Source: Dethiosulfovibrio faecalis (GTDB lineage: Bacteria > Synergistota > Synergistia > Synergistales > Dethiosulfovibrionaceae). From it: DNA of 64,000 nucleotides. The stretch covers positions 1-64,000 of the forward strand of contig NZ_JAKGUE010000003.1 in assembly GCF_021568795.1 (NCBI RefSeq). Direction: 5' to 3'. Of this stretch, positions 1 to 64,000 are shown one piece after another; the first letter of the stretch is position 1, and every line of letters starts with the position of its first letter. A program made the position numbers and the translations under genes. Under the pieces are notes generated by a model that saw only the letters and a list, made by a program, of their open reading frames with translations, had not been told where the DNA came from and ran no database searches.

Positions 1-96
1 GACACCGCAGGAGATCTACTTCGGAAAGGAAGACCTATAGCAGTCTGACCTAAACTAATCTAGGCTAAAAAATGGTCTTGACAATGGGGTCCACCA
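1..96 (+). mobile_element. Right end of an IS3-family-like insertion sequence
   Basis: The first 96 bases look like the 3' end of an insertion sequence entering from the left. An open frame at the window edge ends TPQEIYFGKEDL-stop, which resembles the usual C-terminus of IS3-family transposases (RPH...TPxEVYF). About 30 bp beyond that stop lies TGGTCTTGACAATGGGGT (73-90), which resembles terminal inverted repeats I know from such elements. The boundary is probably near 93-96 (CA end). The TauE reading frame that runs into it loses homology here. The left end is outside the window, so the call rests on a fragment. Confidence 0.55.
2..40 (+). CDS. C-terminal end of an IS3-type transposase (partial)
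   Basis: Twelve codons and a TAG stop are visible; the rest lies upstream of the window. The residues TPQEIYF match the conserved last segment of IS3-family OrfB DDE transposases. This is too short for certain assignment. It fits the inverted-repeat-like sequence just downstream and the truncated TauE gene it abuts. Confidence 0.45.
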   Translation, partial: TPQEIYFGKEDL

Positions 97-364
97 TAAA
101 GTAACCTCCTCCTAATGCGGAAAGCGCGGTAACGCCGCCTACTAAAATAGCTAACACCCACGATACTGATTTATTCTTTTGGAACACGATCATCGCAGCC
201 ACCGATGCGAAAAAGAGGATAAACTGGGCTGTCGTCGCAGCTTCGTGCATATGAACACCTGCGACAGCCAAGATTACGACGTAAAAATTACCTCCTCCCT
301 TTCCCACCATGGTCATAACGACAGCGACAATCAAGATAAAGAAACTTACGACAGGCAAGCTCAT
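65..364 (-). pseudogene. TauE/SafE (TSUP) family permease, 3'-truncated by IS insertion
   Basis: The 99-codon frame begins MSLPVVSFFILIVAVVMT and carries the glycine-rich first helix and following helices of the TauE/SafE sulfite/organosulfonate exporter family. Those proteins normally have about 250 residues and 7-8 membrane segments; here only about 90 family-like residues remain. The last residues after GGGYF are read from the putative IS terminal repeat (about 65-96), including the TAG stop. I infer the gene was broken by the element and is probably non-functional. A natural half-size TSUP protein is the alternative. An RBS-like AGGAG is present upstream of the ATG. Confidence 0.6.
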
Positions 365-384
365 CGCCTAAAACTCCTTAATTA

Positions 385-1197
385 TTATTTTTTCGACGGT
401 GTCGGCATAAAAAACTCGGGCTCTCGACGGGAGGAAAAGTTGTCCCACATCTTCTTTCCCAGAGAGGCCACAGGCTCCAGCCTCAGCACCCTGGCACCGG
501 TAGGACAGGCCTTCACGCAGGCGCAGCAGAAGGTACAGGCCACTCCGTCGGTTGCGTTGGGGTCCTTCGGATCCACCGCCCCTACGGGGCAGACCGCGGC
601 GCATTTTCCGCAATGGACGCACGTCTCCACGTCGGTTACGGGAGAGCCCTCCGGCATGGTGGAGGGAACCTTGTAGGGCCTATTCCCCGGCAGATCCACC
701 TCTGGCAGCTCGGAGACGGAATCGGCGGCGCCAAGCATCTTGGCCACCTTGGCCCCGAATGACCGTATCACGGGCAGATCGTAGCCGTCCGGCCTGCCTA
801 TGGCGGTCGGATATTTTTCGTCGGCGAAGGAATGCTCTCCGATGAAGGCCGCTCCGGCTATCACCTTGAACCCCTTCTCCCTCAAGATATCCCCGAGCTC
901 CAACAGTGCGTCGTCGTAGTGTCTGTTGCCGTAGACCACCACGGCTACGGCGGGCCGTCCGTCTCCCCGGAGTTTCTCCAGCAAAGCCCGCCCCTCTTTG
1001 GCGATCCTGCCGGAATATACCGGCATCCCCACCAGCAGGACGTCTCCCTCGGGAAGCACGGCCGTCTTTCTAACCTTCGGCGATGTTACGTCCACAAGGG
1101 AGAGGTTCGATTTCATCCCCTCCACGATCCCCTTCAGGACCCTCGTGGTCGTCCCGGTGGGAGAATAGCTTACGACAGTCGCTGTATCGAACTTCAA
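385..1197 (-). CDS. EFR1-type flavodoxin/ferredoxin fusion protein
   Basis: This 270-residue protein joins an N-terminal flavodoxin-like domain (about 1-160) to two C-terminal 4Fe-4S motifs. The FMN phosphate loop SYSPTGTTTR is near residue 10. The first cluster motif is CVHCGKCAAVCP, the second CTFCCACVKACP. This is the architecture of EFR1 family ferrodoxins, cytosolic electron carriers common in strict anaerobes. The physiological partner cannot be read from the sequence. The gene is divergent from the antiporter gene and separated from the truncated TauE gene by only 20 bp. Family assignment is firm; its role is open. Confidence 0.85.
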   Translation of the reverse strand: MKFDTATVVSYSPTGTTTRVLKGIVEGMKSNLSLVDVTSPKVRKTAVLPEGDVLLVGMPVYSGRIAKEGRALLEKLRGDGRPAVAVVVYGNRHYDDALLELGDILREKGFKVIAGAAFIGEHSFADEKYPTAIGRPDGYDLPVIRSFGAKVAKMLGAADSVSELPEVDLPGNRPYKVPSTMPEGSPVTDVETCVHCGKCAAVCPVGAVDPKDPNATDGVACTFCCACVKACPTGARVLRLEPVASLGKKMWDNFSSRREPEFFMPTPSKK

Positions 1198-1322
1198 GAT
1201 AAAGACCCCTCTCTTGTTGATAAAGATTCTCCAGTATCCTACACCCTGAAGGTCCTATCGTCACCATCGTCCTTCCATGATGTAGAATGGTCGGCAAAAC
1301 CACGAGAACGGAGGACGGCTAT

Positions 1323-2564
1323 ATGGACTTTCCCTTTATGCAGGACCCCTTGCTCGGCATGGGACTGGTGATCTTCTTCGGCTACTTCCTGGGACACCTG
1401 GCTGTGAAGGCCGGGCTTCCCAAGATAACTGGCTATCTCGCCGCGGGATTGATACTGAACCCCACCGTCTTCGGCCTGGTTCCCCAAAGTGCCATAGCGG
1501 GAACTAACACGATGGTGAACGTGCTACTGTGCGTCATAACCTTCGAGATCGGGGGATCTCTGGCTATAGATAAAATACGCTCCCTCGGCAAAAGCATCGT
1601 GGCAATGACGGTTCTGGAGGCGGAAGGGGCCTTTCTGGCGGTGATACTCGGGATGATTCCCTTCTGCGTGCTCTTCGGGTCCCATTTCGGCATCTCCGGA
1701 ACCCCAGCGGTGCTGGCCTTTTCCATACTGATGGGTGGTTTGGTCTCTCCTACCGACCCGGCGGCGACGATAGCCGTGGCCCACCAGTACGGAGCGAAGG
1801 GACCTGTGACCTCGACCATACTGGGAGTATCCGCCTTCGACGACGGCTTCGGAATAATAAACTTCGGTCTGGCTCTGGCTCTGGCCAGGACGATAATGGG
1901 AGGAGGAGAACTCTCCCTTTTCTCGGTGGTGATCTCGCCTCTCTGGACTATACTCCTCTCCGCCGCCGTGGGATGCGTCTTCGGCATAATGGTCGACCGA
2001 ATGAGCTCGAAGGCCCTGGACAGCGAGGGAGGCGGAGGACTCACCATAGTGCTCGTAGGAGGGCTTATGGCCTGCTTCGGTGTAGCGGAAGCGCTGAAAG
2101 CCGACGAACTTCTGGCCACCATGGTCATGGGAATATGGGTGGTCAACGCCAACAATCGCTCCGACGAGATCTTCGACTTCGTCCAATCCACCCTGGAGGA
2201 GCCGGTATTCCTCATCTTCTTCTGCGTGAGCGGAATGACCCTCGACATGCCGTCGCTTCTGTCCTCCCTGGCCTTCATTCCGGCGGTCGTGCTCCTAAGG
2301 GTGTTGGGCAAGGCGGCGGGAATCTACGGAGGGGGCGACCTCACAGGGGTGGACGGCAAAACCTGTCGATACGTGATAGGAGGGCTAATCCCCCTGGGCG
2401 GCATAGTGATCGGCCTGGCGTTGACCCTAAAGAGATTTCCAGAGATGGCCCCATTTGCGGACACTCTGATAAACGTCATCATAGGCTGCACGGTAATACA
2501 CGAATTCATAGGCCCGATGACGGCCCGATGGGCACTGAATAGCTCCGGCGAGATAGACAAATAG
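1323..2564 (+). CDS. Cation:proton antiporter (CPA superfamily)
   Basis: A hydrophobic protein of 413 residues with about 12 membrane segments. Features of CPA-type Na+(K+)/H+ exchangers include the early GYLAAGLILNP helix, SPTDPAATIAVAHQYG in the middle, and FDDGFGIINFG, which supplies acidic residues in the membrane core. No C-terminal TrkA-N or other regulatory domain is visible. The start at 1323 is preferred over an earlier in-frame one because GGAGG lies 8 bases upstream. It probably serves Na+/pH homeostasis in the inner membrane; ion specificity is not deducible. The gene precedes pheA by only 34 bp, so the two may be co-transcribed. Confidence 0.8.
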   Translation: MDFPFMQDPLLGMGLVIFFGYFLGHLAVKAGLPKITGYLAAGLILNPTVFGLVPQSAIAGTNTMVNVLLCVITFEIGGSLAIDKIRSLGKSIVAMTVLEAEGAFLAVILGMIPFCVLFGSHFGISGTPAVLAFSILMGGLVSPTDPAATIAVAHQYGAKGPVTSTILGVSAFDDGFGIINFGLALALARTIMGGGELSLFSVVISPLWTILLSAAVGCVFGIMVDRMSSKALDSEGGGGLTIVLVGGLMACFGVAEALKADELLATMVMGIWVVNANNRSDEIFDFVQSTLEEPVFLIFFCVSGMTLDMPSLLSSLAFIPAVVLLRVLGKAAGIYGGGDLTGVDGKTCRYVIGGLIPLGGIVIGLALTLKRFPEMAPFADTLINVIIGCTVIHEFIGPMTARWALNSSGEIDK

Positions 2565-2598
2565 ATCTCGTAGACGCGAAAAACTCCGGAAAGAACAG

Positions 2599-3687
2599 GT
2601 GATAGAGTTGAAGGACAGGCTGGACGAACTCAGGACGACCATAGACGAACTGGACAAAGGCATAGCGGAGCTGCTGGCGAGACGGGTGGAGACGGCAAAA
2701 GAGATAGGCAGAGCCAAAGGAGACGGCCCCGTCTACGACCCGGCCAGGGAAGAGCGGATCATACGCCGTTTCAGCGATATGAACCCCGACTTGGACCGGG
2801 AGTCCCTGTCCACCATACACAAAGAGATAATATCCCTCTGTCGATCGGTCCAGGGCAGGCCGACCGTGGCCTGTATGGGCCCCGAGGGATCCTACTCTCA
2901 GCAAGCCATGGAGAGAGCCCTGGGATCCTCTATAGACCCTCTGTTCGTGTCCGGTCCCAGAGAGGTGTTCAGGGCGGTCGAGACCGGCAGGGCCTCCCTC
3001 GGGCTCGTGCCGGTGGAGAACACCGTGGAGGGAACGGTCTACGCGACCCTGGACGGATTCTCCGAGACAGGACCGGAAATGACGGTGATCCAGGAGGTGA
3101 GCCTTCCTATAAGACACGTCCTTGCCTCGGCCTCGCCTCTCTCGGAGATAAAACGGGTGGTCTCCCACCCCCAGGCCCTGGCCCAGTGCAGACTCTGGCT
3201 GGAGGAAAAACTACCGGGGGCGAAAAAGGAACCGGTGGCCACCACCAGCCACGGAGCGGCCATAGCCTCGTCCGAACCGGGAACGGCGGCGGTGTGCAGC
3301 GCCAAGGCGGCGGAGGTAAACCGAATAGATATACTTGCCAGGGACATACAGGACAGATCCCACAACAGGACCAGGTTCTGGGTGGTAGGCCCCAAGGGTT
3401 CGACCAGATCCGAGGGGGAGAAAACCTCCATACTCTTCTCCGTTCCCCACAGGCCGGGATCCCTCCTGGGAGCGCTGGACCCTCTTCGTACGGCAGGGGT
3501 GAACCTGACTGCCATACAGTCCCGCCCAATGCAGGGCAACCCCTTCGAGTACCTGTTCTTTCTGGACATGATGGGCAGTTCCTCCAATCCGGAGATATCC
3601 GACGCCCTGGAAGCCATGAGGAAGTCCTGTTTATCCATGAGGGTGTTAGGATCCTACCCCTCCGATGTCATCGTACCTAAAGAATAA
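2599..3687 (+). CDS. pheA: Bifunctional chorismate mutase/prephenate dehydratase
   Basis: The 362-residue P-protein has three parts. Residues 1-90 form an AroQ chorismate mutase (LDELRTTIDELDKGIAELLARR). Residues 95-270 form the prephenate dehydratase, with the catalytic NRTRFWVVG segment. The C-terminal ACT domain binds phenylalanine; its usual ESRP motif appears as QSRP. It converts chorismate through prephenate to phenylpyruvate for phenylalanine synthesis. The start is GTG with a poor RBS, and a TTG three codons later is possible. It lies just downstream of the antiporter gene. With trp genes at 15-21 kb the organism probably makes at least two aromatic amino acids. Confidence 0.92.
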   Translation: MIELKDRLDELRTTIDELDKGIAELLARRVETAKEIGRAKGDGPVYDPAREERIIRRFSDMNPDLDRESLSTIHKEIISLCRSVQGRPTVACMGPEGSYSQQAMERALGSSIDPLFVSGPREVFRAVETGRASLGLVPVENTVEGTVYATLDGFSETGPEMTVIQEVSLPIRHVLASASPLSEIKRVVSHPQALAQCRLWLEEKLPGAKKEPVATTSHGAAIASSEPGTAAVCSAKAAEVNRIDILARDIQDRSHNRTRFWVVGPKGSTRSEGEKTSILFSVPHRPGSLLGALDPLRTAGVNLTAIQSRPMQGNPFEYLFFLDMMGSSSNPEISDALEAMRKSCLSMRVLGSYPSDVIVPKE

Positions 3688-3752
3688 TAGGTGTAGAATA
3701 AAACTAGAACGAATATTGCCAGAGAAAAAAGAAAACCATTAGGAGGAATCCT

Positions 3753-5849
3753 ATGTTCATCCTATCTAGAAGCGTAAAAAACACCTTTATAGTGATAATG
3801 GTCATTCTGATATTAGTGACAACCTTGCCTATCGCGATATTCGTAAAAAACGAAAGCGACAGAGAGACCGACCTGGCGCTAACCACTTTAAATAACGCCC
3901 TGGAACTCCAGACGAACTATATGACCCGCTGGTTCGACCTAAACATAATGGAGGACATAAAGGCAGCATCGAAACTCCGTTCCGTCCAATCCCTCGATCT
4001 CGATGCCATGGCGGAAGACCTAAAGGCAATGGCCGAAGACAGAACCGACCTGGCCAAACTGCTCTATTTCGATCGAGACGGGAACCCCGTATTGGACAGC
4101 GAGAACGGAGATATCTCCGAAGAACAGTTCAATATATCGGACCGAGAATATTTCAAGGCGGGACAGGAAGGACTTCCCTATATAACCTCGGTCATCCAAG
4201 CAAAAGACGAAAAATCGGTAAAATTTATCGGTTTCTCTGTTCCCTTAATCATAGATGGGATATTCGAAGGAGTCATATTGGGCTCCGTGAGACTCTCCAA
4301 TCTCATAAATCTGACAAAAGATCACATTTTCGGAGAAGGGGGATCTTTCCGGCTTTTCGACTACAACGGAGTTCCCTTAGGAGAGAACTTTTCGGAGGCA
4401 ACCCCTTGTTTTTCCCCCGATGAGGTAAAAGACGAAGAGGGACTTTTAATCGACAACACCTCGGATAGCGGAAAGAAACAAATGCTCAAGATAGCGCCTC
4501 TTGCCCACGGGAATCTTTTTGTAGGTGTGGTCTTGGATATGGACGAGATCAAAGCCGGATCAAGTCGCATAGCGAAAACACATATCAAAATACTGATATC
4601 ATCCGTGGTATTAGGAATGATCTTCTTCCTGTTGCTATCTCGCAGCGTCACCATATCCATAGATAAAATTCAACGACAGCTCTCCTCGGCCTCGGAGATG
4701 AACTACGCTCCGACCCCCATCCCCCCATCGGGCATGCCACTGGAGTTAAAGCGGATCTGGGAGAGCGTGGAATACCTCAAGGATCAGGTTTGCAAATCCA
4801 TCCAAGAGGTCAGGGAGATGAGCGTCAGGGACGCCCTGACGGGGCTCCATAATCGACGATACTTCGAGGAGGAGATGTCCCGGCTCAGTCATGGAGACCA
4901 GGATCCCGTGGCGATCGCCATGTGCGACGTCAACGGACTAAAGCTGGTCAACGACGCCCTGGGACACGAGTGGGGTGACAAACTCATAAACAAGGCCGCA
5001 ACGGCGTTGAAAGACGTATCCCAACCGGGAGACACCGTGGCCAGGCTGGGAGGCGACGAGTTCGCCCTTCTGGTGCCGAACAGCCCGGAAGAAAGGGACA
5101 TCGGGGCAGACTTGAAGGCGAGCATGGCGACGGTTAACTTGGACGAGGGAATACCACTTCAGATGGCATGGGGGATAGCCATAGGCAACGCATCGAGAAG
5201 GTCCATAGAGGAGATCGCCAAGGACGCCGACGATAGTATGTACGCACGCAAGGAAACCCAGAGAGACGACGCCAGAGACGCCATACTGACCTTCTTCCTG
5301 AGGATGATATCCACAAGGGAGGGCCGCAAGGTAGGACACATGGAAAGATGCCGTTACATCATGGCGGCCTTCGTTCCGACCATAGACGAGGTGGACGAGA
5401 TCTTCCGTAAGAGGATGATCCGCCTGGCCGGGATACACGATATCGGCCTGGTAGGGGTTAATCCCAGCATACTGGGCAACACCGGCCCACTTTCCGAGGA
5501 TGAGAAAAAGGAGGTCCGAGCCCATCCTGAGATAGGCTACCGGATCGCGATAGCCGCCCCCACCCTCTCGGACCTGGCCGACGCCATACTGCACCACCAC
5601 CAGAGATGGGACGGAACCGGCTACCCCTTCAGGAAGGACGCCGTATCGGGAAAGGGCATTCCTCTGGAAAGCAGGATAATGAACCTGGTGGACTCCTACG
5701 AGGCAATGACCCACCGATACTACGGGAAATCGATGACCCACGAGGAGGCAATGGAGGAGATACGCCGCTGTTCCGGAACCCAGTTCGACCCCGAATGGGC
5801 CGATCGGTTCCTGGCGTTTCTGAAAGAAAAAGGTCCCGGAGTGCTATGA
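3753..5849 (+). CDS. Membrane sensor with GGDEF and HD-GYP domains
   Basis: A 698-residue signalling protein. It has a membrane helix at about 10-30, an extracellular Cache-like sensor (35-270), a second helix at about 277-300, a GGDEF domain with an intact RLGGDEFALL signature near 430, and an HD-GYP domain (HDIGL near 562, HHQRWDGTGYP near 620). GGDEF domains make cyclic di-GMP and HD-GYP domains degrade it, so the protein may do both or sense GTP. The ligand of the periplasmic domain is unknown. AGGAGG precedes the ATG by 7 bases. A strong hairpin overlaps its 3' end. It is probably monocistronic. Confidence 0.88.
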   Translation: MFILSRSVKNTFIVIMVILILVTTLPIAIFVKNESDRETDLALTTLNNALELQTNYMTRWFDLNIMEDIKAASKLRSVQSLDLDAMAEDLKAMAEDRTDLAKLLYFDRDGNPVLDSENGDISEEQFNISDREYFKAGQEGLPYITSVIQAKDEKSVKFIGFSVPLIIDGIFEGVILGSVRLSNLINLTKDHIFGEGGSFRLFDYNGVPLGENFSEATPCFSPDEVKDEEGLLIDNTSDSGKKQMLKIAPLAHGNLFVGVVLDMDEIKAGSSRIAKTHIKILISSVVLGMIFFLLLSRSVTISIDKIQRQLSSASEMNYAPTPIPPSGMPLELKRIWESVEYLKDQVCKSIQEVREMSVRDALTGLHNRRYFEEEMSRLSHGDQDPVAIAMCDVNGLKLVNDALGHEWGDKLINKAATALKDVSQPGDTVARLGGDEFALLVPNSPEERDIGADLKASMATVNLDEGIPLQMAWGIAIGNASRRSIEEIAKDADDSMYARKETQRDDARDAILTFFLRMISTREGRKVGHMERCRYIMAAFVPTIDEVDEIFRKRMIRLAGIHDIGLVGVNPSILGNTGPLSEDEKKEVRAHPEIGYRIAIAAPTLSDLADAILHHHQRWDGTGYPFRKDAVSGKGIPLESRIMNLVDSYEAMTHRYYGKSMTHEEAMEEIRRCSGTQFDPEWADRFLAFLKEKGPGVL

Positions 5850-5859
5850 CTCCGGGACC
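5832..5859 (-). terminator. Rho-independent terminator for the minus-strand nuclease gene
   Basis: A perfect 11-bp stem (GGTCCCGGAGT/ACTCCGGGACC, loop 6) is followed on the minus strand by a TTTTT run. It lies inside the last codons of the plus-strand sensor gene and just beyond the minus-strand nuclease gene, so it may stop both convergent transcripts. Confidence 0.75.
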
Positions 5860-5875
5860 TCTACAGAAAAGACCA

Positions 5876-6355
5876 TCAAAACTCCTTAGGCAAGGTTTTT
5901 AACAGGTTTGACATCGTCGTTATTTCATATCCATCCACTACAAACCTCTTAGTTGGGGTCGGTATGTTTAATGAGTTATTCAATATCATAACATACCCGT
6001 CCCGCTGATTTGGCCTAGCGGCTATCAAGATAGACAGAAAGCTCAAAGACGGGAATTTCGCTTTGAATTTTTTCTCTGATTCTTTTGCCTGGTCTACCCA
6101 GGATAAAACGTAAGGGTTAAAATCCGGAAAAAACCAATCTAATGAAATTTCCTTTCTGTATTTGCATTCCACTATCAGTGGATGCCTTTCTTGGTTTTTA
6201 AAATATATATCGCCATATTCCGTTCGAAAATTTCCAGAAGCCTGTGCCCTATGACATTCATGATCAGTTAAGCCAAAATGACTCTGAAGAGTTTTTGCTA
6301 TTTTTGCTTCAAAATAGTTACCTCTGATTTTATTCTTACTAGGAATTTTCATCAA
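5876..6355 (-). CDS. Putative PD-(D/E)XK-type endonuclease
   Basis: A small 159-residue protein. It opens with a basic RGNYFEAKIAKTL segment and contains GDIYF followed about 10 residues later by LIVECKYRKE. That spacing of an acidic residue, then E-x-K on a hydrophobic strand, is the hallmark of restriction-like/Holliday-junction-resolvase-like nucleases. I cannot name a specific family. It is visibly AT-richer than neighbours and borders the type I restriction operon, from which a hairpin separates it. It could be a phage-derived resolvase, a repair nuclease or a defence effector. The DNA target is unknown. Confidence 0.6.
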   Translation of the reverse strand: MMKIPSKNKIRGNYFEAKIAKTLQSHFGLTDHECHRAQASGNFRTEYGDIYFKNQERHPLIVECKYRKEISLDWFFPDFNPYVLSWVDQAKESEKKFKAKFPSLSFLSILIAARPNQRDGYVMILNNSLNIPTPTKRFVVDGYEITTMSNLLKTLPKEF

Positions 6356-6420
6356 CTCCTACTTCGCAGATGCTAACCATAGCCAAATATCACGCAGCTT
6401 ATCAAACGGTGGATCCGGAG

Positions 6421-6474
6421 CCCATCACGGCGAACCGTTTCCAAAATGGAAACAGTTGCTTCCCGCTCCAATTC
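6421..6474 (-). pseudogene. Short relic resembling part of RhuM
   Basis: Downstream of hsdR the minus strand encodes ELEREATVSILETVRRDG, flanked by stops. It closely resembles [18 protein letters not shown] in the intact RhuM gene at 13662-14666 (12 of 18 residues identical). Both carry the same DNA palindrome GTTTCCAAAATGGAAAC. I infer a leftover fragment of a second RhuM/ORF6N-like gene on the far side of the restriction operon. The match is short, so chance or a shared small domain cannot be excluded. Confidence 0.4.
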
Positions 6475-6502
6475 CTAAAAATCATTATAGACCAAGAGAC
6501 AA

Positions 6503-6530
6503 GGGCCTCCGCCGTTTATGGCGAAAGCCC
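6503..6530 (-). terminator. Hairpin downstream of hsdR
   Basis: On the minus strand GGGC and CGCC pair with GGCG and GCCC around an ATAAAC loop, 27 bases past the hsdR stop codon. The sequence after it is T-rich but lacks a clean T-run. It probably ends the restriction operon. A similar loop (TAAACGGC) occurs in the hairpin at the other island edge (14776-14819). Confidence 0.45.
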
Positions 6531-6556
6531 TGCTTCTTGAACACTTAACAACCTCT

Positions 6557-9500
6557 TCAAGCCGTCGCCCACTCTTTGCAGAGGACTTCCGCCTGTTCTA
6601 GAACGGTCTGGGTCGCTTTTTCCTGTTTGTCCGGTGGATATTTGTATTTCCGCAGGATCCTTTTTACGATAACCCGTATCTGGGCACGGGCATTTTCCCG
6701 GACGGCCCAGTCTATGCCTACGTTTCGTCTGACCGCCTCGACCAACTCATGGGCGATAGCCTTCAACGTGTCATCCCCCATAACCTTCACCGCACTGTCG
6801 TTTACCTCAAGGGCATCGTAGAAGGCGACTTCATCGTCGGTCATGTTCAGCCTTTCGCCACGACGCAGAGCCTCCCTCATATCCTTGGCCAAATTGATGA
6901 GTTCCTCTATCACCTGTGCGGCCTCGATAGCTCGATTCTGATATTTTCGAATGGCCTTCTCCAACATCTCCGCAAAGGACCGCCCCTGGACGACGTTTTT
7001 ACGGGACCTTGCCCTGATCTCGTCGTTTAGGAGTTTTCTAAGCAGCTCCACAGCCAGATTCCGGTGAGGAAGTTGCCGAACCTCCTGGAGAAAGTCATCG
7101 GAGAGAATCGAGACATCCGGTTTTTTCAGCCCAACGGAATCGAAAATATCGATAACCTCGTTCGACGTAACAGCCCTAGATATCAGCTGACGAATAGCGG
7201 TGTCCATCTCCTCCGGGCTCTTTCCCTCGCCCTCCACCGTAGCTTTTGCCAGACCGGATCGGACCTCCTGGAAAAACCCGACATCGTCACGAATTTTAAG
7301 GGCTTTATCATGGGGCACGGCGAGGGCGAAAGCCTTGGAGAGAGCGGTAACCTCCGCCAAATAGCGTTTTTTGCCGTCATCCAACTGAAGAACGTGCTCC
7401 ATGGCGGCGGCGATACCGGCGATACGCCTTCCTGGCTCCGCCCCGACAAAAGAGATGTAGTCGAAACCGTAAAACATGGACGAAACGACATCGAACTTCT
7501 CCAACATCACTTGGACGGCTTCTTCCTGATCGATGGCCGCCTTACCTCGCCCGCCCGCTTCGGTGTAGTCGACCAGGGCCTGTTTCAACTGCTCCACAAA
7601 ACCGAGATAGTCGACGATCAGACCACCAGGTTTATCCTTGAACACTCGATTGACCCGGGCTATGGCCTGCATGAGGCCATGCCCTCGCATCGGCTTGTCG
7701 ACGTACATGGTGTGCAGAGAGGGGCAGTCAAAGCCCGTCAGCCACATATCCCGAACTATAGCCACCTTCATAGGATCGCTCGGATCCTTGAACCTCTTTG
7801 CCAGGGCCTCACGTTGAGCTTTGCTCCGAATATGAGGCTGCCATTCGGCACAATCCGATGCGGAGCCGGACATGACGATCTTCACCGTCCCTTTATCGTC
7901 GTCCTCGCTGTGCCAATCGGGGCGCAGCTTTACGATAGCATCGTACATCTCCACACAGATTCGGCGGCTCATACAGACCACCATAGCCTTGCCGTCCAGC
8001 ACCTGTAGCCTGGCATCAAAATGGGCTACCAAATCCTCAGCGACAAGTGCGATTCGCTTTTCCGTCCCTACCATCGCCTCGAGGGCGGCCCACTTGGTGC
8101 GCAGCTTTTGTTTGTAGGACTCTTCCTCTCCCTCGGTAATCTCATCGAACTCCGGATCTATAGTCGGTTTTTCCTCTTCTCGCAGTTCTATCTTAGCGAG
8201 CCTGCCCTCGTAGAAGATAGGTACGGTTGCGCCATCCTCCACAGCCCTCAAAATGTCGTATTTATCTATGTAGTCGCCGAAGACCGCAGGAGTGCTGCGG
8301 TCGCCTCGTTCGATAGGGGTGCCGGTAAACCCGATGAAAGAAGCGTTAGGCAGAGCGTCATGCATGTGTCGTGCAAATCCATCGATGAAGTCGTACTGAC
8401 TGCGATGAGCCTCGTCGGCGATAACCACGATATTCCGGCGACTGGATAGCTCAGGGTATCGCTGCCCCTTTCCTCCGGGCAAAAATTTCTGGATCGTGGC
8501 AAAGACAACCCCTCCGGAGGAAACCTGAAGAAGCTCCTGAAGATGCTCCCGACTTTCGGCCTGAGCCGGTGTCTGCCGCAAAAGGTCACGGCAGGACGAA
8601 AAGGTGCCGAAGAGCTGATCGTCCAAGTCGTTCCGATCGGTTATCACCAGCAACGTGGGATTTTCCATGTCGGGATGGCGAATAATCTTACCGGCGAAAA
8701 AGGCCATCAAAAGGCTCTTGCCGCTTCCCTGGGTATGCCAGATCACCCCGATACGGCGACCACCGAAATGAGCGGATCCAGACCCGGAGGATACCCTGAG
8801 CCCACGGAGTTTAAAAGGGTTATTGGCGTCGTGTTCCGGGAAGCGAGCGTACAGCAGGTTGGGATTGCCATCGATACCGCAGGCGGATAACGTGCATTTA
8901 ACCGCCTTGTTCACCGCATGAAACTGGTGATAGGCCGCCGTTTTTTTGACGATCGAAGCCCCATCGTCCTCGAACACCACAAAGTTCAGCACGAGGTCTA
9001 GAAACCTCCGCTTTTCGAAAATCCCCTTGAGCAGAACCTCAAGCTCCAGAGAACCTCGAGGAGCGACATCTTCGCCGTCTACGGTGCGCCACGGAGCGAA
9101 CCGATCCCATCCGCTGGAGAGAGTTCCGCTTCGGGCCTCCAATCCATCGGATACGATGAGCATTTCGTTGTAGATAAACAGGCTCGGAATATCTTTTTTA
9201 TAGGTCTGGAGCTGGTTGAAGGCATGACGGATGGTGGCCTTTTCGTCCGCAGGGTTTTTGAGCTCGATGACGCTAAGAGGCAAGCCATTCACGAAAATAA
9301 CCATATCGGGCCGTCGATTTCTGCGATCCTCGACAACGGTAAACTGGTTGACCGCTAGCCAGTCGTTGTTCTCCAGATCCTCGAGATCGAGAAGCCATAC
9401 CTTATCGTGAACCTCGATACCATCCTGCATATAGGACACGTCCACCCCATCGGTGAGCATACGATGAAAACGACGGTTGTTCTCGATCAGGCGGGGAGAT

Positions 9501-9733
9501 TCGGTTAGAGTGATTTTCCTGACCGCCTCCTCGACGGCCTCGGCGGAGAGATGAGGATTGATGTTCTCAAGGGCGGCCTGAAGCCTTCCGACAAGTACGA
9601 CCTGATCGTACCCCCGGCGCTCACAGGCTGGACCATCGGGACCGATGTCCGGCCCGAATGCCGTTTGCCAACCTAACGAGAAAAACCATTCCAGGGTGGT
9701 CTGCTCTAAAATGTTTTCGTCAACTATAGTCAT
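6557..9733 (-). CDS. hsdR: Type I restriction enzyme, R subunit (HsdR)
   Basis: The motor and nuclease subunit of a type I restriction-modification complex. The N-terminal nuclease core shows RPDMVIF...LSVIELKN. The helicase shows Walker [24 protein letters not shown] and ARVNRV motif VI. The helical C-terminus ends near [19 protein letters not shown]. That tail is known in the family to dock on the methyltransferase. Length is about 1058 residues. I chose the ATG at 9733 because it overlaps the abi stop as ATGA and has GGGAG upstream; an earlier ATG at 9766 is possible. It cuts DNA lacking HsdM/HsdS-directed methylation. All catalytic motifs look intact. Confidence 0.93.
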
Positions 9734-10863
9734 CTCATGTCTCCCGGGATATGTATTGTTAGCCATGCGACAATTTGCTCAACACTACTCTCGTCAATTT
9801 CCTCTAAACCAAAAATTTTTATTAATTTTTTAACAAAAAGACGAACTTTAGTCTCTCTAGAGTTGCGTTTATTCCAATCAATAACCGCGAGCTCTTCCAT
9901 ACCACGGAGCAAGCTGTAAGTAAGATTTTCGACTTGAGCGGCAGAAGTATCATTACCCCTCAAGAGATCATGAATAATAAAATCGTAAAGAGACGAAATC
10001 TGATCTGTATATTTCCCTTGATAACTGGTGACAACTTGAGGTTTCCGGGATAAAAATTCCTTTTGATCGACAGCTACTTCCTCTTGATTTATTGTAAAAC
10101 CTGGTTCTTCAGGAGAAACCTCTTCTGTTTCCGACATTTCCTCTTCTTCGGTTTGAATCACAACACCCCCTAACGCATCCAAAACATCAACATATGCCTG
10201 ACGATCTAAACAGTACAGCAGCTCGCTTGCCGGAACACGAAGATTAAAACCATCTCGAAGAGTTCCCGCTTGAAAAGACAAATCCACAACGCCATCTTCG
10301 TCTACTTCAGCCTCAATCTGGGTCGCCGCATCAATTCGCTCATTCAAATGAGAAAAACGAGTGTGCGGCTCCCGGGTTTTCAGGAGAAACGGATCTTTAC
10401 CATCATACGCCTGCAAAATTACGAAAATAATAGTGTCAGCTGATAAAAGATATACTTTAGAGTGTCTTTCATTAATAGCATCAATAAAACCATCTTTGCC
10501 GTGGGCTATACCGCCTTCTTGGTTACGCACTTCGTTCAATGCATCAGCTAATTTGTTGTAAGCCGACAAAACCTTGTCAAAAACGCTTGCCCCGCGCGTG
10601 TTTTGCAGCCCTAAGGATTCAAGCACGACAGTTAAATACGTCTGGGTTGATGGCCTGTTTGACGGCACAGGGTATCCCAATTCATTTAAAACAGTAATGC
10701 ATACTGACTCCACAAAAGATTTACACAATTCAATCATACTACACCCTTTACATTCAAAGGTGGTTACAAGATCGACATAATGCTCCTGTAGATTAGGAGC
10801 ATCCGGCCAACGGCTTGCTGCCGCCTTGAAGGCAGGGGCAATATCGTCAAGAGATCTTGTCAT
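9730..10863 (-). CDS. HEPN/Abi_C-like protein with HsdR-like C-terminal tail
   Basis: A 377-residue protein embedded between hsdS and hsdR with ATGA overlaps on both sides, so it is part of the restriction operon. Residues about 90-165 resemble the Abi_C abortive-infection domain, with R113-N114-x6-H121-G in [12 protein letters not shown], a HEPN-ribonuclease-like signature. An acidic linker (about 235-255) follows. Residues 300-350 align without gaps to the HsdR C-terminus: [19 protein letters not shown] versus [19 protein letters not shown]. The gene is visibly AT-richer than hsdM and hsdR. I infer an accessory RNase-type effector that may dock on HsdM/HsdS in place of HsdR. RNase activity is not shown. 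Confidence 0.7.
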
Positions 10864-12095
10864 AGTTTAGCCTCTTCGACAAAATTATCTGCATCGGGGA
10901 CTCGAAGTTCTCCGGAGATGAGCTTGGGGAGCAGGGTATCTCGAAGGGAGGCGAGAGATTTTGACTCAAAAAGATTTTCATACCATCGATCAAAAATAGA
11001 CCCCACAGAATTATTAAACATAGCAAGAATGTCTTCAGGGGGCTGTACAACCAAGATTTGCTTCATATCTCGTCCAGTAAAGTGCCCGAGCCCCGTAGTT
11101 TGTTTATTTCTCGCAATTTCAGCAAGCAAGGAGCGTATAGATTTTAGAAGGTAAAAGATAAAGTGCTTTTCGATTTTTTTATGAGGAAGAACACGAAAGA
11201 TATGTTGATTCAACCAAGCGGGACCCCCACACCAGATAAAAGTATCTATAGAAGTATCAGGATTCCCAGACCAAGACAACAAGAGAGATCCATTGCTGAT
11301 TCTATACTTGTCGTCAAGCTCTGTCTTTGTGAATTTGGTCTGGCCAGAAATTCCATTTTTTAATTCAGCAATTTTTATTATAGGTAATGCGTCATTTTCA
11401 TTTGTAAAATGAGAACTGCGATAAGCAGCTCCATTTACGAACCTTGCAGAATCATATAATGAACGTGTTTTCCACCCCTTCGGGATCTCTCCGAGCTCCG
11501 AATCATCGAAACTATCGGGGAAGAGCGAGGCGATCTCGTCAGACAGACCTGTCGGGCGGCCTTCGACCTTTGCACGGACCGGATCGAAATCCACGAACCA
11601 TGACTTGAAGATAGTCCGAGCCATAGTTTCTAGAGTATTGTTCATCCGCCGGTTCAGTTCAATCCTGTCGTCCAGCGAGCCTAGGATGTGAGCGATAGCC
11701 TGTTGTTCGCCTAATTCAGGAACAAATATCTTGCGTGCGTGTACATCATTCCTGTTTAAGCCAGGTACCGCACTATCTGCATTCATGGAACAAAGACCAA
11801 GAGACTTAAGCAAATAATAGGTGTAGCGCAAATCCCTATATTCCGCTCTAATAACATAAAATGTCGTATCAATAGGCCAGAAAGGCTGTGTCGTATAATG
11901 TACCGTACCAACAGTACCTTTTCTGCCAATCACAATCCCAGGCCCTTCTATCAAGGGTTTATTATGAAAACCAACGGAACCGTTTGAACCATAGACGCGG
12001 TAGGAACCACTTCCTCTTTTTTTCTTAGGAAGACTCTTCCCATAAGCTAAAGGGCAAAATTCGCCTACTGTTGTTTTCCGCCACTCACTCCCCAT
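10860..12095 (-). CDS. hsdS: Type I restriction enzyme, specificity subunit (HsdS)
   Basis: A 411-residue DNA-recognition subunit with two target-recognition domains (about 1-130 and 195-340). They are separated by the conserved helical spacer around [19 protein letters not shown] and a second conserved stretch near the C-terminus. It selects the bipartite site methylated by HsdM and cut by HsdR. The target sequence cannot be predicted from this. It overlaps hsdM by 11 bp and abi by 4 bp (ATGA). The recognition domains are AT-richer than the conserved spacers, as is usual for exchangeable TRDs. No frameshift was seen. Confidence 0.92.
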
Positions 12096-13635
12096 ACCCC
12101 AAGACCTCCAAATTCCTCCTGATCACTGCCTCCAGCCGGTTGGCCTCGGCGAACTGATCGTAGAGGGTGGCGGAAAGTTGGGCCATCTTTTCCTCGAAGG
12201 GAACGCCGTCGTCCTCTACCTCCGCCGCCCCCACGTAACGTCCAGGGGTCAACACATAGCCCTGTTCCCTGATCTCTTCGATAGAGGCGCTCTTGCAGAA
12301 GCCCGGCAGGTCCTCATATTCACCGGTGTCTTCCTCGCCCCGCCAGGCGTGATAGGTCCTGGCGACCTTGTCGATCTCTTCGTCGGAAAAATCTTTATGG
12401 GTCCGGTCGATAAGGCTTCCCAGGTTACGGGCATCGATGAAAAGGGTGCTCCCGCTCCTATCCCGGAACCTCCCGTTCCTCTTGCTGCGGGTCAAAAACC
12501 ACAGGCACACCGGAATCTGAGTCGTGTAGAAAAGCTGTCCCGGCAGGGAGATCATGCAGTCAACAAGGTCCGCCTCGATCATGTTCTTGCGGATCTCCCC
12601 TTCGGTATTGGTGTTGGTCGACATGGAGCCGTTCGCCATGACGAAACCGGCGATTCCGTTGGGCGATAGGTGATGGATAAAGTGCTGAATCCAGGCGTAG
12701 TTCGCGTTGCTCACCGGTGGAATGCCGTATTCCCAGCGTGAGTCTTCCCTCAGACGTTCGCCCCCCCAGTCGCTCATGTTAAAGGGCGGATTTGCGAGTA
12801 TGAAGTCGGCCCTCAGATCTTTATGCAGATCGTTATGGAAACTGTCTCCATGGTGGGGACCAAGGTTGGCGTCAAGTCCTCTTATGGCCAGGTTCATCAT
12901 AGCCATACGCCAGGTTGTGGGGTTGGACTCCTGTCCGTATATGGCGATGTCGCCCAGGCGACCGCCTCGCTCTTCGACGAAACGTTCGCTTTGAACGAAC
13001 ATGCCGCCGGAGCCACAGCACGGGTCGTACACCCTTCCCTTGTAGGGCTCTATCATCCCGACAAGCAGTTTAACCACACATTGAGGGGTGTAAAATTCCC
13101 CGCCACCTTTGCCCTCAGCTGCGGCGAAACGACCGAGGAAATACTCGTATACTCGGCCGAGAACGTCTTTTGATCGAGATTCATCGTCTCCAAGTCCGAT
13201 CTTGCCAATTATGTCGATTAGCTCCCCCAGACGGTATTTATCCAGAGAAGGACGTGAGTAGTCTTTGGGAAGAACTCCCTTGAGGGTCGGATTTTCCTTC
13301 TCTATAGCCACCATAGCGTCGTCTACTATTTTCCCTATGGTCGGTTGCTTGGCGCTGTTCTGTAGCCTTTTCCAGCGGGCCTCTTGGGGAACCCAGAAGA
13401 TGTTGGCCGCCGCGTATTCGTCCCGGTCCTCCGGGTCGGTGTACTCGGTTTCCTTCATGGCCTCCAACTCGGCGTACTTGCTCTGGAAGGCATCGGAGAT
13501 GTATTTGAGAAAGATCAAACCCAGAACCACGTGTTTATACTCCGAAGCGTCCATATGTCCCCGAAGCTTGTCGGCAGCGGCCCACAGCTGATTCTCAAAG
13601 CCAAGGTTGGCGCCGTTCGTCTTTTTTTCCGCCAT
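12085..13635 (-). CDS. hsdM: Type I restriction enzyme, M subunit (HsdM)
   Basis: A 516-residue adenine-N6 DNA methyltransferase. An N-terminal helical HsdM_N domain ([22 protein letters not shown]) is followed by the SAM-binding motif [10 protein letters not shown] and the catalytic NPPF motif. It works with HsdS to methylate host sites and forms the platform for HsdR. The ATG at 13635 has AGGGAG upstream. The gene heads the hsdM-hsdS-abi-hsdR string and lies 26 bp after rhuM, so all five may share a transcript. GC content matches the chromosome better than hsdS or abi. Confidence 0.94.
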
Positions 13636-13661
13636 ATTTCTCCCTCTTTCCCGTCTATTAG

Positions 13662-14666
13662 CTATAGGTTATCGTCTCTTTCTTGTGCATCTCGAATACG
13701 CTTTATTTCCCGATCAAAGTCCGAGACAAACTCCCGGTCCTGTCTCTCTCTATATACGTCGTATTCCTGCTCGGCCTTCAACCTTGCGTTCAATGCACTT
13801 ATCTTTCCCCTGTCTTCGAGGATAGGATAGCTGGAAAGCTCCAGAAAGCTGTCCAGAAATCGGGCCCAGTCCTTCATTTTCATGACAATCTGCCGCTCAG
13901 CCCGATTTTCCGCAAGGTCTAGGTAGGCGGCCACGATTCGATTCAATTCCCTTATATGAGCCTCGCTGAGATAATTTTTGGCGACGGACACATCGGATTT
14001 CAGGATTTTTCCGTCAGGAGCGTGCTTCCAGGTTGTCAGCCCCATATTTACTTTTTCCGCATCCGCCGAATCGTAGATGATTTCAGCGGCGGTTTTCCCG
14101 GTTATGGCCCAGTGAAGTTTATTTTGAACAGTGGCGAAAAACTCCTGTGTAACAGGGGCTTTTCTGTCGTAGTCCACCGAGAGGGCATAAATGTCGGTGA
14201 TTTTTTGGTAGAATCGACGCTCGCTGGCCCGGATTTCCCTTATTCTCTCCAGAAGCTCGTCGAAATAATCCTTGCCGAAATGTTTTCCCTGTTTCAGTCG
14301 TTCATCGTCCAGAACAAAGCCCTTGATGATGAACTCCTTCAGGGTTTTTGTCGCCCAGATACGGAACTGGGTGGCCTCATAGCTGCTGACCCGGTATCCT
14401 ACGGCGATAATGGCGTCAAGATTATAATATTTTGTGCTGTAATTCTTACCGTCGGCGGCAGTTGTTTCCAAAATGGAAACAACTGCTTCCTCGTTCAGTT
14501 CACCGGAGACAAAGATATTTTTTAGATGCTTGCTGATAGCCGGTATCTTTACATTGAACAGTTCAGCCAACGCTTTCTGCGTCAGCCAGAAATTTTCGTC
14601 GTGAAACAAAACGCCGACTTTCTTATTTCCTTCCGGGGTGTTATAGAGGATTATATCGTCATTCAT
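13662..14666 (-). CDS. rhuM: RhuM family protein
   Basis: A protein of about 334 residues of the RhuM (virulence_RhuM) family. The N-terminus has a winged-helix-like segment ([26 protein letters not shown]), then the conserved [26 protein letters not shown] and [18 protein letters not shown] motifs. Members are often found beside type I restriction genes or on pathogenicity islands; their biochemical role is unclear. The start at 14666 is favoured by GAGGTGGG upstream; an earlier in-frame start at 14699 lacks a good RBS. It is first in the restriction operon. A possible fragment of a second copy sits at 6421-6474. Confidence 0.8.
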
Positions 14667-14775
14667 AATCCCACCTCTTTCCCGTTTTATTAGCCCCACG
14701 CCGTTGATCAGACACGATTATAGATAGCTGTCTGCTTAACCGATTATGATGATATCACTGTTGCACAAAATAAAC

Positions 14776-14819
14776 CAAGAGGTAGGGCTTCTGCCGTTTA
14801 GCACAGTCCCCACCTCTTG
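14776..14819 (-). terminator. Probable transcription terminator between trpA and rhuM
   Basis: CAAGAGGT pairs with ACCTCTTG at the base, and GGG/CCC pair further in. On the minus strand it is followed by T-rich GTTTATTTT. It would end transcripts coming from the trp operon before the restriction island. The remaining AT-rich spacer 14820-14955 holds no convincing gene. Confidence 0.55.
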
Positions 14820-14955
14820 TACGTCAATCACATCTCGACAAAACACAGCGTTGTTTATTTAATCAATATCAGCAGTTCTATCGACAAAAAGTCGTTTTTT
14901 GTGCCAGAATCAGTTAAAAATATCTATCTTAGTTATGCTATCGTTGAACAAAGGT

Positions 14956-15732
14956 CTAGCCGATGGCCGAGGCTATCTCACCTATCAGCTTGGCTCCGCA
15001 GGCCACTCCCTTTGGGCCTCCGCCGGAACCGTGAACCGCCTTCACCACGGCGCTTCCTACCACAACGCCGTCCACCAGAGGGGCCACCTGTGCGGCTCTC
15101 TCCGGACCGTCTATTCCGAACCCCAGCGCCAGAGGCACCGAGACGTTACGCCTCACCCTTTCGATGTAGCTCGCCATTCCCTCGTGAAGGCTTCCCTGCC
15201 CCGTCACCCCCAGCAGGGACACGCAGTAGATGAACCCCTCGGCCCTGCGGCCTATCTCGGCCAGCCTGTCATCGGCTATGTTGGGGGAGACCATGAGTAT
15301 AGGGGTCACACCGCGACTTTTAAGGGCCTGGTGAAGTTCGTCTCCCTCGTCGAAGGGCAGGTCGGGAACTATCACCGCCGCCACACCGGCGTCTGCCAGA
15401 TCTGAGGCGAAACGGTCCACCCCGTAGGACATGATCGGGTTGAAGTATCCCATCAGTATGATCGGCACCGCTACCTTTCCGGCTATCTCTCCGGCGGTTT
15501 TCACCACCGATTCCAGGGTGGTGCCGCAGGCCAAAGCCCTCTGCCCCGCCTCCTGTATCACCGGGCCGTCCGCCAACGGATCGGAAAAGGGCATGCCCAG
15601 CTCAACCGCGTCGGCACCGGCCTCCACCATGGCCTCCACCAGGCTGACGGTGGTCTCCAGGTCCGGGTCTCCCGCCATCACGAAGGGGATCAGAGCGGTT
15701 CCCCCGTCGAAAATCACCTTAAGGTCTCTCAT
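14956..15732 (-). CDS. trpA: Tryptophan synthase alpha chain
   Basis: A 258-residue TIM-barrel enzyme that cleaves indole-3-glycerol phosphate to indole and glyceraldehyde 3-phosphate. The catalytic glutamate lies in [10 protein letters not shown] and the aspartate in [20 protein letters not shown] forms part of the phosphate site. It is the last gene of the trp operon and overlaps trpB by ATGA, which favours the balanced production needed for the alpha2-beta2 complex. Length and motifs are normal. Confidence 0.96.
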
Positions 15733-16916
15733 ATCCGATCGTCCTCCTTCAGAAGAAACGGCCTCACCGAATCCATGTCCTTGTCGCCCCGGCCGGACAG
15801 GTTCACCACCACTATGGTGTTTTCGTCCAGCTCCGGAGCCATAACCGAGACCTGGGCCAGAGCGTGGGAGCTCTCCAGGGCCGGTATTATCCCCTCCAGG
15901 AAACAGAGTTCGCCGTAAGCAGCCACGGCCTGGTCGTCGGTTACGGAGACGTACTCAACCCTGCCGCTGTCCTTGAAGAAGCTGTGCTGGGGTCCCACTC
16001 CGGGGTAGTCCAGCCCGGCCGATAGGGAGTAGGGCTCTATGACCTGACCGTCGTCGGTCTGAAGCAGATAGGACCTGCTGCCGTGGAGGACGCCGACCCG
16101 GCCCTCCGACAGTGTGACGGCATGCTCTCCCGTCTCGACCCCGTGTCCTGCCGCCTCGACCCCTATCATGCGGACCGACTTGTCCTCCACGAAGGGATAG
16201 AAGATTCCCATGGCGTTGCTTCCCCCGCCCACGCAGGCAACGACGACGTCGGGCAGACGTCCCTCGTCGGCCATGATCTGCTCTTTGGTCTCGTCGCCTA
16301 TGATCCTCTGGAAGTCTCGGACCATGGACGGGTAGGGATGGGGGCCTACGACCGAGCCTATTATGTAGTGGCAACCCTCCACGTGGGCGACCCAGTGTCT
16401 TATGGCCTCGTTGGTGGCGTCCTTCAGGGTCTTGTTTCCCGACGACACCGGGACCACCTCGGCGCCGAGTAGCCTCATTCGGTCAACGTTCATCCTCTGT
16501 CTCTCTATGTCCAGCTCGCCCATGAAGACGGTGCATTCCATGCCGAATCTGGCGGCGGCGGTGGCGCTGGCGACGCCGTGCTGTCCCGCTCCGGTCTCGG
16601 CTATTATCCTCTTCTTGCCCAGACGGCGGGCTATGAGTGCCTGGCCCAGGGCGTTGTTTATCTTGTGGGCTCCCGTGTGGTTCAGGTCCTCCCTCTTGAG
16701 GTAGATTTTTGCGCCCAGAGCGTCGGAAAGCCTCTCGGCGTAATACAGAGGGGTGGGGCGACCGCTGTATTTGTTCAGCAGTACCTTAAGCTCCTCCTGA
16801 AAATCGCCGTCGGTCCGCACCTCCTGGTAGACCCGATCCAGTTCCTCCAGGGCCGGAAAAAGCGTCTCCGGCACGTAGCGACCGCCGTATGGGCCGAAAT
16901 ATCCCTTTTTATTCAT
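15729..16916 (-). CDS. trpB: Tryptophan synthase beta chain
   Basis: A 395-residue PLP enzyme joining indole and serine to make tryptophan. The PLP lysine is in [21 protein letters not shown] and GGGSNAMG bind substrate and cofactor phosphate; [11 protein letters not shown] is also conserved. This is the TrpB1 type that partners TrpA. It starts 2 bp after the trpF stop and overlaps trpA by 4 bp. All key residues appear intact. Confidence 0.97.
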
Positions 16917-16918
16917 GA

Positions 16919-17542
16919 TTACAGCTCCTCTCCCTCAAGGGCTCTGACGATCTCGACCGCCCGAGCCATCTTTTTTCCGTCCTTTATTCCCGGGGCGGTC
17001 TCCAGGGCGCTGTTCAGATCCACCGCCGGAGGCATCGCGGTCCTGACCGCCTTTTCCAGATTGTCCGGTCCGAGCCCTCCCGCCAGTATCCACGGTCGGC
17101 CTGTTTCCCTGCCTCGAAGCATCTTCCAGTCGAAGGGACGGCCCGTTCCTCCGGTGGCCCGGCCGACCCTGCCGTCCAGCAGAAGCCAGTCCGCTCCGCC
17201 GTAGGACAGGGCCTCGTCCAGGTCCTCTTTCGAGGCTATGCCGAAGGCCTTGATCGTCTTTATGGGCACCGAAGCCACGATCTCGGGGCTCTCGGAACCG
17301 TGAAACTGGACGCAGTCGAAAAGGCGGCTGGAGACTATCTCCTCAAGCTCCGACTCGGACGGGTTCGCCACCACCGCGACGGTGGAGGAAAAGGGAGGCA
17401 GGCCCCCTACGAGACTCGACACGTCCTCCAGGGAAACTTTTCTCGGGCTGTCCGCCAGTATGAATCCCAGGGCGTCCACCCCCAGGGAAAGGGCCGTCTC
17501 CACGTCCTCCCTGCGGGTGAGGCCGCATATCTTGATCTTCAC
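16919..17542 (-). CDS. trpF: Phosphoribosylanthranilate isomerase
   Basis: A 207-residue TIM-barrel isomerase of the tryptophan pathway, converting phosphoribosyl-anthranilate to CdRP. The general-base cysteine is in the N-terminal [12 protein letters not shown] and the acid aspartate in [24 protein letters not shown] and VDLNSALE complete the phosphate site, the latter a variant of the usual VDVSSGVE. It overlaps trpC by 4 bp. It is a separate gene, not fused to trpC as in enterobacteria. Confidence 0.94.
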
Positions 17543-18285
17543 GGCGCTCCCCTCAGCTCGGCGACAATCGAGGCGGGATCGTCGGACCTCATAAGCGCCT
17601 CTCCCACCAGAACGGCGTCCACCCCGGCGGCCTTCAGCCTTTTCGTGTCCTCGCCGGAGCCTATGCCGCTCTCTGCAACGACTACACGGCCGTCTCTGGC
17701 ACCGAGGCGGGCCATCTCTCCGATAAGCCGCTCCGAGACGGAGAGGTCCACGGAGAAGTCCCTAAGATCTCTGTTGTTGATGCCCACTATTTTCGCGTCG
17801 GCCTCCAGTGCCCGATGCAGTTCTTTTTCGTCGTGGACCTCCACCAAAGGCTCCATGCCTAGTTTCGCCGTCTGGGAGATCATCTCCTTCAGTCCGTCTC
17901 CGGGAAGTATGGCGGCTATGAGCAGCACGGCGTCGGCCCCTATGAGACGGCTCTGTTCCAGCTGAACCGGATGGATCAGGAAATCCTTCCGAAGTATGGG
18001 CAGATCCGTACCGGGACGTAGGAAGCACAGCACATCCTCGCCTCCCAGAAAGAAGTCCCTGTCGGTCAGTATGGACAGTGCGGCGACTCCGCCTCTCTCG
18101 TAGGCCTCCACCTTTGCCGGAAGGTCGGCGTCCGGGGCGAAGGCTCCCTTGCTGGGGGATCCTCTTTTTATCTCCCCTATGACGGACATTCCCGAAACCG
18201 CCAGGGCCTCGAAGAGGGATTTTCTGGGAGCGGTCAGGGCCGCCACCTCCTCCGCCTTCCTGGCGACGATGCGGTCCAGTATCAC
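17539..18285 (-). CDS. trpC: Indole-3-glycerol phosphate synthase
   Basis: A 248-residue enzyme closing the indole ring from CdRP. Motifs are GEIKRGSPSKG, RKDFLI, INNRDL and AESGI. The frame stays open far upstream (to 18957), but that part is the reverse frame of trpD and is not protein-like. I place the start at GTG 18285, which overlaps the trpD stop as GTGA and begins VILDRIVARKAEEV, the normal N-terminus. It acts between TrpF and TrpA. Confidence 0.93.
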   Translation of the reverse strand: MILDRIVARKAEEVAALTAPRKSLFEALAVSGMSVIGEIKRGSPSKGAFAPDADLPAKVEAYERGGVAALSILTDRDFFLGGEDVLCFLRPGTDLPILRKDFLIHPVQLEQSRLIGADAVLLIAAILPGDGLKEMISQTAKLGMEPLVEVHDEKELHRALEADAKIVGINNRDLRDFSVDLSVSERLIGEMARLGARDGRVVVAESGIGSGEDTKRLKAAGVDAVLVGEALMRSDDPASIVAELRGAP

Positions 18286-19307
18286 GCCGCACCCTCCAGA
18301 GAACGGGCGGTCTCGGCGATCTCCTCGAGCTTTTTCCCCGCCAGGCCCGAGTCGATCACCTCTTTCGCCATGGAGACCCCCGCGGCGATAGACTCCACCC
18401 GACCTGCCACGAAAAGGGCCGCTCCGGAGTTCAGTAGGACGACGTCTTTTTTCGGGCCCTCCTTTCCCTTCAGTATCGAGAGGACTATCTCCCGGTTGAC
18501 CTGGGCGTCTCCTCCGGAGGCGAAACCTATCGGGGCGGAGGAGAGCCCCACCGACTCGGGGGTTATCTCCATCTCTATAAGCTCGCCATCGTCGAAAAGG
18601 CAGGCCCTGTTTGGTCCGGAGAGGGACAGCTCGTCCATTCCGCCGTGGCCGTGGACCACCATGGCCCTCTTCATCCCCAAGGAACCCAGGACCTCCGCCA
18701 TGGGAGTCACCAGCTCCGGCGAGAAGACGCCCATGAGCTCCCGGTCGGGCATGGCCGGGTTGGTGAGGGGACCGAGGACGTTGAATATGGTCCTCACCCC
18801 CATGGCCTTTCTGATAGGGGCCACGTTTTTCATGGCTCTGTGGAAATTCGGAGCAAAGAGAAAACCGAAGCCGGTCCTGTCGATGCATTTCGCCACCGAT
18901 CCGGGAGAGGATAAAAAGGGAACCCCCAGGGCCTCCAGGACGTCGGCGCTGCCGCATCTGCTGGAAACGGACCTGTTGCCGTGTTTTGCCACGGCAACCC
19001 CGGCGGAGGCGGCCACTATGGCGGCGGCTGTGGATATGTTGAAGGTTCCGGTGCAGTCTCCGCCGGTTCCCACTATGTCCAGAAGAGGCGCTCTCGGAAC
19101 GGAAACCGCCCTGGCCTTGCCCCTCATGACCTTGGCGGCGGCGGCGATCTCCTCCACAGTCTCGCCCTTGGCCCTCAGTCCGGTGAGAAAGGCGGCGACC
19201 TGAGCCTCCGGCGCCCTGCCGTCCATGATTCCGTCCATGGCCTCTTCCATAGCGTCTTTCGTCAGGTTCTCCCTGCGGAGCAAGGTCTCAAGCGCAGTTC
19301 TCAACAT
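18282..19307 (-). CDS. trpD: Anthranilate phosphoribosyltransferase
   Basis: A 341-residue enzyme transferring phosphoribose from PRPP to anthranilate. The PRPP loop reads VGTGGDCTGTFNIS; KHGNRSVSS and HGHGGMDELS are also conserved. It is monofunctional, since trpG is a separate gene. Its start lies inside the 3' end of trpG (20-bp overlap), pointing to translational coupling. The C-terminal end overlaps trpC. Confidence 0.95.
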   Translation of the reverse strand: MLRTALETLLRRENLTKDAMEEAMDGIMDGRAPEAQVAAFLTGLRAKGETVEEIAAAAKVMRGKARAVSVPRAPLLDIVGTGGDCTGTFNISTAAAIVAASAGVAVAKHGNRSVSSRCGSADVLEALGVPFLSSPGSVAKCIDRTGFGFLFAPNFHRAMKNVAPIRKAMGVRTIFNVLGPLTNPAMPDRELMGVFSPELVTPMAEVLGSLGMKRAMVVHGHGGMDELSLSGPNRACLFDDGELIEMEITPESVGLSSAPIGFASGGDAQVNREIVLSILKGKEGPKKDVVLLNSGAALFVAGRVESIAAGVSMAKEVIDSGLAGKKLEEIAETARSLEGAA

Positions 19308-19899
19308 AGCGGTCGCATCTCCTCTCGTTTTTGCCGGACGTCAGTCCGCAGAAATTCTTCAACAACAGCCTTCCCGCCTCGGTAAGCACCGCCTCGGGAT
19401 GGAACTGGACTCCGTAAAGCGAGTACCTCTCGTGTTCCATCGCCATGATCGTTCCGTCGCCGGTCCTGGCGGTTACCCGCATCTCCGGCGGAAGAGTTCT
19501 CTCCTCGACGACCAGAGAGTGGTATCTGGTGGCGCCGAAGGGCGACGGAAGCTGCTCGAAGATCCCCTCCCCCCGGTGAAACACCGGCGACACCTTGCCG
19601 TGACAGGGAACGTCCGCTCGGACCACCGATCCGCCGAAAACCTCGGCCATGGCCTGATGACCCAGACATACGCCCAAAACCGGGATCTTTCCGGCGAAGG
19701 TCCCTATGGCGTCCTTGGATATTCCCGCCTCCGAAGGCGTTCCGGGACCGGGAGAGATCACCAGCCGGTCCGGCGCCATGGCCTTCAGATCACTCACGGT
19801 GGGGCCGTAGTTTCGGACCACCTCCACCCGGTCGAAGGAGGAAAGCATCTGGACCAGGTTCCAGGTAAAGGAATCGTAGTTGTCTATCATCAAGATCAT
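19288..19899 (-). CDS. trpG: Anthranilate synthase glutaminase component
   Basis: A 203-residue class I glutamine amidotransferase that supplies ammonia to TrpE. The nucleophile cysteine is in GVCLGHQAMAEVFGG and the His-Glu pair in GVQFHPEAVLTE. It overlaps trpE by 4 bp (ATGA) and trpD by 20 bp. In some bacteria this subunit also serves p-aminobenzoate synthesis; nothing here indicates that. Confidence 0.94.
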   Translation of the reverse strand: MILMIDNYDSFTWNLVQMLSSFDRVEVVRNYGPTVSDLKAMAPDRLVISPGPGTPSEAGISKDAIGTFAGKIPVLGVCLGHQAMAEVFGGSVVRADVPCHGKVSPVFHRGEGIFEQLPSPFGATRYHSLVVEERTLPPEMRVTARTGDGTIMAMEHERYSLYGVQFHPEAVLTEAGRLLLKNFCGLTSGKNERRCDRYVENCA

Positions 19900-21368
19900 C
19901 TCTTCGACCTCTTTTCCGCCGCTCTCTCAAGCGCCTTGAACAGGGCCCTGGCCTTGTTCTCCGTCTCCATGTACTCCATCTCGGGAACCGAGTCGTAGAC
20001 TATGCCCGCCCCGGCCTGGACCGTTATCCTGTTGCCCCGTCGGCTCATCGTCCTTATGGCTATGCAGGTATCCATGTCGCCGTCGAAACCGACGTATCCC
20101 ACCGCTCCGGCGTAGGGCCCCCTCGGGGCGGGCTCGAGATCCTCTATGATCTCCATGGCCCTTATCTTCGGGGCACCGGAAACGGTCCCGGCGGGAAAGG
20201 ACGTCTCCAGTAGATCCAGGGCGGTCTCGTCGTGCCTTATACGACCCTCCACCTGCGACACCAGGTGCATCACCTGGGAATAGCGCTCCACCCCCAGAAG
20301 CTCGGTTACCTCGACGGAGCCGAAGGAGCAGGTGCGGCCCAGATCGTTTCTGGCAAGGTCCACCAGCATGACGTGTTCGGCCCTCTCCTTCTCGTCGGTG
20401 CGAAGCTCCTCTTCCAGCTCAAGGTCCCGCTCCTCCGAGGAGCCCCTCTTTCTGGTCCCCGCCAAAGGTCGGATAAGGGCTCTTCCCCTCTCAAGCTTCA
20501 CGTGCACCTCCGGAGAGGAACCTATCAGCTCCAGTCCGGGAAACTCCATCCTGAAAAGATAGGGCGACGGGTTTCCCTCACGGAGCGCCCGGTATATTTC
20601 GTCGGAGGAGAGATCCGTATCGGCGGAGAAGGCCTGCGACAGCACCACCTGACAGACGTCTCCCGCCACTATGTGCTCCTTGCCTTTCTCCACCATCTCC
20701 AGAAAATTTTTACGGTCCATCTCGGCCTCTATAGGGCCCACCTTTGCCGGACCGGTCGGGAGTTCCGCCGGAACGACGGTATCGATCGTTTTCGCCAGAT
20801 CTCCAAGAAAATCGACTGCCGACCGGTACAGATCTTCGACCTCTTTTTCCGAGGTCCCGGAAGGGATGCGGACGTTTCGGATCAGGAAGATCTCGTCGGT
20901 CTCGTGGTCCACTGCCACAACCGAGGTAAAACCCATGAGAACCGCCCTCGCCGTGTCCTCTTTCCTTAAACGGCGGTCCGTTCCGTGAAACAGGGGCTCC
21001 CAGGCCTCGGCCATGCCGTAGCCGAAATACCCCGCCACCCCTCCGGAGAAGGGAGGGAGCCCCTCCAGCTTCGGCCTTCTCACGTCGAGGTAGGAATCAA
21101 GCTCGGCCCTGAGGGACTCGCCGCCGTCGTCAACGGAGAAGGCCCTCTCGGGGTCGACCCCGACGAAGGAGTACCGTCCGGAACCTCCGCTCTCCAACAG
21201 AAAGGCCCCAAGGGCCGAGCGGTTCAGCCCCTGAAACAGATCGGCCGGATCGATCCCGTCGGCGGGACCTCGCCAGACCACCGGCACCATATCGTGTTCT
21301 TCAGCCATGGACCTGAAAAGGTCGACAGACGTGACGTCTCTACTCGGGACTTCCGTGAAAGCGCTCAT
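19896..21368 (-). CDS. trpE: Anthranilate synthase component I
   Basis: The 490-residue chorismate-using subunit, first structural gene of the trp operon. The N-terminal LLESGGSGRYSFVGVDP contains the family's tryptophan feedback site. Catalytic motifs include PLAGTRKRG, VDLARNDLGR and GTVSGAPKIRAM. It works with TrpG to convert chorismate and glutamine to anthranilate. The ATG has AGGAGG upstream. Transcription is probably controlled by the leader/attenuator immediately upstream (21404-21596). Confidence 0.96.
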   Translation of the reverse strand: MSAFTEVPSRDVTSVDLFRSMAEEHDMVPVVWRGPADGIDPADLFQGLNRSALGAFLLESGGSGRYSFVGVDPERAFSVDDGGESLRAELDSYLDVRRPKLEGLPPFSGGVAGYFGYGMAEAWEPLFHGTDRRLRKEDTARAVLMGFTSVVAVDHETDEIFLIRNVRIPSGTSEKEVEDLYRSAVDFLGDLAKTIDTVVPAELPTGPAKVGPIEAEMDRKNFLEMVEKGKEHIVAGDVCQVVLSQAFSADTDLSSDEIYRALREGNPSPYLFRMEFPGLELIGSSPEVHVKLERGRALIRPLAGTRKRGSSEERDLELEEELRTDEKERAEHVMLVDLARNDLGRTCSFGSVEVTELLGVERYSQVMHLVSQVEGRIRHDETALDLLETSFPAGTVSGAPKIRAMEIIEDLEPAPRGPYAGAVGYVGFDGDMDTCIAIRTMSRRGNRITVQAGAGIVYDSVPEMEYMETENKARALFKALERAAEKRSKR

Positions 21369-21403
21369 ACCCTACCTCCTTCGTTTTGATGAAAAAACAT
21401 AAT

Positions 21404-21442
21404 AAAAAAGGGAGAGGTCCCCTGCGGGCCTCTCCCTTTTTT
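21404..21442 (-). terminator. trp operon attenuator terminator
   Basis: A 14-bp perfect stem (AAAAAAGGGAGAGG/CCTCTCCCTTTTTT) ending in a T6 run lies 35 bp before trpE. An upstream segment ATGCCTCTCG (21459-21468, minus strand) can pair either with CGAGAGGCAT (21502-21511) or with GAGAGGC in the 5' half of this terminator. That gives mutually exclusive antiterminator and terminator forms. Confidence 0.9.
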
Positions 21443-21548
21443 ATTGCTGAAAATACGGCGAGAGGCATCAAAAGTGAATCCCCTTGGGGGATCCGCCTCC
21501 AATGCCTCTCGTTAAAAAGTGATGCTATCTATGGGCAATGGCGGCAGA

Positions 21549-21596
21549 CTAGTAGGTCTGCCACCACCAGTTTTGTCCTGAAAGAATTCGTTTCAT
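21549..21596 (-). CDS. trpL: trp operon leader peptide
   Basis: A 15-codon reading frame, MKRILSGQNWWWQTY-stop, has three consecutive Trp codons and GGAG upstream. The Trp codons and stop lie in one arm of a hairpin (21539-21549/21556-21566, 11 bp with one G-T). Ribosome stalling there when charged tRNA-Trp is scarce would open it. This is the classic translational attenuation design. Position and layout relative to the attenuator make the call strong even though the gene is tiny. Confidence 0.93.
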   Translation of the reverse strand: MKRILSGQNWWWQTY

Positions 21597-21632
21597 GATA
21601 ATCGCTCCAGTCGATTCGTGATTGTTGGGTAG

Positions 21633-21659
21633 TTTATACTCCGAATGAGAGGGTGTCAA
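21633..21659 (-). promoter_or_regulatory. Probable sigma-70 promoter of the trp operon
   Basis: On the minus strand TTGACA (21654-21659) and TATAAA (21633-21638) are 15 bp apart, slightly short of the ideal 17, followed about 35 bp later by the leader peptide. It lies in the divergence-free gap after the minus-strand AlbA-domain gene. Confidence 0.65.
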
Positions 21660-21677
21660 GGGGAAATCTTTCGAAAC

Positions 21678-22826
21678 CTAACGACGCAATATAATACACT
21701 TGAAGACATTACCATCACGATCATCGATAAATTCAATATCGGGATACTGCGCCAAAGCACGTATAATCCCGGATCCAAAACCACGGTAAGGCAAAATCTG
21801 ATAGGCGAACGAAGCCAACACAGGATTACGGGTATTGGAGTTTCCAGCCTTGATGTTCTCCACCGTCAGATTGTTAGGCAGATGTCCGGGACTGATTATC
21901 TCTATCCTGTCGGAGAATACAAACACCCTCACAGGAGCGGATATAAAATAATCTCTATGGACAAGGGCATTAGCCACAAGCTCTTCTAAGACAACCCGAG
22001 GTACTTCAGGTTTTCCTATACTGTTGACGCCCTGCTCTCCTTGAATATGTTTGATGTTTTCCAATATGAAATTTATAGTTTTTTGAAAAATATCGGATAT
22101 TTTCCCGACAATATCTCTACTATCGATGTATTCTTCCGTAGCAATGCTGGTGCCAGGGAAAACCGCAGCTTTGACTATGTAAGCAGGGAGATGCATTTCT
22201 GGAAAACTAGAAAACAACAACGTCCCCGTAATATTCAATAAGCCATCTTTACCAAGGTTGAGATTGGTTATAAGCTGATCCAGAGGAACTTCCTGGTCTT
22301 CAAGAGATTTACCATATCGTTTTTGAAAAAAATCCTTGAAATAAGACATATCAAGATCAGCTATGGTGACTCCATCGACTAGAGTTACGTCCGCATGAAT
22401 CATACCGGATTGCTTAAACAATCGCTGTATCTCCTCACGAGAAGTAGCCTTACGTTTGTCCGCACCGTTTTTAACCCAAATCACGCCATTTTTATCTTGA
22501 TAAGGCTTGTTGTTTCCCTTAGGGACATTCACGACAAGGATATGCTTCCCATCGATCGTAAAAATTTCCGTCAAAGGATTGATGGAAGGCCTCACATTCT
22601 GACTGGCCGTATTGGATAAAAGCTGATTGAAACTCTGGATATCCTTTTGTTCTAATCCTACGATCTCTCCATCATCGTCGACACCTAAGAAAAGCTTGCC
22701 TCCCAAAGAGTTACTGAAAGCGACGAGCTCATGGGCCAAACTATCGGCATTCACTATTTTCTTTTTAAACTGATTCTTGCTATCCTCACCTTGCGTAAGA
22801 ACCTGTAAGATATCTACGATTTCCAT
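21678..22826 (-). CDS. AlbA_2/HATPase-domain protein (putative DNA-binding ATPase)
   Basis: A 382-residue protein of the ATP-binding Schlafen/AlbA_2 group. The N-terminal domain (about 10-130) shows NQFKKK...LVAFSNSLGGKLFLGVDDDG. The C-terminal part resembles HATPase_c_4 (ELVANALVHRDY...RGFGSGIIRAL). Such proteins are often called transcriptional regulators, but many belong to defence loci. Its start lies 13 bp inside the end of the PHP-ATPase gene, so the two are translated as a pair. The pair is AT-rich relative to the trp operon, suggesting transfer. Function is not established. Confidence 0.75.
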   Translation of the reverse strand: MEIVDILQVLTQGEDSKNQFKKKIVNADSLAHELVAFSNSLGGKLFLGVDDDGEIVGLEQKDIQSFNQLLSNTASQNVRPSINPLTEIFTIDGKHILVVNVPKGNNKPYQDKNGVIWVKNGADKRKATSREEIQRLFKQSGMIHADVTLVDGVTIADLDMSYFKDFFQKRYGKSLEDQEVPLDQLITNLNLGKDGLLNITGTLLFSSFPEMHLPAYIVKAAVFPGTSIATEEYIDSRDIVGKISDIFQKTINFILENIKHIQGEQGVNSIGKPEVPRVVLEELVANALVHRDYFISAPVRVFVFSDRIEIISPGHLPNNLTVENIKAGNSNTRNPVLASFAYQILPYRGFGSGIIRALAQYPDIEFIDDRDGNVFKCIILRR

Positions 22827-25462
22827 ATTTGATAAATCTCCTTACGACGGTTGAAGGCCTCTCTGCCACCTTCCATAATGCGAATTACAGTCTGTTGAAT
22901 CCCACGATCATCGATGCTGCCGGACTGGACCTGAACTGAATCTTCAGCAAAAGAGCAGCCATGAACCAGCTCCGCGTCGCCAAGAACGGGGATATTAGGG
23001 TTATGGGTGGCAAAAATGAACTGAACTGTCGGCTTCATCTGCCTTATCAATTTTATAACATCCTCGTAGATCGTCTGATTATCCAAGTCATCTTCCGGCT
23101 GATCTATTATGACTAAATCGTTTTCCCTTTGACTTAAAACGAACAGAATCAGAGCGGAAGCCCGCTGCCCCAAAGAATGATTTTTCAACTCTTTATCGTG
23201 ATATCTAATAGTAAACTTATTAGGTCTCTGCCATGTCAGAAGAGTTTTCAAGTTGTCCATAAAACGATCTACCAAGTTTTGCGGATTACTTCCGAAAAAA
23301 GCCTTTGCATTTTCGAAATCCTTATATATATCGATAAAATCGACATAACGATCCACGATCCCCCGATAAGTGCTTTCTCTAACTCCACTGCCTTTGAAGA
23401 TCTCTTTCATAAAGGAGAGATATTCCTGCGAATCCTCCTTGTATCCAAACTCTATCGATAACGGAGAATCCTCAGAGATGATTTCGCCCAGTTCTGATTT
23501 TATAACGTTGAACTCCTCAAGCCAGAGGTCGTTCAACGCAGCAAGCTCGGTCAAAAGAACGTCTCGCAATCCAGCCTGTCGATCGATTTGTTTCTCAAAT
23601 TCGGCAATAAACTGATTAGCCCTAGACAACCTCTGTTTTAACTTTAAAAACTCATCGGTGCTGATGTTTTGAATGCCGCTGTCATGCAACTGAACGGACA
23701 GCTTTCGTTCTACATCGGCAAACTCCTCTAACATGCCCCTGCGGATACGTAAAAAGTCTTCCTTGCATTCGGACAAAGATTTTCGAGCATTTTTTTCCTC
23801 TCTTAGCCACTCCTTGATACGAGTGACAAAAGACACGTACATCTCGTAATGTTCATAAAATCTATCGAATAAGCTACCGTTATTCACCGACACATAACCT
23901 TTAAAATTACGAATCTCGTCTTCGTTGCGGGCAAGCAAATCCTCCAGGTCGAAGACAAAAGCCTCGACCAAACCGATACCTTTTTCAAGGATTTGAGCGT
24001 CCTTGTCAAAATCCAATCTTTTCTTTAGTTTTTCCTCGACACCGTTATCCCGATAAAGCTTTAGGCGATACTCTGTGTCCTTCCGAATTTCTCTCTGTTC
24101 CTCTATCTGCTCCTGGACACCGTCGACTTTAAGCATGTGGTCTACAGCTTCCACGACTCTGCGCTTTTGTCCCTCGATCTTACGACGAACTTCCTCCAAT
24201 CGGGATCCTAAAAGCTTATCCACCAAATCTTTCTCAAAACCATGACCGGTATTGGATAGATCTTTTTGTCCAAAATAGATAGGTTTATGGACCACCGTCT
24301 CTCTGATGGAAACCCCAGGTTGTAGCTTACCGTCGATCAGGACATCGGAATAGGTTTCCCCCCAGACCCGTCGAATCGTGTAGAGTTGCCCATGTCGATC
24401 CACGGCTTCGATCTCCACTTTTCCTCCGCTTCCCAAAGCAAAGCCAACCAACTCCTCTTTGTATCTCTGATCCACGGCATTCTTTCCAAAAGGGATGTCA
24501 AGACAATAGCGAAGGACTTCCAGCACAGAGGACTTGCCGCTACCTCTGATACCGATCAAGGTATTCAACTCCGGCGAAAAGTTAAGCTCCTTGCCATTTA
24601 ATATTCCTCCGGTAAAGCGAACGCACCGAATATGGGAATGGTCATGTAGTACCGGCTCGGAGGACACTCGACTTCCTTTATCGATCAGAGCAAATTTTAC
24701 CGCATCAAAAGAGAGGGCACCAAGTTTGAGAAAACAGCGCCTTCCTCTACCGATCTCCTCGATGGACTTACAGTCCGAGCCCTCTACCTCTGCGGGATAC
24801 CAGTCACCAAGCCAGTCTTTTATCTTGGTACGACAGACCGAGTCTTCCTTATGGTACGTTCTGACCTTTTGAAATCCAAGACAACGTCGCCTTACCGATT
24901 CATATCTACTCTCGGCAAAATCCTTAAGCCTCCCACCGGACATCTCTTTCCACAAGCCGTTGCTTTGCTCAACATGGGCAAAAATCAAAAAGTAGTCCCG
25001 TGCGGTCTTATCCAGCTCCTCCACTGCCTGAAGAATCGTCTTATCGCTACGACCGTTTTCGTGCTGGTACTCCGACTCCGCTTTCCCGGGAAACATGCTC
25101 GAGATAAAAGGCGATATATAGTCATTCCCATTTTCCAACCATCTGTCTTCAAAAACGATCAGGGTATGAACGCCGTTTGAACCGTCGCTGGTCGATAACT
25201 CAACTCCTGGGAGCAGACAGATACCCTCCTTTTTCGCCGTTTTCCTGAGGGCTTTGAACTCTGACAGGTTAAATTTATTATGGTTCGTTATAACTCCAAG
25301 ACCGATACCTGCTTGAACTAAACCATCGACGTAATTTGAGTAATAATAGTCCTCGTCTTCGGTGTAGATAAACTCCTTATCGACATTGGTATGGAGATGA
25401 AAATCAGCTCGAAGCCAGGTAGAGCCATAACTAAATAAATCAAACGAACTTTCTTTATTCAT
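22814..25462 (-). CDS. PHP-domain SMC-like ATPase (TrlF-type)
   Basis: An 882-residue fusion. Residues 1-230 form a PHP phosphoesterase (DFHLHT with H22/H24, then TNHN and GVELS). The rest is an SMC/ABC-type ATPase: Walker A IGIRGSGKSSVLE near 300, a coiled-coil insert about 430-690, signature HSLGQRASAL, Walker B VIIDQPEDDLD and the switch histidine in FATHNPN. This matches TrlF-family AAA-like ATPases. I infer a nuclease-linked DNA sensor, since PHP plus SMC proteins recur in antiphage loci; substrate and activity are untested. It is coupled to the AlbA-domain gene. Confidence 0.8.
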   Translation of the reverse strand: MNKESSFDLFSYGSTWLRADFHLHTNVDKEFIYTEDEDYYYSNYVDGLVQAGIGLGVITNHNKFNLSEFKALRKTAKKEGICLLPGVELSTSDGSNGVHTLIVFEDRWLENGNDYISPFISSMFPGKAESEYQHENGRSDKTILQAVEELDKTARDYFLIFAHVEQSNGLWKEMSGGRLKDFAESRYESVRRRCLGFQKVRTYHKEDSVCRTKIKDWLGDWYPAEVEGSDCKSIEEIGRGRRCFLKLGALSFDAVKFALIDKGSRVSSEPVLHDHSHIRCVRFTGGILNGKELNFSPELNTLIGIRGSGKSSVLEVLRYCLDIPFGKNAVDQRYKEELVGFALGSGGKVEIEAVDRHGQLYTIRRVWGETYSDVLIDGKLQPGVSIRETVVHKPIYFGQKDLSNTGHGFEKDLVDKLLGSRLEEVRRKIEGQKRRVVEAVDHMLKVDGVQEQIEEQREIRKDTEYRLKLYRDNGVEEKLKKRLDFDKDAQILEKGIGLVEAFVFDLEDLLARNEDEIRNFKGYVSVNNGSLFDRFYEHYEMYVSFVTRIKEWLREEKNARKSLSECKEDFLRIRRGMLEEFADVERKLSVQLHDSGIQNISTDEFLKLKQRLSRANQFIAEFEKQIDRQAGLRDVLLTELAALNDLWLEEFNVIKSELGEIISEDSPLSIEFGYKEDSQEYLSFMKEIFKGSGVRESTYRGIVDRYVDFIDIYKDFENAKAFFGSNPQNLVDRFMDNLKTLLTWQRPNKFTIRYHDKELKNHSLGQRASALILFVLSQRENDLVIIDQPEDDLDNQTIYEDVIKLIRQMKPTVQFIFATHNPNIPVLGDAELVHGCSFAEDSVQVQSGSIDDRGIQQTVIRIMEGGREAFNRRKEIYQIWKS

Positions 25463-25515
25463 TCGGCATCCCCCTGTTTAAAATACTTAAGCCCTTCTAT
25501 TGAGCAATATTACAT

Positions 25516-25544
25516 CGTCGAGAAGCAAGAAACACCTCTCGACG
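25516..25544 (-). terminator. Weak hairpin after the SPFH gene
   Basis: CGTCGAGA pairs with TCTCGACG across a 13-base loop, 28 bases beyond the SPFH stop. No T-run follows, so termination strength is uncertain. Confidence 0.3.
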
Positions 25545-25572
25545 AAAAATCGAAAATCCATCGCACAAGAGA

Positions 25573-26532
25573 TTACGCCCGCTCCTTGAACAACTCCTTC
25601 ATAGCCCCTACGGAACTCAGTATGGACGACGCTTCGTACGGCAGGTAGACCATCTTGGTCTTGTCTCCGGCGGACATTTCCTTTAGAGACTCCAGATATT
25701 TCAGGGCAACCAGATAGGACGTCGGATCCTTGCTTCCGGCGTGGGCCGTCAGGGCCTCGGAGATCTTGGACAGAGCCTCGGCCTCTGCCTCGGCAAGCCT
25801 TATCCTGGCGTTGGCCATTCCCTCGGCCTCCAGCTCGATAGCCCGTTTCTTTCCCTCAGCTCGGTTAACCTCGGCGTCCCTCTGTCCATTGGCCTCGGTT
25901 ACAACGGCCCGCCTGGTTCTCTCCGCCTCCATCTGGCGCTGCATGGCGGTCTGTACCGACTCGGGAGGATTTACGTCCTGGATCTCAACCCTGGTAACCT
26001 TCACTCCCCAGACGTCGCTGGCCTCGTCAAGAGTGCTCCTGAGGCTCTCGTTTATCTCGGACCTTTTACTGAAAATCTCGTCCAGCTCCATCTCGCCCAT
26101 TACGCTTCTCAGAGAAGTCTGGGTAAGCTTCTCCAGGGCCATAGGCAGGTTCGCTATCTCGTAGATGGCCTTGAAAGGATCGCTGATCTGAAAGTAAAGC
26201 ATTGCGTTAATCTCCATGACCACGTTGTCCCGAGAGATTATGTTCTGCTTGGGAAAGTCCAGGATCTGCTCTCTCATATCCAGACTGGACGTCTTGCGTA
26301 AACCTCTTCTGAAAACCCACTCCGTCGCCTTGGGACGATCCAGCACGGGAAAGATGAAGTTGACCCCCGGCGAAAGGACGCGATGGAACTTGCCGAGACG
26401 CTCCACCACGACCCTGTGGGCCTGAGGAACTATCTTTATCCCCGATAGGAGGATCACCACCGCGAAAAAGGCGAAGAAAACCAAAACCGCAAAATCCATG
26501 GAATCCTGAACCACCCATATTATCTCCTGCAT
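25573..26532 (-). CDS. SPFH/band 7 (stomatin-like) membrane protein
   Basis: A 319-residue stomatin/prohibitin-type protein. It has one N-terminal membrane helix (about 10-32), a band-7 domain starting IVPQAHRVVVERLGKFHRVL, and a coiled-coil C-terminal region rich in EAEGMANARIRLAEAEAEAL. These scaffold proteins form membrane microdomain rings. The frame is open further upstream, but GGAGGTG sits just before ATG 26532 and the upstream part is out of frame with NfeD, so I use this start. It follows nfeD by 8 bp; the pair is a classic partnership, often with a protease missing here. Confidence 0.9.
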   Translation of the reverse strand: MQEIIWVVQDSMDFAVLVFFAFFAVVILLSGIKIVPQAHRVVVERLGKFHRVLSPGVNFIFPVLDRPKATEWVFRRGLRKTSSLDMREQILDFPKQNIISRDNVVMEINAMLYFQISDPFKAIYEIANLPMALEKLTQTSLRSVMGEMELDEIFSKRSEINESLRSTLDEASDVWGVKVTRVEIQDVNPPESVQTAMQRQMEAERTRRAVVTEANGQRDAEVNRAEGKKRAIELEAEGMANARIRLAEAEAEALSKISEALTAHAGSKDPTSYLVALKYLESLKEMSAGDKTKMVYLPYEASSILSSVGAMKELFKERA

Positions 26533-26540
26533 ACCAAAGG

Positions 26541-27035
26541 TCACCTCCGCTCGTCTTCTTCGGAAACCCTGCCGGACTCCCGTATCATCACCTTGGCCCC
26601 CGAAACCCGAACGACCTCCACTTCCGTCCCCTCGGGAACGGAACGTCCATCCACATGAAAGGCCCACCACTGGGATCCTCTGAGCTTGACGTATCCTCCG
26701 CCGGTCTCTCCGGACGGGATGGCCTTGACTACCACGCCCAGAGAGCCGACCATGCCGTCCACGTCCGACTTTCGCTCCTTGGCCCCGTAAAGATGGCGCA
26801 CCACCGACGGACGGATCAGCCACAGTCCGGCCAAAGAGGACAGAGCGAAGACCGCCAACGCCAGGCGACCGTCAAGAGACGCCCCCGCTAGGGACGGCCA
26901 TACCAACCCCAACGCCAAAGGAGGAAGACAGGCCAAGGCAAAACATCCCAACACGAACCCGGGAGAGGCTATCTCTCCTATGAAAAGCACGATAGCCAGA
27001 ACGGCCCAAAACTGCCACAGTGACAAAAACGCCAT
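26541..27035 (-). CDS. nfeD: NfeD family protein
   Basis: A 164-residue protein with three or four N-terminal hydrophobic helices (5-80) and a C-terminal OB-fold (about 90-155; GMVGSLGVVVKAI...VEVVRVSGAKVMI). This short NfeD type lacks the ClpP-like protease of long NfeD. It accompanies SPFH proteins and probably controls their assembly. It is the first gene of the pair, with GGAG before its ATG. Confidence 0.88.
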   Translation of the reverse strand: MAFLSLWQFWAVLAIVLFIGEIASPGFVLGCFALACLPPLALGLVWPSLAGASLDGRLALAVFALSSLAGLWLIRPSVVRHLYGAKERKSDVDGMVGSLGVVVKAIPSGETGGGYVKLRGSQWWAFHVDGRSVPEGTEVEVVRVSGAKVMIRESGRVSEEDERR

Positions 27036-27079
27036 ATCTCCACCGCTCCTCTACTTCACAAACACCGATGATCCCTACG

Positions 27080-27589
27080 TCAGCAAAGATCGTCCCAGGC
27101 CACGTACTTATGCAGAGTCTCCACGAATTTTGAAAGCCCTTCCCCGTCCTCCGATGAAAAACGTTTCCGAAGAGGACTGTCCAGATCCAGGACCCCCAAT
27201 ACCCGGCCCTCCCGCATCAGAGGAAGGACGATCTCCGAGGCGGATGCCCCGTCGCAGGCGATATGCCCGGGGAAAAGCTCCACGTCCGGCACGATCTGAA
27301 TTTCTCCGGTTCGAGCCGCCGCACCGCAGACGCCTTTGTCCAAAGGAATGCGGGTACAGGCCGGTTTGCCCTGAAATGGCCCCAGAACAAGGGAGTTTTC
27401 CTTTTCTCTCATCAGATAGAACCCCGCCCAGTTCAGATCGTCCAGAAGCAGATAGAGCAACGCCGCGGCGTTGGCCAGATTTGCCAGGGGATCGGGCTCC
27501 TCGCAGATCAAGCCGAGAAGTTTGGCGTTTACGTAGTTGTAGAGCTGCTCCGACGTTTCCGTCTCTATTTTCAGGATTTCCTTGGACAT
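27080..27589 (-). CDS. msrC: Free methionine-(R)-sulfoxide reductase (GAF domain)
   Basis: A 169-residue single GAF-domain enzyme reducing free methionine-R-sulfoxide. The three family cysteines are present at C78 (GKPACTRI), C88 (KGVCGAA) and C112 (PGHIACDGAS), with the same spacing as the E. coli enzyme. SEIVLP is also conserved. I prefer ATG 27589 with GAGGAG upstream over a TTG two codons earlier. It is likely a cytosolic oxidative-stress repair enzyme and is divergent from the NhaC gene. Confidence 0.9.
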   Translation of the reverse strand: MSKEILKIETETSEQLYNYVNAKLLGLICEEPDPLANLANAAALLYLLLDDLNWAGFYLMREKENSLVLGPFQGKPACTRIPLDKGVCGAAARTGEIQIVPDVELFPGHIACDGASASEIVLPLMREGRVLGVLDLDSPLRKRFSSEDGEGLSKFVETLHKYVAWDDLC

Positions 27590-27666
27590 AGACAAACACT
27601 CCTCTTTTACTGTGCTAAGCTAGCTGAAGATCAACGGACAAACCCTACAGAATCGGCGGTCATAAC

Positions 27667-28983
27667 ATGGACATTATAACCCTGTTGCTCTTCATTATAG
27701 CCCTTACGACCTGCATCGCCCTGGACATATCCATTCTGCTGGCTCTTTCGGCGGGATACTGCATATTCTTCGTTCACGCACGGTTCAGAGGCTATTCGAC
27801 TAGATCTATACTCAAGATGTCCCTCGAAGGCCTTTATACCGTCAGGAACGTCGTCATGATCCTTCTCCTGATCGGGGTTCTGACGGCCCTGTGGCGAGCT
27901 TCCGGCACCATCCCGGCCATAGTCAGCTACTCCTCCAGGCTGGTGAAACCCTCTCTTATGGTACTGATGACCTTTCTGCTCAACTGCCTGGTATCGTTTC
28001 TGACCGGAACCGCCTTCGGAGCAGCCGCAACCATGGGAGTCATATGCATGACCATGGCTCTTTCCATAGGGATAAACCCTGCGATCGCCGGAGGAGCGAT
28101 TTTATCGGGAATCTACTTCGGCGACCGATGCTCGCCGGTATCCACGAGCGCCTTGCTCGTCGCAGGAATTACCTCGACGAACCTGTACAGAAACATCGGC
28201 GCCATGATGAGATCGTCGGCAGTTCCCTTCCTGATAACCTGTCTGATCTATGCCGTGGCGGGCTTCCTCCTGCCTCATCAGCCGATGACGGATAAAGCCA
28301 TACAGACCGTCTTCGAGAAAAGCTTCAAACTCGGCTGGATACCGCTGCTTCCGGCCGTAATCATACTGATAATGTCGTTTTTTCGGATCAACGTGAGATA
28401 CACCATCGGAGCCAGCGTTCTCTGTGCCGCCGCGATCTACGTTATGTATCAAGCCCGGGAATTTTCATCCCTTCCCGGGCTCGTGGTCTACGGCTATAGG
28501 GCGACAGATACTCAGCTTGCGGCCCTCATGGACGGTGGAGGCATTCTGTCTATGCTCAGGGTGGTGGCCATAGTCTCCATCTCCTCCTCCTACGCCGGAA
28601 TCTTCGAGAAAACCGGCCTGTTGAACTCGCTGAAGAGACAGGTCAACGGCCTGGCCGACAGGATCTCGCCCTTCGGCGCCATGCTTCTGGGTTCGGTCGT
28701 CTGCGGAGTAATAGCCTGCAATCAGACCTTGACCATAATGCTAACCCATCAGATATGCCAGGGCCTGAACATCGACCAAGAACGGTTAGCCCTGAACCTG
28801 GAGGACACAGCTGTCCTGACCGCTCCTCTGATTCCCTGGACCACTGCGGCGGCGGTGCCTCTGGTGTACATATCCGCACCGACGACGAGCATTCTGGCTG
28901 CCTGCTATCTGTATTTGGTACCGCTTTGGGGACTGGTCGGAGGAAGGACGTTAATAAAAAAAGGAATTGGCCTGAAATCTTGA
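27667..28983 (+). CDS. nhaC: NhaC family Na+/H+ antiporter
   Basis: A 438-residue integral membrane protein of the NhaC type with about 11 helices. Recognisable segments are SGIYFGDRCSPVSTSALLVA, SISSSYAGIFEKTGLL and DTAVLTAPLIPWTTAAA. NhaC relatives in fermenters often act as amino-acid or dicarboxylate carriers as well as sodium exporters, so the substrate is open. It has a weak RBS and stands alone upstream of the antitoxin-like gene. A second, less similar NhaC lies at 60513-62012. Confidence 0.85.
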   Translation: MDIITLLLFIIALTTCIALDISILLALSAGYCIFFVHARFRGYSTRSILKMSLEGLYTVRNVVMILLLIGVLTALWRASGTIPAIVSYSSRLVKPSLMVLMTFLLNCLVSFLTGTAFGAAATMGVICMTMALSIGINPAIAGGAILSGIYFGDRCSPVSTSALLVAGITSTNLYRNIGAMMRSSAVPFLITCLIYAVAGFLLPHQPMTDKAIQTVFEKSFKLGWIPLLPAVIILIMSFFRINVRYTIGASVLCAAAIYVMYQAREFSSLPGLVVYGYRATDTQLAALMDGGGILSMLRVVAIVSISSSYAGIFEKTGLLNSLKRQVNGLADRISPFGAMLLGSVVCGVIACNQTLTIMLTHQICQGLNIDQERLALNLEDTAVLTAPLIPWTTAAAVPLVYISAPTTSILAACYLYLVPLWGLVGGRTLIKKGIGLKS

Positions 28984-29029
28984 TCTGTTGTTATCGTACC
29001 GCACAATATCGTTACAGGAGGCGAGATAG

Positions 29030-29242
29030 ATGGATGCCATGAAAAGCGAAAAACTCGAGGTTAGACTGACTCCGAGACAGAACAAACTGATAAGACGTGC
29101 CGCCGAGATAATGGGAACTCCCGTATCGAGGTTTCTCATAGAGGCGGCACAGGAAAAGGCGGATAAAGTGATCCGTGAAAACATGAAGGAATCCCTCTGT
29201 AGAGTCGTCCCCTTCAGCAAGGATAATGTCATATGGCGGTAA
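29030..29242 (+). CDS. DUF1778 (TacA-like) ribbon-helix-helix antitoxin, orphan
   Basis: A 70-residue protein beginning KLEVRLTPRQNKLIRRAAEI, the ribbon-helix-helix region of DUF1778 antitoxins, with SRFLIEAAQEKA following. Such antitoxins normally precede a GNAT acetyltransferase toxin that blocks charged tRNAs. No toxin gene follows; the next gene is on the other strand. GGAGGCGAG precedes the ATG. It may be a solitary regulator or the remnant of a lost pair. Confidence 0.8.
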   Translation: MDAMKSEKLEVRLTPRQNKLIRRAAEIMGTPVSRFLIEAAQEKADKVIRENMKESLCRVVPFSKDNVIWR

Positions 29243-29376
29243 ACTCCGATAACGACCTTATCGGGTTCTACACGCTAAGTGCCTTTAGCGTCCCGCTAAG
29301 ATCCCTACCTCCTGTTGCCTGCTGTATTGCCTGGCCGTCTTGCGGTGGATCAGTCCATGCAGGGAAAGGGGATAGA

Positions 29377-29402
29377 TGGTTTTAAGTGTACACCTAAAAC
29401 CA
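29377..29402 (+). terminator. Terminator after the DUF1778 gene
   Basis: TGGTTTTA pairs with TAAAACCA around an AGTGTACACC loop and is followed on the plus strand by CCTCTTTTTATG. It overlaps the stop codon of the convergent CTERM gene. The 134 bases between 29243 and 29376 show no gene. Confidence 0.5.
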
Positions 29403-30944
29403 CCTCTTTTTATGTAACTTCATGATCAAGGGCAATCCAAAAAACAACAGCATGGAAAAAGCCGAAACGGTTCCGGTTCCGACATCGCAACCTCCGGTTC
29501 CATCGCCGTCGGGTGTGGGAGTTTCCGCCTCCGTCCGAATCGAGCAGACTCGGAAGGTCACCACGCCGTTATCGGGGTTGAGGTCGAAGGATCCGTTGTC
29601 CTCCACGGTGTTTCGCCAGGTCCGAAGCCCCTCTCCGGTCTCGTAGAAGTCGGGAGGGTTCACCCCTTCCGGAAGAGCCTGACCGGGCCGGATCTCGAAC
29701 TGGATTCCCCGCTCGGGAAGAACGTAGCCCTCCGGCGTCAGGTTTTTCACGTCCTCGGTGCCTGTCCCATCCTCTTTCGCCAGAGCGAAGGCGGCGTAGT
29801 AGCGGACGTATCGCGGCCAGGAGGCGGTGAACTCTATCTCCAGCCCTCCGTTTCCCGAAACGTCCTCTAGAGGAACGTTTTCATAGGCGAAAGCGTTGTA
29901 GAGAGAGGCGTTCATGCCCTCCAAAGAAACGGCGAGGTCGCCGGAGATGCCACTGATATCTCCAGAAAGAGCCTCTCGCACCTCTCCATACAGGGTGCTG
30001 CCCGAATTACCCAGATCCTTCTCGACGACGATCACGTCGGCCTCTCCCGAGGTGGCGCGAGGTTTCGGAGACAAACCAGAGGCCATTCCCGCAAGAGCCA
30101 CCGAGCTTCTTCCCGGAGACGTTCCGACTGTGTTGGTTCCGTCGTCGATAAGGGTATATCCGTTGTTTCCGGCGATCTGATCGGGGGTATTGTCCTGGAT
30201 GACGCATCCCTGGCCGAGAACGGTCTGGCTGGAGGAGTAGAGCCGCAGACCTCCTCCGTAGACACTGGAGTTGTTCCTCACGGTACATCCATACATGAAA
30301 AGGATATAACCGTTGACGATGCCTCCTCCGCTGCCGGAGGAGCGAGTGGAGCTTACGTTGTTCTCCACCACGCAGTCGTGCATGGTGACAATCCCGAGAT
30401 ACCCGTTATGGATTCCCGCCGCGTCCGCCGTATAGAAGCGGGAGAGGGTGTTGTCTCTCACGGTGCAGTTGCGCATGGTGATATTCCCGGTATTGTATAT
30501 GCCTCCTCCTCCGATGCAGTTCGTTACGGAGCAGTCGTTCAGGTAGAGAAGTCCGTGGTTTGTGAGCCCCGGATAGTCGGAGGCAACGCCGTCGGTGGTG
30601 AAGACCAGATCGTAGAATTTCCAGATGCTGCCCTCGGATGAGAGGGTAATTCCCCTTCTGGTTCCGGCCTGACGGATCGTCGTGGGGTTCCCCCGCAACG
30701 TGAGGGATTTCGGGATGTAAAGGGAAGACGTGAGGGTTACCGTATCCACCTCTATGGAAATGGTCTGTCCCGAATAGGCCTTTCCCACCGCATAGCGCAG
30801 CGTGCCGGCGGAACCGTCGTCGGCACCGCTGGTGACCGTCAGGGAAGCGGCTTCGGCGGCGTCTCCCAAACAGACCAATCCCAGGAAGAACAAAGTATAT
30901 AAGATCCGGTAAAAACAGATCTTTTTTACGTGCATTTTACACAT
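29394..30944 (-). CDS. Secreted beta-helix protein with Synergist-CTERM tail
   Basis: A 516-residue exported protein. A signal peptide (about 1-33, ending AEAAS) leads into a region of short Asn/Gly-rich repeats (NITMRNCTVRDN, VTMHDCVVENN, LFMYGCTVRNN) typical of a right-handed beta-helix. The C-terminus has TGGCDVGTGT, a hydrophobic helix, then KLHKKRWF. That GG-C, helix, basic-end layout fits the Synergist-CTERM sorting signal, implying processing and surface anchoring. ATG 30944 is preferred because GGAAAGGAG lies 8 bases upstream. Ligand or enzyme activity is unknown. It follows a small double-glycine peptide gene by 29 bp. Confidence 0.75.
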   Translation of the reverse strand: MCKMHVKKICFYRILYTLFFLGLVCLGDAAEAASLTVTSGADDGSAGTLRYAVGKAYSGQTISIEVDTVTLTSSLYIPKSLTLRGNPTTIRQAGTRRGITLSSEGSIWKFYDLVFTTDGVASDYPGLTNHGLLYLNDCSVTNCIGGGGIYNTGNITMRNCTVRDNTLSRFYTADAAGIHNGYLGIVTMHDCVVENNVSSTRSSGSGGGIVNGYILFMYGCTVRNNSSVYGGGLRLYSSSQTVLGQGCVIQDNTPDQIAGNNGYTLIDDGTNTVGTSPGRSSVALAGMASGLSPKPRATSGEADVIVVEKDLGNSGSTLYGEVREALSGDISGISGDLAVSLEGMNASLYNAFAYENVPLEDVSGNGGLEIEFTASWPRYVRYYAAFALAKEDGTGTEDVKNLTPEGYVLPERGIQFEIRPGQALPEGVNPPDFYETGEGLRTWRNTVEDNGSFDLNPDNGVVTFRVCSIRTEAETPTPDGDGTGGCDVGTGTVSAFSMLLFFGLPLIMKLHKKRWF

Positions 30945-30973
30945 GAAGAGACTCCTTTCCCTGATCTCACCTC

Positions 30974-31129
30974 TCAAGAACTGATGATATCTCCCAGGTT
31001 CATCCCTTCGCCTCCGGAGAGATTCTCCAGGGTCGAATCCTCTAACTCGTCGGGATTCTCTTCCTTCTTTTTCTTCAACAAAGCCTCTTTGTCCAAGTCC
31101 TTGCGATCTTCCTGAGCCTTGTCTTTCAC
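30974..31129 (-). CDS. Small peptide with double-glycine leader (possible RiPP or export peptide)
   Basis: A 51-codon frame with GTG start and AAAGGAGAG upstream. The N-terminal part is highly charged (many D, E, K). Residues 28-40 read ELEDSTLENLSGG, matching the double-glycine leader of bacteriocins and other secreted peptides, with GG at 39-40. The remaining 11 residues, EGMNLGDIISS, lack Cys, so a lanthipeptide is unlikely. It lies 29 bp before the CTERM protein and is probably co-transcribed. No maturase or C39 transporter is seen nearby. It could instead be a plain acidic small protein. Confidence 0.55.
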   Translation of the reverse strand: MKDKAQEDRKDLDKEALLKKKKEENPDELEDSTLENLSGGEGMNLGDIISS

Positions 31130-31301
31130 GATTTCTCTCTCCTTTCGAGTATAGATTTCTACAAAGTCTTTACCTTATACATGTTCATGCATTAAGGATA
31201 CACCTTTACACCGTGTCAACGTCAAGAAGAGAAGAACGCCGATCTATCCCTCGTCACCTCGCCGATATATATAGAGAGAACAAAACCATATCAGTCAGAT
31301 C

Positions 31302-31329
31302 TTGACCGTAAAGAAATAAACATTATAAT
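31302..31329 (+). promoter_or_regulatory. Probable sigma-70 promoter for the symporter gene
   Basis: TTGACC (31302-31307) and TATAAT (31324-31329) are 16 bp apart, 70 bp before the symporter start. The AT-rich gap 31130-31301 is the divergent regulatory region and shows no other gene. Confidence 0.65.
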
Positions 31330-31398
31330 TATTAGTTGCAAACTGTGTGTTTTGTAAAAAATCAACTCTTATCTTTCTCCAAAAGGAGCGTGCGACAG

Positions 31399-32613
31399 GT
31401 GAAGAAAAACGGCGGTGTAACTCTCATAGTGGTCCTTATGGCCGCTATAGGTATTGGGGCTTTTTTCGGCCTACATGCGGGAGAAAAAACGATGAGAACC
31501 GTGGTGGCAATCAGAGGGTTACTGGCACAGATAATCTTCTTTACCATCCCTCTGGTCATTTTCGGATTCATAGCTCCCGCCATAACATCTCTTAAGGAAA
31601 AAGCCAGTGCTATGTTGGGCACCATGTTGATCATGGCGTATCTATCCGCCGTTGGAGCGGCGGCTTTTGCGGCCATAGCCGGATATTCCATAATTCCCCA
31701 TCTGGACATTCCTACCCAGATAGAGGGGCTCAAGGTTCTGCCCAAGGCTATTTTCTCGATAGACATACCCCCCATAATGCCCGTAATGACCGCACTTGTC
31801 CTGGCCATACTTACCGGAGTGGCTACAATATGGGGCGACGCTAAAAACATCGAAAAGATTCTCTACGAATTTCAATCGATGGTTCTATCCATCGTCAAGA
31901 AGATCGTAATACCGTTGCTTCCCTTTTTCGTAGCCGCCACTTTCGCCCAGATGGCCTATACCGGAAGGCTTACCCAGCAGTTCCCCGTCTTTTTCAAGGT
32001 TATACTCATAGTCCTCCTCGGACACTTCATATGGCTGTTCTTTCTCTACGCCCTATCGGGAATGGTCTCTCGCAAAAACCCCTGGGAGGTCATCAAACAT
32101 TACGGGCCGGTATATCTGACCGCCGTAGGGACCATGTCCAGCGCTGCGACTCTGCCCGTGACTTTGTCCTGCGCCAGAAAATCCAAGGTTCTGCCCCAGG
32201 AGGTGACGGACTTCGCCATACCTCTGGGGAGCACCGTCCATCTTTGCGGATCCGTGCTCACCGAGACTTTTTTCTGCATGACCATATCCAAGATGCTGTA
32301 CGGGACAATGCCGACTCCCGAGACATTGACCTTATTCATCTTGCTTTTCGGTATCTTCGCCGTAGGCGCCCCCGGAGTTCCGGGCGGAACGGTCATGGCT
32401 TCGCTGGCCATAGTCCAATCGGTGCTGGGATTCGACGCCGACGGAGTCGGCCTGTTGTTGGGGATCTTCGCCTTACAGGACAGCTTCGGCACGGCCTGCA
32501 ACATCCTGGGAGACGGCGCCCTGGCTTTGATGCTACGCGGACTGTTTTACGATTCCGACGGCAACGCGAGGAAAAAGGAGCTGAAAAACGAGGAACTGGC
32601 TCCCTCGGCGTAG
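31399..32613 (+). CDS. Dicarboxylate/amino acid:cation symporter (DAACS family)
   Basis: A 404-residue membrane protein of the glutamate/dicarboxylate symporter family, with eight helices and two re-entrant hairpins. Recognisable are VGTMSSAATLPVTL (serine-rich hairpin), PLGSTVHLCGS, and GAPGVPGGTVMASLAIV. It takes up glutamate, aspartate, serine or dicarboxylates with Na+ or H+. The NMDGT motif of classic GltP is replaced by HLCGS, so the substrate may differ. GTG 31399 has AAAAGGAG upstream; the frame extends further 5' without a good RBS. A strong terminator follows. Confidence 0.85.
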   Translation: MKKNGGVTLIVVLMAAIGIGAFFGLHAGEKTMRTVVAIRGLLAQIIFFTIPLVIFGFIAPAITSLKEKASAMLGTMLIMAYLSAVGAAAFAAIAGYSIIPHLDIPTQIEGLKVLPKAIFSIDIPPIMPVMTALVLAILTGVATIWGDAKNIEKILYEFQSMVLSIVKKIVIPLLPFFVAATFAQMAYTGRLTQQFPVFFKVILIVLLGHFIWLFFLYALSGMVSRKNPWEVIKHYGPVYLTAVGTMSSAATLPVTLSCARKSKVLPQEVTDFAIPLGSTVHLCGSVLTETFFCMTISKMLYGTMPTPETLTLFILLFGIFAVGAPGVPGGTVMASLAIVQSVLGFDADGVGLLLGIFALQDSFGTACNILGDGALALMLRGLFYDSDGNARKKELKNEELAPSA

Positions 32614-32619
32614 ATTCCC

Positions 32620-32692
32620 TCGATAGAGCGGCCACAAACACAACGAGGATCGCCTTAAAAAGGCGATCCTCGTTTCATCCGTTTCTTATCAG
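32620..32692. repeat. Direct repeat, left copy, flanking the AAA/TOPRIM module
   Basis: This stretch begins TCGATAGAG-GGCC, contains CAAACACAA, then the 13-bp hairpin GAGGATCGCCTT-AAA, and ends with TTTCTTATC. The same order of elements recurs at 34743-34830 with a few substitutions, a 14-base insertion and a 2-base indel. The two copies bracket exactly the two-gene module. Confidence 0.7.
32644..32672 (+). terminator. Terminator after the symporter gene
   Basis: A perfect 13-bp stem (CGAGGATCGCCTT/AAGGCGATCCTCG, loop AAA) is followed by TTTC and T-rich sequence. It lies 30 bp after the symporter stop. It is nearly identical to the hairpin at 34779-34811. Confidence 0.8.
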
Positions 32693-32798
32693 GTTTCTTC
32701 ACAACCACTATGTGCCAAGATAGACTTTGCCTTGAGCATCAGAATCACTTCCCTTGCCTTCTATTTCGGAACGGCACTGTAGACGTTGTGATAGTAAG

Positions 32799-33536
32799 TT
32801 ACTCTTTCATCGCAATCCTGATCGCTTCCTCAAGATCTTCCTTGAAGGCGTTGAAACTCGGCATGTCTATTCGAATGGGATCTATCGTCCCGTTTCGGAT
32901 CAGATCATTCAAAAGTTCCGACGTGCCCTCTTCACCTAAAGCTTCCCGCAAAACCTTTTTAGGCGCTCCCTTCTCGCTCGAATCGTTGCCCGAAAGCTCC
33001 TCAAATCTAGCACAATCACGATAGCTCTGCCCCTCCTGGACAGCGCAGAGTAACCAGCACTCGGATTTTGTCTTGGGGACCATGGCAACCCCCGTCCGTA
33101 GACCAGCTAGTTTGAATCCTGAAACTATGGACTTTCGTTTGTCGTCCCACTCCGATCTAGGAGAGGATCTGGTTCCATCGCAATCCCTGAAAAGGATCGC
33201 CACGACCGATTGGCCCTGATCCTCCTTCATTTCAAGTGCATATCGTCCTAGCAGAAAGGCGTTTTTTCGAAAATAGGCGTTGCCTTTACCAGCTTTCGAT
33301 CCCGAAAGGAATATCTTACGTCCTTTTTCTTTTAGATCCCCAAGCCCCTTTTCGGAGACGTAGGCCATAATATATGTTTCTAAGGGAGAGTAATTCAGGA
33401 TAATATCAGCCAGTTTATCCACAAACAAAGCCATCGGTCCCGGTCTAAAGTCATCTTTTCCCAGACCGCAAAATCGCTCGCCGGAGGAACAGCTTCCCAT
33501 ATCGCTTGGTCCCTCCCCGCTCAGAAGGAATAACAT
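32799..33536 (-). CDS. TOPRIM-like (DUF4276-type) partner of the AAA ATPase
   Basis: A 245-residue protein with a TOPRIM-like arrangement: LLSGEGPSD at the N-terminus (E8), AILFRDCDG in the middle (D118, D120), then KTKSECWLL. This resembles DUF4276-type proteins and the nuclease half of OLD family systems. The gene starts 4 bp after the ATPase stop, so they form an operon. The family match is from motif pattern only. I infer a nuclease or nucleotide-processing effector activated by the ATPase. The 107 bases between this gene and the terminator hold nothing recognisable. Confidence 0.6.
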   Translation of the reverse strand: MLFLLSGEGPSDMGSCSSGERFCGLGKDDFRPGPMALFVDKLADIILNYSPLETYIMAYVSEKGLGDLKEKGRKIFLSGSKAGKGNAYFRKNAFLLGRYALEMKEDQGQSVVAILFRDCDGTRSSPRSEWDDKRKSIVSGFKLAGLRTGVAMVPKTKSECWLLCAVQEGQSYRDCARFEELSGNDSSEKGAPKKVLREALGEEGTSELLNDLIRNGTIDPIRIDMPSFNAFKEDLEEAIRIAMKE

Positions 33537-33540
33537 CCGC

Positions 33541-34677
33541 CTAGCTCTCCCGAATCTCTACAGGCTCTCTTAAGTCCGAATCCAGAAAGACCTCGCCAGG
33601 GCCGAGCAAGGTGAGTTTTTTCTTCACATCGGGAAGATCGAAAAAGCGGGTCGATTTGGTGTGTCCATCACGGTTTTTATAAAGCAGTATCACCGAGCGT
33701 TCGGCAACCTCATCGCTCAGATAATTCAATATCATAGGGCTGTGGGTCGTCACTATAACCTGACGATGAGACTCTACCATCCGCTGTACTAGCCTTTCCA
33801 TCACCTCTGGGTTTATACCGTTTTCAATCTCGTCGAACAGAAGTATCCTGTCACCTCGGGCCAAAAGGGCGAAGATAGTGGCTAGACGAAGGGTTCCATC
33901 GTTCATGTGATGGGCCTCTGTAACTAGCTCTTCCTCGTATCTTTCTTTAAACTTCAACTCCTTCCAGCCACTACGTAGGGATTTTGTCTCTATATCCATT
34001 AGGTGAGGATATATCTCCCGCAGGGCATCGACGAGCTCCCTTCTCTCTTTCTCGATCATACCGTCGATAAAAGCCGATAGGCCCTCTCCTCCAGGTCCAA
34101 CCTCCTCCACAGATCGGGCCCTTTCACGCATCTGAGGAGGCGAGAGCAAGTCCATGGACTTGATCGATCCTATAAGTCTTTTAAGCTCCAAGAGTTCGGG
34201 CTGTTCATCCAAGGAGGAGTCTTTTAGCTGAGAGAGGATCGACCCCTGATAATCAAATTCGATGCGGCGAAGTGAGCCAGACCCTATTCGGTAATGACCG
34301 TCCTTAACCTCCATGAAAACGTCACCGCTATCGCTCTTCACCGACTCTTTAGTACAACGAAGAAACGTCTCTGCACAGTTAAACTGGCAGTCCCAGACTA
34401 TTGTTATTCCAGCCTCAACCTCTGCCGTTACCTTAAAGGAAATAACCCTTGCTAGGGCCCTCTGACCCAACCGAGAAGGAATGTCCTTCCAGTTCCAACG
34501 TCGCGACCTAGCCCAATCAGAAAGTTTGCCCCTCATCATCTGGCCGATAAAATCGATGGCCTGCAGCACAGTGGATTTTCCCGATCCGTTTAAGCCGATC
34601 AGACATGTAAAATCGCTCAACTCAAGTTCCATGTCGACTAGACTCTTAAATTTCTTTATCGATATACTTTTTATCAT
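33541..34677 (-). CDS. AAA family ATPase (OLD/AriA-like)
   Basis: A 378-residue ABC/SMC-like ATPase without a long coiled coil. It starts MIKSISIKKFKSLVDMELEL, has Walker A GLNGSGKST (28-36), Walker B ILLFDEIENGINP and the switch histidine VTTHSPMIL. This is the AAA_15/AAA_21 type found in OLD and PARIS AriA proteins. It is paired with a TOPRIM-like gene, a recurring antiphage design in which the ATPase senses infection and triggers the nuclease. This role is inferred. The module is AT-richer than flanking genes and framed by direct repeats. Confidence 0.75.
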   Translation of the reverse strand: MIKSISIKKFKSLVDMELELSDFTCLIGLNGSGKSTVLQAIDFIGQMMRGKLSDWARSRRWNWKDIPSRLGQRALARVISFKVTAEVEAGITIVWDCQFNCAETFLRCTKESVKSDSGDVFMEVKDGHYRIGSGSLRRIEFDYQGSILSQLKDSSLDEQPELLELKRLIGSIKSMDLLSPPQMRERARSVEEVGPGGEGLSAFIDGMIEKERRELVDALREIYPHLMDIETKSLRSGWKELKFKERYEEELVTEAHHMNDGTLRLATIFALLARGDRILLFDEIENGINPEVMERLVQRMVESHRQVIVTTHSPMILNYLSDEVAERSVILLYKNRDGHTKSTRFFDLPDVKKKLTLLGPGEVFLDSDLREPVEIRES

Positions 34678-34742
34678 CTAAAGAACCTCGTTTCTATGAG
34701 ACATCACCTGCAATCGTGCTTATTTCATTCTACAGCAAAAAA

Positions 34743-34830
34743 TCGATAGAGAGGCCTAGCTGGCCTCATTCCAAACACAAGGAGGATCGCCTTAAAAAGG
34801 CGATCCTCCTTTTATTCGCTTTTCTTATCG
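34743..34830. repeat. Direct repeat, right copy, flanking the AAA/TOPRIM module
   Basis: This is the counterpart of 32620-32692. It shares TCGATAGAG-GGCC, CAAACACAA, the GGATCGCCTTAAAAAGGCGA core and TTTCTTATC. The copies are about 2.1 kb apart and enclose the ATPase/TOPRIM pair only. Confidence 0.7.
34779..34811. terminator. Terminator downstream of iadA (bidirectional type)
   Basis: A perfect 15-bp stem (AAGGAGGATCGCCTT/AAGGCGATCCTCCTT, loop AAA) lies 21 bp beyond the iadA stop. The T-run TTTT is on the plus-strand side; on the minus side it is followed by GTGTTTGG. It is near-identical to the hairpin at 32644-32672. Confidence 0.7.
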
Positions 34831-34832
34831 AT

Positions 34833-36005
34833 TTACCTCTCGAACTTCCCCTTGACTACGGCCTTTCCGGCCTGGACCATCTTCCGTCCCATGGCGAACA
34901 CCGAGTCCACCGAGAGGTCCTCCCGGTTCAGCAGGACGACGTCTCCGTCGTTCCCCTCGGCTATTCTTCCCTTGCCGGGCAGTCTGTAGATCGAGGCGGG
35001 AGTGGAGGTTATCACCTGAACGGCTGTCTCGAGAGGTATGCCCTCCTGTAGCACCGAGTCCCTGACCTCGGGCAGGAGCGACCTTGACGTCCCGATGGAC
35101 AGGCCGGTAAAAGTCCCGTCGGAGTCGAAAAAGGGAAGGCTTCCCTGACCGTCGGAACTGAAGCTTATCCGCTCCGCCGGAACCCCCGAGTCCAGCAGTC
35201 TCTTGAGCCCTTGGCTGCACTTGATCTCGCCCTCCTCCAGAAACTGTGGGGTGGTGCTGGTCGTGAGGTCCACCTGACCTCCGGAAAGCCCGTATTCTAT
35301 GGCGTCCTCGAAAAGATCGGGGTTTCTGTTGACGTGGGTCGGAAGGAACTGCCCCAGCCCCAGCTCGGTGGTCTCCACCACCTTTCTTATGGGGGATAGC
35401 AATGCCGGACCGTCTCCCATATGGACGTTTATGACCCCCGACTTGCCTCCTATCATTCCGCCCACGTGGGCCGAGGCAGCCAATTTGGAGAGCTCCTCGA
35501 AGGTAGGCTGAGACGAACGGTGATCAGAGATGGCCACCTCTCCTACCCCTACGAACAGGTCTATCAGTATCAGATCGTCCTTAACCGAGCCCATGAGAGT
35601 TTTTACCGGAATCTCGTAGGATCCGGTTAAAGCCCATGCTGAAATCCCCTCTTCCCTCAGGGATCTGGCCTTGGCGAGAAGCTCTCCGAGATATCTACAG
35701 GTGGAGTCGGTTCCCAAAACCCCTACGACCGAGGTCACCCCGGCCTCTGTCAGATCCGAAAGAGCCGCCTCGGGAGTTCTGGATGAGAACCCCCCTTCTC
35801 CGCCTCCTCCGGCTATATGAACGTGACCGTCCACGAATCCGGGAACCGCTATCTTGCCGGATCCGTCGATCACGTCCATATTGGGCAGATCTCTTCCGGG
35901 AAAGGAGTTTCCCACCCAGACGATCTTGCCTCCAGCCATCAGAATGTCGCCTACGCCCAGCCTGTTGGGGCAATACAGTTCAACGTTTTTTATAAGAGTA
36001 AACAA
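34833..36005 (-). CDS. iadA: Isoaspartyl dipeptidase (beta-aspartyl-peptidase)
   Basis: A 390-residue amidohydrolase-superfamily zinc enzyme that cleaves isoaspartyl dipeptides. The metal motif is GHVHIAGGGGEGG; later histidines lie in VHMGDG and THVNRN, and the catalytic aspartate in SSDGQGSLP. The start is TTG 36005, directly after the regulator's TAG and with GGAG 8 bases upstream, so it is coupled to gntR. It recovers amino acids from damaged or dietary proteins, fitting a peptide fermenter. Length and motifs are normal. Confidence 0.88.
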   Translation of the reverse strand: MFTLIKNVELYCPNRLGVGDILMAGGKIVWVGNSFPGRDLPNMDVIDGSGKIAVPGFVDGHVHIAGGGGEGGFSSRTPEAALSDLTEAGVTSVVGVLGTDSTCRYLGELLAKARSLREEGISAWALTGSYEIPVKTLMGSVKDDLILIDLFVGVGEVAISDHRSSQPTFEELSKLAASAHVGGMIGGKSGVINVHMGDGPALLSPIRKVVETTELGLGQFLPTHVNRNPDLFEDAIEYGLSGGQVDLTTSTTPQFLEEGEIKCSQGLKRLLDSGVPAERISFSSDGQGSLPFFDSDGTFTGLSIGTSRSLLPEVRDSVLQEGIPLETAVQVITSTPASIYRLPGKGRIAEGNDGDVVLLNREDLSVDSVFAMGRKMVQAGKAVVKGKFER

Positions 36006-36743
36006 CTAATCGATCTCCTCTGCTCGTATCCTGCCGGAGAGAACCCTGGCCGCCCTGTCACCGTCCAGGGAAAGCCTGAAAGCCCTGGTATCCCTGATAT
36101 GGTCGAGGGCGGAGGATCTTGCTTTTTCCTGATCCCTGTTCTCTATGGCGTCGATTATTTTCCTGTGTTCCATCGGGGTGTTAGTCTGTCCACTGTCCGC
36201 CGGAGCCTTGAGAGGCTGAAAGCTGCCTACATACATTATGTATAGACGAGAGCGCCAGAATATAGGATGGAAGGCCCTCTCGAGATAGCTGTTGCCGGCG
36301 ATCCTCACTATCGAACAGTGAAATTCCAGGTTTATCGTTCGATACTCTCTCGGAAGATCCGACAGAGCGAAGGACTCCTCTTTTTCGTTGAGCTCCCTCA
36401 GATATGCCACGTCGTCCAGTGTGGCTTTACGGGCCGCCAGAGACGCCGCCTCTCCCTCCAGCAGTGCTCTCATGAAGAAGACGTCCTCCATGTCCTGGGC
36501 GGAAAGAGCGGGAATACGATATCCCCTCTTCCCCGATTCGCTCTCCAGAAAGCCGGTTCCCACCAGAAAGGTGAGGGCTTGCCTGATCCCGGTCCGCCCC
36601 ATATTCAGTTCCGACGCCAGGGCGGTCTCGTAAATCGGTTCTCCCGGCATGAGCCTCAGGTCCTCTATCCGATCCAAGATATAGTCCAACACTGCCTGGG
36701 ATGACGGAGAGAATTCCCCGTCGCTGGCGGATGGCCAAATCAT
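36006..36743 (-). CDS. GntR/FadR-type transcriptional regulator
   Basis: A 245-residue regulator. An N-terminal winged helix (IYETALASELNMGRTGIRQALTFL in pieces) is followed by an FCD ligand domain with acidic and histidine residues (EFHCSIV, MEHRKII) typical of FadR-type proteins. ATG 36743 is chosen for its AGGAG at 8 bases; a frame start at 36818 lies in the operator. It directly precedes iadA and is divergent from the YfcC carrier. The perfect palindrome at 36815-36834 is the likely operator. It probably controls both directions in response to a peptide or amino acid. Confidence 0.85.
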   Translation of the reverse strand: MIWPSASDGEFSPSSQAVLDYILDRIEDLRLMPGEPIYETALASELNMGRTGIRQALTFLVGTGFLESESGKRGYRIPALSAQDMEDVFFMRALLEGEAASLAARKATLDDVAYLRELNEKEESFALSDLPREYRTINLEFHCSIVRIAGNSYLERAFHPIFWRSRLYIMYVGSFQPLKAPADSGQTNTPMEHRKIIDAIENRDQEKARSSALDHIRDTRAFRLSLDGDRAARVLSGRIRAEEID

Positions 36744-36814
36744 ACATGTCACTCCTTCCTCGTCCTTGGGGTGGACAACGAGACGGCTACTGTGATATGT
36801 TGTATCCATATGGT

Positions 36815-36834
36815 ACATTATGTCGACATAATGT
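36815..36834. promoter_or_regulatory. 20-bp perfect palindrome, likely GntR operator
   Basis: ACATTATGTCGACATAATGT is a perfect palindrome in the divergent gntR/yfcC region. On the minus strand a TTGACA (36832-36837) and a TACCAT box frame it, so binding would block gntR transcription. Confidence 0.75.
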
Positions 36835-36912
36835 CAATATCGTATCAATATTCAAAGAGACAAGCCCCGCATTCAAAAGGGGCATCTTTAAATGACAGGA
36901 GTTGAACAGTAC

Positions 36913-38433
36913 ATGTCGTCCAAGAAAGACCCTTCATGCAAGACCATGAGGTTGCCGGATACTTATGTCATCATCTTTTTCGTAGTCCTTCTCGCCGCGG
37001 TCCTTACCTATACCGTCCCGGTGGGGACCTACAAGACCCAGGAGATAACCTACGAGATGGACGGAGCGACCAAGACGAGAGAGGTTCTGGTCGCCGACAG
37101 TTTCGAGCTTCAAAGAGACGAGCAGGGCAACCCGGTAAAGAAAGGGGTGGCCGTTTTCGAACCCTACGGAGAGGTCGGGCTTCTCAACTACGTGTTCGAG
37201 GGGTTCGTCTCCGGAAGCAAGTGGGGATCTGCCGTCGGAGTGATGGCCTTTATCCTGGTCATAGGTGGAGCCTTCGGAATAATCATAAGGACCGGAGCGG
37301 TCGAGGCCGGAATTCTCCATGTCTTGAGCAAGTTCAAGGGCATGGAGAGGGCGATCATCCCGGTCATGTTCGTCCTCTTCTCCCTGGGAGGAGCCATCTT
37401 CGGTATGGGAGAGGAGGCTATTCCCTTCGTCCTGATACTGGCTCCCGTCTGCGTGGCTCTTGGATACGACGCCATCACCGCTGTGATGATAACCTACGTT
37501 GCCACCCAGATAGGCTTCGCCACCTCATGGATGAACCCCTTCAGCGTCGCCATAGCCCAGGGGATCTCCGGCATTCCGGTGCTCTCCGGAGCGGGGTTCC
37601 GCATGGCCATGTGGGCAGGCTTCACCCTTGTGGGAATATTCTACACCATGAGGTACGCAGAGAAGGTCAAGGCAGATCCGACATCGTCTCTCTGCTACGA
37701 GACAGACTCGTATTTCCGGGAAAACGTGGAAAAAGGCAAGGAGGTCGAGAGTCATTTCGGCCTGGGACACATGCTGGTGGTGCTGGCCCTCTTCGCAGGA
37801 ATAGCCTGGGTGATATGGGGAGTCATGACCAACGGCTACTACATTCCGGAGATAGCCACACAGTTTTTCGTGGTCGGACTGGTCTCGGGAGTTATAGGGG
37901 TTCTGTTCAAACTCAACGACATGGGGATAAACGATATCGCGGTCAGCTTCAGAGAGGGAGCCAAGGACCTTCTGGGGGCAGCCATGGTCGTGGGCATGGC
38001 GAAGGGGATAGTCCTAGTCCTGGGAGGAGATACACCGACGGATCCGACGGTTCTAAACACCATACTGAACTCGGCCGGAAACGCCATAAGCTCGTTCAAC
38101 ACGGCGGTATCGGGATGGCTTATGTATCTTTTCCAGTCCGTATTCAACTTTTTCGTCGTCTCCGGCTCGGGCCAGGCAGCCTTGACCATGCCTCTCATGG
38201 CCCCTCTGGCGGACCTGGCCGGAGTAACCAGACAGGTTGCGGTTTTGGCCTTCCAGCTCGGCGATGGCTTCACCAACCTGATAGTTCCAACCTCGGGCTG
38301 TCTCATAGCTTGCCTGGGAGCCGCCAGGATCGATTGGGGAACCTGGGCCAGGTTCCAGATCAAGTTCCAGGCTATTTTGTTCGTCCTGGCCTCTATGGTA
38401 GTGGTCGGGGCCGTCTTGACCGGTTTCAACTAG
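36913..38433 (+). CDS. YfcC family (C4-dicarboxylate/amino acid) carrier
   Basis: A 506-residue membrane protein of the YfcC/DcuC-like family with about 12 helices. Typical segments are LTYTVPVGTYKTQE, FSLGGAIFGMGEEAIPFVL, and DGFTNLIVPTSGCLIACLG. Family members are predicted anaerobic C4-dicarboxylate, arginine or peptide carriers; few are characterised. ATG 36913 has ACAGGAG upstream; an ATG seven codons earlier is possible. Its divergence from gntR-iadA suggests it moves an isoaspartyl peptide or its product. A terminator follows. Confidence 0.82.
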   Translation: MSSKKDPSCKTMRLPDTYVIIFFVVLLAAVLTYTVPVGTYKTQEITYEMDGATKTREVLVADSFELQRDEQGNPVKKGVAVFEPYGEVGLLNYVFEGFVSGSKWGSAVGVMAFILVIGGAFGIIIRTGAVEAGILHVLSKFKGMERAIIPVMFVLFSLGGAIFGMGEEAIPFVLILAPVCVALGYDAITAVMITYVATQIGFATSWMNPFSVAIAQGISGIPVLSGAGFRMAMWAGFTLVGIFYTMRYAEKVKADPTSSLCYETDSYFRENVEKGKEVESHFGLGHMLVVLALFAGIAWVIWGVMTNGYYIPEIATQFFVVGLVSGVIGVLFKLNDMGINDIAVSFREGAKDLLGAAMVVGMAKGIVLVLGGDTPTDPTVLNTILNSAGNAISSFNTAVSGWLMYLFQSVFNFFVVSGSGQAALTMPLMAPLADLAGVTRQVAVLAFQLGDGFTNLIVPTSGCLIACLGAARIDWGTWARFQIKFQAILFVLASMVVVGAVLTGFN

Positions 38434-38453
38434 AAAGACTCGGATAAAGGCGA

Positions 38454-38491
38454 AAAGAGCGGCCGCTCCCTAGATGGGGCGACCGCTCTTT
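38454..38491. terminator. Bidirectional terminator between yfcC and marR
   Basis: AAAGAGCGGCCGCTCC pairs with GGGGCGACCGCTCTTT (one mismatch) with A-tract and T-tract at the ends, between two convergent genes. It can serve both strands. Confidence 0.8.
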
Positions 38492-38496
38492 AAGGG

Positions 38497-38937
38497 CTAG
38501 ATTCTGCTCCCCTCCAACGCCGCTCGAACCTCTTTCAGAAGGTGGATTGATTTTTCAACACGGTCCTCGTCGGCAGAGCCAAGCACCTCCTCTATAAGGC
38601 GATCCTCCTCGTCTCTGGCTTTATCGAAGGCGGCTTTCCCCGTCTCGGTGTACGTTATAAGGTAGGATTTACCGTGTCTCGGATTGTCCTCCTGTCGGAC
38701 CATTTCCTTTTTGAGCAGCTCGTTGACCAGATTCTGCTGAGACTGCCGAGACAGCCCGTTCTCCCTGGCCATGTCGGACACCGTAGCGGGGCCGATCTTT
38801 GTCAATTGACGAAGGATCCTCCTCTGGGCTCCGGTAAGCCCCGTGTCTTTGTGAATCTTCTCGGTGGCCTTCTCCATCGCTTTGGCAAGCAATGCGACCT
38901 CCCTCAGCAACCCGTGCCAGCCTCTGTCTACAGCCAT
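38497..38937 (-). CDS. MarR family transcriptional regulator
   Basis: A 146-residue winged-helix regulator. The MarR core reads LTGAQRRILRQLTKIGPATVSDMARENG with recognition helix SRQSQQNLVNELL and wing EDNPRHGKSYLITYTETG. The open frame extends upstream inside the methyltransferase gene, but GGAGG precedes ATG 38937, giving the normal MarR length. It overlaps the methyltransferase gene by 10 bp, so they are one operon. The near-palindrome at 39455-39475 is its likely operator. The ligand is unknown. Confidence 0.88.
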   Translation of the reverse strand: MAVDRGWHGLLREVALLAKAMEKATEKIHKDTGLTGAQRRILRQLTKIGPATVSDMARENGLSRQSQQNLVNELLKKEMVRQEDNPRHGKSYLITYTETGKAAFDKARDEEDRLIEEVLGSADEDRVEKSIHLLKEVRAALEGSRI

Positions 38938-39401
38938 CGAGGCGTCCTCCTCCTGTAGTTCAGATATGCGTCTCCGAAGCGTTTTTCCATGTACCTTTCT
39001 TCCTCCGGGATGACAACGTGATGTATATACACACAGAATGGGAAGGTACCCAACAGTACCCACAGGCTGTTCAGGATCAAAGAGAGCGACAGCCCCAACA
39101 GGCAAAAGGACAGGTACATAGGGTTTCTGGTAAACCTGAAGATCCCGTCGGCGACCACTGATTCGGCGGGCCTGTCCGTCCTGACGTTCGTATGCTCCCT
39201 CCTGAAAGCCGTACAGGCCATGAACATCAGACCGATCGAGACGGCCAGAAGCGCATATCCCGAAAGAGACGAGAGGAAACCTAAGCTATCCGGAAGAAAC
39301 CTCACATCTGCCGCGTAGTCGAGAAGCCCTCCCACGGCCAACCCCGCGTAGAGCACCATCGGAGGCCTTATAGGTATGCTCGGCGATCCCTTTTCTCTCA
39401 T
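38928..39401 (-). CDS. Isoprenylcysteine carboxyl methyltransferase-like membrane protein
   Basis: A 157-residue protein of the ICMT/PEMT-like family with four hydrophobic helices. The C-terminal signature is conserved: FRFTRNPMYL, then EEERYMEKRFGDAYLNYRRR. Bacterial members probably methylate a lipid or small hydrophobic molecule with SAM; substrates are unknown. ATG 39401 has AAGGAGG upstream. It is the first gene of a two-gene operon with marR. Confidence 0.78.
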   Translation of the reverse strand: MREKGSPSIPIRPPMVLYAGLAVGGLLDYAADVRFLPDSLGFLSSLSGYALLAVSIGLMFMACTAFRREHTNVRTDRPAESVVADGIFRFTRNPMYLSFCLLGLSLSLILNSLWVLLGTFPFCVYIHHVVIPEEERYMEKRFGDAYLNYRRRTPRWL

Positions 39402-39454
39402 ATCCAACCCCTCCTTGAAATCGATCTGTAGGGGCAGGATACATCATGTCAACC

Positions 39455-39475
39455 ACATTGTCAATTTGACATTGT
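39455..39475. promoter_or_regulatory. Likely MarR operator overlapping promoter
   Basis: The minus strand carries two near-symmetric half-sites, ACAATGTCAA and TTGACAATGT, one base apart with a single mismatch. They include a TTGACA -35 box. It lies 54 bp before the methyltransferase-marR operon, the usual place for MarR autoregulation. Confidence 0.6.
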
Positions 39476-39499
39476 GAATGACATTAAAGGATCTGAGAC

Positions 39500-41227
39500 C
39501 TACACGGCACACTCCCAGTCCCTTGCCTTCTCCTGAGCCTCCCACAGCTCGCTGTAGAGACCTCCCTTTTTGATCAGATCGTCGTGTTTTCCCGTCTCAA
39601 CTATCCTACCGTCCTTCAACACCACTATTCTGTCGGCGTTTCGGATCGTCTTGAGGTGATGAGCTATTACCACCACCGTCTTGCTGGCGGTGAGGTTGTC
39701 GATGGCCCTCTGTATCTTGACCTCGTTTATAGGGTCCAGACCGCTGGTCATCTCGTCCAGGATCACCAGAGGAGCGTCCCTGAGCAGAGCCCGAGCTATG
39801 GAGATCCTCTGCCTCTGTCCACCGGAGAGGCCCACTCCGTTCTCCCCGACCGGGGTATCGTAGCCCTTCGGCAGCCCAGCTATGAAGTCGTGTATCATGG
39901 CCTTCTTGGCGGCCTCCACGACCTCCTCCCTGGAGGCGTTTCTTCTACCTATCCGGATGTTCTCGAAGAGGGTGTCCTCGAAGAGAATCACGTTCTGCAT
40001 CACGACGCTGACGTTGGACAGAAAGTCGTCGTAGTCGATTTCCCTTATGTCCACTCCTCCCGCCAGTATCCGACCCTTCCTCACGTCCCAGAACCGGAGG
40101 ATGAGATTGGCGATAGTGCTCTTCCCACCTCCGGACGGACCGACCAGGGCGATCAGAGAGTTGCCCCTCACGTCCAGGTCCACGTCTTTAAGCTCGAAGT
40201 CCTCCTTGCCGTAGGAAAAGTCGACGTTTTGAAAGCAAAGGTCCATGCCGACGGGGTTTTTTCTAGGGGATGCCGGTTTTATGGTGGGAGCGTTCAGCAC
40301 CTTGGAGATTCTGCCGTAACTGTCCTTTCCCTTTATGAAATTGACCCAGTAGTTCTCAAGCTCCATGAAAGGCCTGTAGAACTCCCGGCTGAGGACGACG
40401 AACAGGATGTAGTCGAAGACCTTCGCACTGCCTCCGAAGACCAACAGGGCCCCCACCGTCACCATAACGCCGTAGGACAGATCCAGAAACAGAAAATATC
40501 TGCCCATATATCCGGCGACCGATCGGGAAATGGCCTTGCTGCTTTCGCCGAATTTCACCATGCTCTTTCCGAGCTTTCTCTCGAAGGACGAGCTTGCACC
40601 GAAGGCCTTGACCAGAGGGATCCCCTTGGTGTACTCCACGAAGAGACTGACCACGTCGGCCAGGTCGTTCTGGGTCTCTTTCTGCAATCTGCCGTTGGAC
40701 TCTATCCCGGAGTACATCACGAACAAAGCGACGGGGATCAGTGACACCATGGCCAGCCCCATCCTCCAGTCCACGTAGAAGAGTCCGGCCCCAACGATCA
40801 CCGCTACGACGACGCTGCTGACCGTCTTGGACCAGAAGTGGACCACCACCGGCTGGAGGTTCCCCACGTCCTTCTGGATGACCGTGTTAAGCTCTCCTAT
40901 TCTTTCATCTGTGTAGAACCCCAGATAGATCCTCTTCATGGTGCGGATGAGCCTCTCCCTGACTGTGGCGACCGTGTCGAAACCGGCCTGATGCTGGGCT
41001 ATCTCCGCCACCAGGTTGGCGATTCCCTTGGCCACGAACAACCCGACGAGCTCGAAGGCGAAACGCCACAGATCCAAGGGCATTCCCATGCCTACCTGTC
41101 TGAGTCCGTCCAGGGCTACCATGGTTATCCCTACGTTCAAAAGGGATCCCACGGTGAAGGACGCCATGGCCAGCGACATACACAGTTTGGACTCCCCGGT
41201 CAGATCCTTTATCAAAGCCGCTAACAT
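39500..41227 (-). CDS. ABC exporter half-transporter (second of pair)
   Basis: A 575-residue protein with a six-helix type I exporter domain (about 1-320) and an ATPase. Walker A is GPSGGGKSTI, signature LSGGQRQR and Walker B VILDEMTSGLDP, all canonical. ATG 41227 overlaps the end of the preceding half-transporter gene and has GGAGGTC upstream; the longer open frame is an artefact. The two genes probably form a heterodimer like other paired half-size exporters (drug, siderophore or lipid). The substrate is not evident. Confidence 0.88.
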   Translation of the reverse strand: MLAALIKDLTGESKLCMSLAMASFTVGSLLNVGITMVALDGLRQVGMGMPLDLWRFAFELVGLFVAKGIANLVAEIAQHQAGFDTVATVRERLIRTMKRIYLGFYTDERIGELNTVIQKDVGNLQPVVVHFWSKTVSSVVVAVIVGAGLFYVDWRMGLAMVSLIPVALFVMYSGIESNGRLQKETQNDLADVVSLFVEYTKGIPLVKAFGASSSFERKLGKSMVKFGESSKAISRSVAGYMGRYFLFLDLSYGVMVTVGALLVFGGSAKVFDYILFVVLSREFYRPFMELENYWVNFIKGKDSYGRISKVLNAPTIKPASPRKNPVGMDLCFQNVDFSYGKEDFELKDVDLDVRGNSLIALVGPSGGGKSTIANLILRFWDVRKGRILAGGVDIREIDYDDFLSNVSVVMQNVILFEDTLFENIRIGRRNASREEVVEAAKKAMIHDFIAGLPKGYDTPVGENGVGLSGGQRQRISIARALLRDAPLVILDEMTSGLDPINEVKIQRAIDNLTASKTVVVIAHHLKTIRNADRIVVLKDGRIVETGKHDDLIKKGGLYSELWEAQEKARDWECAV

Positions 41228-42969
41228 GCCTTGACCTCCTCTTTCAATCTCCACCGATCGGCATCGATCCGGGAGTCGAACATCTCCCGGTAGAGACGGC
41301 TGGTCTTCAGCAGATCGTCGTGGGAGCCTCTGCACTCCACTCTGCCGTCCTCCATCACAACTATCGAATCGGCGTTCCTGATGGCCTTCAGGTTATGGGC
41401 TATTACTATGACCGTTTTTTCCTTCGTCAGGCTGTCCAAGGCCATCTGAATGAGGTGCTCGTTGTAGGGATCTATGGCGGCGGTGGCCTCGTCCAGGATG
41501 ACGATGGGGGTGTCCTTCAATATCATTCTGGCTATGGATATCCTCTGTTTCTCCCCGCCGGACAGCCTGGACCCTCCCTCTCCGACCACGGTGTCGTACC
41601 CGTCGGGAAGATCCATTATCCTGTCGTGGATCCTGGCCTTTTTCGCCGCCGCCACTATCTCGTCTCTGTCGGCGTCCTCTTTTCCGAGCCTTATGTTCTC
41701 CTCGACCGAGACGTTGAACAGAAACACCTCCTGCTGGACCATGGAGACCAGGTTCAGCAGGTTACCCTCGCTCATCCGTCCTATCTCCATTCCGCCTATG
41801 GTGATGCTTCCCTCGTAGCCCTTCCAGAATCCCATGAGCAGACCGGCCACCGTGCTCTTTCCCGCACCGGAGGCTCCCACTATGGCGTTCACCGATTTTT
41901 CCCTGAAAAGCAGGTCCACCTCGTTCAGCACCTTGCCCCTCTCATCGTAGCCGAAGCTCACCTTGTCGAAACGGACGTCTCCGGGCCGGACATCCTCCAC
42001 GGAAACCGTCCTTTTCTCGTCCGGCACGTCAAGAATCGAGTTTATACTCTCCGTAGATCTCTTGAAGATCGTGCCGGTATATTGGATGACGTGCAGCTTC
42101 AGGAAAAATCCCGTAAAGGCCCCTACCAGGGCGATAGTCAGAAGATATTCGTAGCCGCTCAGACGGCCGCCTTTCATCAGATAGCAGGCGGTTATCATGG
42201 CGGCGGCCACGCCGGACTCCATCACCAAAAGGATGAACCCCATTGGTATGTGCAGACCGAGGGAGGCCTTCTTTATCCACCGGGCGTTGGCCCTTACGTC
42301 CGCCAGCATCCTCTCAGTCTTGGACTCGTCACGGCCGAAGGCCTTTATCACAGGCATCGTGGAGATGTACTCGACCAGATCCCCGGTGGTCTTCTTCATG
42401 CTCTCCTGAAAACGCTTCATTACCTCCGAGTTGGTTTTCTCGACGAGCTTCATCAAGACCATGGCGAAGGGTATCGGAAGGATCAAGGCTACGCCGAGAC
42501 GCCAGTCCAGAACGGTGAACATCATCAGAATTATCGCCACCGGCAGGGCCACGGCGTTGATAGCCTCGGGAAGTCCGTGGGCCAGATAAAGCTCGACCTG
42601 TTCCACGTCGTGACTGACTACGTTGACCAGATCTCCGCTCTTTCGCCTCTGAAAGAAGGAAATGGGCAGCCCCTTAAGACGGTTCAGAACGGCCAGTCTT
42701 ATGTCCGAAAGGCAGGAATAGGCGACGTCGTGGACCTTCCACACCGACAACCCGTAGAAAAAAGCCTTAAGAGCCAGACTCGCACAGACTAGCCCACCGT
42801 ACAGCCATATCTCCTTCGCATCCTTAACGGAACGATCCATCAACCCCATGACCAATCTCAGGGAGAGACAGAGAGGCACTATGCCGAACAGGGCGTTCAA
42901 CATGACCAAGGTCCCCCCTGCCATGGCTTTCGACCGATATTTGCTAATTACGTCGTTGCTTTTACCCAT
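41221..42969 (-). CDS. ABC exporter half-transporter (first of pair)
   Basis: A 582-residue half-transporter with N-terminal membrane domain and C-terminal ATPase (Walker A GASGAGKSTV, signature LSGGEKQR, Walker B VILDEATAAIDP). It is 54 bp downstream of a MarR gene and overlaps the next half-transporter, so the three form an operon likely induced by the exported compound. Both ATPase sites look catalytic, unlike exporters with one degenerate site. Confidence 0.88.
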   Translation of the reverse strand: MGKSNDVISKYRSKAMAGGTLVMLNALFGIVPLCLSLRLVMGLMDRSVKDAKEIWLYGGLVCASLALKAFFYGLSVWKVHDVAYSCLSDIRLAVLNRLKGLPISFFQRRKSGDLVNVVSHDVEQVELYLAHGLPEAINAVALPVAIILMMFTVLDWRLGVALILPIPFAMVLMKLVEKTNSEVMKRFQESMKKTTGDLVEYISTMPVIKAFGRDESKTERMLADVRANARWIKKASLGLHIPMGFILLVMESGVAAAMITACYLMKGGRLSGYEYLLTIALVGAFTGFFLKLHVIQYTGTIFKRSTESINSILDVPDEKRTVSVEDVRPGDVRFDKVSFGYDERGKVLNEVDLLFREKSVNAIVGASGAGKSTVAGLLMGFWKGYEGSITIGGMEIGRMSEGNLLNLVSMVQQEVFLFNVSVEENIRLGKEDADRDEIVAAAKKARIHDRIMDLPDGYDTVVGEGGSRLSGGEKQRISIARMILKDTPIVILDEATAAIDPYNEHLIQMALDSLTKEKTVIVIAHNLKAIRNADSIVVMEDGRVECRGSHDDLLKTSRLYREMFDSRIDADRWRLKEEVKAC

Positions 42970-43023
42970 CGTTTATCTCCTCTTTTGCTAGACAGGCGAA
43001 CAATAAAACAAGAGGGATCCCCG

Positions 43024-43500
43024 CTACAGGATCCTCTCGCTCTCCTCGTTCAGCACCTCGAGGAACCTTCGGACGACCAACGCGTCCCCGTCCTCGCCCT
43101 TTTTCAATATGTCGTAGACCTTTCCGAACAACTTCTCGGAGAAGACCTCGTGGCCCCTGTAGGCCGTCCATCCCCTCTCCGTAAGCTCGAAGAAAACCTC
43201 CTTACGGTTATCTAGAGCCCTTGTCTTTACTATGTAACCCTTCTCCAGGAGTTTCTTGACGAACTTGGAGACCGAACTCTTGGATACCCCCAGCAACTCG
43301 GCCAGCTCCGTCAGGTTGGAGTTCGGATTTCCTCCTACGGCCACGATAGTGTGGATCTCGGTGGAGTAAAGAAGATCGTCCGTACCGAAATCCTTCGGTT
43401 TGCTTTCCAACTCCTTGAACCTGTTATGGACGCTGAACATAAGCTCGGCTATCTCCCTGTAGATTTTGAGTCTGTCCTCCATGTTCCCATCGAACTCCAT
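43024..43500 (-). CDS. MarR family transcriptional regulator (ABC exporter operon)
   Basis: A MarR-type protein of up to 158 residues. The winged-helix core is SNLTELAELLGVSKSSVSKFVKKLLEKGYI followed by ELTERGWTAYRGH, seen here in pieces. The start may be ATG 43500 or, better supported by GGAG, ATG 43482. It heads the operon with the two ABC half-transporters and probably represses it. TAGTTAG half-sites occur around its promoter (43501-43560). Confidence 0.85.
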   Translation of the reverse strand: MEFDGNMEDRLKIYREIAELMFSVHNRFKELESKPKDFGTDDLLYSTEIHTIVAVGGNPNSNLTELAELLGVSKSSVSKFVKKLLEKGYIVKTRALDNRKEVFFELTERGWTAYRGHEVFSEKLFGKVYDILKKGEDGDALVVRRFLEVLNEESERIL

Positions 43501-43536
43501 TCATTAGTTAGTAGCAGCTTACTTCGCTCCGACAAC

Positions 43537-43566
43537 ATAGTACGCCTGGCTAACTATTTTTGTCAA
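43537..43566 (-). promoter_or_regulatory. Promoter of the marR-ABC exporter operon
   Basis: On the minus strand TTGACA (43561-43566) and TACTAT (43537-43542) are 18 bp apart. An AGTTAG half-site lies in the spacer, and an ACTAACTAAT sequence lies just before the start codon. These are likely MarR contact sites. Confidence 0.65.
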
Positions 43567-43598
43567 GCCATCGTAGATAACATTGGAGGTAAGAAAAA

Positions 43599-43637
43599 AG
43601 GAATACCCCCTTGTCGTAGAGTCAGAGGGGTATTCCT
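43599..43637 (-). terminator. Terminator of the transglutaminase-like gene
   Basis: AGGAATACCCC pairs with GGGGTATTCCT with a 14-15 base loop and is followed on the minus strand by TTTTTTC. It overlaps the gap just before the last bases of the gene region. Confidence 0.75.
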
Positions 43638-43645
43638 CGCAGAGA

Positions 43646-44278
43646 TCAGGAACGAACTTTTTCTCTCACCCATTTACTGGAGATATCGCAGAGGTAGGGG
43701 ACCATCTCGGCAAGCCAATCGGGAACCTCTTCCAGATGCCTTTTCAGAGGAAGCAGGTCATCGGCAAAGATAGGCTCGGCTCCCTCTACCGCCGTGCCCT
43801 GTTGAGCTCCGACCACGCCTTTGGAGGAAAACTCGATGCTGTTATCCCTTCGCTCTTCGTATTTGCCGAAGTTCAACCGCTTTTCCAGAAGTTTTGCGTG
43901 CAGAGGGGCGTCGAAGGTAGCCTCCATGGACACCCATTCATCCGAAAGTCGAACCTCCGGGTAGGTGTGCAGGAAGCTATCGGGCCACAGTTTATAGGCT
44001 CCCGGATGAAGAAGGTCCTCCAAGGCCTCCTTCCGAACCTCCATGAAGTGCAGTCTGGATGGGATACCCGCGGCTTTCGCCATATCCTTCAGGAGAACCG
44101 CCTTGTTCATGCAGGAACCACGACCCATCGTAAGGACCTCGTCGGAGGACACCAGCATTCCGGACATCATGTCGAAGACTATCTCGTCTCTCACGAAAAG
44201 ATATATTTTTTCCATCTTCTCGACGTCCGTAGAACAATCCTTCACCAAATTCTCCGTTATAGTAGTCACCTTGTTCAA
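43646..44278 (-). CDS. Transglutaminase-like domain protein
   Basis: A 210-residue cytosolic protein with a papain-like transglutaminase core. C56 lies in MGRGSCMNKAVLL, H104 in FLHTYPEV and D123 in MEATFD. The sequence after C56 (KDMAKAAGIPSRLHF) is typical of the bacterial family. Most such bacterial proteins are thought to be proteases or amidases; the substrate is unknown. The start is TTG 44278 with AAAGGGG upstream. It lies 24 bp beyond the RND pump stop, so it may be co-transcribed with the tetR operon. Confidence 0.75.
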   Translation of the reverse strand: MNKVTTITENLVKDCSTDVEKMEKIYLFVRDEIVFDMMSGMLVSSDEVLTMGRGSCMNKAVLLKDMAKAAGIPSRLHFMEVRKEALEDLLHPGAYKLWPDSFLHTYPEVRLSDEWVSMEATFDAPLHAKLLEKRLNFGKYEERRDNSIEFSSKGVVGAQQGTAVEGAEPIFADDLLPLKRHLEEVPDWLAEMVPYLCDISSKWVREKVRS

Positions 44279-44302
44279 GATAAAAACCCCTTTCTTTAGC
44301 TG

Positions 44303-47300
44303 TTATATTTGATCGTTTCGAACAGCCTTCGTGCCGACAAAAAAACCGATCAGCCCGAAGAGTCGGGAAAAGACGCTTCTCTCCGGATACAGGACCCTGT
44401 ACATGGCGGGAACCACGAACAGGGTCAGTCCGGTCGAGGCGCACAGACCGGATATCATGGCCCAGGCCATGGGAGGCCAGAGGTTGGACGAGGAGAAGGC
44501 CAGAGGAAGCAGCCCGGCCGCGGTGGTTCCGCTGGTCAGCAATATGGGACGGAGCCGCTCCTCCACCGCCTTCGTAAGAGCTTCGTGAACCGAAAGACCT
44601 TCCTTACGTCGAAGCTCCACCACGTCCAACAACACTATGGCGTTGTTCACCACTATTCCGGCCAGGGCTATCACCCCCAGCAGAGACATCAGGCCGAAAG
44701 GTTCCCCGGACAACAGAAGCCCCGGGACGACTCCCAGAGAGGCCAGAGGAATCGTGACCAGTACCATGCCGACCTTGCGGAACGAACGAAACCCCGCAAG
44801 AAGAATGCCTACGAGGACTATCAGTCCGAAAGGAGCTGCCAGACTGAAGGAACCCTGGGCCTCTCCGGAGGCCTCCGCCTCGCCTCCTATCTCGAAGCGG
44901 ACGCCTTCTGGAAGGAGACCTCCCGACAGAATCGGCGACAGCCGGTTCATTACGTCGCTGTAGACGTAACCGTCGTCCAGGTTGGCCTGAACCGCCACGT
45001 ATCGTTCCCTGTTTCTTCGGGATATAGCCGAGGGATGCCAGGCTATAGAGGTGGGAGCCACGGTCTGGAGGGGAATGCCGGCGGAGGACGAATCCATCAA
45101 GACCGAGGAGACACGATCTGCGCCGAAAAACACCCCCTTCTCGGAGCGTAGGACTATAGGCACCGGCTCCTCTTCCTGGCGATATTCACCGGCGGGCAAC
45201 CCCAACGTCCGCCCCGAAAGGGCCTGAGCCACCCGATCCCTGTACAGGCCGTAGCGGAACGCCGCCCCGGAGGACACGTCGAACTCCAGAGACGGGTTGC
45301 CGTTTCCCAACGTATGTCTCAAGTCCACCATTCCGGGAACCCGTTTCATCGCCTCCATGACCTTCTCCGCTCCGAGCCTCAGGTCTTTAAGGGAGTTTCC
45401 GTACAGCCGGATCTCGACCGGCGCGTCCACGGGAGTTCCCAAAACCAGCTCCTGTACCACCGAGTTCGCCTGGGGAATATCCTCTCTCAGGTAGGAGCGT
45501 ATCTCGCCTACGACCGAGTGGTTTTGCGACTGAGACGCGGTGAAGAGTATCATCTGAGCCCTGTGGGGATTTCTGGGAGCAGGAACTATGTTGGCGTAGA
45601 ACCTGGGAGCCCCTCTGCCTATGAAAGAGGCCACCCGTGAGACAGAGGAAACCTCGTTTTTCAGATGCCGTTCCACCTTTGCCACTATGCCGTCTATCGC
45701 GTGGATGTCCGCACCTTCCGGAAGAAACAGATCCACCATGACCACGTTTCGGTCGGCACCGGGGAAGAAATTCTTGCGGACGTGCTTGCCGTAACCTCCG
45801 ACCACCAGCAAAAGAGAGAGGCTCATCAACAGGATCGGTACAGCGTGTTTGGAGGAGAAGGCCCCTATGGCCCTGCCGAGATCGAACCGCCCGCCGTCGT
45901 CTGCCGTGTTTACTCGGCTTTTTCTGAAGGCCAATGCCGCCAGAGTAGGGGTGACGACCATCGCCGCCAGCAGGCTAAGGAAAAGGGTCAGGGTGACGAC
46001 CTGAGGAATGGCCCGAAGGAACTCGGCGGCCTGTCCGTGAGCCATCCAGAGGGGCAGAAACGCCGCGACGGTCGTCCCCGTAGCGGCCAGAAGCGGCGAC
46101 CCCAGCTCTCTCACCGAATCCACCGCGGCGTCCATTCCGGAGCTGCCGTTTTTCATCCTCACCTCAACGCTCTCCGCCATGACTATTGCGTTGTCCACCA
46201 ACATGCCCAGGGCTATCACGAAGGCGGCTATGGAGATCTGATTCAGCACCCCTCCGCAGAGTGCGTAGAAACCCAGAGAGGACAGGACTATCAGGGGGAT
46301 CACCGAGCTGACCACCATTCCCATTCGAAACCCGACGGAGAAACACAGTATTCCGCCGACCAGGACCATGCTCGTCAAAAGAGAGTTGAACAGTCCCTTG
46401 AGCCTAAGATCGACGTAGTGAGGCTGAAAGGACACCTCCTCTATCTCCAGGGGAGAAAGCTTTTCACTCATCCTCTCAAGGATTTTTCTCACGTCCTGGC
46501 CGAACTCGATGGAGTTAACCGGCGTAACCGGAACTATTCCCAAGCCGACCGCCGGATTACCCATATATCTCATACGATCCCGAGCGGGCTCGGAGGGACC
46601 GTGTATGACCTTGGCTATGGTCTTCAGAGGGAGGGTTCCTCCCGAAGGAAGTCTCACCGGGGTGTTTTCTATCTCGTCGATGCTCTTGAACTCCGTATGG
46701 GCCTGAAGTACGGCGCTCTTCTCTCCCATTACCAGGCTTCCTCCCGGCATGGTCCTGTTCTGCATGGACAGAGCCTGACGAAGATTCCGAGGGCTCAGTC
46801 CCATACGTTCGGCTGTGGAGTCGTCGTAGGCCACGGTTATCTGTTCACCCGGATCGGAGATCCTCAGCACCCGAGACACCGACGGAAGCCTCAGAAGCTC
46901 CTTTTCCAGGGCTATGGCACCGTTTCGAAGCTCGAGTAGATCGGCAGTTCCGCCTATAGCCACCACGATGGATTCGTAATCCATCATGCGGTCGTCCAGG
47001 ACCAGACCGGTAACCTCCGACGGGAGATCGGGCCTGGCCTTTTCCATGGCCCGACGGACCTCGTCCCAGGCGGCGGTGCTGTCCATCACCTCGTCGTGAA
47101 GGTGTATGAGAAAAAGGGCGCTGCCCCTACGGGCGGTCACCTTGATCCTCTTCACCTCCTTAACCTGAGAAAGTCGACGTTCAAGCGGAATAACCACCAA
47201 CCGTTCCACCGATTCGGCATCGGCCCCGGGAAAGACCGCCTGAATCATCCCGGCCCTGTAGGAGAGAGGAGGATCCTCCTCTCTCGGCATGGAGACCCAG

Positions 47301-47383
47301 GCCAAGACGCCCAACAAGGCGGCCCCCAGAAACAGGCTGTAGACGACCTTGCGCTGCCGTAGAATCCTTACGATCCATTCCAT
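44303..47383 (-). CDS. RND family efflux transporter, inner-membrane pump
   Basis: A pump of about 1026 residues with 12 membrane helices and two large periplasmic loops. The N-terminus MEWIVRILRQRKVVYSLFL and helices such as SIAAFVIALGMLVDNAIVMAE and GVIALAGIVVNNAIVLLD are typical of RND exporters; the latter two carry charged proton-relay positions. The long open frame upstream overlaps the adaptor gene; ATG 47383 gives the normal N-terminus despite a weak RBS. It works with the adaptor upstream; no outer-membrane channel gene is adjacent. TetR probably controls it. Confidence 0.87.
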   Translation of the reverse strand: MEWIVRILRQRKVVYSLFLGAALLGVLAWVSMPREEDPPLSYRAGMIQAVFPGADAESVERLVVIPLERRLSQVKEVKRIKVTARRGSALFLIHLHDEVMDSTAAWDEVRRAMEKARPDLPSEVTGLVLDDRMMDYESIVVAIGGTADLLELRNGAIALEKELLRLPSVSRVLRISDPGEQITVAYDDSTAERMGLSPRNLRQALSMQNRTMPGGSLVMGEKSAVLQAHTEFKSIDEIENTPVRLPSGGTLPLKTIAKVIHGPSEPARDRMRYMGNPAVGLGIVPVTPVNSIEFGQDVRKILERMSEKLSPLEIEEVSFQPHYVDLRLKGLFNSLLTSMVLVGGILCFSVGFRMGMVVSSVIPLIVLSSLGFYALCGGVLNQISIAAFVIALGMLVDNAIVMAESVEVRMKNGSSGMDAAVDSVRELGSPLLAATGTTVAAFLPLWMAHGQAAEFLRAIPQVVTLTLFLSLLAAMVVTPTLAALAFRKSRVNTADDGGRFDLGRAIGAFSSKHAVPILLMSLSLLLVVGGYGKHVRKNFFPGADRNVVMVDLFLPEGADIHAIDGIVAKVERHLKNEVSSVSRVASFIGRGAPRFYANIVPAPRNPHRAQMILFTASQSQNHSVVGEIRSYLREDIPQANSVVQELVLGTPVDAPVEIRLYGNSLKDLRLGAEKVMEAMKRVPGMVDLRHTLGNGNPSLEFDVSSGAAFRYGLYRDRVAQALSGRTLGLPAGEYRQEEEPVPIVLRSEKGVFFGADRVSSVLMDSSSAGIPLQTVAPTSIAWHPSAISRRNRERYVAVQANLDDGYVYSDVMNRLSPILSGGLLPEGVRFEIGGEAEASGEAQGSFSLAAPFGLIVLVGILLAGFRSFRKVGMVLVTIPLASLGVVPGLLLSGEPFGLMSLLGVIALAGIVVNNAIVLLDVVELRRKEGLSVHEALTKAVEERLRPILLTSGTTAAGLLPLAFSSSNLWPPMAWAMISGLCASTGLTLFVVPAMYRVLYPERSVFSRLFGLIGFFVGTKAVRNDQI

Positions 47384-48531
47384 AACCGAACCGCCACGGG
47401 ATCGCCGTCGGAGAGAAAGGCGTGTCCGCCTATCACCACTAGATCTCCTTCTTTCATGTCGCCCTCTAAAGTAACGGCATCGCCTATAGCCTCTTCGGGG
47501 CGAACCGGAACCCTTACCGCGAGGCCGTCTCTGACCACGAAGACCGAGTTGCTCTCGCCGTCTCCGTTGCATACGGCCGCCACAGGGACGAGGAAACGCC
47601 CTTTAACCGGCAGCTCGAAGACCGCCTCGGCGGTCATGCCAGAACGAAGCCATTCCACCTGAGAGAGCCCTATCTTCACCGGAAAGAGGACCCCTTTCTG
47701 GTCGTCCCCCAGGGCATCTCCCACTGAAAGGACCTTTCCGGAAATCTCCCTCTCGCCGAGCATCGGGAAATTGATCTTTAGGGTTATCCCTTTTTTCACC
47801 GAGCCCAACATGGTCTCGGGAACGGATATCTGCAACTCGACGTCCCTATTTGCCAGCTCGACCACCGGGGTTCCCGGAGTCAGATATTCTCCCGGCTCGG
47901 AACAAACCCTTGTCACCACTCCGTCGAAGGGGGCTCGGATATGGGTCTCCTTCAGCTTTCTCTCCGCCTCCTTCAACTGGCTTTTCAGGACCTCGCAGTT
48001 GGCCCGAAGCCTGCGCACCGAGGTGCTCTGTCTCTCCATATTCTGGGTGGACACTACTTTTTCCCGATACAGCCCGTTGGTCCTCTCGAGGTCGGCCTCT
48101 CCCTGCCTCAAGGCGGCCATACCCTCGGAAAGAGCCGCCTTTTTCATCGCCACGAGGTGGGAATACTCGCTCGAGTCGATCCTGGCGATCTCCTCTTTGG
48201 AACGGACTGCGTCTCCCACCTCGACCGATCTACTCTTGAGCCTTCCGGACACGAGAGGGGCTATGACCGCCTGTTTCAACGAACGGGTGACCCCGAAGAA
48301 ACGCACCTCCCTGAACGACGGAGCCGACTCGACCGATAGAGCCATTACAGGAACGGCCGTCGTGCCTTCCTTTCCCTCCGCCGAAAGGGTCTCCAGGGTA
48401 CTTCCGTTCTTATACAGGACGAAGAGAACCCCTATCCACAGGCAGAAACCGCATGCCAAACCGAACTTTCTCAGCAGGGAACCGACGACGGACCGCCCTT
48501 TCTCATCAGAAGAAATCCTCCTGGAAAACAT
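47368..48531 (-). CDS. RND efflux periplasmic adaptor (membrane fusion protein)
   Basis: A protein of about 387 residues with an N-terminal membrane anchor (about 20-40), a barrel-sandwich (lipoyl) domain, a coiled-coil hairpin (LVAMKKAALSEGMAALRQGE and following) and beta-barrel. The motif IRAPFDGVVTRV is characteristic. ATG 48531 has GGAGG at 8 bases; two earlier ATG/GTG codons are possible. It overlaps the end of tetR and the start of the pump gene, consistent with one operon. Confidence 0.87.
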   Translation of the reverse strand: MFSRRISSDEKGRSVVGSLLRKFGLACGFCLWIGVLFVLYKNGSTLETLSAEGKEGTTAVPVMALSVESAPSFREVRFFGVTRSLKQAVIAPLVSGRLKSRSVEVGDAVRSKEEIARIDSSEYSHLVAMKKAALSEGMAALRQGEADLERTNGLYREKVVSTQNMERQSTSVRRLRANCEVLKSQLKEAERKLKETHIRAPFDGVVTRVCSEPGEYLTPGTPVVELANRDVELQISVPETMLGSVKKGITLKINFPMLGEREISGKVLSVGDALGDDQKGVLFPVKIGLSQVEWLRSGMTAEAVFELPVKGRFLVPVAAVCNGDGESNSVFVVRDGLAVRVPVRPEEAIGDAVTLEGDMKEGDLVVIGGHAFLSDGDPVAVRLWNGS

Positions 48532-49123
48532 GTTCATCACCTCCGATGGTACGTATCAAAAGCTCTCTAAGGGCATCGGAGGCCCTCTTACGGGCCTCAT
48601 CACCCTCCCATCTGTCGACGCTGTGCTCCAGCTCCGCCACCAAAAGGACCAGATAGGTGGCGGTCTCCCTGGGCCGGGATATATCCATCTGCCCCGCCTC
48701 GACTCCCTCCTCTACCAGCGATGTGACCAGAGGAAGGAAAAGCTCTATCGCGTCATCCTTCAGCTTGTCGTGTATCTTTCGATGGATCACGTCGTGCAGG
48801 TCCATCCGAAATTCTTGCCCCTCATGGACGGTCAGAAGATATTTGACTATCCTAAACAGCCGTTCCTGAGGGGAAAGCTCCTCCATCGCGGCTATCTTCC
48901 TTGATCCAGACAGCATCTCCTCCTGCAATTCCTCCCCTAGATAGCGGAGGATATCCTCTTTCGACGAGAAATAGAGGTAGAAGGTCCCATGGGATACCCC
49001 GGCCCTATCGGTCATGTCGTCTATGGTGGTGCCGTCGAAACCCTTTTCCCCGAAGAGCTCCCAGGCTGCCTTGACGATCTCCCTCCTGCGCCTAGCTTTT
49101 TTGTCCTCTTTCTTCCCCTGCAC
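48506..49123 (-). CDS. TetR family transcriptional regulator of the RND operon
   Basis: A 205-residue repressor. The N-terminal helix-turn-helix reads IVKAAWELFGEKGFDGTTIDD and AGVSHGTFYLYFSSKEDIL in part; the C-terminal ligand domain is variable. It heads the tetR-MFP-RND operon (26-bp overlap with the adaptor). A perfect 19-bp palindrome upstream (49173-49191) lies within its promoter and is the likely autorepression site. The inducer is unknown. Confidence 0.9.
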   Translation of the reverse strand: MQGKKEDKKARRRREIVKAAWELFGEKGFDGTTIDDMTDRAGVSHGTFYLYFSSKEDILRYLGEELQEEMLSGSRKIAAMEELSPQERLFRIVKYLLTVHEGQEFRMDLHDVIHRKIHDKLKDDAIELFLPLVTSLVEEGVEAGQMDISRPRETATYLVLLVAELEHSVDRWEGDEARKRASDALRELLIRTIGGDEHVFQEDFF

Positions 49124-49172
49124 GATATCTCACTCCCGAAAAGTATTATTCATCAAACTCTCGAACCGAATT

Positions 49173-49198
49173 ATGACTGACTGTCAGTCATATGTCAA
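49173..49198 (-). promoter_or_regulatory. tetR promoter with embedded 19-bp palindromic operator
   Basis: ATGACTGACTGTCAGTCAT (49173-49191) is a perfect 9-1-9 palindrome. On the minus strand TTGACA (49193-49198) and CATAAT 17 bp downstream form a promoter, with the palindrome filling the spacer. Binding would exclude RNA polymerase. Confidence 0.85.
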
Positions 49199-49202
49199 AC
49201 AC

Positions 49203-49247
49203 AAAAATAGAGATCCACCGAACTTAATTCGGCAGATCTCTATTTTT
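49203..49247. terminator. Bidirectional terminator after corA
   Basis: AAAAATAGAGATC pairs with GATCTCTATTTTT; CCGAA/TTCGG pair further in. A- and T-tracts on both sides allow it to work in either direction, mainly ending the corA transcript before the tetR operon. Confidence 0.75.
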
Positions 49248-49301
49248 GCTTTCTCATATGGCACATCTGAAAACTCACGTCCGAGCGTTTTTAGAGATGT
49301 C

Positions 49302-50381
49302 CTATAGCCACTTTTTCCTCCTGAAGTAGGCCACCATTCCGGCTCCGACGGCTATCATAACGATCCATACGACCGGATAGGAAAAACGCCAGTCCAGCTC
49401 GGGCATATACTTGAAGTTCATGCCGTAGACCCCGGCTATGAAGGTAAGGGGGATGAATATGGTGGCTATCACCGTCAGGACCTTCATGACCTCGTTCATC
49501 CTGTTGCTGACGCTGGATAGATATGTGTCGTGCATACCTGTCAGTAGCTCTCGGGAGGCTTCGACCATGTCTATAACCTGGATCGTGTGGTCGTATAGAT
49601 CCCTTAGAAACGCGTCCAGGTCGTTTCCGAAGAAGGACGAGTCCGACTTCTGTAGGTTCCCAACCGCCTCCCTGAGAGGCCAGACCGCCTTTCTGAGGGT
49701 CATGACGTCTCTCTTGAGCTCGTGTATCCTCTGGAGGTCGTCGGGCCTGGGGTCGATCAGCAGCCTGTCGTCCATATCCTCTATGACGTCTCCGATACGC
49801 TCCACCGAAAGGAAATAATGGTCCACCACAGCATCCATAAGGGCGTAGGCCAGATAGTCCGATCCGTTGCCCCTCAACCTTCCCCTGGAGGCCCTCAGCC
49901 TCTCCCTGACCGGCTCGAAAACGTCTCCCTCTTTTTCCTGAAAGGAGAGTACATACCCCTCCCCGAGGATCAGGCTGACGTGCTCGACGTCCACCGAGTT
50001 GGTCTCGTCGTTGTAGTTCATCATCTTCATCACCAGAAGGAGGTAGTCGGGAAAGACCTCCGCCTTGGGCCTCTGGGACGTGTTCATCAGGTCCTCCACC
50101 GTCAGAGGATGAAGGCCGAACCTCTTGCCCAGGGCGTCCATCACCTTCGGATCGTGGATGCCGTCCACGTTGATCCATGCGACCCCTTCCGATCGGGACG
50201 GCCTGTTAACGTCGTCGAGGGCTAGGTCTACCTTCTCGACCAGGTCTCCACGATCGTAACTGATCGAACCTATTCGGACGGCCTCGGACCTGGACTCTCC
50301 GATGAAGACCGGAGTTCCCGGAACGGTTCCCCTCTTGGAGCTCTGACGGGCAGACCACTTTTTTCTCTTTCTTTTATTCAT
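49302..50381 (-). CDS. corA: Magnesium/cobalt transporter CorA
   Basis: A 359-residue CorA-type channel. A large cytoplasmic N-terminal domain is followed by a long helix and two C-terminal membrane helices; the selectivity motif YGMNF is near residue 322. The end is basic (YFRRKKWL). It mediates Mg2+ (or Co2+/Ni2+) uptake as a pentamer in the inner membrane. ATG 50381 has a GGGGG-rich RBS. It stands alone and is divergent from the flavoprotein gene. Confidence 0.93.
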   Translation of the reverse strand: MNKRKRKKWSARQSSKRGTVPGTPVFIGESRSEAVRIGSISYDRGDLVEKVDLALDDVNRPSRSEGVAWINVDGIHDPKVMDALGKRFGLHPLTVEDLMNTSQRPKAEVFPDYLLLVMKMMNYNDETNSVDVEHVSLILGEGYVLSFQEKEGDVFEPVRERLRASRGRLRGNGSDYLAYALMDAVVDHYFLSVERIGDVIEDMDDRLLIDPRPDDLQRIHELKRDVMTLRKAVWPLREAVGNLQKSDSSFFGNDLDAFLRDLYDHTIQVIDMVEASRELLTGMHDTYLSSVSNRMNEVMKVLTVIATIFIPLTFIAGVYGMNFKYMPELDWRFSYPVVWIVMIAVGAGMVAYFRRKKWL

Positions 50382-50424
50382 CGTCCATTCCCCCCTAGAT
50401 CATTTTATGTTATCCGGCACTTGT

Positions 50425-50451
50425 GCAATATACCCCATGGTGGTATATTGC
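50425..50451. promoter_or_regulatory. Perfect 10-bp inverted repeat upstream of the flavoprotein gene
   Basis: GCAATATACC and GGTATATTGC flank a 7-base spacer, 28 bp before the flavoprotein start. The ATACC...GGTAT core resembles CsoR/CstR-family operators, which elsewhere control sulfur-stress genes, but the match is loose. An alternative is an RNA hairpin in the 5' leader. Confidence 0.5.
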
Positions 50452-50479
50452 CTCCAGATATTCTGGAAGGAGAGTGGTC

Positions 50480-51826
50480 TTGGTGGAGAGGATCGTTATT
50501 TTAGGAGGAGGCCCGGCTGGCATAACCGCCTCCAAGATGTTGAGGAAGAACAGACCGGATTGGGACGTCACCATGGTGAGGCCCGAGCCCTCCAGCCTGA
50601 TCTATTGCGCCATTCCCTACGTGGTCGAGGGGCTTTTGGAGGCCGACGGGGTGTGCAAGTCGGACGACATAGTCACAGAGACCGGGACCAAGCTGATAAA
50701 GGACAGGGCGACCGAGGTAAATTTCGCCAAAAAGACGGTGAAGATCTCCTCCGGCGACGAACTGCCCTATGACAAACTTCTCATAGCCCTGGGAGCCAGG
50801 CCGGTCATGCCCCCTCTGGAGGGAATAGCCGGAGCGAAAAACACCTTTCCCGTAAAGACCGAGGAGGATCTAAGGGCCATACTGAAGGCCATAACCCCCG
50901 GCTCCCGGAAGGCTCTGGTGATAGGGGCCGGAAACATCGGCATAGAGATGGCCCAGGCCCTCAGAAAGAGGGGGCTGGACACCTATATGGTGGAGATGGC
51001 GAAACACGTCCTTCCCGCCATGATGGACGAAGATATGGTCTCGGAGGTCGAGGCAGGGCTGAGGGATAAGGGAATAGATCTGATCACCGGAGTGGGGGTA
51101 GGTTCCCTCGAGAGAAGAGGCGAGGTCGTATCGAAGGCCGTTTTGTCCGACGGAAGGGAGATCGTTCTCAACGACGAAGGAGAGGACGATATGATCATAG
51201 TCTCCGTAGGGGTAAGGCCCGAGGTGGACATATTGAAGGGAACGGAGATCCCCATAGGCCCTATGGGGATACTGGTCAACGAGAGGATGGAGACCGGAGT
51301 TCCCGACGTATGGGCCGCCGGGGACGTGTGTCAGTATCGGTCCTTCCTGGACGAGGAGATCATCGGAGGCAAGCTGGCGACCAACGCGGTTCCCATGGCC
51401 AAGGTGGCGGCCAGAAACATGATGGGAACGGACTGGACCTACGACGGTTTCGTCAACGGAGCAGCCACCGTAGTCGATCCCCTCAGGATCGGAGGGGTGG
51501 GCTTTTCCGAGGAGACCTGCTTAAAGAAGGGGATGAAGGTGGTTACGGGAAAGGGCAAGACCACCACCAGGTTTCCCATGATGCCCGGAGCCACAGAGGT
51601 GACGGTGAAGTTGATATTCACCGAGGAGGGCAAACTGGTGGGAGGCCAGGTTGTCGGAGGCGAGGCGGTAGCGGAGAGGATCGACACCTTGACCATGGCC
51701 ATAAAGGCCGGTTTCTCCGTGAAGGACCTGATGTCCTTCGACTACTGCTCTCAGCCATGGCAGACTTTCTTTCCAGCCTCCAACGCGATAGTGGCGGCGG
51801 CGGAGGACGGATGGAGCAAGCTTTAA
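50480..51826 (+). CDS. FAD-dependent NAD(P)H oxidoreductase, CoA-disulfide-reductase/NADH-oxidase type
   Basis: A 448-residue flavoprotein. FAD binding is by VILGGGPAGITAS at the N-terminus, NAD(P)H by VIGAGNIGIEMAQALRKRG, and the second FAD site by VWAAGDVC. The single redox cysteine C43 in SSLIYCAIPY matches CoA-disulfide reductase and NADH oxidase/peroxidase. The start is TTG 50480 or GTG 50483, both served by AAGGAGAG; a long upstream extension is rejected. It lacks a rhodanese domain. Activity (CoA-disulfide, polysulfide or O2 reduction) is undetermined. Its stop lies in the end of the MITE-like element. Confidence 0.85.
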   Translation: MVERIVILGGGPAGITASKMLRKNRPDWDVTMVRPEPSSLIYCAIPYVVEGLLEADGVCKSDDIVTETGTKLIKDRATEVNFAKKTVKISSGDELPYDKLLIALGARPVMPPLEGIAGAKNTFPVKTEEDLRAILKAITPGSRKALVIGAGNIGIEMAQALRKRGLDTYMVEMAKHVLPAMMDEDMVSEVEAGLRDKGIDLITGVGVGSLERRGEVVSKAVLSDGREIVLNDEGEDDMIIVSVGVRPEVDILKGTEIPIGPMGILVNERMETGVPDVWAAGDVCQYRSFLDEEIIGGKLATNAVPMAKVAARNMMGTDWTYDGFVNGAATVVDPLRIGGVGFSEETCLKKGMKVVTGKGKTTTRFPMMPGATEVTVKLIFTEEGKLVGGQVVGGEAVAERIDTLTMAIKAGFSVKDLMSFDYCSQPWQTFFPASNAIVAAAEDGWSKL

Positions 51827-52081
51827 GGGCACCTCTAAAAACGCTGATCCTCGTAGAGGTCGTTCCGACGGGGCCCGTTCGAGCCCGTCTTTTCGACCTG
51901 CCGTCGTGTAGTACGAATGGGGCGACAGGAAGTCGCCACAAGCCGAGGGGGCACAGGACGTGCCCTCCGAGGCGGTCCGTACGAAACAGGCAGGTCGAAA
52001 AGACGCTCGGGCGAGACAGGGCGCAGGCGGGACGACCTCTACGAGGAGACTCGGACGTTAGTTTTTAGATATGCCCTTAAA
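51822..52081. mobile_element. MITE-like 260-bp palindromic element
   Basis: Both ends read TTTAAGGGCA inward, continuing with TCTAAAAAC at the same distance. Further in, TCGTAGAGGTCGT and GTCTTTTCGACCTGCC are also inverted, so almost 90 bp on each side are complementary. The centre holds two small hairpins with AGGAA and AGGAC loops. It encodes no protein. It sits between convergent genes whose TAA stops both lie within the TTTAA ends, consistent with insertion at a TTAA target. It could also be a large structured RNA or a double terminator. Confidence 0.65.
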
Positions 52082-53138
52082 GCAAGACCTTGGTGACGTA
52101 GGAACTGGTACTGGCGGCCAGGACTCCTCCGTAGGACAGGTCGAACTCGATCACGTCGCCTATCTTCAGGTCCCTCTCGCCGTCGGTAACGTCCAGTATC
52201 ATGTGGTCGCTGCTGGCCCCGAGGATGTCGGTCTTCTCGTCCCTAGGAGATATGGCGTCGATCCTCATGTCCTGCTGGCCCACCGCGACGATGGCCCTCT
52301 TTCTGAGACCCCGGTCCTCGAAGACCGGCTCGTGGCCGAAGGCGTCCAGTCCCTTTTTACCTATGGGGATCGATGGCTTGGTCTTGAGCTCTATGACCTC
52401 GGCGGCGAAGGTGAAGACATCGCTATGGAGTCCGGGGATAACGGTGCAATCGGCGGTCTCCTTGCCTATTGTCATGGACTCGCCCAGGCGGAGCATGTTG
52501 ATCCTCTCCGGCATGCCACCCGAGAGGAGCATCCTTATGGAGGACGAGTTTCCTCCGGAGACTACGTCGAGATGGATTCCGCATTCGGACTCTATGGAGT
52601 CGGCGATCGAGGCCAGCTGTCCCAGGTTTTCCGGACTGGGAAGCACCGCTCCGTAGCAACTGAGGTTGGTCCCGATTCCCTTCAGGATCAGCCCCGGCAT
52701 GGACGCTATTTCCCGGGCGGTATCCACCGCCCTGTCGGGCCAGACCCCTTCCCGGAGGTCTCCGACGTCCACCATGAGCAGCACCTGGTGTTCCTTTTTC
52801 ATGGCCACCGCGGCCTCCGAAAGGGCCCGGCAGGTGTCCACCTCGGATACGAGGCTCATGTCGGAGAGCTCCACCGTCTCTCGGGCCTGGGAGATCATGG
52901 GAAGCCGCAGGAGTATCTTTGGTATCGGGATATCCCTCAGCTTGACCAGGTTCTCCAGGCGGCTGTCGGCGAGCCAGTCGACTCCCGCCTCGGCCTGTAC
53001 CGAGGCTATCTCCGGCATTCCGCAGTACACCTTGCTGACCGCGGCGACCTTGATGCCCCTATCGTGGCACTCCTTGGCGAGCTTCGAGGTGTTCTCCCTC
53101 AGCTTCTCCCTGTCCACTATAAGCGCGGGATATCTCAT
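52077..53138 (-). CDS. orr: Ornithine racemase (alanine racemase-like fold III)
   Basis: A 353-residue PLP enzyme of the alanine racemase N-terminal family. The PLP lysine is K36 in AAVSKVYCG; VSGGNSSS and the C-terminal HMILD segment are also conserved. In Clostridium sticklandii the homologous gene is the ornithine racemase converting L- to D-ornithine, the substrate of the aminomutase. Its place as last gene of the ora operon makes this the most likely role. It is 18 bp after the glmL-type gene; its stop codon is in the MITE end. Confidence 0.85.
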   Translation of the reverse strand: MRYPALIVDREKLRENTSKLAKECHDRGIKVAAVSKVYCGMPEIASVQAEAGVDWLADSRLENLVKLRDIPIPKILLRLPMISQARETVELSDMSLVSEVDTCRALSEAAVAMKKEHQVLLMVDVGDLREGVWPDRAVDTAREIASMPGLILKGIGTNLSCYGAVLPSPENLGQLASIADSIESECGIHLDVVSGGNSSSIRMLLSGGMPERINMLRLGESMTIGKETADCTVIPGLHSDVFTFAAEVIELKTKPSIPIGKKGLDAFGHEPVFEDRGLRKRAIVAVGQQDMRIDAISPRDEKTDILGASSDHMILDVTDGERDLKIGDVIEFDLSYGGVLAASTSSYVTKVLL

Positions 53139-53156
53139 TTCCTTCCCCTCCTCTGT

Positions 53157-54521
53157 TCAGTCTTTCTTGTCCCAGTGCAGGCTCGAGAGCATGAGCTTCA
53201 GGGCGTCCTCGGGATAGCGTTTGGAGAGCACTCCCAGGGATGCCATTATGTAGTCGTTGTCCACCAGTATTCTAGCGTCCGACTTGGGGAAAAGCTCCAG
53301 TCCCTTGCCGTGAGTGGTGGCGGTGGAGAGTATCTTTCTGTGCTGAGGGAGTCTGGTGAGGGCCCCTCCCGTTCCTACGACGTATTTTACCGCGGTGAGG
53401 TCCTTGCCCTCGGCGATGGTCCTCTTGCCCGAGGCTCCGTAAAGTTGTCTGAGCCTTCCGGCGTGTCTCTCCATGGCGGTCAGCATGGCCTCCTGGGCCA
53501 GCCTCTCGACGAATACCTTGGCCCGGTCCGTGTCCGGTATGGCCTTGGCGTTCTCCAGAAGTTCGTCCAGGTCGGGGAAGTCCTTTATGAGCTCGTCTCG
53601 GCCCATGGTCTCGACTATGTGTCTCATGTTGACGTAGACGCCCAGGTCTCCCTCGACGGTCCTCTTGGCCTCGGGCTCGGGGCTCACCAGAAGCCGGGAG
53701 ATCTCCTCGCTTCCCTCCGTGACCGAGTGGACGTCGGTGGTGGCTCCACCAACGTCGAAGACCACCAGATCGCCTATGGCTTCCTTGAGCACCTTGGCCG
53801 CTTCCATGACCGCCCCGGGGGTCGGCAGGATGGGGCCGTCTATCATGTCTCGAACGGTGGTCATTCCGGGAGCGTGGATGATGTGCTCCTCGAAGACCTG
53901 CTGAATGACCGCCCTGGTGGGCTCGACGTTGAGCTGGTCCACCCTTGGGTAGACGTTCTCCACCACGTATAGCCGGATGCCTTTTTCCTCGGCTATCTCT
54001 TTTACCTCTTCCTGGTTTTCGACGTTTCCGGCGTATATGACCGGGATCTCCAGTCCGAGCTCCGCCACGAGTTCGAAGTTATGAAGCGCCGTGTCCCTTT
54101 CGCCGTAGTCGACCCCTCCTGCCACCAGTATTATGTTTGGCCTTATCTCGGAGATCTTCTTCAGGTCGGTGCGACGCATTTTTCCCGCCGTGACGTGCTT
54201 GAGTATGCCTCCCGCGCCGAGGGCCGCCTCCTTGGCGGCTCTCACCGTCATGTCGTAGACCAGGCCGTGGACGCTCATTCTGAGCCCCCCGGCGGCGCTG
54301 GAGGTGGCAAGCATCTCGTCCCAGGAGAGATCTTCGATCCCCAGATTGGATTTCAGGTCTTCTACGGCTCCTCTCAGGCCGACGGTGACATCGCCTTCCA
54401 GTACCGACGTGTAGGACTGTCCCTGCCCGATGAAACTGGGGCAGGGACCGCCGATACCGTCGAAGGCGTTGACCACCGTGGTGGTGCTCCCTATTTCCGC
54501 GACCAACACGGCTACTTTCAT
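53157..54521 (-). CDS. GlmL/MutL-type reactivating ATPase of the ornithine operon
   Basis: A 454-residue ASKHA-fold ATPase of the GlmL family. Motifs include LVAEIGSTTTVVNAFDG at the N-terminus, VVFDVGGATTDVHS in the middle and YVVGTGGALTRLP. Family members accompany B12-dependent mutases, where they are thought to help reactivate or assemble the enzyme. Here it is directly 4 bp after oraE, so it likely serves D-ornithine aminomutase. Its biochemical action is inferred from context. Confidence 0.85.
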   Translation of the reverse strand: MKVAVLVAEIGSTTTVVNAFDGIGGPCPSFIGQGQSYTSVLEGDVTVGLRGAVEDLKSNLGIEDLSWDEMLATSSAAGGLRMSVHGLVYDMTVRAAKEAALGAGGILKHVTAGKMRRTDLKKISEIRPNIILVAGGVDYGERDTALHNFELVAELGLEIPVIYAGNVENQEEVKEIAEEKGIRLYVVENVYPRVDQLNVEPTRAVIQQVFEEHIIHAPGMTTVRDMIDGPILPTPGAVMEAAKVLKEAIGDLVVFDVGGATTDVHSVTEGSEEISRLLVSPEPEAKRTVEGDLGVYVNMRHIVETMGRDELIKDFPDLDELLENAKAIPDTDRAKVFVERLAQEAMLTAMERHAGRLRQLYGASGKRTIAEGKDLTAVKYVVGTGGALTRLPQHRKILSTATTHGKGLELFPKSDARILVDNDYIMASLGVLSKRYPEDALKLMLSSLHWDKKD

Positions 54522-54525
54522 CTTT

Positions 54526-56730
54526 TTAGTCCACCTGTCCTCTACGGTACTTGATAAGGAAGCTGGCCACGTCGATTCCCTTGGATCCTCGGCCGAAACC
54601 GGCGTCCATTCCGGCGTCCTTGGCTATCTCGTTGGTAACCTGGGTTCCGCCGCAGGCCAGTATCACCTTATCCCGGATGCCCTTCTCCACGCAGAGCTCG
54701 TGGAGCTTGCGCATGTTCTTGATGTGAACGTCGTCGTGGGTGATTATAGTCGAGGCCAGTATGGCGTCGGCGTTGGTCTCTATGGCGGCGTCCACCAGTT
54801 TCTCCACCGGGCAGGAGGTGCCGAGGTAGAGGTACTTTATGCCGTAACCCTCGATTCCGCCGTGCTTTATGTCCAGGGTCTCCTTAAGTCCGACCGAGTG
54901 CTCGTCCTGGCCGACCGTGGCAGCGACGACGAAGATCGGGTTCTCCGCTATATCCGCCCGGATCTCCTCCTCCGACAGGGTCTCCTCCTTCTCTGGGATG
55001 ACCAGTTCGTTTATGTCTATATCGAACTTGACCTTGCCCTTGAACTCGACATAGGTTCCCTCGGAGGGGTGCATGGCCAGCTTGTGGACCACCGTGACGT
55101 CCTCCAGGCCCATCTTCTCGCCACACTTTATGGCGGCGAACTCGGCGGTACGCTCGTCCACCGGAAGGAAGAGGTTGACGGCGATTATTCCGTCGGCCCT
55201 CCACTCGACCTCGGGCTTGATGAGGTTGGTCTCGTAATATTTCTCCAACTCGGCGAGACGGACGTTGACGTTGTCGTGCTCGTCCAGCTCGTCGACGAAG
55301 ATTATCTTGGAGGGATCCTCGAAGGTATCTCCCCCTATGGCGGCGGATGCCTTTCCGTTCAGTTCATCGGGGATGCAGTTGTAGCCGTAGTGGACCGACA
55401 CGGGTGCGAAGTAGTCCGGATCCCGCTGGAAGAGCATTCCCGCTCCGACTCCGCCGTCGGCCTGGCGTGCTATTCCGTCGCCGTTGCGCTCGGGATAGTA
55501 GCCGCTGTCTACGAAGAAGCCGTCCTCGACGGCCTTGAAGTAGCCTCCGACCTCCAGGATCTCCTCCATGAAGAGGACCGCCCTCTCCTTCAGCTCACGG
55601 ACGACGTCTCCCAGAGGTCCCTCTCTGTCGAGCTTGACCATCTCTCTGAATCCGTCGAGACCGTTCAGCGCATGTCTGGCCGTGTTGACCCCCGCCACGT
55701 TGTTGTAATGCCACGGCACGTTACGGCCTTCGTCGGGGGTTATGGTGGACTGGATGTCGGCGCTGGTGAGTCTGGAGATCACCAGGTTAAGGGTGTGGGT
55801 GACAGATGCCTCCCTAAGGTCCGACTCCATATACTTGGTGTTCTGCTGGGCCCTCATCTTGTAGTCGCTGAAGAAGTCCCTGAGAGCCACGGCATAGGGC
55901 AGGTCGAGCCTCATGCAGGGCGCCGGAGGAGCGGTGGGAGGCACGGTGGAGAGGGCGATGTTCTCCGGTTTCAGCCCCACCTTGCGAGAGAATATGCTGT
56001 TTATGGCGTGCTGCACCATGAGCTCCGGACGAACCTTCCAGGCCTTCATGGCGGTGGCGTTGGCATTGTGGGCTCCGTCTATCTGAAGGATGTCCGCCCA
56101 GGCCATGATCTTCTTGGCCTCGCAGGCGTCCACGAAGCTTCGGACCATGTTGACGTTCCTGTAGAGGACGTTGTACTGAGGGTCCTGATGGGCTCCGTTG
56201 ACACCTTCCTCTGCGAACATGACGGCAATATCCGGCCCTGCCACGCCGGAGATGTAGGAGTGGAAGTTTATGGGACGTCCCACCTCTTCCTCGACGGCGT
56301 CGAGGGCCTTTCTGGTGGCTCTGACCTGCTTCCTGGTGACGGCGATTCCGCCGATGCCCTGGGTGGTTCCCTCTATTAGAGAGTCTATGTGAGACTGTCC
56401 GGCGGTACGTATGACCATGAGATGGTCCGCTCCGTGCCAGGCCGCCATGCGCATCCTGCGGATGTCGTCCTCGAAACGGCCGGAGGCTATCTCGGTGGTG
56501 ATGACGCAGTCCGGCTGAGGGTCGATATAGCCGAATCCCCGGCTGCCGGGAAGGGGAATCGAGTTCTCGAGTCCCTCGGAGGTCTCGTGATACTCGAAGT
56601 CTCCCACGGTGCGGGCTTCGTTTCTGCCATCTCTCCAGTGCCATCCCCGGCGCTTGGGCCTGTAGTTCTCCAGGTCCTTGAGGATTTCCTTTACATCCAG
56701 CCTCTTGTTGGGATCGAGTTTCATCGTCAT
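54526..56730 (-). CDS. oraE: D-ornithine 4,5-aminomutase, E (large) subunit
   Basis: The 734-residue catalytic subunit, using adenosylcobalamin and PLP to move the amino group of D-ornithine, giving 2,4-diaminopentanoate. A TIM-barrel part precedes the C-terminal Rossmann domain with the B12 motif QDEHSVG (H611). K622 in DIKHGG is 11 residues on, the same spacing as the characterised His618/Lys629 pair of the clostridial enzyme, so it likely binds PLP. ATG 56730 gives normal length; the open frame further upstream lies in oraS. It is 4 bp after the oraS stop. Confidence 0.93.
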   Translation of the reverse strand: MTMKLDPNKRLDVKEILKDLENYRPKRRGWHWRDGRNEARTVGDFEYHETSEGLENSIPLPGSRGFGYIDPQPDCVITTEIASGRFEDDIRRMRMAAWHGADHLMVIRTAGQSHIDSLIEGTTQGIGGIAVTRKQVRATRKALDAVEEEVGRPINFHSYISGVAGPDIAVMFAEEGVNGAHQDPQYNVLYRNVNMVRSFVDACEAKKIMAWADILQIDGAHNANATAMKAWKVRPELMVQHAINSIFSRKVGLKPENIALSTVPPTAPPAPCMRLDLPYAVALRDFFSDYKMRAQQNTKYMESDLREASVTHTLNLVISRLTSADIQSTITPDEGRNVPWHYNNVAGVNTARHALNGLDGFREMVKLDREGPLGDVVRELKERAVLFMEEILEVGGYFKAVEDGFFVDSGYYPERNGDGIARQADGGVGAGMLFQRDPDYFAPVSVHYGYNCIPDELNGKASAAIGGDTFEDPSKIIFVDELDEHDNVNVRLAELEKYYETNLIKPEVEWRADGIIAVNLFLPVDERTAEFAAIKCGEKMGLEDVTVVHKLAMHPSEGTYVEFKGKVKFDIDINELVIPEKEETLSEEEIRADIAENPIFVVAATVGQDEHSVGLKETLDIKHGGIEGYGIKYLYLGTSCPVEKLVDAAIETNADAILASTIITHDDVHIKNMRKLHELCVEKGIRDKVILACGGTQVTNEIAKDAGMDAGFGRGSKGIDVASFLIKYRRGQVD

Positions 56731-56734
56731 GGTC

Positions 56735-57097
56735 CTATCCCCTTTCCTCGAAGAGGGCTTCCACTTCGTCCCAGTGCTTGCCCTCCGCCAGGGCCAACCC
56801 GGCCTCTCTCGGCGATACCCCAAGCTTCTTGGAGAGACGCCAGACCACGTTGCCCGCTCCCTTGGGCATCAGTCCCTTGGCGATGACTCCCTCGACTATC
56901 GGTTTTACCTCCAAGCTGGAGAAGCCCATCCTGAGGAGGACGCTGCGCTCCACCGCGGGGGTGGTGTGGGTCCTTCCCATCTCCAACATGGGTTCGACCA
57001 CCTTTTCGGCCAGCTCCCAAAAGCGGGCCTTAAGCTCTTCTTCGGAAAGGTTCGCCAGGTGTCTGCGCCTGGTCTCGAAATCGTCGGATCTTTTCAT
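56735..57097 (-). CDS. oraS: D-ornithine 4,5-aminomutase, S (small) subunit
   Basis: A 120-residue helical subunit that associates with OraE; sequence blocks ARFWELAEKVVEPMLEMGR and HTTPAVERSVLLRMGFSS are family-typical. ATG 57097 has GGGGAAAGAG upstream; an upstream extension to 57148 is out of context. It carries no cofactor motif itself. It is the fourth gene of the ornithine operon and separated from ortB by a strong hairpin. Confidence 0.92.
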   Translation of the reverse strand: MKRSDDFETRRRHLANLSEEELKARFWELAEKVVEPMLEMGRTHTTPAVERSVLLRMGFSSLEVKPIVEGVIAKGLMPKGAGNVVWRLSKKLGVSPREAGLALAEGKHWDEVEALFEERG

Positions 57098-57139
57098 GTT
57101 TTCTCTTTCCCCCCATACTACAAAAATAGAAACACCAAA

Positions 57140-57177
57140 ACGGGCCACGGGCCTCCTTCGGGACGCCCGTGGCCCGT
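57140..57177 (-). terminator. Strong intra-operon hairpin between ortB and oraS
   Basis: A perfect 13-bp GC-rich stem (ACGGGCCACGGGC/GCCCGTGGCCCGT) is followed on the minus strand by TTTTGGTGTTTC. The T-run is short, so it is more likely a partial terminator or an mRNA processing/stability hairpin dividing the operon. Confidence 0.6.
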
Positions 57178-57181
57178 GTCA

Positions 57182-58591
57182 TCAAAGGTCGGCCAGAACG
57201 GAACGGACGTAGCCCTCGTCTGTCTTGGTCTCGGCGGCCAGGAACGAGACGTCCTCGGCCGATACCTCGCCGGTAACACCGCACTTGGAGACGGAGTTGC
57301 GGATGTAGGATCTGCGGGCCTTCTCCAGGTCGAACTCCCTGAGCTTGATGGAGCCGGGGTCGTCGGGGAAGACTATGTTCTTGCCCGGGACCTCGCTGTC
57401 GGGATCGCCGAAGAGAACCTCTATGCCGTTTTGCTTGGCGAAGCTTATCTGAGGCATAGGGTGCTTGCCCGCTCCGGTGTACTCGGTCTCCTGGACCACG
57501 ATGGTCTGATCCATGTCCATCTCCTGGGCCAACACGAAGGCGGCGGTCAGGGACGTGTTGCCTGCCGGCCCCCTCTCCAGCCCTTCCAGCACGGCCAGGG
57601 CCTCGGTCATGTAGAAGACCTCGCCCTGCTTGACCAGCAGATAGCGGTCCATGTAGCGCAGAGGACGGGCGGCGTTTCTCGGCACATCCGCCCGATCGGG
57701 CCATGTGGCGAAGGGTATACCGAATCCGGTGTGGCCGGTGGTGAAGGACTTGCGGTTGAAGTCGTGATCCGAGGCCATGTGAAGCCCCGAGAGGTCCACC
57801 GAGGCACCTACTACCCTGGTTCCCTCCGACTTGGCCTTGATCAGCCCTCTGGCCGTTCCGGTGAGGTTGCCCCCTCCGGCGTTGGTGACAACCACGGCGT
57901 CGGGATCGGAGCCTATTCTGTCCCTGAACTGCTGGGCTATCTCGTAACCCAGGGTCTCCACCCCGGCGATTCCGAAGGGAGTGTAGAGGGATGCGTTGAA
58001 GTAGCCCGTCTCCTCCAGAAGGCAGAGGAAGGTGTAGAACAGCTCGGGACCTACGGTGAGCTGGACGACCTCGGCACCGTATGCCTCGCAGGCCCTCTGC
58101 TTTTCCAGTATCTCCGGCTGACCTATCATCCTACTATCATAACATTCCTGAATTATTATGCATTCCAGACCGTGCATGGCGGCCTGAGAGGCCACGGCGG
58201 CTCCGTAGTTTCCGCTGGTGGCGGCTATGACGCCCTTGTATCCGTGCTTCTTGGCGTGGTAAACGGCGGTGGCGGCCCTGCGGGCCTTGAAGCTGCCGGA
58301 GGGATTGGACGCCTCGTCCTTGACGAAGATCCTAGCTCCCTTGCCCTTCGGGGCGTATTTTCTGGCCAGGGCGGTGATGTTCTTCAGCTCCAGCAGGGGC
58401 GTGTTTCCGACCCCCGTCTCTCCCTGAATATCCTGAATCTCGTCGAGAGAGTAACCGGCCTCCTTCATCATCCTCTCGTAGTCGAAGGAGATGCCGCCGC
58501 TCTCGAAGCCGGTGTAGTCTATGCCGATGGCCTTCTTCATTATTTCGTTCTTACGGCTCATTACGGCCTCGTAGGACATGTCAAGGGTCAT
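57182..58591 (-). CDS. ortB: 2-amino-4-oxopentanoate thiolase, beta subunit
   Basis: A 469-residue PLP enzyme of the threonine synthase/tryptophan synthase beta fold. The PLP lysine is in NPSGSFKARRAATAVYHAKK and the phosphate loop in VVTNAGGGNLTG. With OrtA it splits 2-amino-4-oxopentanoate with CoA to acetyl-CoA and D-alanine. It overlaps ortA by ATGA, supporting the two-subunit complex. Length is normal for OrtB. Confidence 0.92.
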   Translation of the reverse strand: MTLDMSYEAVMSRKNEIMKKAIGIDYTGFESGGISFDYERMMKEAGYSLDEIQDIQGETGVGNTPLLELKNITALARKYAPKGKGARIFVKDEASNPSGSFKARRAATAVYHAKKHGYKGVIAATSGNYGAAVASQAAMHGLECIIIQECYDSRMIGQPEILEKQRACEAYGAEVVQLTVGPELFYTFLCLLEETGYFNASLYTPFGIAGVETLGYEIAQQFRDRIGSDPDAVVVTNAGGGNLTGTARGLIKAKSEGTRVVGASVDLSGLHMASDHDFNRKSFTTGHTGFGIPFATWPDRADVPRNAARPLRYMDRYLLVKQGEVFYMTEALAVLEGLERGPAGNTSLTAAFVLAQEMDMDQTIVVQETEYTGAGKHPMPQISFAKQNGIEVLFGDPDSEVPGKNIVFPDDPGSIKLREFDLEKARRSYIRNSVSKCGVTGEVSAEDVSFLAAETKTDEGYVRSVLADL

Positions 58592-58896
58592 CTCGTCACC
58601 TCCCCCTTCATGAGCTTCTTGAGCTGGACGTCCACCTTGAGAAACTCGGGAACGAAGTCGCCGAAATCGTGGACGTAGCGGGGATCGATGGCGCAGAGCT
58701 CTCCCGTTACCTTTCTGCCCGTCATGGTCTCGACGGTCATATCGTCTCCGATCTTGCCGTCGGACTGGGCGAACCCCTTCACCCAGAGCAGAAGAGGGGT
58801 CTTCTTCGTGTCGTCCGGCACCTGAGGCGCTCTGCCCTCGGGGGTCAGGACCGTCTGGCGGACCTGGACCCAGTCGCCTTTTCTTGCCTGTTCCAT
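58588..58896 (-). CDS. ortA: 2-amino-4-oxopentanoate thiolase, alpha subunit
   Basis: A small subunit of about 102 residues. It starts MEQARKGDWVQVRQTVLTPE and contains RAPQVPDDTKKTPLLLWVKGF; it has no recognisable cofactor site and works only with OrtB. ATG 58896 (GGAAGGAG 11 bases upstream) is preferred to GTG 58908, whose RBS is too close. Its stop overlaps ortB. It is the second gene of the operon. Confidence 0.9.
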   Translation of the reverse strand: MEQARKGDWVQVRQTVLTPEGRAPQVPDDTKKTPLLLWVKGFAQSDGKIGDDMTVETMTGRKVTGELCAIDPRYVHDFGDFVPEFLKVDVQLKKLMKGEVTR

Positions 58897-58933
58897 GGTT
58901 GCCTTCACTCCTTCCGAACTTAGCGAGGAATAG

Positions 58934-59983
58934 CTAATCCTCCTCGATCATGGCCCTGACGTCGCCCATGATGGCTCTGGGCACCGGCAGGTCGAGCATG
59001 GTCTTGAGACCCGGGCGGGAGTTGATGACGTGAGGAATCATGTTGACGCACATGGCGATGGTCCCGATCCCTCCGGGGATCTCCGGCTTGTTGGCCATGT
59101 TGACGTCCGGGGTGCCCTTTATGATGACGTAGTCGCCGGTGTCGACGCCGCCGAGCTGGGGCTCTATCTGCTGGGGGTGGTCCATCTCTATCTTGACCTC
59201 GCCGTCGACCGTTCCGAAGCCCTTCATGGAACATCCGGCCACGTCTCCGGCCTTGGCGAAGCCGTAGGGAGACTTGCGGTCCACCTGGGTGACGATTGGC
59301 TCCATGGTCTGAGAGAACTTCTCGACCTTCCAGCCGATGGCGTCGGCGATCATGTTGATCGACTCGGAGAAACCGACGTGTCCGGCCAGCTCGCCGTTGG
59401 CGCTCTTGGTACGGAAATCCTCCTCTGTGATTCCTATGCCCTGCTCCTCCATGACGGCCGGACCGAAGGGGGACAGGCTGTTGACCCTGCGGGCTATGAT
59501 GTGGTCGACCGACTCGCAGGCACCGGTGAAGAGGACGACCAGCAGGTCCATCATGAGACCGGGGTTGATGCCGGTTCCGAGGACGGTGACTCCGTTCGCC
59601 TTGGCCAGCTTGTCGATATCCGCAGCCAGCTCCGGCTCCTGAGCCTTGGGATAGGCCATCTCCTCGGCGCTGGAGACAACGTTGATCTTCCTCTCGACGA
59701 CGAACTTTATCTTGTCGAAGGCACCTTTGACGAAGGAATCGGTGCAGAGAAGCACCACGTCTGCGGCTCCGGGAACGATGACGTCCTCGGCGGCTCCGAT
59801 AAGGACGTCTGGGCGGTCTCCTCTGGGCATATCGAGGAAATCGTACATGCTCTTGCCCAACTTGGCACCGCGGCCTACTACGCCGACTATCTCGAATCCG
59901 GTCTTCTTGAGCATCATCTCCGCCATACCTCTGCCCATCGCACCAAGACCCCAAATGATTACCTTAACGTTCTCCTTACGCAT
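58934..59983 (-). CDS. ord: 2,4-diaminopentanoate dehydrogenase
   Basis: A 349-residue NAD(P)-dependent amino-acid dehydrogenase related to dihydrodipicolinate reductase. The Rossmann motif is VIIWGLGAMGRGMAEMML; GTGINPGLMMDLL is also typical. It deaminates 2,4-diaminopentanoate to 2-amino-4-oxopentanoate. It is the first gene of the ornithine operon, with GGGGAGG before the ATG. Its 5' flank is a 500-bp divergent region shared with NhaC. Confidence 0.93.
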   Translation of the reverse strand: MRKENVKVIIWGLGAMGRGMAEMMLKKTGFEIVGVVGRGAKLGKSMYDFLDMPRGDRPDVLIGAAEDVIVPGAADVVLLCTDSFVKGAFDKIKFVVERKINVVSSAEEMAYPKAQEPELAADIDKLAKANGVTVLGTGINPGLMMDLLVVLFTGACESVDHIIARRVNSLSPFGPAVMEEQGIGITEEDFRTKSANGELAGHVGFSESINMIADAIGWKVEKFSQTMEPIVTQVDRKSPYGFAKAGDVAGCSMKGFGTVDGEVKIEMDHPQQIEPQLGGVDTGDYVIIKGTPDVNMANKPEIPGGIGTIAMCVNMIPHVINSRPGLKTMLDLPVPRAIMGDVRAMIEED

Positions 59984-60512
59984 CTCGTGAACCTCCCCTG
60001 AAAATTATGTCCCCATCGCAGCGACGATACGCTGTCTCCATAGACCATAGCCTCAACTTAAAACCCCAAAAATGAACTTTAGATCAAAAAAAGTACAATC
60101 TCTAGGCACAACATACACCGAATTATCGAAACTGTCCAGCCCCTTAAAAAAGGTCTATTCAAAGTTTTTTTCCAGATCTCCAGTCGCCCCCGATCCCTTG
60201 CCCCATGGGAGCTCGAAAAAAAACGGTCTCTGTCATTTCACAATAATGGGTCTATTGTGCTATTATGAATATACGTTGCGAAACGAGGCTTTTCCGGGCC
60301 GGCCTATCTCCGAATCTCCGAGAGATACGCGAAACCCCTCGAAGAGATGAGGTTATGTTTCACTCTACGTCGAAAATTCCGGAAAAAAACCCACCGTCTG
60401 GAGGTGTTACTCTCGAGGAATTGATAGACAAAGGATCCATAAAGAAAGAACGTTTTTGCAAAGGGGAAAGACAGGGGCATCTCTATATATCGAAAGGAGG
60501 CATTATATTCAA
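59984..60512. other. Divergent regulatory region between ord and nhaC
   Basis: About 530 bp without a clear large gene. It is AT-rich near ord with several T-runs, but no cobalamin riboswitch, T-box motif or sigma-54 site was seen. CACAATA and TATTGTG form a 7-bp inverted repeat at 60239-60259 with TATTAT just after it, a possible operator and -10 box for the nhaC side. A small open frame (60355-60516) lies before nhaC. Confidence 0.5.
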
Positions 60513-60516
60513 ATGA
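60355..60516 (+). CDS. Possible small protein coupled to nhaC
   Basis: A 53-codon frame with GATGAGG upstream of its ATG. The C-terminal half looks protein-like (VTLEELIDKGSIKKERF, then GHLYISKGGI). Its TGA stop overlaps the nhaC ATG, and the RBS for nhaC lies inside it, which hints at coupled translation. The frame is open further 5' to 60265. No homologue is known to me, so it may be chance. Confidence 0.3.
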   Translation: MFHSTSKIPEKNPPSGGVTLEELIDKGSIKKERFCKGERQGHLYISKGGIIFK

Positions 60517-62012
60517 ATGCATCTGAAGGTCGAAGACCCAGCTTTATGGAGGCAGCGATACTGCTGATCATCTGCGCTGGTCTCATAAGCTACGGGGTTC
60601 TGAAACTGGGGGCGGACGCCCATATTCCCATCATACTGTCCGCCGTACTGGTGTCGCTCTGGGGCGCTTTCGTTCTCAAGTTTCCCTGGCAATCCATAGA
60701 GGAAGGCATCATTCAGGGAATAACCATGGCCCTGCAGGCCATTTTGATACTCATGATGGTAGGTCTGGTCATAGGCTCCTGGATACAGAGCGGAGTCGTT
60801 CCCAGCCTGATCTACTACGGGCTTGATATTCTATCTCCCAAGATCTTCCTTCTCGCCACCCTGGTTATCTGTGCCGTGGTCGCCCTGGCCACCGGTACGT
60901 CCTGGGGAACCTCCGGAACCGTCGGCATAGCCCTCATGGGGGTCGGAGCCGGACTGGGCATACCGGCACCGGTTACCGCCGGAATCATCATATCCGGAGC
61001 CTACTTCGGAGACAAAATGTCTCCCCTGTCCGACACGACCAACCTGGCTCCCGCCGTCGCAGGGACCGACCTCTTCACCCACATAAGGGCCATGGTCTGG
61101 ACCACCGGCCCGACCTTCCTCATAGTGGCAGCCATAACTATATTCCTGGGCAACAAATATTCCGGCGGCACCCTGGACATAACCAAGATCCAGGCCATCC
61201 AGGCAGTCATGGCCGGAGAGTTCCACATAAGCCTGATGGGACTGGTTCCGCCTCTCATCGTCATAGGTCTCGCCGTTGCTAAGATCCCCGCTCTGCCGGG
61301 ACTCTTCGCCGGGATCCTCTTCGCCTGCGGTATGTCCCTCTTCCAGGGATTCGGCTTCGGCGACGTAATAGGAGCCCTTCACTACGGCTACGAGGCCACC
61401 GTTTCCGGTCAGATAGCGGCGGCGGAGACCATCGATGCCGTATCCCAGCTCATGGCCCAGAGCAGCATCACCGGGGTGAGCCCCGAACTGGCCAAGGACG
61501 CGGGGGTTATGCTGTCCGACCTGCTCACCAGAGGCGGCCTGGATTCCATGATGTGGACCATCTCCCTTATCCTCTCCGCCCTTTCCTTCGGCGGTATCAT
61601 GGAACGCTGCGGCTTCCTCGAGGTCCTTCTCCAGACCATCCTCAAGGGCGTCAAGAGCGTCGGCGGGATGGTTACCTCGGTTCTGGCCTCCTGCTTCATC
61701 TGTAACCTGTTCCTTGGAGACCAGTATCTTTCCATAGTCATGCCCGGACGCATGTTCAAGACCGCCTTCGACGAGAAGGGACTCCACGCTAAGATGCTCT
61801 CCAGGACGTTGGAGGACGCCGGTACCTTGACGTCGGTCCTCATTCCATGGAACACCTGCGGGGCCTACAACGCTTCCGTCCTTGGAGTTCCCACGCTGGA
61901 GTACCTTCCCTACGCCTTCATGAACTACCTCAACCCCATCGTGGCCATAGTCATGACCTACCTGAACATCGGGGTTTTCTGGCAGGAAGGCAAGGAGCCC
62001 AAGAAGGCCTGA
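60513..62012 (+). CDS. nhaC: NhaC family Na+/H+ antiporter next to the ornithine operon
   Basis: A 499-residue membrane protein with about 12 helices and strong NhaC signatures: ATGTSWGTSGTVGIALMG, SGAYFGDKMSPLSDTTNLAP and EDAGTLTSVLIPWNTCGAYN. ATG 60513 is chosen for AAAGGAGG upstream over an earlier frame start. Position opposite ord suggests it supports amino-acid fermentation, either exchanging ornithine/product amino acids or exporting Na+; this is inference. It is followed 3 bp later by a small membrane protein gene, so the two are probably co-transcribed. Confidence 0.88.
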   Translation: MNASEGRRPSFMEAAILLIICAGLISYGVLKLGADAHIPIILSAVLVSLWGAFVLKFPWQSIEEGIIQGITMALQAILILMMVGLVIGSWIQSGVVPSLIYYGLDILSPKIFLLATLVICAVVALATGTSWGTSGTVGIALMGVGAGLGIPAPVTAGIIISGAYFGDKMSPLSDTTNLAPAVAGTDLFTHIRAMVWTTGPTFLIVAAITIFLGNKYSGGTLDITKIQAIQAVMAGEFHISLMGLVPPLIVIGLAVAKIPALPGLFAGILFACGMSLFQGFGFGDVIGALHYGYEATVSGQIAAAETIDAVSQLMAQSSITGVSPELAKDAGVMLSDLLTRGGLDSMMWTISLILSALSFGGIMERCGFLEVLLQTILKGVKSVGGMVTSVLASCFICNLFLGDQYLSIVMPGRMFKTAFDEKGLHAKMLSRTLEDAGTLTSVLIPWNTCGAYNASVLGVPTLEYLPYAFMNYLNPIVAIVMTYLNIGVFWQEGKEPKKA

Positions 62013-62015
62013 TCT

Positions 62016-62480
62016 ATGCCGGAAAGGGATAGCTCAGAGGTGCTCTGCCTGTCCAAGTCCGGATACTATCCGGGCTGGATGAAGAAGACCGCCTTAGTGA
62101 CGGGATTGCTGCTGACGTCGGCGGGACTCTGGAGGCTTTTCGGTCCCTCCGCCGGCGGATTCGGCAGTATCTACCCTTACGTCTTCGTCGGTCTGGGACT
62201 GGTGTACTTCTCCGGAACGACCAAGAGGATCTACCTCTCCGAGGAGGGAGTGATCCGGGAGACCGGAAGCTTTCTGTCCAAGGGAAAGCAGGTTCTGCCC
62301 TGGAACCGGGTGGTCCACGTGACATTGGTCACCAGGAAAAAGCAGTTCATGGCCTTCTTCGAGAAGGCCGGGGAGATAAAGGGGCTCAAGGTTCTCTTCG
62401 ACATAGACCAGGAACCTCAGGTAAGGGCCATCCTCAAGAACAGCTGTCCCAGAACGAAGATAAACACGATAACTCAATGA
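62016..62480 (+). CDS. Small membrane protein with PH-like C-terminal domain (unknown function)
   Basis: A 154-residue protein. Two hydrophobic helices (about 23-40 and 50-65) are followed by a soluble beta-rich part (KRIYLSEEGVIRETGSFLSKGK and on) that looks like a bacterial PH domain. I do not recognise a specific family. Its ATG is 3 bp after the NhaC stop, so it may assist or regulate that carrier. A strong terminator follows. Confidence 0.6.
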   Translation: MPERDSSEVLCLSKSGYYPGWMKKTALVTGLLLTSAGLWRLFGPSAGGFGSIYPYVFVGLGLVYFSGTTKRIYLSEEGVIRETGSFLSKGKQVLPWNRVVHVTLVTRKKQFMAFFEKAGEIKGLKVLFDIDQEPQVRAILKNSCPRTKINTITQ

Positions 62481-62481
62481 T

Positions 62482-62515
62482 AAGAGCGCCCCGGCCCAAG
62501 GTCCGGGGCGCTCTT
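62482..62515. terminator. Terminator between the PH-like gene and larA
   Basis: AAGAGCGCCCCGG pairs perfectly with CCGGGGCGCTCTT (8-base loop) in a gap between convergent genes. The T-run is weak on both sides but the stem is strong. Confidence 0.75.
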
Positions 62516-62534
62516 GCACGTCTCTTTTAGATAT

Positions 62535-63824
62535 TCACCGTTTTACAAAGGGGAAGACAGATCCTCCGTGAGGTATGACGTAGGCAGATCCTCCTTCGGG
62601 ATGGAGCCTTGAGACCTCGGCCATGGCCTCCTCGACGGAGTTCACGGCGATTATCCCCGATCCCTCCAGGTCCGACCGTCTCAGTTCGGACACCAGCACG
62701 ATATTCGCCTTCAGGGCCTGATCGGCCAGCAGATAGCCTACGTAGCGAGGTATGGAGAACCTCTCTCTGAGCACCTTTTCCCTCGCCACCTGGTCGGAAT
62801 AACCGGTCAGTATCTCGAAACACTCGTCGCTGCCCGATCCCTCGTCGCACATGGCCAGGACCACCAGGGTACCCCCGTCTCTGACGGCCTCTATGGAGTT
62901 GAACACCGTCTTGGACGACTGATACAGTACCATGTCCTTTGGATATCCTCCCGCCGATGCCACCACCACGTCGGCCTTTCGATCCACAGTCACGCCGTTC
63001 AGGTCGTTCACCAGCTCGGTGCCTTTCAGATGTGCGGACCTCCAGTGTCCCGACACGGCGGCGGCGATCCTTCCGTCTCCACCCATTACCACGTTGAAGA
63101 CGAAATCGGGATTCACCATGGAACAGGCCTCGTCCATGTCCAGGTGGAGGGGGTTGTCCTCCATGAAGGCGCAGCGGCATCTCATGTCCCTGCCGGTCTC
63201 GGGAGCCGATTTCAGCGCCAGGACATGATTGGCCTGTATAGCTTCGTATGAGGCCACCCCGGGAAGTATGGACTTTCTGCCCCCTCCCCATCCGGCCATG
63301 ACGTGATAGGTTGCGGCACCGGTCAGGATAAGCCTGTCGCACTCCGTTACCATGCGGTTGACCTCCACCGGGGTTCCTCTTGAGGTGGTCCCCAGCGACA
63401 CCAGCGAGTCTGCGTCCCTGCAATCGTGATCCACGATCTGAAAGCGATCCGCCAGGTCTCCCAGAAGCAGTCTGTGTTCCTCCCGGGTCTGGGATCTGTG
63501 GGTTCCGGTTGCGGAGATGAACTTTACGTCCTCCTCCTTAACCCCTCCCGCCAGTATCTCGTCCACCAGAAGAGGAAGGTAGACCGACATCCTCTGCCAT
63601 GCCCTTGTGACGTCGGAGACCACCACACAGACGGTCTCGCCCGGAGAGAGCAGGTCCCTCAGCCTGGGCGAGTCTATCGGGTTTTCAAGACCGTCCAGGA
63701 CGACTTCCTCCTCGGATACATCTCGAGGCGTCGGAGGTTCCAGCACCGATTCGAGTTTCAGATTTTCCGGAAGGCTCAGGGGAAGCTCCCCTTTTCCGTA
63801 GGACAGAGTGAACTCCAAGCTCAT
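62535..63824 (-). CDS. larA: LarA-type nickel-pincer racemase (lactate racemase family)
   Basis: A 429-residue enzyme of the LarA family, which use a nickel-pincer nucleotide to racemise lactate or other 2-hydroxyacids. SATGTHRSQT holds the catalytic His region, GAATYHVMAGWGGGRKSILPG holds the second His and the lysine that binds the cofactor; both seen in pieces. It overlaps the upstream Ldh-type gene by ATGA. LarB/C/E cofactor genes are not in the window. The true substrate may not be lactate, since LarA homologues vary. Confidence 0.85.
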   Translation of the reverse strand: MSLEFTLSYGKGELPLSLPENLKLESVLEPPTPRDVSEEEVVLDGLENPIDSPRLRDLLSPGETVCVVVSDVTRAWQRMSVYLPLLVDEILAGGVKEEDVKFISATGTHRSQTREEHRLLLGDLADRFQIVDHDCRDADSLVSLGTTSRGTPVEVNRMVTECDRLILTGAATYHVMAGWGGGRKSILPGVASYEAIQANHVLALKSAPETGRDMRCRCAFMEDNPLHLDMDEACSMVNPDFVFNVVMGGDGRIAAAVSGHWRSAHLKGTELVNDLNGVTVDRKADVVVASAGGYPKDMVLYQSSKTVFNSIEAVRDGGTLVVLAMCDEGSGSDECFEILTGYSDQVAREKVLRERFSIPRYVGYLLADQALKANIVLVSELRRSDLEGSGIIAVNSVEEAMAEVSRLHPEGGSAYVIPHGGSVFPFVKR

Positions 63825-64000
63825 TTCAGTTTCTCCAGTTGAGGCAGGCCGAACTCGTCGGAGTACCGTTTGAGCATGTCCTCCGTGGCCAGATCCAGCT
63901 CTATTCCCTCTCGAACGGCCCTCTCTCTGGCCTCCCTCTCCTTCTCGCCGTGGACGAATATCCTGTCGTGACCGTCGGCCTTCTCGCTGCGCCGGACCGA
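63821..64000 (-). CDS. Ldh/Mdh2-family NAD(P)-dependent oxidoreductase (C-terminal part)
   Basis: The last 59 codons of a gene cut by the window edge, ending DEFGLPQLEKLK-stop. The visible segment DRIFVHGEKEREARERA...REGIELD resembles the end of malate/L-lactate dehydrogenase-2 family enzymes. Its TGA overlaps the larA ATG, so a 2-hydroxyacid dehydrogenase and a racemase are probably produced together. Only the tail is visible, so the substrate cannot be given. Confidence 0.65.
   Translation of the reverse strand, partial: SVRRSEKADGHDRIFVHGEKEREARERAVREGIELDLATEDMLKRYSDEFGLPQLEKLK

Follow-up and report, generated by a model that had tools for sequence, protein, structure and literature searches.

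A mobile element of the MITE type that carries an RNA of the TwoAYGGAY type was found between two convergent genes of Dethiosulfovibrio faecalis. Judged from sequence, this cargo probably acts through binding of CsrA, either by titration of the protein or by marking of mRNAs. The window, i.e., the whole analyzed stretch of DNA, comprises 64,000 nucleotides. The first-pass annotation had noticed a MITE-like element of about 260 bp there, and a real MITE with terminal inverted repeats (TIRs), target-site duplication, multiple copies and empty sites was indeed located at positions 51823-52080. The features of the locus are as follows:

50474-51826, + strand: left neighbour, pyridine nucleotide-disulphide oxidoreductase (flavoprotein) gene
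51823-51826, no strand: first copy of the target-site duplication, TTAA, whose last three bases (51824-51826) form the stop codon TAA of the flavoprotein gene
51827-52076, + strand: MITE body, 250 bp, near-palindromic; orientation set by the strand of the GGA loops
51827-51842, + strand: left terminal inverted repeat GGGCACCTCTAAAAAC, matching the ends of an IS5-family IS
52061-52076, - strand: right terminal inverted repeat GGGCATATCTAAAAAC
52077-52080, no strand: target-site duplication copy 2, TTAA, same 4-mer as 51823-51826
52077-52079, - strand: stop of orr, TAA inside TTAA copy 2
52077-53138, - strand: right neighbour orr, PLP-dependent alanine racemase N-terminal family protein

The body is short, has no coding capacity and is bounded by TIRs of 16 bp (GGGCAYCTCTAAAAAC), a terminal motif with a chance expectation of 0 in the 64,000-nt window. 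The complementarity of both sides described earlier was mapped to three paired arm segments (51820-51842/52061-52083, 51848-51887/52008-52047 and 51886-51902/51989-52005). Folding of the element as RNA yielded -164.6 kcal/mol for the + strand (z = -12.2 versus dinucleotide shuffles) and -151.3 kcal/mol for the - strand (z = -9.7). The element lies in sense orientation 3' of the flavoprotein gene, and its proposed insertion in the stop codons of the two convergent genes holds, with both TAA stops inside the TTAA copies. The pre-insertion site would plausibly have been CTTTAAAG. At 49260-49302, between CorA-like and TetR-like genes, two ends of this TIR family are fused into a remnant without a core.

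The element is multicopy in its own genome and across Dethiosulfovibrio. In the own genome (G000), ten copies are nearly complete (84-92% identity) and fragments occur in addition, while several relatives carry 20 to 40 or more copies each, with approximately 40 in G004. Matching pieces amounted to 53 in G001 and 45 in G005, numbers in which fragments and both-strand matches are counted. Among 69 copies with both ends, identical flanking 4-mers were found for 26 and 4-mers with one mismatch for 24, compared to 3.5 agreements expected by shuffling. The target-site duplication accordingly has a fixed length of 4 bp. Hence, the duplication claimed by the first-pass annotation stands and is TTAA at this locus, but the targets are AT-rich in general and not TTAA-specific. 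Empty sites were looked for with joined flanks, and a site with a single 4-mer was regarded as clean. Five clean empty sites were detected, three of them in G000 (L073, L094, L092) and two in G005 (L080, L083). At a sixth site, L072, an internal-deletion derivative of approximately 50 bp is present in G000; coreless derivatives of 45-75 bp exist as well. A single-copy sequence that is never missing from its site, named beforehand as the observation speaking against mobility, is therefore not what was found. All clean sites are at loci other than that of the window, for which no clean one was observed among the genomes compared. There, G001 shows the same insertion, and G005 is without the element, with a peptidase C69 gene between both genes (L193, 847-2507) and the C-termini of flavoprotein and Orr different by a few residues from those of the window genome. 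In G004 and G003, too, a copy adjoins the 3' end of orr, but with a different left neighbour. No match was obtained in phages, plasmids or viral contigs. A search with the core pattern matched only a Dethiosulfovibrio MAG in a genome collection from which records close to the window's own genome are possibly absent.

The comparison of the termini with autonomous transposons, suggested from the outset, led to an IS5-family IS with the same ends and a 4-bp duplication. Within 151 genomes searched, GGGCAYCTCTAAAAAC was recurrent only in Dethiosulfovibrio; two further genomes had one hit each. In G001 it is part of a 1298-bp IS bounded by GGGCACCTCTAGCAACCCC and GGGCATCTCTAAAAACTCCCC, with the duplications CTTA, TATA, GTAA, ATAT, ATGA, GAGA and GCTT. 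Its transposase of 348 aa belongs to NCBIfam transpos_IS5_4 (281 bits) and to Pfam DDE_Tnp_1 plus DUF772. G001 contains seven full copies with 98-100% protein identity and G003 a single one. Decayed pieces were found in G006, whereas G000, G002, G004 and G005 lack the IS. This IS is likely the autonomous partner of the MITE. Because of the shared ends and the same duplication length, the MITE would depend for its movement on an IS5-family transposase acting in trans, which recognizes the GGGCAYCTCTAAAAAC ends and generates 4-bp duplications. Differences are that the interior of the MITE is unrelated to that of the IS and that the host genome lacks the IS. The near-identity of the seven copies in G001 (example at L235, 243-1540) suggests recent activity of the IS. 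An IS30-like transposase adjoining one TIR in G012 (L225, 2990-3005) was rejected as partner, as no matching second end was present.

Repeats in hairpin loops like those bound by CsrA and a possible RNA role had also been noted in the first pass. Both are supported by an Rfam match, by GGA loops on one strand, by covariation, by the slow change of the core and by a csrA gene in the host. The features of the RNA are:

51869-52020, + strand: full-length hit (model positions 1-168) to Rfam RF01731, TwoAYGGAY, scoring 50.2 bits against a gathering cut-off of 43
51921-51937, + strand: hairpin 1, GGCGAC-AGGAA-GUCGCC, loop motif CAGGAAG (51926-51932)
51949-51965, + strand: hairpin 2, GGGCAC-AGGAC-GUGCCC, loop motif CAGGACG (51954-51960)

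More than 100 matches to TwoAYGGAY over threshold were obtained in Dethiosulfovibrio. In this RNA, CsrA-binding motifs were found by Gardner and colleagues, who predicted a CsrA-binding sRNA (PMC4333381). The core at 51869-52020 resembles it by two GGA hairpins within an outer stem, spanning the full model. It differs by its residence inside a transposable element with many copies per genome and by loops one base short of the AYGGAY consensus; AYGGAY is not found in both loops, which read AGGAA and AGGAC with GGA retained. Both loop motifs are consistent with the CsrB repeat CAGGA(U/A/C)G (PMC7652899). The GGA triplets of the two hairpins are 28 nt apart, within the 10-63 nt between sites that a CsrA dimer can bridge (PMC7652899). 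In predicted folds, two GGA hairpin loops were present on the sense strand in 81 of 91 copies, and none on the antisense strand in 87 of 91. The RNA is predicted to fold as one long hairpin with two CsrB-like CAGGA(A/C)G loops at a distance of about 28 nt, and one CsrA dimer could bridge both. The sponge RNAs CsrB, CsrC and RsmX/Y/Z share such GGA hairpin loops matching the CsrB repeat (PMC7652899), but the candidate unit described here has two sites and not many and occurs as dispersed mobile copies. SELEX ligands of E. coli CsrA have mostly six-nt loops and short stems (PMC7652899), whereas 5-nt loops on GC-rich stems of 6-8 bp were found here.

The hairpin core changes slowly. For 40 copies of G004, substitution from the consensus was 0.3-1.3% in the hairpin core versus 3-30% in arms and ends. 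We are aware of the fact that the copies are related and that gene conversion or recent amplification could partly explain this conservation. Between orthologous insertions, divergence was 1.2% in the core, 3.0% in the inner arms and 5.5% in the flanks (Fisher core versus flank 3e-6, core versus inner arms 0.04), in a comparison where flanks are largely coding and pairs share some loci. Using an alignment of 30 sequences, 97.4% of cells were paired and both-side changes were observed in 26 of 64 pairs. This count was reached by 0 of 500 shuffles and compares with 3-12 pairs in slid-partner controls, although palindromes can self-correct by template switching. One-sided changes in the inner stem comprised 53 distinct G.U versus 32 A.C types (p = 0.03, sense strand), while the outer ends, with 28 G.U versus 26 A.C, showed no clear excess. 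G006 is the most divergent member; there, hairpin 1 shows an altered stem, a longer loop and changed loop neighbours, and GGA is retained in most copies having hairpin 1 in core orientation. In two G006 loci (L103, L111) hairpin 1 is inverted in place, so that the core strand has ATCCT in the loop.

Core and pairing are also kept at loci without TIRs, namely L009 and L010/L090/L102. The former lies three bases after the stop of a DegT-like aminotransferase gene and ahead of what appears to be a terminator of hairpin and U-tract; the latter lies inside an operon and is conserved in three genomes. Orthology of L009 and L088 was considered and rejected on the basis of their flanks. Regarding orientation, the upstream gene is co-directional with the element in a ratio of 19:17 in G004 and of 9:1 in G000, counts that rest on codon-scored gene calls. 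All these data bear on the possibility of an ordinary IS5-derived MITE, the core of which is kept through effects at the level of DNA or of amplification (cruciform, transposition efficiency, master-copy gene conversion) with idle GGA motifs. Long palindromes are typical of MITEs, recent copies have a common master sequence, derivatives lacking the core occur and the orientation in G004 is almost unbiased. Nevertheless, we consider this explanation unlikely, since it does not fit with GGA loops confined to one strand, a strand-asymmetric G.U excess solely in the inner stem, an Rfam match to an RNA family also found outside Dethiosulfovibrio, a core slow to change after insertion and its retention at TIR-less loci.

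For an RNA acting through CsrA, the sense strand would have to be transcribed, most likely via read-through from a neighbouring gene. In G004 about every second site would then be read in sense, in G000 9 of 10. Due to the small orientation bias, about half of the G004 copies would be antisense if only read-through counts. Sites resembling a promoter or a terminator were not observed around the window copy. The duplication overlaps the stop codon of a neighbour in 24 of 75 copies. This frequent start at a stop codon and the extreme stability of the hairpin would also suit an ERIC/NEMIS-like mobile module of 3'-UTRs, in which the hairpin serves as mRNA stabiliser, RNase III processing site or terminator and CsrA is irrelevant. 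With no U-tract following the hairpin at the window copy, and with the conservation of GGA loops on one strand left unexplained, a module of this kind appears improbable.

Between species, the core was found inverted relative to the flanks, with breakpoints in the arms. Inverted-core sites are L001/L078, L004 and L098/L082, L007 and L095/L084, L081/L093 and L012/L089; the first of these is the window's own site (L001 in G000 versus L078 in G001). Inverted cores at orthologous sites might point to a recombinational switch, where recombination of the arms inverts the core and the decoy is made in one orientation only (phase variation). The inversions were, however, observed between species and not within a culture, their frequency is consistent with passive inverted-repeat recombination and no dedicated recombinase was found, which renders phase variation very improbable.

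Knowledge of sponge RNAs of the Csr family comes mostly from Gammaproteobacteria. The host described here differs from these by the possession of FliW, which Gammaproteobacteria lack: in G000, csrA (82 aa) directly follows fliW in a fliW-csrA operon. A csrA gene was present in 7 of 7 Dethiosulfovibrio genomes, all with elements, while seven genomes of two other genera of the family had neither csrA above the cut-off nor elements. This co-occurrence represents one phylogenetic contrast and not a statistical correlation. Returning to the favored CsrA-binding cargo, the dispersed copies together would titrate CsrA, or would mark the 3' ends of single mRNAs for CsrA. A more far-reaching scenario, which we put forward tentatively, is that a transposable element captured a CsrA-binding RNA, carried it to tens of sites per genome and built up a dispersed, invertible CsrA-titrating network in bacteria possessing FliW as well. 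Some copies would have lost their ends and become fixed elements of the host, one in a 3'-UTR and another within an operon.

Regulatory effects of MITEs have been described before, as have sRNAs derived from MITEs and the sponge RNAs of the Csr system. QMITEs of Coxiella burnetii were reported to yield sRNAs (PMC10969869). Together with ERIC and NEMIS/Correia they resemble the present element as bacterial MITEs, but neither a CsrA-binding cargo nor CsrA itself is mentioned in PMC10969869. In the literature searched, outside of which most subscription journals fall, no publication describing a CsrA-type RNA on a MITE and nothing on point for CsrA with MITEs or Synergistetes was found. The fusion of a mobile element with a CsrA-type RNA appears to be new. 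If true, a transposon would disperse the sites to which a global regulator of the RNA-binding kind attaches. According to a 2020 review, joint action of FliW and sRNAs on CsrA is still to be determined in any species (PMC7652899). With dozens of candidate RNAs for CsrA binding borne by a mobile element in a fliW-csrA bacterium, this question and the proposed function of TwoAYGGAY become testable in culturable bacteria. Finally, a different RNA matching the TwoAYGGAY core was observed in another Synergistota family, in the two csrA-positive genomes G018 (L232, 1171-1322 and 3151-3322) and G035 (L233). Two copies of it, inverted to each other, lie on either side of a PLP-dependent Cys/Met-metabolism-like gene.
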